NCBI GenBank assembly: GCA_945957135.1
Contig: CAMFLK010000006.1
Coordinates: forward strand, 1 to 43,869
Length of the DNA: 43,869 bases
Source of the DNA: an uncultured Rhodospirillales bacterium
Lineage (GTDB): Bacteria; Pseudomonadota; Alphaproteobacteria; Acetobacterales; Acetobacteraceae
Direction of reading: 5' to 3'
Positions 1 through 43,869 of this stretch are shown in pieces (position 1 is the first letter of the stretch; every line of letters begins with the position of its first letter). A model generated the notes under the pieces. The model was not told where the DNA came from, made no database searches, and saw only the letters and a list, made by a program, of their open reading frames with translations. The position numbers were made by a program, and so were the translations under genes.

Positions 1-46
1 CGATAGGAGTCCGTCTCGTGGGCTCGGAGATGTGTATAAGAGACAG
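1..46 (+). other. Illumina Nextera i7 adapter contamination (non-genomic)
   Basis: 13-46 reads GTCTCGTGGGCTCGGAGATGTGTATAAGAGACAG, identical to the Nextera read-2 transposase adapter (19-bp mosaic end at 28-46). The preceding AGGAGTCC (5-12) matches the reverse complement of a known Nextera i7 index (GGACTCCT). Confidence 0.97.
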
Positions 47-817
47 GCGCATGGGCGGCCCGGCCTCGCCGGCGCCTGGGCGGAGCGGCGCATGCCGGCC
101 GGGCTGCCGGCCGATCGCGCGGCGCTGCGCGACGAAGCCGCCGGCCGCGCCGGCGCCCTGCCGCCCGATCTCTCGGCCCGTATCCTCCGCGCCTACGGCA
201 TTCCCCTGGTCCGCGCCCTCGTCGTCGCGGATATGGACGAAGGGCTGGCCCGCGCGGGCGAGGTGGGCTTCCCCATGGTGGTGAAGGTCGCCTCGCCGGA
301 TATCCAGCACCGTTCCGATGTCGGCGGCGTGGTGCTCGATGTGGGCGATCCCCAGGCGCTGCGCGCGGCGATCACCCGCATCCGCGACAGCGTGCTCGCG
401 CATCGCCCGGATGCCCGCATCGACGGCTACGAGTTGCAGGAACAGCTGACCGGATGGGTCGAGGCGATGGCCGGCTTCACCGAGGCCGCGCCGTTCCCGC
501 CGATCGTGGTCGCCGGTACCGGCGGCACGCTGGTGGAGATCGCCGCGGATCGCGCCCTGCGCCTTGCCCCGTTCGACGCCGAGGAAGCGCGGGCGATGGT
601 CGCCGGCACGCGGCTCGCGAAGCTGCTGTCCGGCTATCGCAATCTCGTCGCCGCCACCGATCTCGGCGGCCTCGCCGGGCTGGTGGCCGGACTCGCGCGC
701 CTGGCCTTCGATTTTTCCGGCGTGCTGGCCGCCGGCGACCTCAACCCCGTGCTGGTGCGGCCGGGATCGGGGGAGGTGCGGGTGGTCGACTCGCTGCTCG
801 TCCGGACGAGGATGTGA
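47..817 (+). CDS. Acyl/acetyl-CoA synthetase (NDP-forming)-type ATP-grasp domain protein, 5' truncated
   Basis: Open frame through the contig start; GIPLVRALVVADMDEGLARAGEVGFPMVVKVASPDIQHRSDVGGVVLDV and VAGTGGTLVEI...LNPVLV are typical of the ATP-grasp domain of ADP-forming acyl-CoA synthetases. The apparent Met (MYKRQ) is adapter-encoded. Confidence 0.85.
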   Translation, partial: AHGRPGLAGAWAERRMPAGLPADRAALRDEAAGRAGALPPDLSARILRAYGIPLVRALVVADMDEGLARAGEVGFPMVVKVASPDIQHRSDVGGVVLDVGDPQALRAAITRIRDSVLAHRPDARIDGYELQEQLTGWVEAMAGFTEAAPFPPIVVAGTGGTLVEIAADRALRLAPFDAEEARAMVAGTRLAKLLSGYRNLVAATDLGGLAGLVAGLARLAFDFSGVLAAGDLNPVLVRPGSGEVRVVDSLLVRTRM

Positions 818-843
818 AGCGCGGGCATCTTCGCCGGTCGGTC

Positions 844-897
844 GATATGAAGAAAGGAAGCGCTTCTTTTTTGAAAAAAAGAAGCAAAAAACTTTTA
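844..897 (+). repeat. AT-rich hairpin repeat, copy 1
   Basis: GCTTCTTTTTT (862-872) is the exact reverse complement of AAAAAAGAAGC (875-885), followed by AAAAAACTTTTATTATTT. A diverged inverted copy lies at 2541-2599. Confidence 0.75.
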
Positions 898-1008
898 TTA
901 TTTGATCCGTACACGCGGTATCGCCTCGGGAATGACCCAAGGTAAAAAAAATCTCGGTCAGCGGGCTCGAAGTTGAAGAAAAGACGGGCGGTTCAGGCGT
1001 GATCCGGG

Positions 1009-1443
1009 TCATCCCGACCATTCGGCCAGACGGGGCGCGGCCAGGGCGCGCCGCTGCGCACGCGGCCCGATCCAGTCGGGGATGAGGCTCCAATTCACCG
1101 GCCGACGCACAATCCGTCGCGGCCTTGCCTGCATCCGCACCCGACGGCGCGCGGCTGCCGCGGGCGCCCGACGCGTCCGGGGGCGACGGACAGCCCCGTC
1201 CTCCGCCCGCGCGACAGCTTCCTCCGCCGGAACCGCGCCCACCTGCATCGGCTCGGCCTCCGGCAATTGCGCGAACTTCCCCGCCCGCCAATCGGCGAAC
1301 AGCGCGTCCAGCGCCTGGAACGCGGCCATCATCTGCTTCATGGCCGCCGCTTCCGCCCGCCCCAGGAACAGCCGCGCCCACACCCCACCCAACAGCGCAG
1401 AGAGCGTCTGCACGATCAGGGTGAAGGGGTTCGGCCGGTCCAT
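1009..1443 (-). CDS. Hypothetical protein with Arg/Ala-rich C-terminus
   Basis: ATG with GAGGAG Shine-Dalgarno 8 nt upstream; promoter-like elements further upstream. Confidence 0.6.
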   Translation of the reverse strand: MDRPNPFTLIVQTLSALLGGVWARLFLGRAEAAAMKQMMAAFQALDALFADWRAGKFAQLPEAEPMQVGAVPAEEAVARAEDGAVRRPRTRRAPAAAARRRVRMQARPRRIVRRPVNWSLIPDWIGPRAQRRALAAPRLAEWSG

Positions 1444-1486
1444 GGTGACATCTCCTCTATGAAGAATTTAAAGCGAACTCATCCGC

Positions 1487-1516
1487 CATATAGGCCGACC
1501 CTGCATGATGTTGCAA
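1487..1516 (-). promoter_or_regulatory. Putative sigma70 promoter for the 1009-1443 gene
   Basis: On the minus strand: TTGCAA - 18 bp - TATATG, upstream of the ORF start at 1443. Confidence 0.4.
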
Positions 1517-1707
1517 CGTTAAAATTCATTGTTCCCAGATTTTTTTGATCACCCCCATGTCACATCGCCCGAGCAAACAGCGACTGCGCCGCCACCTGGG
1601 GAACCACGAGCGTGATCACGGCCCTCCTCCCCCACATACGCGTCGCGGCATTTTGCCGACCGGCCTCGTTGCCGGGGCGAGACCGGCAGGGCGTGCCTGT
1701 CCCTACC

Positions 1708-2481
1708 TCACCGGTAGCGTTCCGCCAGTTCGGGGCTTTGGGCGCCGAAGGCGGCGAGGTCGGCGGTGAAGATGGCTTGCAGCAGGTCGGGGCGGTTCAC
1801 GCCGGGGGCGCAGACGACCTCGCCGAGGTCCAACCCGCGCCGGCTCGCGGTCACGACCTCCTCCGCGGACATGCGGGGGAGGTGGCTGAGGTCCATTCCC
1901 TGGCGCGTGTGGAATTCCGTGGCGACGATGCCGGGGCAGAGCGCCTGGACGCGCAGGCCGCGCGCGGAGAATTCGGCATGCAGTTGCTGCGTCCAGGCCA
2001 CCAGATGCGCGAGGGTGCCGGTATAGACGGCCCGGCGCGGCATCTGCTCCGGGCCGGCCGGGCCGCTGAAGGCGATCATGCCGGAGACGTTGACCACCGT
2101 GCCCGTGCCGCGCGCGAGCATGCCAGGCACGGCGGCCAGGGTCAGCAGGGTGGGGGCCAGCACCTTGATGCGGATCAGTTCGGCGGCCCGGTCGGCCGGC
2201 AGGGCCTCGAACGGCATGTAGTGGGCGACGCCGGCGCAGTTGATCAGGGTCGCCGGTTCGCGGGTCCGGCATGCATCCTCGAGCGTGCGTATTCCGTCTT
2301 CGCTCGCGAGGTCGGCGGCGATGGTCTCGACGGCGACATGGCCGAGTGTGCGGGCCACATCGTCGAGCCCGGCCTGGCGGCGGGCGCAGAGGATGAGGTC
2401 GTGGCCGTCCGCCGCCAGGCGTTCGGCATATGCCTTGCCGATCCCCGACGACGCCCCGGTGACAAGTGCCAGTTTGGACAT
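1708..2481 (-). CDS. Short-chain dehydrogenase/reductase
   Basis: MSKLALVTGASSGIGKAYAERLAADGHDLILCARR: Rossmann TGxxxGIG motif. Start taken at 2481. Confidence 0.88.
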   Translation of the reverse strand: MSKLALVTGASSGIGKAYAERLAADGHDLILCARRQAGLDDVARTLGHVAVETIAADLASEDGIRTLEDACRTREPATLINCAGVAHYMPFEALPADRAAELIRIKVLAPTLLTLAAVPGMLARGTGTVVNVSGMIAFSGPAGPEQMPRRAVYTGTLAHLVAWTQQLHAEFSARGLRVQALCPGIVATEFHTRQGMDLSHLPRMSAEEVVTASRRGLDLGEVVCAPGVNRPDLLQAIFTADLAAFGAQSPELAERYR

Positions 2482-2540
2482 GTGCCCCCCAAAATCCCCC
2501 GAAGGGTTCGCGAGAGACCGAGCCGACGCAAGGCCCAAGT

Positions 2541-2599
2541 GCGGAAGTCTTTTTGCTTCCTTTTCTTCAGAAAAAGAAGACGCTTCCTTCCTTCTTATC
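2541..2599 (-). repeat. AT-rich hairpin repeat, copy 2 (inverted relative to copy 1)
   Basis: Reverse complement GATAAGAAGGAAGGAAGCGTCTTCTTTTTCTGAAGAAAAGGAAGCAAAAAGACTTCC aligns with copy 1; lies just downstream of the phoB stop. Confidence 0.72.
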
Positions 2600-2612
2600 T
2601 ACTCCCGCGCCC

Positions 2613-3377
2613 CTACAGCGGCTCGGTATCCAGCGCATACCCCGCCGCGCGCACCGTGCGCACGATGTCCAGCTCGCCTTCGCCGTTGATGGATTTGCGC
2701 AGGCGGCGGATGTGGACATCGACGGTGCGGGGTTCCACGTGGATGTCCGGGCCCCACACCGCGTCCAGCACTTCCTCGCGCGCGAACACCCGGCGGGGGT
2801 GCTGCATCAGGAATTCCAGCAGGCGGAACTCCGTGGGGCCGAGATGGATGGGGCGGCCGTTGCGCTGCACGCGGTGGGAGGTGAGGTCCATGGTGATGTC
2901 GTGGAAGGTGAGCTGGCCCTTGCTGGGCACGCTGCTGGCGCGGCGCAGCAGGGCGCGCATGCGGGCGAGCAGCGCGTCCATGTTGAAGGGCTTGGTGATG
3001 TAGTCGTCCGCCCCGGTGTTCAGGCCGCGCACCGCGTCCTGGTCCTCGGTGCGGGCGGTGACCATGATCACCGGCAGGTCGCGGGTGGCGGGGCGGCGGC
3101 GGATCTGCCGGCACACCTCGATGCCGGACATCACCGGCAGCATCCAGTCCAGCAGCACCAGGTCGGGCTGGGTTTCGGCGATGCGGGTCAGCGCTTCCTG
3201 CCCGTCCGCGGCTTCCTCCACCCGGAAGCCCTGCTTCTCCAGGTTGTAGCGCAGCATGGTGGCCAGCGCCGCCTCGTCTTCCACCACCAGCACCAGGGGT
3301 TTCGCCAGGCTGGAAAATCCCTCGGCCATGCGCGGGTCCTTCAGGTCGCGGTGCGACGTGTCCTGCGACATCGACAT
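2613..3377 (-). CDS. phoB: Phosphate regulon response regulator PhoB
   Basis: REC domain (VLVVEDEAALATMLRYNLEKQGF...LDWMLPVMSG...ITKPF) plus OmpR-type winged helix; adjacent to phoU and pst genes. Confidence 0.93.
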   Translation of the reverse strand: MSMSQDTSHRDLKDPRMAEGFSSLAKPLVLVVEDEAALATMLRYNLEKQGFRVEEAADGQEALTRIAETQPDLVLLDWMLPVMSGIEVCRQIRRRPATRDLPVIMVTARTEDQDAVRGLNTGADDYITKPFNMDALLARMRALLRRASSVPSKGQLTFHDITMDLTSHRVQRNGRPIHLGPTEFRLLEFLMQHPRRVFAREEVLDAVWGPDIHVEPRTVDVHIRRLRKSINGEGELDIVRTVRAAGYALDTEPL

Positions 3378-3379
3378 GG

Positions 3380-4096
3380 TCAGTCGTGCCGCCGTACCAC
3401 GGCGTAGGCCGAGGTGTCGCCCTTGGGCCGCGCGTCCGACAGCGGCGCGCCGGTGATGGCATAGTACACCGTCTCGGCGATGTTGGTGGCGTGGTCGCCG
3501 ATGCGTTCGAGGTTCTTGGCGATGAACAGCAGATGCGTGCAGGCGGTGATGTTGCGCGCGTCCTCCATCATGTAGGTGATGAGTTCGCGGAACAGGGCGT
3601 TGTAGATTTCGTCGATCTGCGTGTCGCCGCGCCACACCTGCAGCGCCTTGTCCATGTCGTTCTCGCCGATCGCGTCGATGATCAGCTTCAGCTGGTCCTG
3701 CACCAGCCGCGCCATGTGGGCGAGGCCGGTGAGGCTGTAGGGGGCGGGGAACTCCTTCAGCACGATGCTGCGCTTGGCGACGTTGGCGGCGTAGTCGCCG
3801 ATGCGTTCGAGGTCGCCCGTCATCTTCAGGCTGGCGACGATCTGGCGCAGGTCCTGCGCCATGGGCTGGCGCAGCGCGAGCATGCGGATGACGAACTGCT
3901 CCGCCTCGTGCTCCATGGCATCGACGCGGGGGTCCAGCTCCACGGCGCGGGCCGCGGCGTCGCCGTCGCGCAGCAGGATGGCGTCGCAGGCGGCGGCCAC
4001 CTGGCTCTCCACCATGCCGCCCATGTCGGTCATCAGCCCGCGCAGGCGGGCAAGTTCCTCGTCGTAGCGTTTGACGATGTGTTCGGCGTCGGTCAT
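3380..4096 (-). CDS. phoU: Phosphate signalling protein PhoU
   Basis: Two PhoU repeats with DLERIGDYAANVAKR and NLERIGDHATNIAE. Confidence 0.96.
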   Translation of the reverse strand: MTDAEHIVKRYDEELARLRGLMTDMGGMVESQVAAACDAILLRDGDAAARAVELDPRVDAMEHEAEQFVIRMLALRQPMAQDLRQIVASLKMTGDLERIGDYAANVAKRSIVLKEFPAPYSLTGLAHMARLVQDQLKLIIDAIGENDMDKALQVWRGDTQIDEIYNALFRELITYMMEDARNITACTHLLFIAKNLERIGDHATNIAETVYYAITGAPLSDARPKGDTSAYAVVRRHD

Positions 4097-4109
4097 CTGC
4101 CTGCTCCGT

Positions 4110-4931
4110 TCAGCCGAACCGGCCGGTGATGTATTCCTGGGTGCGACGTTCGCGCGGGGTGGTGAACATCTGCGTGGCGCTGCCCGCCTCGACCATCTCG
4201 CCGAGATAGAAGAACGCCACCTGGTCGGCGCAGCGCGCGGCCTGCTGCATGTTGTGGGTGACGATGGCGATGGTGAAGTCGCGCTTCAGCTCGTCGATCA
4301 GCTCCTCGATCTTGAGCGTGCTGATCGGGTCCAGCGCCGAGGTGGGCTCGTCGAGCAGGATCACCTCCGGGCGCACGGCGATGGTGCGGGCGATGCACAG
4401 GCGCTGCTGCTGGCCGCCGGACAGGCCCATGGCCGAGCCGTTCAGCCGGTCCTTCACCTCGCCCCACAGGGCGGCGCGGGTCAGCGACCATTCCACCCGC
4501 TCGTCCATCGCGGATTTGGACAGGCGCTCGTGCAGCTTCACGCCGAAGGCGATGTTGTCGTAGATCGTCATCGGGAACGGCGTGGGCTTCTGGAACACCA
4601 TGCCGATGCGGCTGCGCAGCTGGTTCAGGTCGATGTCCGGGGAAATGATGTTCACGCCGTCCATCATCACCTGGCCGGTGGCGCGCTGGCCGGGGTAGAG
4701 GTCGTACATCCGGTTCAGCACGCGCAGCAGCGTGGACTTGCCGCAGCCGGACGGGCCGATCATGCCCGTCACCTGCCGGGTGGGGAAGGCGAGGTTGATG
4801 TTGGTCAACGCCTTGTGGCTGCCATAGAAGAAGTCGAGGTCGTTGATGGCGATGCGGGCGGGCGCCGGCGCGCCATCCGCCGCCTTGGCGCCGGCCGGCC
4901 GTTCGCTGCTGTCGTTCATCGTGGTGCTCAT
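4110..4931 (-). CDS. pstB: Phosphate ABC transporter ATP-binding protein PstB
   Basis: Walker [10 protein letters not shown], signature LSGGQQQR, Walker B VILLDEP, PstB-specific LNRMYDLYP. Confidence 0.97.
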
Positions 4932-4951
4932 TGGGTTCGATCCGCGAGGGG

Positions 4952-5833
4952 TCAGGTACGTTTGCGCAGGACGACGCGGGCGACGATGTTGAGCGCCAGC
5001 ACGCCGAAGGTGATGAGCAGCGCCCCCACCCAGGCGAGTTGCACCCAGTCGTCGAAGGCCGAGCCGGCATATTGATAGATGGTCACCGGCAGGCTGGCCA
5101 TCGGCTGGCCGAGGCTGACCGACCAGTTGAGGTTGCCGAGCGAGGTGAACAGCAGCGGCGCCGTTTCGCCGGCCACGCGGGCGATGGCCAGCAGCACGCC
5201 GGTGGCGATGCCGTCCAGCGCCGCGCGGTAGCAGACGAAGACGATGGACTTCCATTTCGGCGCGCCCAGCGCCACCGCCGCCTCGCGCAGCGAGACCGGG
5301 ATCAGCGCCAGCATGTCCTCCGTGGTACGCACCACGATGGGGATCACGATCACCGCCAGCGCCAGGCTGCCGGCGAGGCCGGTGAACCCGCCCATCGGCT
5401 GCACCGCCACCTCATAGACGAACAGGCCGATCAGGATGGAGGGGGCGGAGAGCAGCACGTCCGAGACGAAGCGCACGACGTTGCCGAGCGTGGAGCCGCG
5501 CGCGTATTCCGACAGGTAGGTGCCCACCATCAGCCCGATCGGCGTGCCGATGGCCGTGCCCAGCGCCGTCTGGATCAGGCTGCCGACGATGGCGTTGAGC
5601 AGCCCGCCGCCGGAGCCGGGCGGCAGGGTGGGGCGGGTGAACACCGTCAGGCTGAGGCCGGACACGCCGAGCCACAGCAGGGTCGCCAGGATCAACGCCA
5701 GGAAGGCAAGGCCGATGCCGGTGGCCACCAGGCACAGCAGCTTGACCATGTTGCTGGCGCGCCGGCGCCGGCGCGAGAGCTGGTCGGCCACCCGCGCGTC
5801 GCGCGCGGGGCCGGCGGCGAGGGTGGCGCTCAT
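4952..5833 (-). CDS. pstA: Phosphate ABC transporter permease PstA
   Basis: Multi-TM permease, [16 protein letters not shown] loop; ATGA overlap with pstC. Confidence 0.94.
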
Positions 5834-6798
5834 GACCCGCTCCTCGGCCGCAGCAACAGGCGCGATATGGCCAGCACGATGAAGGAGATCACGAACAGGA
5901 TGAACCCGAGTGCGAGAAGGGAGGACAGTTTCAGGCTGCCGGCCTGGCTTTCGGGAAACTCCAGCGCCACCAGCGAGGCGATGGTGTTGCCGGGGCCGAA
6001 CAGGCTGGCGGAAATGCGGTTGGTGTTGCCGATCACGAAGGTGACCGCCATGGTCTCGCCCAGCGCGCGGCCGAGGCCGAGCATGATGCCGCCGACCACG
6101 GAGACGCGGGTATAGGGCAGCACGATGGAGCGCATCACCTCCCAGGTGGTGCAGCCCACGCCGTAGGCGCTCTCCTTGAACACCGGCGGCACGGTGAGGA
6201 ACACGTCGCGCATCGTGGCGGCGACGAAGGGGATGATCATCACCGCGAGGATGATGGCGGCGGTGAGGATGCCGGTGCCGAAGGGCGGCCCCGCGAACAG
6301 CGTGGACAGCACGGGAATGTCGCCCACCGCGTCGATCACCGGCGGCTGGATCCAGCTGGCCATGAAGGGGACGATCATGAAGAAGCCCCACATGCCGTAG
6401 ATGATCGAGGGCACCGCGGCGAGCAGCTCGATCGCCGTGCCCACCGGGCGGCGCAGCCAGGCCGGCGCCAGCTCGGTCAGCCAGAAGGCGATGCCGAAGG
6501 CGAGCGGCACGGCGATGATCAGCGCGATGACGGAGGTGACGATGGTGCCGTAGATCGGCACCGCGGCACCGAACACCTGCTGCACCGGGTCCCAATCGGA
6601 ATCCCACAGGAAGGGCAGGCCGAAGGCGCGCAGCGCCGGCAGGCCGCCGATGAACAGCGAGACGATGATCGCGCCCAGCAGCACGAGCACGAACAGCCCG
6701 GCGCCATGGGCGATGAGGGAGAAAATGCGATCGCCGGGCGAGGCGGCGCCGGCGCGGCGAATGGGGGGGGAGGCGGAAAGGGCGGCGGACTGGGACAC
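5830..6798 (-). CDS. pstC: Phosphate ABC transporter permease PstC
   Basis: [38 protein letters not shown]; operon context. Confidence 0.95.
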
Positions 6799-6821
6799 GC
6801 GCGTGTTCCTGAAAGAGAAGG

Positions 6822-6851
6822 CGGCCGGGGGTGCCTGCGCGCCCCCGGCCG
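6822..6851 (-). promoter_or_regulatory. Intercistronic hairpin between pstS and pstC
   Basis: CGGCCGGGGG (6822-6831) / CCCCCGGCCG (6842-6851): perfect 10-bp GC stem with 10-nt loop, no U-tract. Confidence 0.65.
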
Positions 6852-6858
6852 GGAAGGA

Positions 6859-7881
6859 TCAGCTCTTGACGTTCGCGGCCCAGGCGGCGCGCACGGCGTT
6901 CTGCACCGCTTCCGGCAGCGCGATGTATTCCAGATCGGCCGCGATCTTGCCGCCGTTCTTGTAGGCCCAGTCGAAGAACTTCATCACGTTGGCCGAACGG
7001 GCCGGGTCCTTCGCGTCCTTCGGCAGCAGGATGAAGGTGGCGGAGACGATCGGCCAGCTGGTGGCGCCCTGCGTGTCGATCAGATCGACGGCGAAGTTCG
7101 GCGCGTTCTTCCAGTCGCCATTGGCGGCGGCGGCGGCGAAGGCCTCCAGCGTCGGCTTCACGAAGGCGCCGGACTTGTTGCGCAGCTGCGCGGTGGTCAG
7201 CTTGTTCTGCGTGGCGTAGGCGTTCTCGACATAGCCGATGCCGCCGCGCACCTGGCGCACGGTGGCGGCCACGCCGTCATTGCCCTTCGCGCCGTTGCCG
7301 GCCGCCCATTTCACCGAGGTGCTGGCGCCCACCTTGCTCTTCCATTCCGGCGACACGGCGGAGAGGTAGGAGGTGAACACGAAGGTCGTGCCCGAGCCGT
7401 CGGCGCGATAGACCGGGGCGATGGCGATGTTGGGCAGGGTCAGGCCGTGGTTCAGCTCGACCAGCTTGGGGTCGTTCCACTTGGTGATGGTGCCCGCGTA
7501 GATGTCGGCCAGGATTTCGCCGGTGAGCTTGAGCTGGTCGGCGGCGATGCCCGGCAGGTTCACGATCGGCACCACCGCGCCCATCACGGCGGGGAACTGC
7601 AGCAGGTTGCCGGAGGTGAGCTTGGCCGGGTCCATCGGCGCGTCGGAGGCGCCGAAATCGACCGTGCGGTTCAGGATCTGGTTCTGCCCGCCGCCGGAGC
7701 CGATCGCCTGGTAGTTCAGCTCGATGCCGATGGCGGCCTTCGCGGCCTCGCCCCACTTGGCATAGACGGGCGCCGGGAAGGTGGCGCCGGCGCCGGTGAT
7801 CTGCTGCGCGCGCAGCGCCGCGGGGGCGGCCAGGGTGAACCCGGCCAGGGTGACGGCCAGGGCCTTGGTGATGAAATTCAT
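6859..7881 (-). CDS. pstS: Phosphate ABC transporter substrate-binding protein PstS
   Basis: Signal peptide followed by [16 protein letters not shown] and [23 protein letters not shown], diagnostic of PstS. Confidence 0.97.
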
Positions 7882-7891
7882 GCTTTCTCCT

Positions 7892-7910
7892 CGGAGAACC
7901 GGGTTCTCCG
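7892..7910 (-). promoter_or_regulatory. Perfect inverted repeat adjacent to the pstS Shine-Dalgarno
   Basis: CGGAGAACC-N-GGTTCTCCG. Minus strand to the start codon reads CGGAGAACCCGGTTCTCCGAGGAGAAAGCATG. Confidence 0.7.
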
Positions 7911-7988
7911 TGCTGTGCGAACGCGCCGGCGGACTCGCCGGCCCGCTTCCGAACGGCGCGGACCCTATCCAGCGACAGCGACGAGAAG

Positions 7989-8017
7989 ATTGCAGATTTG
8001 TGAAGCTTCGATGACAG
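7989..8017 (-). promoter_or_regulatory. PHO-box-like PhoB site upstream of pstS
   Basis: Minus strand CTGTCAT CGAA GCTTCAC AAAT CTGCAAT: three PHO-box-like heptamers at 11-bp spacing (starts 8017, 8006, 7995). Confidence 0.7.
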
Positions 8018-8025
8018 CAACCCCG

Positions 8026-8340
8026 TCAGGCAGCCGGCGCAAGGCTCCGCCATTCGCTCGCACGCCGGCTCACCTGAAACAACGCCGGCGGTTCGGCCAC
8101 GCCGGCATCGACCGCGTCGAGCAGGGCGGTGAGGCTGGAGGCTTCGGCGAGCACCTCGCCGGGGTCGTCGAGCAGGCAGAAGGCGTGGTCCTCGCTGACC
8201 AGCAGCATGCGCGGCAGGGCGCGGGCGGGCGATTGCAGCATCAGCGCGGGCGTGCCGTCGTCGCACAGCGCGGGCTGCCAGTGCAGCTGCCGCTCCCGGC
8301 ACCAGCGGGTGAGGCAGCGCAGTTCGGTCATGTCGAGCAT
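8026..8340 (-). CDS. Hypothetical protein
   Basis: MLDMTELRCLTRWCRERQLHWQPALCDDG...; no family recognised. Confidence 0.5.
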   Translation of the reverse strand: MLDMTELRCLTRWCRERQLHWQPALCDDGTPALMLQSPARALPRMLLVSEDHAFCLLDDPGEVLAEASSLTALLDAVDAGVAEPPALFQVSRRASEWRSLAPAA

Positions 8341-8446
8341 CGGGCATCTCCCGCGAGTCGGGGGTAGAATGCCAGGAGTCATCGATTCGGGGGTTAACGA
8401 CGGCCTACAAGTGCTTGACCGGCAAATGAACAATCGCTCATCCGGC

Positions 8447-8497
8447 TTGACTTCGGAGTCGCGTGGTCCTATTTTTGACCAGTCGGATCGACCAGTC
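8447..8497 (+). promoter_or_regulatory. vapBC-like promoter and operator
   Basis: TTGACT (8447-8452) - 17 bp - TATTTT (8470-8475); TGGTC/GACCA inverted repeat (8464-8468, 8477-8481) straddling the -10; direct repeats GACCAGTC at 8477-8484 and 8490-8497. Confidence 0.65.
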
Positions 8498-8511
8498 CAA
8501 ACGAAACCGCC

Positions 8512-8757
8512 ATGCGCGACATCCAGGCCTCCGAGGCCAAGACCCACCTGCCGCAGATTCTCGACGCCGTGGAGCGCGGGGAAACGGTGCGCATCACCCG
8601 CCACGGCCGGCCCATCGCGCGCATCGTGCCGGAGGATGACCGGCGGCAGGACGAGATCGATCAGGCGATCGAGACCATCCGGTCGCTGCGGCGGCACACC
8701 GGGCGGATCACGCTGGAGGAGCTGCGCGCCCTGCGCCACGAGGGCCGCAAATACTGA
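8512..8757 (+). CDS. Type II antitoxin, Phd/YefM (VapB-like) family
   Basis: MRDIQASEAKTHLPQILDAVERGETVRITRHGRPIARIVP; followed by a PIN-domain gene. Confidence 0.92.
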   Translation: MRDIQASEAKTHLPQILDAVERGETVRITRHGRPIARIVPEDDRRQDEIDQAIETIRSLRRHTGRITLEELRALRHEGRKY

Positions 8758-8758
8758 C

Positions 8759-9178
8759 ATGGCCTTCGTTCTCGACGCGTCCGTCGCCGCCTGCTGGGTG
8801 TTCGACGACGACGACCACCCGCTCGCCGCGACGGCGCTGGAACGGCTGCGCAGGGAGGCGGCGCACGTGCCCGCCCTCTGGTGGTTCGAAATCCGCAACG
8901 TGCTGGTCGCCGGCGAGCGCCGCGGCCGGCTGGCCGAGGCGGACACCGCGACCTTCCTGCGCGCCCTCTCCCGCCTTGCGGTGACCATCGACCAGGCGCC
9001 GGGCGAGGAGTCCGTGCTCGCCCTCGCCCGGCGGCACCGGCTCAGCGTGTACGACGCCAGCTACCTCGAACTGGCGCAGCGCCAGACCCTGCCGCTCGCC
9101 ACGCTCGACCGCGACCTGCGTCAGGCGGCCATGGCGGCGGGAGTGGCGCTGCTGGAGGATCAGCCGTCCCGCGCCTGA
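8759..9178 (+). CDS. Type II toxin, PIN-domain ribonuclease (VapC-like)
   Basis: [14 protein letters not shown] in [29 protein letters not shown]: conserved PIN acidic residues. Confidence 0.93.
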
Positions 9179-9612
9179 GTGGCCAGCCGGTCGGCGCGCT
9201 CGTTCATGGCGTCGCCGGCATGGCCGCGCACCCAGCGCCAGTCGATCTCGTGCGCCTTCGCGGCGTCGAGGATGCGGCGCCAGAGGTCCATGTTGGCGAC
9301 GGGGTCGCCGGCGGCGTTGCGCCAGTTCTTGCGCACCCAGCCGGTGTGCCAGCGGGTGATGCCGTTGCGCAGATATTCGCTGTCGGTGTGCAGCACCACC
9401 CGGCAGGGGCGCTTCAGGCTCTCCAGCGCCATGGCCGCGGCGGTGAGTTCCATGCGGTTGTTGGTGGTGGCGGCCTCGCGGCCGGACAGCTCGCGCTCGT
9501 GCCCGCCATAGCGCAGGATCGCCGCCCAGCCGCCGGGGCCTGGATTGGGCTTGCAGCCGCCATCGGTCCAGATTTCGACGGTCGTGGAGGCGGGGGCCGT
9601 CTCAGATGCCAT
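9160..9612 (-). CDS. rnhA: Ribonuclease HI
   Basis: [67 protein letters not shown]. Confidence 0.97.
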
Positions 9613-10555
9613 AGGCGTGCTCGTCCCGCGCGGCGAGGTGGAAGCGCAGGCGGCGGACATATTCCATCGGGTCCTTGCGGGTCACCAGCGCGCCCGGCGG
9701 GGTGTTGATCCAGTCGAACAGCCGGGTCAGCGCGAAGCGCAGCGCGGCACCCTGGCACAGCACCGGCAGCGCCGCGCGCTCGGCCGGCGAGAGGGAGCGG
9801 ACGGCGCCGTAGGCGAACAGCAGGGCGCGGGCCTTGGTGACGTTGAAGGCGAAATCCGGCTCGAAGCACCAGGCGTTCAGGCACACCGCCACGTCATAGG
9901 CCAGCGTGTCCGTCGCCGCGAAGTAGAAGTCGATCAGGCCGGACAGCCTGCCGTTGAGGAAGAACACGTTGTCCGGGAACAGGTCGGCGTGGATCTGCCC
10001 TTCCGGCAGCCCGGCAGGCCAGCCCGCGAGGATGGCGTCCAGCGCCGCCTGGAGCTCCGCGCCCAGCGCCGGATCGGCGCCGGCGGCCAGGCTGCGGGCC
10101 AGCAGCTTCGGCCAGCCGGAAGGCCCCAGCGCGTTCGGCCGGCGCGGCGCGTAGCCCAGCCCGGCCAGGTGCAGCCCGGCCAGCGCCTCGCCGAGCGGGC
10201 CGCAATGCTCCTGGCGCACCCGGCGCGGCCACACGCCGGGCAGGAAGGTGGTGATGGCGGCATGCCGGCCGCAGAGCTGGCGCAGCGCCGCGCCGTCGCG
10301 CCCGCGCACCGGAAGCGGGCAGGTGATGCCGGCGCCGGCGAGATGCTCCATCAGCCCGAGGAACCAGGGCAGCTCCGCCGGCTCCACCCGCTTCTCGTAC
10401 AGCGTGAGGATGAAGTCGCCGCGCGTGGTGCGCAGTGAGAAATTGCTGTTCTCCACCCCCTCCGCGATGCCGCGGAAGGCGATGGCGGTGCCGATGTCGT
10501 AGCCTTCCAGGAAGGCGGCCAGCGCCTCGTCGGTCACCTCGGTATAGACGGCCAT
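9602..10555 (-). CDS. thrB: Homoserine kinase (type II, APH-like fold)
   Basis: [53 protein letters not shown]. Confidence 0.95.
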
Positions 10556-10567
10556 GGAACGGGCCGG

Positions 10568-11539
10568 TCAGTCAGCCAGCGGCGCGGGCAGCTTGAACAC
10601 CACGTCTTCCTGGGTGACGATCTTTTCCTCGATGGCGAGGTCGTAGGTCTCGCGCAGCCGGGTCAGCAGCCCCTCCACCAGCACTTCCGGCGCGGAGGCG
10701 CCGGCCGTGACGCCCAGCGTGGCCACGCCCGCGAGATCGTCCGGGTTCAGCGCGGCGGCGGTGGGCAGCAGGATGGCGCGGGGTGCGCCGGCCCGCTCCG
10801 CGACCTCGCGCAGCCGCTGGGAGTTGGAGGAGTTGGGGCTGCCGATCACCAGCACCAGGTCCGATTCGGCGGCGATGGCCTTCACCGCCGCCTGGCGGTT
10901 GGTGGTGGCGTAGCAGATATCCTCGCGCTTCGGCCCCTGGATGGCGGGGAAGCGGGCGCGCAGGATGTCCACGATCTCCGCCGTATCGTCCACCGACAGG
11001 GTGGTCTGGGTGATGAAGGCGACATGGCTGGGGTCGGGCGGCATCACCGCGCGCGCCTCGGCGGCGGACTGCACCAGGGTCATGGCGCCGGGCGGCAGCT
11101 GGCCCATCGTGCCCTCCACCTCCGGGTGGCCGGCATGGCCGATCATCAGGATATGGCAGGCATTGGGGCCGCCGCCGGCGAAATGGCGCTCCGCCTCGCG
11201 ATGCACCTTGGAGACCAGCGGGCAGGTGGCGTCCAGCGTGATCAGCTTGCGCCGCTCGGCCTCGGCGGGCACGGATTTGGGCACGCCATGGGCGGAGAAC
11301 ACCACCGGCGCGTCGGCCGGCACGGCGTCCAGCTCCTCGACGAAGATGGCGCCGCGCGCCTCCAGCTGCTCCACCACGAAGCGGTTGTGCACGATCTCGT
11401 GGCGGACATAGACCGGCGCGCCGTAGCGGCGCAGCGCCTCCTCCACGATGCGGATGGCGCGGTCCACGCCGGCGCAGAAGCCGCGCGGGCCGGCGAGCAG
11501 CACGCGCAGGGTGGGCTTGTCCGGAAGGGTTTGCAGCAT
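10568..11539 (-). CDS. ispH: 4-hydroxy-3-methylbut-2-enyl diphosphate reductase
   Basis: [59 protein letters not shown]. Confidence 0.97.
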
Positions 11540-11647
11540 GGCGGCCCGATCGCAGAAGGGGGAAGTCGGCCCGCCCTATATGCCCCCCCTTGCGCCGCCG
11601 AACAATGCGGCCGAAAGACGGTACTCCGCGCTAGCCTGGAGTTCCGC

Positions 11648-12181
11648 ATGATCCCGCGCCGCTTCCTCCACCTCGCCGCCGCCCTGATCGTCCCCGCCCT
11701 CGCCGCCGGATGCGGGCAGAGCGACGACACGTTCGCGCCGATCTGCCCCACCCTCGCCCTGGTGAAGGACGGGGCGGACATCACCCGCTTCAACGGGCGC
11801 GGCCAGGACGTGACCGACCTGGTGGTGGCCGGGCGCATCACCGCCGTGCCGGCGGCGTGCAGCTGGGGCGGGCGCAACGTGGTGAAATCCTCGCTGCGCG
11901 TGTCGATGAGCGTGTTCAAGGGTCCCGCGGCCCAGGGGCGGGTGATCAACCTGCCCTATTTCGTCGCCGTCACCCTCAACGGCAACGTGGTGGACAAGCA
12001 GAACTTCGTCTATCCCGTGTCCTTCCCGCCCAACGTGGACCGCGTCAGCGTCACCTCCGACGAGGTGCAGCTGCGCATGTCCATCAGCAAGGAGGCGCCG
12101 GCCTCGATGTACCGCGTCTATGTCAGCTTCGCGCTGAACCCGGAGGAACTGGCCTTCAACCGGCGGCAAAACGCCCGTTGA
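11648..12181 (+). CDS. Putative lipoprotein, unknown function
   Basis: Signal peptide with lipobox LAAGC; no further family recognised. Confidence 0.65.
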   Translation: MIPRRFLHLAAALIVPALAAGCGQSDDTFAPICPTLALVKDGADITRFNGRGQDVTDLVVAGRITAVPAACSWGGRNVVKSSLRVSMSVFKGPAAQGRVINLPYFVAVTLNGNVVDKQNFVYPVSFPPNVDRVSVTSDEVQLRMSISKEAPASMYRVYVSFALNPEELAFNRRQNAR

Positions 12182-12224
12182 ACGGCGGGCCCGGTTGGGC
12201 CATACAGGCGGGGTTCCCACACTC

Positions 12225-12440
12225 CCTCGCGGGAGAGCGCGGGGCTGCCGGATACCCGGCGGCACCGCCGCCGAAGGCGCAACCGGCCCCCGGAAACGCT
12301 CAGGCACAACGGACCGCGGGGCAGACGGGGATCTCTGGAAAGCCGGCACGCCGAACACGGCGGCCGCACCGACGGAGTAAGGGCGCCCTCCCCTCGTGGA
12401 CCGGCGCCCGAATCTCTCAGGTCAAGCGGACAGAGGGGGG
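12225..12440 (+). ncRNA. Tandem glycine riboswitch (two aptamers)
   Basis: Aptamer 1: GGGAGAG...GCCGAAGGCGCAA...GGAAACGCTCAGGCACAACGGACCG...ATCTCTGG. Aptamer 2: GGAAAG...GACGGAGTAAGGGCG...AATCTCTCAGGTCAAGCGGACAGAGGGG. Directly upstream of gcvT. Confidence 0.93.
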
Positions 12441-12491
12441 TCGCTGGCGACCGGCATGCGCCGGAATGCGACCCTTGCCTGGAGCTGACCC

Positions 12492-13595
<1,104 letters not shown>

Positions 13596-13607
13596 AGGAC
13601 CGGCGCC

Positions 13608-13981
13608 ATGACCGAGACCCGCTTCACCAAGGACCATGAATGGGTGCTGCTCGATGGCACCACCGCCACCGTGGGGATCACCGACCACGCCCAGGAAGCC
13701 CTCGGCGACGTGGTGTTCGTCGAGCTGCCCGCCCCCGGCCGCACGGTGGAGGCCGGCGAGGCCTGCGCGGTGGTGGAGAGCGTGAAGGCCGCCTCCGACG
13801 TCTATGCCCCGCTGGCCGGCACCATCACCGAGGCCAACGCGGCGGTGGAAGCCGACCCAGCCCTGGTGAACAGCGCCGCCACCGGCGATGGCTGGTTCTT
13901 CCGCATGACGCTGGCCGACCCCGCCGCCTTCGCCGCGCTGATGGACGAGGCCGGCTACGCCGCCTTCCTGGAAACCCTGTG

Positions 13982-13982
<1 letters not shown>
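13608..13982 (+). CDS. gcvH: Glycine cleavage system H protein
   Basis: [36 protein letters not shown], lipoyl-Lys region [14 protein letters not shown]. Confidence 0.98.
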
Positions 13983-16854
<2,872 letters not shown>

Positions 16855-16876
<22 letters not shown>

Positions 16877-17067
16877 GCGTTGAGCCGCACGCGTACCTCC
16901 CGCCAGAACCGGGCGCGCGGCGTGTCCTCGGCACGCCGCGCCGCCGCTTCCAGCCCCTTGGCATAGTCCATGGCCACGTCTTGGCCGAGTTTCGCGAGGA
17001 ACTCGGCCATGGCCGGCGGGCGGCACAGGATGGCGGGTTCGGCATCGGGAATGGAGCGTGAGGACAT
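16855..17067 (-). CDS. Small hypothetical protein
   Basis: 70 aa ORF, convergent with and overlapping the gcvP 3' end by 22 bp. Confidence 0.5.
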
Positions 17068-17383
17068 GGGGCAACCTCCGGGCGGCAGGAAGCGAGACCC
17101 CCTGCCTACCCTGCGCGGGCAAGGCAGGATGTGGCGCCGATCACTCCCATGTGAGCTTTCCCGTCGCGATGCGGATTTGCCCCCGGCTCGTTGAGCATTT
17201 GCAAATTTCCACGCGCCGTTTCCCCGCCCGGCAACACTCCGTTAACCTTCCTATGCATAATGCCTTGCAATATGCGATAACCCGCCGAGGACGCGCTGTC
17301 CCGCCCTGGCACGGGCCTTGCTGTCATGCCGGTGTCAGAAATTTCGAAACCACGAGCCGCCTTGCCTGGGCCGGGAGCGCGAG

Positions 17384-17734
17384 ATGTTGGACCAGATCGA
17401 CCACGACGGAGACCAGGTCACTGTGACCCTGAAAGGCAAGCTCGACGGCTCCACGGCGCTCGGCCTGCGCGACGACCTGCTCGCCGTCGCCGCCGGCAGC
17501 GGTGACGTGCGGATTGATCTGCGCCGCGTCTCCTTCATCGATGGCTCGGGCGTCGCCGCCCTCGCCTTCCTGTTCAAGCGCCTCGCCGCCGCCGGCCGCC
17601 GGCTGACGGTGCAGGCCGTCGGCCAGCCCCTGGCCCTGCTGCGCGAACTCGGCCTCGCCGCCCCGCTCGGCCTGGCCCCCGCCACGCGCCGCGCCACGCT
17701 GCTGCCACGCCTGCGCTGGGCCTTCGCCGACTGA
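17384..17734 (+). CDS. STAS-domain protein (anti-sigma factor antagonist-like)
   Basis: VTVTLKGKLDGSTALGLRDDL...VRIDLRRVSFIDGSGVAALAFLFKRLAAAGR, DGSG phospho-Ser motif region. Confidence 0.8.
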   Translation: MLDQIDHDGDQVTVTLKGKLDGSTALGLRDDLLAVAAGSGDVRIDLRRVSFIDGSGVAALAFLFKRLAAAGRRLTVQAVGQPLALLRELGLAAPLGLAPATRRATLLPRLRWAFAD

Positions 17735-17831
17735 CATGGCCCCGGCCGGCATGATCGACGCGCGCCCTATCGCCGCCGTTTTCCCGGCTTATCACGATTC
17801 CACATCGTGCGATTGGAAGGTCTGAGCCGGC

Positions 17832-18183
17832 ATGCCCACCCCACCCCTCACCGCCGGCTTTGCCGCCCAACTCGCCCAGGATCTCGGCCCGGACGACGTG
17901 CGCATGATCCTCTCCGTCTTCCGCGCCGACCTCACGCGGCTGGATGGCGAGCTGCACGAAGCCGCCGCCGCCCAGGACGCCACCGCCTTCCGTCGCGCCG
18001 CGCACGGGCTGGCCGGGGCCGCCGGCGCGGTGGGCGCGGCCGAGCTGGAGGCCGCCTGCCGCGCCGCCATGGCCCGCACCGGCGCGGACATGATGGGTCC
18101 CGACCTCGCCGCCATTCACGGCCTGGCCGAAGCCAGCCTCGACGACCTCGCCACCTATGTCGCCAGGCTGGATGGGGGCCCGC

Positions 18184-18191
<8 letters not shown>
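17832..18191 (+). CDS. Hpt (histidine phosphotransfer) domain protein
   Basis: FRRAAHGLAGAAGAVGAAELEAACRA resembles the Hpt motif (HxLKGxxxxxG). Confidence 0.78.
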
Positions 18192-19674
<1,483 letters not shown>

Positions 19675-20706
19675 TCATGCGCCGGCCTGCATCAGGCCGC
19701 GCATGTAGCCCAGCGCGAAGCCGCGGCTGCGGTGTCCCCAGACCGTATCGCCGATCACATGGGGATGGTGGTCAGGCGTGAAATAGCCGCGGTAGCCGGC
19801 GGCGCGGTAGGTCGCCATGGCCCGCGCCATGTCCGCCTTGCCCTCGTCCCAGAACGCCTCCACGAAGCGCTCCCGATCGCCGGTGACGTTGCGGAAATGC
19901 ACGAAGGCGATCGCCCCGCGCCCGGCGAAATGCGCGATGGTGGAATAGAGCTGCTCGGCCGGTAGCATCTGGGTGAAGCAGCCCTGGCAGAAATTGATCG
20001 CGTTCGCCGGGATCGGGCAGATGTCCAGCATGCGGTCGAAGGCTTCGGGGCTGCGCATGATGCGCGCGACGCCGGCGAGCGCCGGCACCTGCGGGTCGGC
20101 CGGATGCATGGCCATGCGCACCCCGGCCGCCTCCGCCACCGGCACCACGGCACGCAGGAAATAGCCGAGGCTTTCCCAGAGCTGGTCGTCGGCCACGACA
20201 CCCATCTCCGTCAGCGGGGCGTCGCGCGCCACGGCATGGTCGAATCCCTCCGCCCGCGCGCCGCCACGGATCGGGATGTCCACGCGCGTGTGCCAGTTCA
20301 CATGCCGCGCCCCGGCATTCACATGCCAGCCATATTGCAGGATGGGGATGCCCGCCTCGCCCATGGCGCGCAGCGACCGGCACCAATTCTCGATTTCCTC
20401 GTCGCGCCCCGCCAGGCCGAGCAGGATCTTCGCGAAGCGGTGCGGGGGCGTGTGGCCGAGACCGAACAGCTCAAGCCCGGATTCCTCCACGGCCGCGCGC
20501 AGTTCGACCAGATCCTCCACCCGCCAGAACGCGTCGCCGCGAAGCCGTTCGGTCAGCGCGTCGGATACCGCGCGCGTGCCCTCGACATTACCCGCGAGTT
20601 CGCCGGCGATGTTGATCGTCGCTCCCTCGGCGCCCAGCTGGCGGATGAAGGCGAGGCTTTCCCGGTCGAAGGCGCCCTTCAGGAAGAACCTGTCCCCGAT
20701 GCGCAT
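19675..20706 (-). CDS. uxuA: Mannonate dehydratase-like protein (UxuA family)
   Basis: INFCQGCFTQM, IAFVHFRNVTG, HHPHVIGD near C-terminus, W HVNAGARHVNWHTR region. Confidence 0.78.
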   Translation of the reverse strand: MRIGDRFFLKGAFDRESLAFIRQLGAEGATINIAGELAGNVEGTRAVSDALTERLRGDAFWRVEDLVELRAAVEESGLELFGLGHTPPHRFAKILLGLAGRDEEIENWCRSLRAMGEAGIPILQYGWHVNAGARHVNWHTRVDIPIRGGARAEGFDHAVARDAPLTEMGVVADDQLWESLGYFLRAVVPVAEAAGVRMAMHPADPQVPALAGVARIMRSPEAFDRMLDICPIPANAINFCQGCFTQMLPAEQLYSTIAHFAGRGAIAFVHFRNVTGDRERFVEAFWDEGKADMARAMATYRAAGYRGYFTPDHHPHVIGDTVWGHRSRGFALGYMRGLMQAGA

Positions 20707-20725
20707 GTCTCCTCCACATATTTAC

Positions 20726-20737
20726 AAATTATAATTT
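20726..20737. promoter_or_regulatory. Palindrome in divergent uxuA/gntR intergenic region
   Basis: AAATTATAATTT, perfect 12-bp palindrome in a 49-bp AT-rich gap within GC-rich DNA. Confidence 0.5.
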
Positions 20738-20755
20738 ATTTGATATCCGCCAGCC

Positions 20756-21499
20756 ATGGTCGGGATCAATGGGGAAACGCCGAGGAATGTCGGGGAAACC
20801 GTCGTGGAGGCGGTGCGGCGGCAGCTGATCGACGCGCTGCTCTATGGCGACCTGGCCGCCCCCACCCGCCTGTTCCCCGCCGATCTCGCCCGCCGCTTCG
20901 CCGTGTCCATCACACCCGTGCGCGAGGCGCTGGCCAGCCTGGCCAGTGACGGGCTGATCGAGGCGATCCCCCGCCACGGCTACCATGTCCGCTCGCTCAC
21001 GCCGGACTATGTGAAGGACCTCTGGCCGGTGCGCCTCGCACTGGAGCTGATGGCCGGCGAGGCCTTCCTGCGCCGCGTCCCCGACGCCGCCGCCCGCCGC
21101 GCGGCGCTGGCCCCGCTCATGGCGTTGCACGCCGATCTCGCCGGCAGCGCCGCCCGGCCCCAACGCAGCCACGCCACGCTGAACGGCCAGTTCCACGAGA
21201 CGCTGGTCCAGCTGTCCGGCAACGCCCTGCTCGCCGACACCTATCACGGCATCCGCTTCCGTCTGTTCGGCGCCTGGGTGCAGCGCGCGAGCCGGGGCTG
21301 GCGCGACCGGCTGCCGAGCGAGCAGGCGGAGCACCAAGCCATTCTGGATGCGCTGGTCGTCGGCGACGCCGCCGCCTTCGACACGGCCCTGCGCCGCCAC
21401 CTCGCCCGCTCGCTCGCCGACGCGCTGACCGACCTGGAACAGGCCGGCGCCGCGGCGGCGGCGCCCCGCAAAAGACCACGGTCCAACACGCAGAGCTGA
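20756..21499 (+). CDS. GntR-family transcriptional regulator (FadR/FCD subfamily)
   Basis: wHTH FPADLARRFAVSITPVREALASLASDGLIEAIPRHGYHV plus C-terminal FCD domain. Confidence 0.93.
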   Translation: MVGINGETPRNVGETVVEAVRRQLIDALLYGDLAAPTRLFPADLARRFAVSITPVREALASLASDGLIEAIPRHGYHVRSLTPDYVKDLWPVRLALELMAGEAFLRRVPDAAARRAALAPLMALHADLAGSAARPQRSHATLNGQFHETLVQLSGNALLADTYHGIRFRLFGAWVQRASRGWRDRLPSEQAEHQAILDALVVGDAAAFDTALRRHLARSLADALTDLEQAGAAAAAPRKRPRSNTQS

Positions 21500-21522
21500 G
21501 CATTCAGCCCGGGAGGAACACC

Positions 21523-22827
21523 ATGAAAAAGCTTTTCCGTGCCATCCTGGCGGCCGGCATCGCCCTCGCCGCGCCCGCCTTCTCCGCCCCCGCGCAGGCC
21601 CAGGTCACGCTGCGCATGTGGACCTTCCTCAACCCCGCCGGCACCACGCCGCGCGAGGTGGCGCTGGCCCGCATCATCGCGGATTTCGAGAAGGCCAATC
21701 CCGGCATCAAGGTCGCGGTCGAGCCCCAGGTCTGGGACCAGATGACGCCGAAATTCCTCGCCGCCGCCCGCGCCGGCAACGCGCCGGACATCACCTGGGT
21801 GGTGACCGACCTGCTGGGCCAAGCCAAGCGCTCCGGTGAACTGGCCGACCTCAATCCGTTGTTCATCGACGGCTGGACCGAGGCCCAGCGCGCCGGCCGC
21901 AAGGACGCCTACTGGGACGCCTGCGCCGAGGGCGGCCGGCAATACTGCCTGGTGCTGTCGCGCAACTACATCAGCATCCTCTACCGCCGCGACCTGCTCG
22001 CCCAGGCGGGCATCGACCCCGCGAGCCTGACAACCTGGCCCGCCTTCACCGAAGCCGCAAAGAAGCTGACCGAGCGCAACGCCGCCGGGCAGGTCACGCG
22101 CTGGGGCTTCGGCCAGGCCTTCTCCGAGGCGCAGGCCGACCCGCAGATGATGATCCCCATCATGCTCAATCTGCAGGGACGGCTGTTCACCAAGGAGGGG
22201 GCGGCCGATTTCGCGACCCCGGCCGGACTCACCGCTCTCATGAGGCAGACGGAGATGGTGACCAAGGCGGGCGTCACGCCGCCGGACGCCGTGAGCTGGA
22301 CCACCGATGATGCCTATGAGGCGTTCGCCTCCGGCCGCGCCGCGATGATCGAGGGCGCCTCCGTGCGGGTTTCCACCATGCAGGCCAAGCTGGGGGCGGA
22401 CAAGGTGGGGCTGATGCTGTGGCCCGGCGAGAACGGCGCGCCGCACGCGCCGGCGATGATGGCCGGCTGGGCCGTCGCGGCCTGGTCCCATGGCCGCCAT
22501 CTGGCCGAGGCGGGCCGGTTCGTCGAATTCCTCACCGGTCCGAAAGCCGACGCGATCTGGATCACCGCGGCCGGCCAGCTGCCGATGACGCCGGAAGGCC
22601 GCGCCGCCGCCGCGGACTACCTGTCCCGGCCGGAGAATCAGTATCTCTCCGTGGCCGCCGAGGGGGTGGCGAAATATGCCTGGATGGTGCCCACCGACCT
22701 CTCGGTCAACGGCTTTCGCCAGGCGCTGAACAAGGCGGCCCAGGCCGTGCTGACCGGGGGCGCCACGGCCGAGCAGGCACTGAAGACCGCGGCCGAGGAT
22801 TTCAACCGCATCAACAAGGTTCGCTGA
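21523..22827 (+). CDS. Carbohydrate ABC transporter substrate-binding protein
   Basis: Signal peptide; VTLRMWTFLNP...DFEKANPGIKVAVEPQVWDQMTPKFLAAARAGNAPDI. Confidence 0.92.
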   Translation: MKKLFRAILAAGIALAAPAFSAPAQAQVTLRMWTFLNPAGTTPREVALARIIADFEKANPGIKVAVEPQVWDQMTPKFLAAARAGNAPDITWVVTDLLGQAKRSGELADLNPLFIDGWTEAQRAGRKDAYWDACAEGGRQYCLVLSRNYISILYRRDLLAQAGIDPASLTTWPAFTEAAKKLTERNAAGQVTRWGFGQAFSEAQADPQMMIPIMLNLQGRLFTKEGAADFATPAGLTALMRQTEMVTKAGVTPPDAVSWTTDDAYEAFASGRAAMIEGASVRVSTMQAKLGADKVGLMLWPGENGAPHAPAMMAGWAVAAWSHGRHLAEAGRFVEFLTGPKADAIWITAAGQLPMTPEGRAAAADYLSRPENQYLSVAAEGVAKYAWMVPTDLSVNGFRQALNKAAQAVLTGGATAEQALKTAAEDFNRINKVR

Positions 22828-22832
22828 GCGCC

Positions 22833-23993
22833 ATGCGCATCCACCGCGTTGAGGCCCTTCCGGTCGAGGCCAGCTTCGCCACCATCTTCGGCGGCGAGGC
22901 CAAGGTGCCGCAGGCCCTGCGCATCCCGGCGGCGCATTTCCGGCGCATCCCAAGGCGGGGTCAGTTCTCCACCGTGGTGCGCATCACCGCCGAGGATGGC
23001 GGCATCGGCTGGGGCGAAGCCTTCGGCCTGCCCACGCCGGGCGCCACCGCCGCGATGATCACGGACGTGATCGCCCCGGCGCTGGCCGGCGCGGCGTTGG
23101 AAGCGCCGCAGGCGATGCTCACCGACCTGCGCAGCTACTTCATCTCCATGGGCCATGTCGGCGGGCCGGCGATGGAGGCGTTGAGCGGGGTGGACATCGC
23201 GCTGTGGGACCTCCAGGCACGACGCGCCGGCGTGCCGCTGGCCACCCTGCTCGGCGCCACGCCCGGACCGGTCGCCACCTATGCCAGCCCGGTCGGCTTC
23301 CAGCCGACACCGGAGGAAAGCGCCGCGGTCGCGCGCGGCCTGATCGGCGAGGGCTTTCGCGCCCTGAAGATCAAGGTGGGGCGTGGCCCGGCCATCGACG
23401 CCACGCATGTCGCCGCCGTGCGCGGCGCCGTCGGGCAGGAGGTGACGCTGATGACCGACGCCAATTGCGGCTACAGCCGTGACGACGCCATCGCCGCCGC
23501 CCGCGAATTCGCCGCCTCCGGCGTGGCCTGGCTGGAGGAACCGCTGCGGCCGGACGACCACGCGGGCAGCGCCGAGGTGCGCCGCGCCTCCCCCATCCCC
23601 ATCGCCGGCGGCGAGAACGAGTTCACCGTGGAGGCCTGCGCGCGCCTCGCCGCCGCCGGCGCGGTGGACATCGTGCAGCCCAACATCGCGCGCATCGGCG
23701 GCGTGTCCGGCCTGCTCGCGGTGGGTGCGATGTGTGCGCGAAACGGCTTGCGGCTGGCGCCGCACGGGGTGGGCACCTGCATCGGCGTGTCCGCCGCCCT
23801 GCATGCCTGCCGGGCCGCCGAGGGGTTCCTGACCTACGAGGCCAATCGCCTGCTCAACCCGCTGCGCGACACGATGGGCGCGCACGGGATGCGCCTGGAT
23901 GACGGCCGGCTCGTCGCCCAGGACCTGCCCGGCCATGGCGGCGAGCCCGACCCGGACCAGTTCGCGCGCTGGCGCCCGCCCGCCCATGCGTAG
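22833..23993 (+). CDS. Mandelate racemase/muconate lactonizing enzyme family (enolase superfamily)
   Basis: LKIKVG (KxK), MTDANCGYS, WLEEPLRPDD, GGENEF, LAPHGVG motifs. Confidence 0.92.
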   Translation: MRIHRVEALPVEASFATIFGGEAKVPQALRIPAAHFRRIPRRGQFSTVVRITAEDGGIGWGEAFGLPTPGATAAMITDVIAPALAGAALEAPQAMLTDLRSYFISMGHVGGPAMEALSGVDIALWDLQARRAGVPLATLLGATPGPVATYASPVGFQPTPEESAAVARGLIGEGFRALKIKVGRGPAIDATHVAAVRGAVGQEVTLMTDANCGYSRDDAIAAAREFAASGVAWLEEPLRPDDHAGSAEVRRASPIPIAGGENEFTVEACARLAAAGAVDIVQPNIARIGGVSGLLAVGAMCARNGLRLAPHGVGTCIGVSAALHACRAAEGFLTYEANRLLNPLRDTMGAHGMRLDDGRLVAQDLPGHGGEPDPDQFARWRPPAHA

Positions 23994-24840
23994 CTTCGCG
24001 CTGGCCGCCTATATCGGGCCGAGCGTGCTGACGCTGGCGGCGCTGCTGATCTCGCCGGTACTCTACGCCACCTGGTTCAGCCTGCATCGCATCGAATACG
24101 GCACGCCCGGCGACTTCATCGGCCTGGCCAATTACGCGCTGCTGCTGCACGACGCCAACCTGCCGCCCATGCTGGGCCGCACCGCCCTGTTCACCGCCGC
24201 CAGCGTGGTCCTCACGCTCGTCGTCGCCCTCGCCCTGGCCTGCTGGATCGACCGGCTGCGCGGCCGGCTGGCCTTCGCGGTGCAGCTGATCGCGGTGCTG
24301 CCCTGGATCATCTCCGCGGTGGTGGCGACGCTGCTGTTCCGCTGGGTGTTCGTCCATGATGCCGGGCTGGGCTTCGCCGCCCTGCGCGCCCTGGGCGGCC
24401 ACGCCACGCAGCCGCTGAACAGCCCGAGCGGGGCGATGGTGCTGCTGGTCATCGTCTCCGTCTGGAAGCGTACGGGCTATGCGGTGATCGTGCTGCTCGC
24501 CGGGCTCAAGAGCATTCCCGCCGAACTGGCCGAGGCCGCGCGCATCGACGGCGCCGGTCCCTGGCAGATGTTCCTGCGCATCACCCTGCCGCTGCTGCGC
24601 GGCCCGCTGATCCTGGTCACCATCGTGATGGCCCTGTCCTGCCTGAACACGGTGGAGACGCCGCTGGTGCTCACCGGCGGCGGCCCGGCCGGGGCCACGC
24701 GGGTGTTGCCGATCGACATCTACGAGCGCGCCTTCGTCGATTTCGACATCGGTGCCGCCACCACGCTGGCGCTGGCCGCCTTCGCGGTGAACCTGCTGCT
24801 GGTGCTGGGCTACGTGCGGCTGGCGCGGCTGCATGTCTAG
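23986..24840 (+). CDS. Sugar ABC transporter permease (MalF type)
   Basis: EAA loop LAEAARIDGAGPWQMFLRITLPLLRGPL; multi-TM; overlaps neighbours. Confidence 0.92.
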   Translation: MRSFALAAYIGPSVLTLAALLISPVLYATWFSLHRIEYGTPGDFIGLANYALLLHDANLPPMLGRTALFTAASVVLTLVVALALACWIDRLRGRLAFAVQLIAVLPWIISAVVATLLFRWVFVHDAGLGFAALRALGGHATQPLNSPSGAMVLLVIVSVWKRTGYAVIVLLAGLKSIPAELAEAARIDGAGPWQMFLRITLPLLRGPLILVTIVMALSCLNTVETPLVLTGGGPAGATRVLPIDIYERAFVDFDIGAATTLALAAFAVNLLLVLGYVRLARLHV

Positions 24841-25660
24841 GCGCGGCCATCTGCCGGCGACCCTGGCGGGGCTGGCGCTGCTGCTGGTGCTGAACGTGCT
24901 GCCGCTCGCCTGGGGGGTGCTGACCTCGTTCAAGAGCGGCGGCGACATTCTGAGTTACCCGCCGCAGCTGTTCTTCCGCCCCACCCTCGCCCATTACCAG
25001 CGGGTGATCGCCGAGGGGTTCAGCCACCGCCTGCTGGTCAGCCTGCTCGACTCGTTGGCCGCGGTGGGTCTGACCCTGCTGGTCGCCATCCCCGCCGCCT
25101 ATGCGTTCGACCGCGGCCGCTTCGCCCTGCGCCGGCCGCTCTATCTGCTGGTGGTGGCTTGCATCCCCCTGGCCCTCGGCGCCTCGGCGCTGATCATCCC
25201 CGCCTATATCTGGTTCATGCGCCTCGGCCTGAACGACACGGTGGTGGTGCTGCCGCTGATCTATGCCGGCTACCAGATTCCCATGGCGATCTGGATCGTC
25301 AAGAACGCCATCGAGGTGGTGCCGGTCGAGCTGGACGAGGCGGCGACGATCGACGGCTGCACCCATTTCGGCGTGTTGTGGCGGATGATCCTGCCGCTGG
25401 CGCGCTCGGGCATCGGGGCGGCGGCGATCCTGGCCTTCGTCGGCTCGTGGAACGAGTTCCTGGCCGGCTCGGTGATGGTGGACGCGCTGGCGCTGAAGCC
25501 GGTGCAGCCGGCGATCTATGCCTTCGTCGGCTTCTTCGGCCGCGAATGGGGGCCGCTGACCGCCGCCGCCAGCCTGGCGATCCTGCCGGTGGTGGCGGTG
25601 TTTGCGCTGTTCGGCCGGCTGATCATTTCCGGACTGACCAGTGGGGGCGTGAAGGGGTGA
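24833..25660 (+). CDS. Sugar ABC transporter permease (MalG type)
   Basis: EAA loop LDEAATIDGCTHFGVLWRMILPLARSG; multi-TM. Confidence 0.92.
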   Translation: MSRRGHLPATLAGLALLLVLNVLPLAWGVLTSFKSGGDILSYPPQLFFRPTLAHYQRVIAEGFSHRLLVSLLDSLAAVGLTLLVAIPAAYAFDRGRFALRRPLYLLVVACIPLALGASALIIPAYIWFMRLGLNDTVVVLPLIYAGYQIPMAIWIVKNAIEVVPVELDEAATIDGCTHFGVLWRMILPLARSGIGAAAILAFVGSWNEFLAGSVMVDALALKPVQPAIYAFVGFFGREWGPLTAAASLAILPVVAVFALFGRLIISGLTSGGVKG

Positions 25661-27357
25661 TCTGGGACGCGATCATCGTGGGCGGCGGCAGCGCCGGCTG
25701 CGTGCTGGCCGGCCGGCTGTCGGAAGACCCAAGCCTACGCGTGCTGCTGATCGAGGCGGGGCGCGACGTGAAGCCCGGCGAGGAAGGCGCGGCGATCCTG
25801 GACATGTATCCCGGCCGCGCCGCCTTCGACCCCGCCAACCACTGGCCCGGCCTGCGCGCCCGCTTCCAGCCGGTGGGCGACAACGCGCAGGACCGGCCCG
25901 AGCCACGCCCCTACGAGCAGGCGCGGTTGATCGGCGGCGGCTCCAGCATCAACGGCCAGATCGCCAATCGCGGCACGCCCGAGGACTACGATGGCTGGGT
26001 GGCGGCCGGCGCCACCGGTTGGGGGTGGCAGGACGTGCTGCCCTACTTCATCCGCCTGGAAACCGACCTCGCCCGCCACGGCCCCCTGCATGGCACGTCC
26101 GGTCCCATTCCGATCCACCGCATCCCCCGCGCGCAATGGCCCGGCTTTTCCCATGCCGTGGAACGCGCGCTGGCGGCGCGCGGGTTCCGCGACATCGACG
26201 ACCAGAACGGCGTGTTCACCGACGGGTATTTCCCGCAGACCCTGTCCAATGACGGCACCCACCGCGTGTCGGCCGCGCGCGGCTATCTCACCGCCGCGGT
26301 GCGGGCACGGCCCAACCTGCGTGTCATGGCCGGGCGGCAGGTGCGTGGCCTGGCGATGGACGGACCCATCGCGCGCGGCGTGGTGGTGGAGGGCGCGCCG
26401 CCGGAGACCATCGCCGGGCGCGTGGTGATCGTCAGCGCCGGCGCCATCCACAGCCCCGCACTGCTGATGCGCGCGGGCATCGGCCCGGCGGCGGCGCTGC
26501 GCCGGCACGGCATCGCGGTGATCGCCGACCGGCCCGGCGTGGGCGGCAATCTGCAGGAGCATCCGGGCATCTCGCTCGCCGCCTATCTCGCCCCACGCGC
26601 CCGGCTGCGCGGCACCACCCGGCGGCATATCCATCTCGGCCTGCGCTACAGCTCCGGCCTCGCCGGCGGCGCGGCGTCGGACATGTATTTCATGGCCGCG
26701 GCGAAATCGGCCTGGCATCCCCTGGGCCGGCGCATCGGCGCGCTGATCGCCTGGATCAACACGCCGCATTCGCGCGGCCGTGTGCTGCTGCAAGGCGCCG
26801 ACCCGCTTCTGGAGCCGGTCGCCGAGTTCAACCACCTCGCCGACCCGCGCGACGCGGAACGGCTGAAGGACGCGGCGCGGATGATGGGCGCGCTGATGGC
26901 CAGCCCGGACCTGGCGCCCGCATTCCGTGCGGCCGGCCCCGCGAGCTACAGCGGCTTCGCGCGCGCGCTCGGCCGCCAGTCTTTGCGCAACTACCTGATC
27001 AGCGCGCCGCCGGCCTGGCTGCTCGACTGCATTCCGCCGCTGCAGGCCACATTCTTCCGCCATGTCGTCAGCAACGGCGTCAGGCTCGCGGACCTGCTCG
27101 GCGATGACGACGCGCTGGACGCCTATGTGCGCGCCCGGGTGTTCGGCCAGTGGCACCCCGCCGGCACCTGCCGCATGGGCGACCAGGCGGCGCCCGACAG
27201 CGTGGTGGACCCGGCCGGCCGGGTGATCGGCGCCGAGGGGCTGCGGGTGGCCGACGCCTCGGTGATGCCGCTCATTCCCCGCGCCAACCTGAACATCCCG
27301 GTGATCATGATCGCCGAGAAACTGGCCGGGGCGATCCGCGCCGACCTGACGCGGTAA
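25657..27357 (+). CDS. GMC family FAD-dependent oxidoreductase
   Basis: DAIIVGGGSAGCVLAGRLSEDP, GGGSSINGQIANRG, C-terminal WHPAGTCRMG and PRANLNIPVIMIAEK; GTG start overlapping permease TGA. Confidence 0.94.
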   Translation: MIWDAIIVGGGSAGCVLAGRLSEDPSLRVLLIEAGRDVKPGEEGAAILDMYPGRAAFDPANHWPGLRARFQPVGDNAQDRPEPRPYEQARLIGGGSSINGQIANRGTPEDYDGWVAAGATGWGWQDVLPYFIRLETDLARHGPLHGTSGPIPIHRIPRAQWPGFSHAVERALAARGFRDIDDQNGVFTDGYFPQTLSNDGTHRVSAARGYLTAAVRARPNLRVMAGRQVRGLAMDGPIARGVVVEGAPPETIAGRVVIVSAGAIHSPALLMRAGIGPAAALRRHGIAVIADRPGVGGNLQEHPGISLAAYLAPRARLRGTTRRHIHLGLRYSSGLAGGAASDMYFMAAAKSAWHPLGRRIGALIAWINTPHSRGRVLLQGADPLLEPVAEFNHLADPRDAERLKDAARMMGALMASPDLAPAFRAAGPASYSGFARALGRQSLRNYLISAPPAWLLDCIPPLQATFFRHVVSNGVRLADLLGDDDALDAYVRARVFGQWHPAGTCRMGDQAAPDSVVDPAGRVIGAEGLRVADASVMPLIPRANLNIPVIMIAEKLAGAIRADLTR

Positions 27358-27429
27358 GTCACCGCCGGCCGCTGTCCAAGCCCCGGAAATGTGCCATCAT
27401 CCCGGCCCCGCGATGAACCGGAGACCGGC

Positions 27430-28464
27430 TTGCCCACCACCGCCGCCGCCCAGCAGGTCTCCGTCCGCTCCCAGGCCGTGACCGCGCGCCTCACCCGCGC
27501 GGCCATCTTCCTCACGGTTGGCCTCGGCGCCGGGGTGGAGGCGGAGGCGAAGACGCGGCAGCTCTGCGCCGACCTGTCCTCGCTGGTGCGTGGGGTGGGC
27601 TTTCGCGCGGCCGATGGCGGGCTGTCCTGCATCCTCGGCATCGGCGCCGACGCCTGGGACCGGCTGTTCGGCGCGCCCAGGCCCAGGGAATTGCACAGGT
27701 TCCGCGAAATCAACGGCGTGCATCACGCCCCCGCAACACCTGGCGACCTGCTGATCCACATCCGCGCCGCGCGAACCGATCTCTGCTTCGAACTGGCCAC
27801 ACAGATCATGTCCCGGCTGGCCGGCGCCGCCACGGTGATCGACGAGGTACACGGCTTCCGCTACTTCGACGACCGCGATCTGCTGGGATTCGTGGACGGC
27901 ACCGAAAATCCCGTGGATCAGGACGCGATCGACGCCACGGTGATCGGCGCCGAAGACCCCGCCTTCGCGGGTGGCAGCTACGTCATCACCCAGAAATACC
28001 TGCACGACCTCGGCAAGTGGAACGCCATCCCCGTCGAGCAGCAGGAACGCATCGTCGGGCGGCAGAAGCTGTCGGACATCGAGCTGGAAGAGGCGGCCAA
28101 GCCCAGCTACGCCCACAACGTTCTCACCAATATCGAGGAGAACGGGGAGCCGTTGCAGATCCTGCGCGACAACATGCCGTTCGGCGAAATCGGCAAGGGC
28201 GAGTTCGGCACCTATTTCATCGGCTACGCCCGTTCGCCCAGCCGGATCGAGCGGATGCTCGACAACATGTTCATCGGCCTGCCGCCGGGCAACTACGACC
28301 GGCTGCTCGACGTCAGCCGGGCGGTGACGGGCACGCTGTTCTTCGTGCCCTCCGCCGCCTTCCTCGATGCCGTCACGCCGGAACCGGCCGCCGCCGCAAC
28401 GGCGCCATTCCCCGACTCATCGCTGCGTATTGGCTCCCTGAAAGACGAGGCAGGCCATGAATAA
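27430..28464 (+). CDS. DyP-type peroxidase with C-terminal encapsulin-targeting peptide
   Basis: GFVDGTENP, YAHNVL (haem His region), ILRDNMPFG, FIGYARSP; tail DSSLRIGSLKDEAGHE. Start uncertain: TTG 27430 with GGAG upstream, or 27391. Confidence 0.93.
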   Translation: MPTTAAAQQVSVRSQAVTARLTRAAIFLTVGLGAGVEAEAKTRQLCADLSSLVRGVGFRAADGGLSCILGIGADAWDRLFGAPRPRELHRFREINGVHHAPATPGDLLIHIRAARTDLCFELATQIMSRLAGAATVIDEVHGFRYFDDRDLLGFVDGTENPVDQDAIDATVIGAEDPAFAGGSYVITQKYLHDLGKWNAIPVEQQERIVGRQKLSDIELEEAAKPSYAHNVLTNIEENGEPLQILRDNMPFGEIGKGEFGTYFIGYARSPSRIERMLDNMFIGLPPGNYDRLLDVSRAVTGTLFFVPSAAFLDAVTPEPAAAATAPFPDSSLRIGSLKDEAGHE

Positions 28465-29263
28465 CCTCCACCGCGAACTTGCCCCCATCTCCGACGCCGC
28501 CTGGGCCGAGATCGAGCAGGAAGCATCCCGTACCCTCAAGCGGTACCTCGCGGCGCGGCGTGTGGTGGACGTGCCCGAACCCAAGGGGGTGGGCCTCGCC
28601 GCCGTGGGTACCGGCCATGTCGAGGGCATCGAGGGGCCCGGCGAGGGCATCCAGGCGGCGCGCCGCCTCGCCGATCCGCTGGTGGAACTGCGCGTTCCCT
28701 TCGCCCTGTCCCGCCAGGCCATCGACGACGTGGAACGCGGCTCCACCGATTCCGACTGGGCACCGCTGAAGGAGGCGGCCCGCCGGATCGCCTTCGCCGA
28801 AGACCGCGCGGTGTTCGATGGCTACCGCGCCGCCGGAATCGGCGGCATCCGCCCGGGCGCCAGCAACCCTGCCCTGCCCCTGCCACCCTCCGTCATGGGC
28901 TACCCCGCCATGGTCGCGCAGGCCGTCAACCAGCTCCGCCTCGCCGGCTGCAACGGTCCCTACCGGCTGGTGCTCGGGGCAGCCCCCTTCACCGCCGTCA
29001 GCGGCGGCACCGATGACGGTTACCCCATCCTCCAGCACATCCTGCGCCTCATCGACGGCGACATCGTCTGGGCACCGTCCATCCAGGGCGGCCTGGTGCT
29101 GACCACCCGCGGCGGCGACTTCGAGCTGGATCTCGGCCAGGACATCTCGATCGGCTATCTCCGCCATACCGACACCGAGGTGACGCTGTACTTCCAGGAG
29201 AGCTTCACCTTCCGGCTGCTGACAACGGAAGCCGCCGTGGCGCTCCTCCCGGCCGCAGGGTAG
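28457..29263 (+). CDS. Family 1 encapsulin shell protein (linocin/CFP29-like)
   Basis: MNNLHRELAPISDAAWAEIEQEASRTLKRYLAARRVVDV, ...LADPLVELRVPFALSRQAIDDVERGSTDSDWAPLKEAARRIAFAEDRAVFDG, ...SIGYLRHTDTEVTLYFQESFTFRLLTTEAAV. Confidence 0.95.
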   Translation: MNNLHRELAPISDAAWAEIEQEASRTLKRYLAARRVVDVPEPKGVGLAAVGTGHVEGIEGPGEGIQAARRLADPLVELRVPFALSRQAIDDVERGSTDSDWAPLKEAARRIAFAEDRAVFDGYRAAGIGGIRPGASNPALPLPPSVMGYPAMVAQAVNQLRLAGCNGPYRLVLGAAPFTAVSGGTDDGYPILQHILRLIDGDIVWAPSIQGGLVLTTRGGDFELDLGQDISIGYLRHTDTEVTLYFQESFTFRLLTTEAAVALLPAAG

Positions 29264-29269
29264 GGCCCG

Positions 29270-29830
29270 CTATCCCGCCGGCTTCCCCACCGCCTCGAAC
29301 GTCACCTTCAGCACGGCGTCGGGGGTGAGTTTGCGGTTGAACACGGCGCCGGCCGCGTAGCTGTCGGGGTTCTCGCCTTGCTGGAGCCGGCGCAGCGAGG
29401 CGTCCTGCCCGACGATCAGGCGCACGGTCTGGGTGCTGCGGGAGCGGTCGCGCAGCAGCAGGAAGATGGGGGCGGGGCGGCCCTGGTCGAAATCCATGAT
29501 GCGGGCGGCAGCGAGGCTCTGGGGCTGCAGGGTGAGATAGGCGCCGCGTTCAACGAACTGCACCGAGGCCATTGTCGGTATTTCCACCTTGCCGACGCGC
29601 AGGGTGAGCGGCTGCTGGCAGCCGGATGTCGGGCAGTCCACGGCGACGGGGTCGCCGAGCTTCGCGCCGGCGGCATCGACCTGGACGAGGGTGACATGCC
29701 ATTGCGCGTTCTCGGGCGCGACGTAGAGCGGGCCGGCGGGCAGCGGCGCCTGCGGCACCTGGGTGTTCGGGCGTGGCTGAGCCAGGGCCGGCCCGGCGGC
29801 CAGGACCGCGATCAGCAGAAACCGTCGCAT
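29270..29830 (-). CDS. Secreted hypothetical protein
   Basis: Signal peptide MRRFLLIAVLAAGPALAQ; Cys pair DCPTSGC; overlaps the glnD stop. Confidence 0.65.
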   Translation of the reverse strand: MRRFLLIAVLAAGPALAQPRPNTQVPQAPLPAGPLYVAPENAQWHVTLVQVDAAGAKLGDPVAVDCPTSGCQQPLTLRVGKVEIPTMASVQFVERGAYLTLQPQSLAAARIMDFDQGRPAPIFLLLRDRSRSTQTVRLIVGQDASLRRLQQGENPDSYAAGAVFNRKLTPDAVLKVTFEAVGKPAG

Positions 29831-32625
29831 CAGGCGGCGCTGGCGGCGCGGCGGCGTTTGGCGGGAACAGGCATCGGTGGGGCTTCCGGCGCGTCCGGCT
29901 CGGCCAGTGCGGCGAGCAGGGCATCGCGCAGCTGGGCCAGCTTGCGTTCGTTCTCCACCTTCAGGCCGAACACGTCCTTCACGTAGAACACGTCCACCGC
30001 CCGGGTGCCGTAGGTGCTGACATGGGCGGAGGCGATCTGCAGCCCCTGGTCGCTGATCGCCGCGGTCACGTCGTGCAGCAACCCGGGCCGGTCGCGCCCG
30101 TTCACTTCCAGCACGGTGTGGGTGTTGGAGGCGCGGTTGTCCACCACCACGCGCGGCGGCACCTGGATGGCGCGCACCCGCTTGCCCAGCAGCGCCCGCG
30201 AGGTCTTGCGGATTTCCGCCGTCAGCCGCAGCCGGCCGGTGAGCGCCTGTTCGATCAGCACGTAGAGGCGGGCGAGGCGATGGGGCGCGTCGAAGGCGCC
30301 GCCATTGGCGTCCTGGATCCAGAACGTGTCGAGCGCCATGCCATTGGTGAGGGTATGGATGCGGGCATCGACGATCGAGGCGCCGGCCACGGCGAGCGCG
30401 CCGGCGATCTTGCTGAACAGCCCGGCATGGTCGGCGGCATAGACGGTCACTTCCGTCACCGCGCGGGCCGGCAGGGGCTGGGTATCGACGGTCAGCGGCG
30501 CCTTGCGGCGTTCCGCGTCGCGGATCAGCCGGGCATGGCGCACATGCGTGTCGGGATCGAAGGACAGCCAGTAGCCCGGGTAGCCGAGCGCCTGGTAGGC
30601 CTCGATATCCGCCGCGTTCCAATCGGCCAGCAGCAGCGCGGCGGCTTCCTTGGCGCGGGCCACCCGCACGTCGCGTTCGGTGGTGGACAGGCCGCCGGCC
30701 AGCACCTCGCCGACCCGCGCGTAGAGCTCGCGCAGCAGCGTGGCCTTCCAGCCGTTCCACACCTTGGAGGAGACGGCGCGCATGTCCGCCACCGTCAGCA
30801 CCAGCAGCAGGCGCAGCCGCTCGGGCGACTGGATGGTCTCGACCAGGTCGAGGATGGTCTTGGGGTCGTCGATGTCGCGCTTGAAGGCGGTCTGGCTGAG
30901 CAGCAGGTGGTGCAGCACCAGCCAGGAGACCATTTCGGTCTCCTCGGCGGACAGGCCGAGCAGCGGGCCCTGTTCGGTGGCGACGTCCGCGCCGAGTTCC
31001 GAGTGGTCGCCGCCACGGCCCTTGGCGATGTCGTGGAACAGCATCGCCACATACAGCGCGCGGCGGGACTGAAGGTGGTCCACCAGGCCGGAGGCGACCG
31101 GCGCGATCTCCGACAGCTCCCCGCGTTCGAGGCTGTTGAGCACGCGGATCGCCTCGATCGTGTGCTCGTCCACCGTAAACACATGATAGGTGTCGAACTG
31201 CATCTGACCGACGATGCGCCGCCAGTCCGGCAGCAAGCGGCCGAGGATGCCGGTCTCGTTCAGCACGGCCATCCAGCGCGCGCCATCGGCCCGGTTGTGT
31301 TCGGCATCGCGCCCGCACAGCAGGTCGAGGAACAGGGCGTTGGCCTCGGGGTCGCCGCGCAACAGTGTCGCGCGGCGCTCGTGACGGATCAGCGCGCGCA
31401 CGGCCAGCGGATGCAGCTTGAGGTCTCGGTCGCGCGCCACCTGCAGGATGCGCAGCATCTGGATCGGCTCGTCGTAGAAGGTGCGGCCGTTGGCGCTGAG
31501 CAGCTGGCCGTCCGCCAGCATGAAGCCCTGGGCGGCCAGCGCCGCGTCGGTGGTGCCGGCGCGGGCGGGGGGGCCGAGGGCCGCGCGCACGATCGCCGGT
31601 TCCAGCACGCGGGTCAGCCGCGTCACGTCGCGGGCGGTGAGGAAGTAGTGGCGCATGAAGCGTTCCACCCCGTCCTGCCGTCCGTGGCGGGTGTAGCCCA
31701 TGCGGGCGCCGACCACGGGTTGCAGGTCGAAGGTCAGGCGCTCCTCGGCACGGCCGGTGACGTAGTGCAGGTGAAAGCGCAGCGCCCAGAGGAAGTCCCA
31801 GGAGCGCAGGGCGTGGCGCACTTCGGCCTCGGTCAGCAGGTTTCCGGTGGGACCGGTGCCGCTGTAGAGGTCGCGCATGTCCAGCGTGCCGAACACGTAT
31901 CGGACCATCCAGTAAAGCGTTTGCAGGTCACGCAGGCCGCCGCGGCCTTCCTTGATGTTGGGTTCCACCACATAGGGGCTGTCACCGTAGCGGCGGTGGC
32001 GCGCGTCGCGCTCGGCCTGCTTGGCGGCGAGATAGCCGGCCGGCCCCGCCTCGGCGCAGGCGATCCCCAAGCGCTCGGTGAATTCGGCGAATAGCGGGGC
32101 GTCGCCGGAAATGCGCCGCGCGTCGAGCATCGAGGTGGTGACGGTGGCGTCGCCCTTCGCCTCGGCCAGGCAGTCGGGAATGGAGCGGGTTGCGTGGCCG
32201 ACCTTCAGGCCGAGATCCCACAGGAAGTAGAGCATGAACTCCACCACCTGCAGCACCGGCGCGGGCGGGTGAGCGGCGGTGAGGAACAGCAGGTCGATAT
32301 CGCTGAACGGTGCCAGCACGCGCCGCCCATAGCCGCCGGTGGCCGCCACGCTCATGCGCGCCGCGCCGATCGGGTGCACGGCCAGGGCGTAGCGGTGCAG
32401 GGCGTCGATCAGCCCGTCCGTGCCATGGGCCAGCATGCGCGCGGCCGTCAGGCCGGGGGTGGCGCCGAGCTCGAAGGTTTCGCGCACATGCGCCTGCAGC
32501 CGGGCGAGTGTGCGGCGGAAGCTGGCCAGCGCCACGTCGCGCGGCACCGGGCCGGATTCGGCCAGCACCTCCTGCAGCAGGGTGTCGTCCGGCGCGGGTT
32601 CGGGTTCGATGAGGGGCGAGAGCAT
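29830..32625 (-). CDS. glnD: Protein-PII uridylyltransferase/uridylyl-removing enzyme
   Basis: Nucleotidyltransferase GGYGRRVLAPFSDIDLLFL, HD domain FHDIAKGRGGDHSELG, two C-terminal ACT domains. Confidence 0.96.
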   Translation of the reverse strand: MLSPLIEPEPAPDDTLLQEVLAESGPVPRDVALASFRRTLARLQAHVRETFELGATPGLTAARMLAHGTDGLIDALHRYALAVHPIGAARMSVAATGGYGRRVLAPFSDIDLLFLTAAHPPAPVLQVVEFMLYFLWDLGLKVGHATRSIPDCLAEAKGDATVTTSMLDARRISGDAPLFAEFTERLGIACAEAGPAGYLAAKQAERDARHRRYGDSPYVVEPNIKEGRGGLRDLQTLYWMVRYVFGTLDMRDLYSGTGPTGNLLTEAEVRHALRSWDFLWALRFHLHYVTGRAEERLTFDLQPVVGARMGYTRHGRQDGVERFMRHYFLTARDVTRLTRVLEPAIVRAALGPPARAGTTDAALAAQGFMLADGQLLSANGRTFYDEPIQMLRILQVARDRDLKLHPLAVRALIRHERRATLLRGDPEANALFLDLLCGRDAEHNRADGARWMAVLNETGILGRLLPDWRRIVGQMQFDTYHVFTVDEHTIEAIRVLNSLERGELSEIAPVASGLVDHLQSRRALYVAMLFHDIAKGRGGDHSELGADVATEQGPLLGLSAEETEMVSWLVLHHLLLSQTAFKRDIDDPKTILDLVETIQSPERLRLLLVLTVADMRAVSSKVWNGWKATLLRELYARVGEVLAGGLSTTERDVRVARAKEAAALLLADWNAADIEAYQALGYPGYWLSFDPDTHVRHARLIRDAERRKAPLTVDTQPLPARAVTEVTVYAADHAGLFSKIAGALAVAGASIVDARIHTLTNGMALDTFWIQDANGGAFDAPHRLARLYVLIEQALTGRLRLTAEIRKTSRALLGKRVRAIQVPPRVVVDNRASNTHTVLEVNGRDRPGLLHDVTAAISDQGLQIASAHVSTYGTRAVDVFYVKDVFGLKVENERKLAQLRDALLAALAEPDAPEAPPMPVPAKRRRAASAA

Positions 32626-32639
32626 TGCGCCGATGATAT

Positions 32640-35264
32640 CTATTCCCGGCCCGGCGCGACAGGGAGCAGCGTCTTAATTCGGTATAACATGTCCAGCGCC
32701 TCGCGCGGGGTGAGCCGATCCGGGTCCAGCGCCGCAACCGCCGCGTGCAAAGGGTCGGGTTCGGACGGAGCAGAGGGCATTTCGGCCCCCGTCTTCTCGG
32801 TTTGGGCCTGGGCGAACAGCGGCAGGGCGGCCGCCTCGGTCAGGCGGCCGGCGCGTTCCTCCAGCGCCGCCAGCAGGGCGCCGGCGCGGCGGACGGTGGC
32901 TGGGGGCACGCCGGCGAGGCGCGCGACATGCACGCCCCAGCTCCGCCCGGCCGCCCCTTCGGCCACTTCGTGGAGGAACACCACCTCCTGCTTCCACTCC
33001 TTCACCCGCATGGTGTGCGGCGCGAGCCGGGGAAGTTCGGCGCTGAGCTGGGCGAGTTCGTGGAAATGGGTGGCGAAGATGGTGCGGCAGCGCACGGCGT
33101 TGTGCAGCGATTCCAGCACCGCCCAGGCGATGGCCAGCCCGTCCAGCGTGGCGGTGCCGCGGCCGATCTCGTCCACCACCACCAGGCTGCGCGGCCCGGC
33201 CTGGTGCAGGATGGCGGCGGTCTCGGTCATCTCCACCATGAAGGTGCTGCGCCCGCGCGCGAGGTCGTCGGAGGCGCCGACGCGGGAGAACAGCCGGTCC
33301 ACCACGCCGATATGGGCGGCGGCGGCCGGCGCCGGCAGCCCGGCCTGGGCGAGAATGGCGATCAGCGCGTTCTGCCGCAGATAGGTGGACTTGCCCGCCA
33401 TGTTCGGTCCGGTCAGCAGCAGCACCCGGCGGTCGGGCGAGAGGTCGCAGCGATTGGGCACGAAGGCGCCGCTGCCGGCCAGCGCCGCCTCCACCACCGG
33501 GTGGCGGCCGGCGGTGATCAGGAAGGCTTCGCCCTCCTCCACCACCGGGCGGCACCAATGGCCGGTCTCCGCCAGCCGTGCGGCGGATTGCGCGACGTCG
33601 AGCACCGCCAGCGCGGCGGCGCAGGCGGCGAGCCTGTCCGCGCGGGCGAGGGTGGTGGCGACGAGATGGGCGAACACCGCCCGCTCCCGCGCACCGGCCC
33701 GCTCGGCCGCCTCGGTGATGCGGCGGTCGAGGTCGGAAAGCTCGGGGCAGGTGAAGCGGGCACCGTTGGCCATGCCCTGGCGCAGCGTCAGGTCCGGGTG
33801 GTCGCGCAGCTTCTCCACCGCGGCGGCCGGCGCCTCGATGACGTAGCCGAGCTGGGCGTGGTGGCGGATCTTGAGGCTGGCGACGCCGTAGCGCTGGGCG
33901 AAATCGAGCTGCAACCCGGCGACGACGCGGCGGCTGTCGTCGCGCAGCGCGCGCTCCGCATCGAGCTCGGGGTCGAACCCGGCGGCGACGGCGCCCTCGT
34001 CAAGGCGCAGCGGCGCCGGCTCGGCCAGCGCGGTGCCGAGCAGGGCAAGCAGGTCGGGCGCCGTGCCCAGCGCATCCCGCGCCTCCGCGAGCAGGCCGGG
34101 CAACGGCCCTGCCAGCGCTTCGGCGGCCGCCTCGGCGGCCTTCAGCCCGCCAGCGATGGCCGCGAGGTCGCGCGGCCCGCCACGGCCCACCGACAACCGG
34201 CCCAGCGCGCGGGCCCTGTCGGGCGTCGCCTTCAGGCTGGCGCGCAGCGCCGCGGCGGCTTGTGGGGCGGTGGCGAGAAACGACCAGCCATCCTGCCGCG
34301 CGGCGATGGCGGCGGCGTCGGTCAACGGGGCGGCGAGCTGCTCGCCGAGCAGGCGCGCCCCCGGCGCGGTCAGCGTGCGCTGCACGGCGGCGAGCAGGGT
34401 ATGCGCCGTGCCGCCATCCCGCGCGCGGGTGATCTCGAGGCTGGCGCGAGTGGCGGCGTCCAGCTCCATGCGCCCGGCCTCGCCCAGCGGCGCCGGGCGG
34501 GACAGCCGGGGCAGCTGGCCGGCCTGGGTGGCGCGGACATAGTCGAGCGCCATCATCGCCGCCCGCGCCTCGGCGTCGGAGAACTGGCCGAAGGCGTCGA
34601 GGCTGGCGGCGGCGAAGGTCTCGGCGAGCAGCTTGCGGGCCGCCGAGAGGGCGGGGGGCGCGCGCTCCGGCCCCCGGCGGAGCTCCCAATCGCCGAGTGG
34701 CAGGTCGGCGGCGGCGAGGATTTCCGCCGGATCCAGCCGGCCGAGCAAGGCGGGCAGCGCGTCCGGCGCCAGGCCCTGCGTCTCGAACAGGCCGGTGGAG
34801 ACGTCGAGCCACGCCGCCCCCAGCCGCCGCCCCTCCGCCACCAGCGCGAGCAGCAGATTGGGCCGGCCGGCTTCCAGCAGCGAATCCTCGGTCAGCGTGC
34901 CCGGCGTGATCAGCCGCACCACGCCACGGCGGATCGGCGCCTTGCCCGCGCGCGCCTTCGCCTCCTCCATCTGCTCGCCGACCGCCACGCGAAAGCCCCG
35001 GCGGATCAGCCGGGCCAGATAGGCCTCGGCCGCGTGGACCGGCACGCCGCACATGGCGATGGGCTGGCCGGCATGCTCGCCGCGCTTGGTCAGCGCGATG
35101 TCCAACGCGGCGGCGGCGGCCTCCGCGTCGGCGAAGAACATCTCGTAGAAATCGCCCATGCGGAAGAACAGCAGCGCATCCGGATGCTCGGCCTTCAGCG
35201 CGAACCATTGCGCCATGGCCGGGGTGGCGCCCTCGGCGCTGGGAATGGAACGGGACTGGGTCAT
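32640..35264 (-). CDS. mutS: DNA mismatch repair protein MutS
   Basis: FFRMGDFYEMFF, LTGPNMAGKSTYLRQNALI, LVVVDEIGRGTATLDGLAIAWA, FATHFHEL. Confidence 0.98.
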   Translation of the reverse strand: MTQSRSIPSAEGATPAMAQWFALKAEHPDALLFFRMGDFYEMFFADAEAAAAALDIALTKRGEHAGQPIAMCGVPVHAAEAYLARLIRRGFRVAVGEQMEEAKARAGKAPIRRGVVRLITPGTLTEDSLLEAGRPNLLLALVAEGRRLGAAWLDVSTGLFETQGLAPDALPALLGRLDPAEILAAADLPLGDWELRRGPERAPPALSAARKLLAETFAAASLDAFGQFSDAEARAAMMALDYVRATQAGQLPRLSRPAPLGEAGRMELDAATRASLEITRARDGGTAHTLLAAVQRTLTAPGARLLGEQLAAPLTDAAAIAARQDGWSFLATAPQAAAALRASLKATPDRARALGRLSVGRGGPRDLAAIAGGLKAAEAAAEALAGPLPGLLAEARDALGTAPDLLALLGTALAEPAPLRLDEGAVAAGFDPELDAERALRDDSRRVVAGLQLDFAQRYGVASLKIRHHAQLGYVIEAPAAAVEKLRDHPDLTLRQGMANGARFTCPELSDLDRRITEAAERAGARERAVFAHLVATTLARADRLAACAAALAVLDVAQSAARLAETGHWCRPVVEEGEAFLITAGRHPVVEAALAGSGAFVPNRCDLSPDRRVLLLTGPNMAGKSTYLRQNALIAILAQAGLPAPAAAAHIGVVDRLFSRVGASDDLARGRSTFMVEMTETAAILHQAGPRSLVVVDEIGRGTATLDGLAIAWAVLESLHNAVRCRTIFATHFHELAQLSAELPRLAPHTMRVKEWKQEVVFLHEVAEGAAGRSWGVHVARLAGVPPATVRRAGALLAALEERAGRLTEAAALPLFAQAQTEKTGAEMPSAPSEPDPLHAAVAALDPDRLTPREALDMLYRIKTLLPVAPGRE

Positions 35265-35305
35265 CGTTGCGATTTCTGGACTGGGCTGGCCCGATTTTCA
35301 ACGGT

Positions 35306-35335
35306 TTGCAAGCCGGCTCCGGCGGTCCATGCTAG
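35306..35335 (+). promoter_or_regulatory. Putative maeB promoter
   Basis: TTGCAA (35306-35311) - 18 bp - TGCTAG (35330-35335), upstream of the maeB ATG at 35369. Confidence 0.4.
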
Positions 35336-35368
35336 GGGAAAGGAAGACCAACGGGGAGGTTCGTATCC

Positions 35369-37651
35369 ATGGCCGACGGCAGTGATCCGCGCACGGCGCG
35401 CGTTTCGGGCGAGGAAGCCCTGGCGATGCACGCGCTGGCGCCGGCCGGCAAGCTCGCCACGCGCATCACCAAGCCCCTGACCACGGCCCGCGACCTGTCC
35501 CTCGCGTACTCGCCCGGCGTGGCCGAACCCTGCCTGCACATCCATCGCGACGCGGCGCTGGCCTATGACTACACCAGCAAGGGCAACATGGTCGCCGTGG
35601 TCTCCAACGGCACGGCGGTGCTCGGCCTGGGCAATCTGGGCGCGCTCGCCGGCAAGCCGGTGATGGAGGGCAAGGTCGCGCTGTTCAAGCGCTTCGCCGA
35701 CGTGGACGGCATCGACCTCTGCGTGGATACCGAGGACGTGGACGCGCTGGTCAACTGCGTGCGCTATCTCGGCCCCAGCTTCGGCGGCATCAACCTCGAG
35801 GACATCAAGGCGCCGGAGTGCTTCATCATCGAGCAGCGGCTGCGCGAGCTGATGGACATTCCCGTCTTCCACGACGACCAGCACGGCACCGCCATCGTCG
35901 CCGCCGCCGGCCTCATCAATGCCTGCCACCTCACCGGGCGCGACCTGCGCGAGACCAGGCTGGTGGTCAACGGCGCCGGGGCGGCGGCCATCGCCTGCGT
36001 CGAACTGCTGAAGGCGATGGGGTTGCGGCCGGAGCACGTCATCCTCGCGGACACCAAGGGCGTGGTCTATCAGGGCCGCACCGAGGGCATGAACCAGTGG
36101 AAATCGGCCCATGCCGTCGCCACCAGTGCCCGCACGCTGGCCCAGGCGCTGGAAGGCGCGGACGTGTTCTTCGGCCTGTCCGTGAAAGGCGCGCTGAGCC
36201 AGGACATGGTGCGCGGCATGGCGGACAAGCCGATCATCTTCGCCATGGCCAACCCGGACCCGGAGATCACGCCCGAGGAGGCGCGGGCGGCGAGCCCACA
36301 CGCGATCATCGCCACCGGCCGCAGCGACTATCCCAACCAGGTCAACAACGTGCTCGGCTTCCCCTACATCTTCCGCGGCGCGCTGGACGTGCGGGCGAGC
36401 ACGATCAACGAGGCGATGAAGATCGCCGCCGCCGAGGCGCTGGCCCTGCTGGCGCGCGAGGACGTGCCGGATGAGGTGAACGCCGCCGGCGGGGGCAAGC
36501 GGCTGCAGTTCGGCCCGGAATACATCATCCCCAACGCTTTCGACCCGCGCCTGATCAGCCAGCTGCCGCCCGCCGTGGCCAAGGCGGCGATGGACAGCGG
36601 CGTGGCCCGCAAGCCGCTGCCCGACCTGCGCCGCTACGCCCGCGAATTGTCGGGTCGGCTCGACCCCACCGCCAACGCGCTCGACGGCATCATGGAGCGG
36701 GTGCGCGCCAACCCGCGCCGGGTGGTGTTCGCCGAGGGCGAGGAGGAAAAGATCGTCCGCGCCGCCACCGCCTTCCGCAACGCCGGCTACGGCACGCCGG
36801 TGCTGATCGGGCGCGAGGACCGGGTGCGCAGCACGATGACCAGCCTGGGCCTCGGCACCGCCGACGGCATCGAGGTGCACAATGCCCGCCTGTCGCACAA
36901 CAATCGCAAATACACCGATTTCCTCCATGCCCGGCTGGGCCGGCGCGGGCTGCTGTGGCGGGACTGCCAGCGCCTGGTGAACCAGGACCGCAACATCTTC
37001 GCCGCCTGCATGGTGGCCACCGGCGACGCGGACGCGATGGTGACGGGCCTGACGCGCTCCACCGCCGTGTGCATGCAGGACATCGACCACGTGATCGATA
37101 CCGCGCCCGGCGCCATCAGCTTCGGCCTGACGCTGATGCTGAGCGAGCGCGGCCACACCATCTTCATGGCCGACACGCTGCGCCATTTCCGCCCGGACGC
37201 GGAGCAGATGGCCGATATCGTCATCGGCGCCGCCGCCGCCGCCCGCCAGCTCGGCCACGAGCCGCGCGTGGCGCTGCTGTCGCACTCCACCTTCGGCAAC
37301 AAGCCGCACATCTCCGCCGACACGATGCGCGACGCGGTGGCGATCCTGGACGCGCGGGGGGTGGATTTCGAATATGATGGCGAGATGAGCCCGGATGTCG
37401 CGCTCGACCCATCCTATCGCGCGCTCTACCCGTTCTGCCGCCTCACCGCATCGGCCAATGTGCTGGTGATGCCCGGGCTGCATTCCTCCCACATCGCCTC
37501 GCGCCTCGCGCCGCGGCTCGGCGGCGGCGGCAGCATCGGACCGCTGTGGATCGGGCTGACCCATCCGGTGCAGTTGATTTCAATGGATTCCTCGGTGAGC
37601 CAGATCGTGGACATCGCGACCCTGGCTGCCCACCAGGCCATCGCGGAGTAG
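35369..37651 (+). CDS. maeB: NADP-dependent malic enzyme with C-terminal phosphotransacetylase-like domain
   Basis: [38 protein letters not shown]-like region [18 protein letters not shown]. Confidence 0.95.
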
Positions 37652-37772
37652 GGAAGGAACAGCGGCGCTGGCCCGGACGGAGACGCTCGGCGGAGGCGCC
37701 GCGGAATTTCTGCTGCTCGACGCGGCCGGCACCAGCCTCGGCGCCTCGGCAGGGCTGGCGGCCCTGCTGGGC

Positions 37773-39425
<1,653 letters not shown>

Positions 39426-39427
39426 CA

Positions 39428-40003
39428 TCACTCCGCCAGCACGCGCAGGCTGGTCACGCCCATCGCCAGCACCTCCAGCAGGTGCTCCCGGCGCAGCGCC
39501 ACGCACCCCTCGGTGGGGCCGAAATCCGGGCTCGCAACGTGGAGGAAGATGGCCGAGCCGTCGCCCGGCCGCACCGGATCGTCGTTCCAGCCGAGCACGC
39601 CGATCAGGTCGTAGAGCCCGTCCCGTCGCCACAGCTCCTCGTGCCGGGCCGCATGCGGCAGGCGGACCGGCCGGTTGTAGTCCGGATCGGCGGGGTCGTC
39701 GCACCAGCCATCGGTCGGCGACAGCGGCTCGCGCGGCAGGGCGGTGGCGGGAATGGCCAGCCGGTCGGCGCGGTAGAACAGGCGGCGCAGGGGCAGCACG
39801 CCCACCGGCGTGGCGCCGTCGCCCTCCTGCTTGCGCAGGCTCACCCCGCCGCGGCCGAGGCAGGCGGGAAAGGCGCGGCCTTGCAGCACCAGCCGCCCGG
39901 CGGGATGCACAACGGCCTCCATCAACTCAACAGCCATGAAGAATGGCCGTTGAGTTGAGTCTTTGTTTGGCGCGCCGCCGCCGCGCCGCGATGGAAGAGT
40001 CAT
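39428..40003 (-). CDS. L,D-transpeptidase (YkuD-fold) family protein
   Basis: IFLHVASPDFGPTEGCVALRREHL catalytic-motif match; candidate starts at 40003 (good SD), 39937, 39922. Confidence 0.82.
   Translation of the reverse strand: MTLPSRRGGGAPNKDSTQRPFFMAVELMEAVVHPAGRLVLQGRAFPACLGRGGVSLRKQEGDGATPVGVLPLRRLFYRADRLAIPATALPREPLSPTDGWCDDPADPDYNRPVRLPHAARHEELWRRDGLYDLIGVLGWNDDPVRPGDGSAIFLHVASPDFGPTEGCVALRREHLLEVLAMGVTSLRVLAE
39922..39958 (-). promoter_or_regulatory. Strong hairpin at the 5' end of the L,D-transpeptidase gene
   Basis: TCAACTCAACAGCCAT (39922-39937) / ATGGCCGTTGAGTTGA (39943-39958), 5-nt loop, 15 of 16 Watson-Crick pairs; the odd pair is G-U on the minus-strand transcript. Confidence 0.75.
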
Positions 40004-40021
40004 CGCTTCGCTCCACCGGTA

Positions 40022-41215
40022 TCAGCCCGGCAGATGGCCGAAGCGGGCGCGCTTGGTGGCGAGGTAGCCGTCGTTCACCCCGTTGGGCGCGAAGGCGTGC
40101 GGCTCGCGCGCCACGACGTCGATGCCGCAGGCGGCCAGCCCGGCCAGCTTGGCCGGGTTGTTGGTCAGCAGCCGCACCGCGCCGAAGCCCAGCTCGCGCA
40201 GCATGGTGGCGGCGACCATGAAGTTGCGCTCGTCGGAGCCCCAGCCCAGCGCGCGATTGGCGTCCACCGTGTCGAGCCCGCGATCCTGCAACGCATAGGC
40301 CCGCAGCTTGTTCACCAGCCCGATGCCCCTGCCCTCCTGCGCCAGATAGATCAGCACCCCGCTGCCTTCCTCCGCCATGCGGCGGATGGCGCCGCGCAGC
40401 TGGGGGCCGCAATCGCAGCGCAGGCTGCCCAGCAGGTCGCCGGTGAAGCATTCCGAATGGATGCGGCACAGCGGCGCCGCCTGCGCCTCCGGCCGCCCGA
40501 CCAGGATGGCGAGGTGCTCCACCCCCGCATCCGGCGCGCGGAAGGCCACCACCCGCGCGTCCGGCGCGTCTTCCAGCGGCACCTTCGCCTCGGCGACGCG
40601 CACCAGGCCGGTGGCCATGGAAGCGGGATAGGCCAGCACGTCATCGGCCGGCACACGCAGCAGGCGACGGTCGGCGGCCGCCTCGCCGGCCAGGGCAGGG
40701 GTCACCCGTGCCACAACCACGGCGGGCAGCAGCCGGGCGATCTTGGCCAGCGCGAGCGCGGCCTGCGCATCGGCGGGGACATCCGGCGATTCCACCGGGT
40801 CGGCCGGCAGCAACTGCTCCACCGTGGGGTCGGCGAGCCGGCGCAGCGGCTCCGGCGCCAACAGCGCGGGGGGCAGCCTGATGGCCCGTGCCGGCGCGCG
40901 CCCGGCGCCCTGGTGCGGCCGCCCGTTGGGCAGCCCCCCCTTGTGCAGCATATCGGCCGCGCGCACCGGGGCGAGCAGCAGCAACGGCGCCTCGGCGGGC
41001 AACTCCAGGAATTCGGCCAACCCGGCGGCACCCACGGTCTCGGCGGGCACCGCGAGCAGCTCGTCGGCCCCTTCCAGCAGCACGGGGGTGCCGCGCTTGA
41101 ACTCCGCGGCCGCGCGATGCACGCCGCGCAGGCGCATCACCTGCGGATCAGGCGGCGCGACACCCGCCTCCTCCATCGCCGACGCGAGTTCGTCGCGAGA
41201 CGTCTGCTGGTCCAT
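40022..41215 (-). CDS. ribA: GTP cyclohydrolase II with atypical N-terminal domain
   Basis: CRIHSECFTGDLLGSLRCDCGPQL, YLAQEGRGIGLVNKLRAYALQD, LLTNNPAKL. N-terminal ~190 aa lacks recognisable DHBP synthase motifs. Confidence 0.9.
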   Translation of the reverse strand: MDQQTSRDELASAMEEAGVAPPDPQVMRLRGVHRAAAEFKRGTPVLLEGADELLAVPAETVGAAGLAEFLELPAEAPLLLLAPVRAADMLHKGGLPNGRPHQGAGRAPARAIRLPPALLAPEPLRRLADPTVEQLLPADPVESPDVPADAQAALALAKIARLLPAVVVARVTPALAGEAAADRRLLRVPADDVLAYPASMATGLVRVAEAKVPLEDAPDARVVAFRAPDAGVEHLAILVGRPEAQAAPLCRIHSECFTGDLLGSLRCDCGPQLRGAIRRMAEEGSGVLIYLAQEGRGIGLVNKLRAYALQDRGLDTVDANRALGWGSDERNFMVAATMLRELGFGAVRLLTNNPAKLAGLAACGIDVVAREPHAFAPNGVNDGYLATKRARFGHLPG

Positions 41216-41502
41216 CTTGCTCCTGCGCCGCCCCGCTCGGGGGCGTCTATCGTGGGGCGTGTAACTGACTCACCCCATCCTGGCGTGGGGAAGGACGAAT
41301 TGCCAATGCCGGGAAAGTGAGCGGCAGCCCCAATCGCCTGGCAAGAGACACAAATGTGCACGACTTGATGGACGGCAACCCCGCAGGCACGATAACACTG
41401 CACCGCACCACGGGCGGCCGATGCGAATCGGCCGGCTGGTGGGCTGCCGCCGGGGGCGCGGAACCGATGCCAGACGCGTCAGTTTCTCCGCCGGTGAAAC
41501 GA

Positions 41503-41542
41503 TGCGCAAGGCGTGGCCCGGCACAAGCCGCCGCCTTGCGCA
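41503..41542 (+). promoter_or_regulatory. Inverted repeat in the leader of the response regulator gene
   Basis: TGCGCAAGGCG (41503-41513) / CGCCTTGCGCA (41532-41542), perfect 11-bp arms, 18-nt spacer. Confidence 0.55.
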
Positions 41543-41556
41543 AAAATGCGTGAGGG

Positions 41557-42282
41557 ATGCAGGACATGTCTGCCGAGCGGCCCATCCTGATTGTCGATGA
41601 CGACGACGCGCTGCGCGCCATGCTGGTGGAGCAGCTCGCGGTGGACGGGGAGTTCTCGGCGAGCGAGGCCCAGTCGGCGCGCGACGCGGAGGCGCGGATC
41701 ACCAGCGGCCAGGCCCGCTACGACGCGCTGATCCTCGATGTCGGCCTGCCCGACGGCGACGGGCGCGACCTGTGCGCGCGGCTGCGCCGGCACGGCGTGA
41801 AGGTGCCGATCATCATGCTGACCGGTGCCGACGAGGAGGCGGACGTGGTGCGCGGCCTCGACTCCGGGGCCAACGACTATATCGCCAAGCCGTTCCGCAT
41901 GGCGGAACTTCTCGCCCGCCTCCGCGCCCAGCTGCGCATCTTCGAGAACAGCGAGGACGCGGTCTTCACCATCGGCCCCTACGTGTTCCGCCCGGCGGCC
42001 AAGCTGCTCCAGGAACCCTCGCGCAACCGCCGCATCCGGCTGACGGAAAAGGAGGCGGCGATCCTGAAATACCTCTACCGCGCCGGCACCCGCCCGGTGG
42101 GGCGCCAGGTGCTGCTGAACGAGGTGTGGGGCTACAACGCCGCGGTGACCACGCACACGCTGGAGACGCATATCTACCGCCTGCGCCAGAAGATCGAGCC
42201 CGACCCCGCGAACGCCCGGCTCCTGCTCACCGAAGGCGGCGGCTACCGGCTCGACCCGGTGGGGATCAAGCCTGCGGCTTAG
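41557..42282 (+). CDS. OmpR-family response regulator (orphan)
   Basis: ILIVDDDDALRAMLVEQL...LILDVGLPDGDG...YIAKPF plus winged-helix C-terminus; start could be 41557 or 41566. Confidence 0.92.
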   Translation: MQDMSAERPILIVDDDDALRAMLVEQLAVDGEFSASEAQSARDAEARITSGQARYDALILDVGLPDGDGRDLCARLRRHGVKVPIIMLTGADEEADVVRGLDSGANDYIAKPFRMAELLARLRAQLRIFENSEDAVFTIGPYVFRPAAKLLQEPSRNRRIRLTEKEAAILKYLYRAGTRPVGRQVLLNEVWGYNAAVTTHTLETHIYRLRQKIEPDPANARLLLTEGGGYRLDPVGIKPAA

Positions 42283-42289
42283 GCGAGCC

Positions 42290-43798
42290 CTATCCCGGCC
42301 GGTGCTGGCGCATCACCAACAGCAGCAGCAGCGGCGGGATCACCACGAACGACATCATCAGGAAGTCGTTGTTGTAGGCGATGATCTGCGCCTGGCGGTT
42401 GATCATCGCGTCCAGCAGTTCAGCGCCGTGCGGGGTGGCGGGGTTCAGCATCGCGCCCATGCCGTCGTGCTGGTGCAGCAGGCGGGTGAAGGGCGTGATG
42501 TACCCGGCCAGATCGGCATGGGCCACCTGCACGTTGCGCGTCAGCGTGAACGACGTCACGGAAATGCCGATCGCCGCCCCGATATTGCGCGACAGGCTTT
42601 GCAGCGCCGTCGCGTCGCCACGCAGATGGGCCGGCAGCGTGGTGAAGGCCATCACCGTCATCGGGTTGAAGATGAAGCCCATGGCGAAACCCTGCAGCAC
42701 CAGCGTCACCATCAGCCGATGCTCGGAAATGTCCGGCGTCCAGCCGCTCATCGAATGGAGCGTCAGGCCCAGCAGCACCAGCCCGCAGGCCATCATCTTG
42801 CGCTGATCGACGCGCCCGCCGATGCGCCCGGCGATCAGCATCGCCACCATCGTGCCCATGCCGCGCGGCGCCATGGCCAACCCCGCCGTGGAAACCGGGT
42901 AGCCCGCGAGGTTCTGCAGATACGGCGCCAGCAGCACGGAGGAGGCCAGCAGCACCATGCCGGTGCAGAACAGCATCAGCATCGCCGCGGTGAAGTTGCG
43001 GTCCTTGAACACGGCGGGCGGAATGAACGGCCGCTGCGCCGTGAGCATGTGGACGATGAACAGGTAGAAACCGAGCGCCGCCAGCCCGGCCTCGACGATG
43101 ATCTCCGTGGAGTTGAACCAGTCCTGGTCGCTGCCGCGATCCAGCATCAGCTGCAACGCGCCCAGGCCCAGCGCCAGCACGGCAAACCCCGTCCAGTCGA
43201 ACCGCATCTCCGGCCGCACCGGCGTCTTCGGCAGAAACAGGGCAAGCCCCGTCATGGCCACGATGCCGAAGGGCAGGTTGACGTAGAACACCCAGCGCCA
43301 GTTGAAACTGTCGGTGAGGTAGCCACCCAGAGTCGGCCCGAGGATCGGCCCCACCATCACGCCGATGCCGAAAATCGCCATGGCCTGGGCCCGCTGCTCG
43401 AACGGATAGATGTCCAGCATGGTGGACTGCGACAACGGCACCAGCGCCGCCCCGCACATGCCCTGCAACACCCGGAACAACACCATCTGCTCCAGCGACT
43501 GCGCCGCCCCGCACAGCATGGACGTGACGGTGAAACCAGCCAGACACCCCAGAAACAGATTCTTGCGCCCGAACCGCACGGCCAGCCACCCCACCGGCGC
43601 GGTCATGATGGCACTGGCGATGACATAGGAGGTCAACACCCAGGAAATCTGGTCGATCGTGGTGGACAGACTGCCCTGCATATACGGCAACGCCACATTG
43701 GCGATGGTGCTGTCCAACACCTGCATCAACGTCGCCATCATCGCGCAGCCGGTGATCAGGGCGCGATGGGGCACGATTTTGGGCGCGGTGCCGCTCAT
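42290..43798 (-). CDS. DHA2-family (EmrB/QacA type) MFS efflux transporter
   Basis: LDSTIANVALPYMQGSLSTTIDQISWVLTSYVIASAIMTAPVGWLAVRFGRK; GVMVGPILGPTLGGYLTDSFNWRWVFYVNLPFG. Confidence 0.95.
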   Translation of the reverse strand: MSGTAPKIVPHRALITGCAMMATLMQVLDSTIANVALPYMQGSLSTTIDQISWVLTSYVIASAIMTAPVGWLAVRFGRKNLFLGCLAGFTVTSMLCGAAQSLEQMVLFRVLQGMCGAALVPLSQSTMLDIYPFEQRAQAMAIFGIGVMVGPILGPTLGGYLTDSFNWRWVFYVNLPFGIVAMTGLALFLPKTPVRPEMRFDWTGFAVLALGLGALQLMLDRGSDQDWFNSTEIIVEAGLAALGFYLFIVHMLTAQRPFIPPAVFKDRNFTAAMLMLFCTGMVLLASSVLLAPYLQNLAGYPVSTAGLAMAPRGMGTMVAMLIAGRIGGRVDQRKMMACGLVLLGLTLHSMSGWTPDISEHRLMVTLVLQGFAMGFIFNPMTVMAFTTLPAHLRGDATALQSLSRNIGAAIGISVTSFTLTRNVQVAHADLAGYITPFTRLLHQHDGMGAMLNPATPHGAELLDAMINRQAQIIAYNNDFLMMSFVVIPPLLLLLVMRQHRPG

Positions 43799-43823
43799 GA
43801 GGAAGGAAGCGATGAAGGCAAGG

Positions 43824-43869
43824 CCAGGGGCGCTGCCCCTGGACCCCGCTGGGGCCTCAGGCCCCAGAC
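43824..43869. repeat. GC-rich double-palindrome element truncated by contig end
   Basis: CCAGGGGC-GCT-GCCCCTGG (43824-43842) followed by CTGGGGCCT-C-AGGCCCCAG (43849-43867). Confidence 0.6.

Follow-up and report, generated by a model that had tools for sequence, protein, structure and literature searches.

Genes and features of the locus

The window, by which we mean the whole stretch of 43,869 nucleotides analysed in this study, contains a gene for a DyP-type peroxidase that overlaps a gene for a family-1 encapsulin shell protein. The relevant features are the following:

19675-27357: tight run of genes for a GntR/FCD regulator, a solute-binding protein, an enolase-superfamily enzyme, two ABC permeases and a GMC oxidoreductase
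27420..27423, + strand: GGAG, Shine-Dalgarno-like site of the DyP gene, 6 nt ahead of TTG 27430
27430..28464, + strand: DyP-type peroxidase cargo gene, 344 aa, identified by ORF reading, profile matches and heme-pocket residues
28375..28413, + strand: Ala/Pro-rich linker TPEPAAAATAPFP, by sequence reading
28414..28443, + strand: targeting peptide core DSSLRIGSLK, compared with the consensus GSLxIGSLK
28444..28461, + strand: post-lysine extension DEAGHE, containing the Shine-Dalgarno site and the start codon of the shell gene
28447..28450, + strand: GAGG, Shine-Dalgarno-like site of the shell gene, within the Glu-Ala codons of the cargo gene
28457..28464, + strand: 8-nt overlap ATGAATAA, comprising the shell start codon and the cargo stop codon, by sequence reading
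28457..29263, + strand: family-1 encapsulin shell protein, 268 aa, identified by profile and solved-structure matches
29270-29830, - strand: protein gene convergent with the shell gene and right after it, no Pfam match

All coordinates in the preliminary description of this locus hold to the base, including the position of the shell ATG at 28457 within the last codons of the cargo gene. The DyP reading frame is open from the TTG start codon at 27430 to the TAA at 28462-28464. Its product matched Dyp_perox_C with 191 bits, Dyp_perox_N with 107 bits (Pfam families PF20628 and PF04261) and TIGR01413 with 278 bits, all far above the curated cut-offs. The closest solved homologue in a PDB sequence search was the Klebsiella pneumoniae enzyme (8u4z, 516 bits), and comparison with this homologue identified Asp156 (the GxxDG aspartate, here in GFVDG), the proximal His229 and the distal Arg246 as its heme-pocket residues. 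The proposed identity as a DyP peroxidase is thus borne out by the curated models, the Klebsiella homologue and the heme residues.

The shell gene runs from the ATG at 28457-28459 to the stop codon at 29261-29263. Its product matched PF04454 (Linocin_M18) with 306 bits and the NCBIfam model encap_f1 (NF041155) with 332.8 bits against a cut-off of 100, which places it in family 1 as had been proposed. The closest solved homologue was again from K. pneumoniae (8u50), and for both shell and DyP the next-closest solved homologues belong to another enterobacterial pair. The ungapped, full-length homology to solved shells implies an HK97 fold. The 4.4-Mb draft genome to which the window belongs contains one shell gene.

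The targeting tail and its extension

The cargo tail DSSLRIGSLKDEAGHE spans positions 28414-28461 and follows the Ala/Pro-rich linker. The presence of a C-terminal cargo-loading peptide of the SLxIGSLK type behind such a linker is thereby confirmed, the tail reading SLRIGSLK-DEAGHE. The consensus for tags of DyP cargoes is GSLxIGSLK (PMC10960027). The tag of the window, SSLRIGSLK, agrees with it at 7 of the 8 fixed positions, the first Gly being replaced by Ser, and we counted it as a tag of this type. At the position of this Ser, 93 of 106 cluster representatives (see below) have Gly, and the equivalent residue in Klebsiella is Gly338. Mutagenesis of the Klebsiella tag showed that Gly338Ala lowered loading and that Lys346Ala abolished it, while Lys347 mattered little (PMC10960027). 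The shell residues that hold the tag in Klebsiella, Arg34, Asp38, Asp229 and Ile230 (PMC10960027), are all present in the window's shell. The linker is short for the group, with 26 residues between FFVP and the tag compared to a median of 37 in 65 relatives. Taken together, the sequence strongly supports the pairing of a family-1 encapsulin with an adjoining DyP cargo that carries its targeting peptide at the C-terminus. The DyP protein is likely to be loaded into the shell, with a strength that is not predictable.

Given the loss of loading in Lys346Ala and the minor role of Lys347, the residues that follow the lysine do not appear to be part of the docking region. Within DEAGHE, the GAGG takes up the Glu codon (GAG) together with the Ala codon's first base, and it lies 6 nt ahead of the shell ATG. 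As it comes after the docking motif (28414-28443, ending in IGSLK), the Shine-Dalgarno site is shared with the tail extension and not with the docking residues. The view that tail and translation signal share bases therefore holds for the GAGG in the tail codons, but the shared part is the DEAGHE extension.

The locus has the arrangement of a coupled gene pair, namely a stop/start overlap with a Shine-Dalgarno site inside the upstream gene. This geometry fits the translational coupling that had been suggested, and it is conserved in relatives, but the coupling itself is a step further. A hairpin masking the shell start was not found, and the region was less structured than control stretches. 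Because no hairpin hides the shell start, independent initiation of the shell gene is possible, and the structure does not require that the shell be made only when the cargo is translated.

The gene neighbourhood

The run of genes at 19675-27357 looks like a set for the uptake and use of a sugar acid. No gene for an ABC ATPase was seen in it, and a UxuA-like gene is located on the strand opposite to the run. Beyond the shell gene and the convergent gene that follows it, glnD is encoded on the other strand, as is a mutS-like ORF that we recognised by eye. The five structural genes of the upstream run lie on the same strand as the DyP gene and lead tightly toward it, the GMC gene ending only 72 nt upstream. 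The peroxidase might then be a step of this operon, comprising a sugar or sugar-acid ABC transporter, an enolase-family enzyme and the GMC oxidoreductase, with the latter feeding it hydrogen peroxide. We regard this as improbable, however, because GMC, enolase or transporter genes of this kind were absent from the region just upstream of DyP at the other loci, where only formate dehydrogenase recurs, and because the window's genome contains several other GMC homologues. As no GMC gene was found just upstream of DyP elsewhere, the GMC oxidoreductase was rejected as a conserved source of peroxide. The idea that the host context may be new adds little, as other DyP-encapsulin pairs lack the sugar-transport and GMC genes that precede the window's pair.

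Formate dehydrogenase near the pair has been reported for enterobacteria (PMC10960027) and recurs in some Rhizobium/Agrobacterium, Pseudomonas, enterobacterial and actinobacterial loci. It was not seen in the neighbourhood of the window's pair. In Shinella, Bosea and Roseateles (L148, L149, L153), genes for a J-domain protein and a CbpM chaperone-modulator are located upstream of the pair. This setting represents a recurrent stress-type context that is unlike the enterobacterial one with formate dehydrogenase and RpoH.

Cargo-shell junctions in related loci

From public genomes and plasmids we collected 176 DyP-shell junctions with DyP directly upstream of the shell gene, which formed 109 clusters at 90% shell identity. 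The tail motif is common to nearly all of these clusters. The gap between the genes is at most 4 nt in 86 of the 109 clusters, and in 85 of these 86 the best Shine-Dalgarno site of the shell gene falls entirely within sense codons of the cargo gene. The 8-nt overlap seen in the window occurs in 18 of the 109. It should be noted that the position of the Shine-Dalgarno site alone is no evidence of selection, because close or overlapping geometry largely forces this position.

The remaining 23 clusters, with gaps of 5 nt or more, are largely but not exclusively from Gordonia, and the Shine-Dalgarno site lies outside the cargo gene in all of them. When the genes are apart in this way, the tag usually stops at Lys, Arg or His, and the cargo ends at this anchor residue without any extra residues in 16 of 22 cases. 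The median number of residues after the anchor is 0 when the genes are apart versus 5 in the close group. On the shell tree, six independent supported pairs are available for the association between separated genes and a short tail, of which about four agree and none opposes (p 0.125). A tree-independent association is therefore suggested, though not proven. The tags of the Gordonia loci L041, L061, L063, L067, L071, L072 and L079 end in IGSLH or IGSLR, and with gaps of 26-83 nt and a separate strong Shine-Dalgarno site these loci offer a naturally occurring counterpart to the overlapping junctions. Family-1 shell genes without an upstream DyP gene (L073-L077, L083, L085-L093, L097) mostly follow an IGSLR-type tag as well, with a purine-rich site that lies in the tail or immediately behind it. 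Embedding of the ribosome site may thus also occur with cargoes of other classes.

Tails in the group usually continue for 3-6 residues beyond the lysine, as would be expected if the entire tail including DEAGHE were the docking signal and the Shine-Dalgarno site were there by coincidence. Yet, only SGSLNIGSLK of the tag was resolved in the Klebsiella shell (PMC10960027), and a docking role of the extension is disfavoured by the Klebsiella mutants described above. Moreover, the extensions differ in sequence while keeping the Shine-Dalgarno codons, with Lys-Gly in mycobacteria, Lys/Arg-Arg-Ser in nocardia and rhodococci, and x-Glu-Ala in proteobacteria, and most cargoes whose shell gene has a separate Shine-Dalgarno site lack an extension altogether. 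Docking by the whole tail is therefore very unlikely.

Codon choice at the junctions

The strength of the Shine-Dalgarno site was compared with that obtained by synonymous recoding according to each locus's own codon usage, and pseudo-starts inside the same cargo genes served as control. The observed site was stronger than the recoding median (p <0.5) in 86% of 85 clusters versus 27% at the pseudo-starts (Mann-Whitney U-test, 8e-27). The docking Lys is encoded by AAA in 48 of 62 clusters where 12.3 were expected, a following Gly by GGA in 24 of 26 (2.3 expected), and a following Arg by AGG in 24 of 29 (1.0 expected). Although shared descent means that these codon counts are not independent, they were obtained across Alpha-, Beta- and Gammaproteobacteria and Actinomycetota. 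The subgroup with the 8-nt overlap shows the weakest codon bias as a whole, and the GAGG of the window does not exceed the strength expected when its peptide is recoded synonymously (p 0.45). The signal is a statistical one, seen across the relatives.

Shine-Dalgarno sites in upstream codons were also common at 29 ordinary close junctions that we used as a control (27 annotated and 2 from the window). The mean gain over recoding was -2.3 kcal/mol at the DyP-shell junctions versus -1.5 kcal/mol at the ordinary ones, a difference with a p-value of 0.001 when the p-values were compared (Mann-Whitney U-test) and of 0.07 for the energies. A Shine-Dalgarno site in the codons of the upstream gene is thus a known kind of arrangement, which is perhaps more strictly kept up at the DyP-shell junctions.

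These ordinary junctions also bear on how the shell gene is translated. It is conceivable, although in our view the less probable reading, that the locus encodes a DyP encapsulin whose shell is translated independently, the overlap reflecting genome compaction and the Shine-Dalgarno site being like that of any overlapping pair. The window is indeed rich in overlapping junctions (24833/24840, 25657/25660), the ordinary junctions have sites of the same kind, and the shell start region is unmasked by structure. On the other hand, the codon bias of the DyP-encapsulin junctions is somewhat stronger than that of ordinary junctions and has been kept in all four of the above-mentioned taxa.

Because the codons favour the Shine-Dalgarno motif and the tag usually ends at Lys, Arg or His when the genes are apart, the residues beyond the docking lysine seem to serve chiefly to encode the ribosome site. 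We therefore lean towards the view that, across DyP encapsulin operons, these residues have been kept mainly because their codons form the ribosome-binding site of the shell gene, so that the C-terminal end of the tag would in part be an RNA signal.

Proposed mechanism

The gene identities, the tail, the overlap and the conserved geometry are direct observations, from which we infer assembly, loading, coupling and physiological role of the window's pair. We are highly confident that the locus is a two-gene family-1 DyP encapsulin operon with a tail-docked peroxidase, in which the shell is probably started by ribosomes that finish the cargo. The cargo would be translated first, and its GSLxIGSLK-type tail, here SSLRIGSLK, would dock in a pocket on the inner wall of the shell protein. 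Assembly of about 60 shell subunits would trap the hexameric heme peroxidase, giving a particle that, judging from solved relatives, would consume peroxide. Since the Shine-Dalgarno site lies in the six codons after the lysine and the ATG overlaps the cargo stop, initiation at the shell gene by ribosomes that have just completed the cargo would tie the supply of shell to that of cargo.

Distribution of the shell genes

Family-1 shells occur sporadically. They were found in 4 of 60 relatives, in 14 of 386 genomes in a sample of the class, and in 9 of 399 in a sample of the phylum, one of the latter being below the family cut-off. In a quick shell tree, the window's shell groups with sequences from Methylocystaceae, Sphingomonas and Pseudomonas and not with the shells of its own family. 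This family is probably Acetobacteraceae, since the shells of two genomes belonging to it group with Komagataeibacter and Acetobacter. However, a tree in which the window's shell was constrained to group with the presumed Acetobacteraceae shells was not rejected (AU p 0.62). Therefore, we do not claim a horizontal transfer of the pair into the family.

Relation to previous work

DyP cargo represents the largest class of family-1 encapsulins (PMC8346489), and tight encapsulin operons with likely translational coupling have already been noted (PMC7925596, PMC8229669). The window's pair is an ordinary member of the well-known DyP encapsulin nanocompartments, a class that the preliminary description had recognised as known. 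What the locus contributes is a further host for this large and well-studied class. In the literature searched, a limited collection, we found no discussion of a Shine-Dalgarno site inside an encapsulin tag. The only new, and incremental, point is the comparative dual coding, in which, across the class, the end of the tag gene is also the ribosome site of the shell.

This has some practical consequences. When tags are derived from alignments or swapped for engineering, residues that follow the lysine should not, unless tested, be read as docking determinants. If the tail of a native operon is removed or recoded, less shell may be made, which would confound loading experiments in operon format. 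If the tag end is indeed partly an RNA signal, recoding or swapping tags would alter shell expression as well as docking. The comparative result also offers a cheap test of the balance between cargo and shell amounts.

Comparison with known systems

In Mycobacterium tuberculosis Rv0799c-Rv0798c, the cargo stop overlaps the shell start as in the window (PMC11676171). The mycobacterial relatives that we examined usually have a 4-nt overlap with AAA-GGA (Lys-Gly) as Shine-Dalgarno site, and are of an actinobacterial type unlike the window. The enterobacterial transposon-borne DyP encapsulin (9e5e, 9e4r; PMC12140327) has a shell and a DyP that are homologous to those of the window over their full length. 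The Escherichia coli copy that we examined, however, shows a 1-nt gap, an SLNIGSLKKEV tail and flanking IS elements, none of which are found in the window's pair.

The DyP encapsulin of K. pneumoniae (shell 8u50/8u51, DyP 8u4z; PMC10960027) has a shell like that of the window (418 bits over 266 residues), and shares with it the GSLxIGSLK tail and the four pocket residues. In a plasmid copy, the cargo is located directly upstream of the shell with the same 8-nt overlap. The window's tag begins with Ser where that of Klebsiella has Gly, and the window's pair has neither a formate dehydrogenase directly upstream nor an rpoH-like gene after the shell. Instead, the pair is preceded by the transport/GMC operon and followed on the other strand by the unassigned gene and glnD. 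The nearest shells are those of a Methylocystaceae MAG (L002, 81% identity) and a Sphingomonas plasmid (L140, 77%). Their neighbouring genes differ from those of the window, with UvrA/UvrB located before the Sphingomonas pair, but both share with the window the 8-nt overlap, the LRIGSLK tag and the GAGG in the extension.
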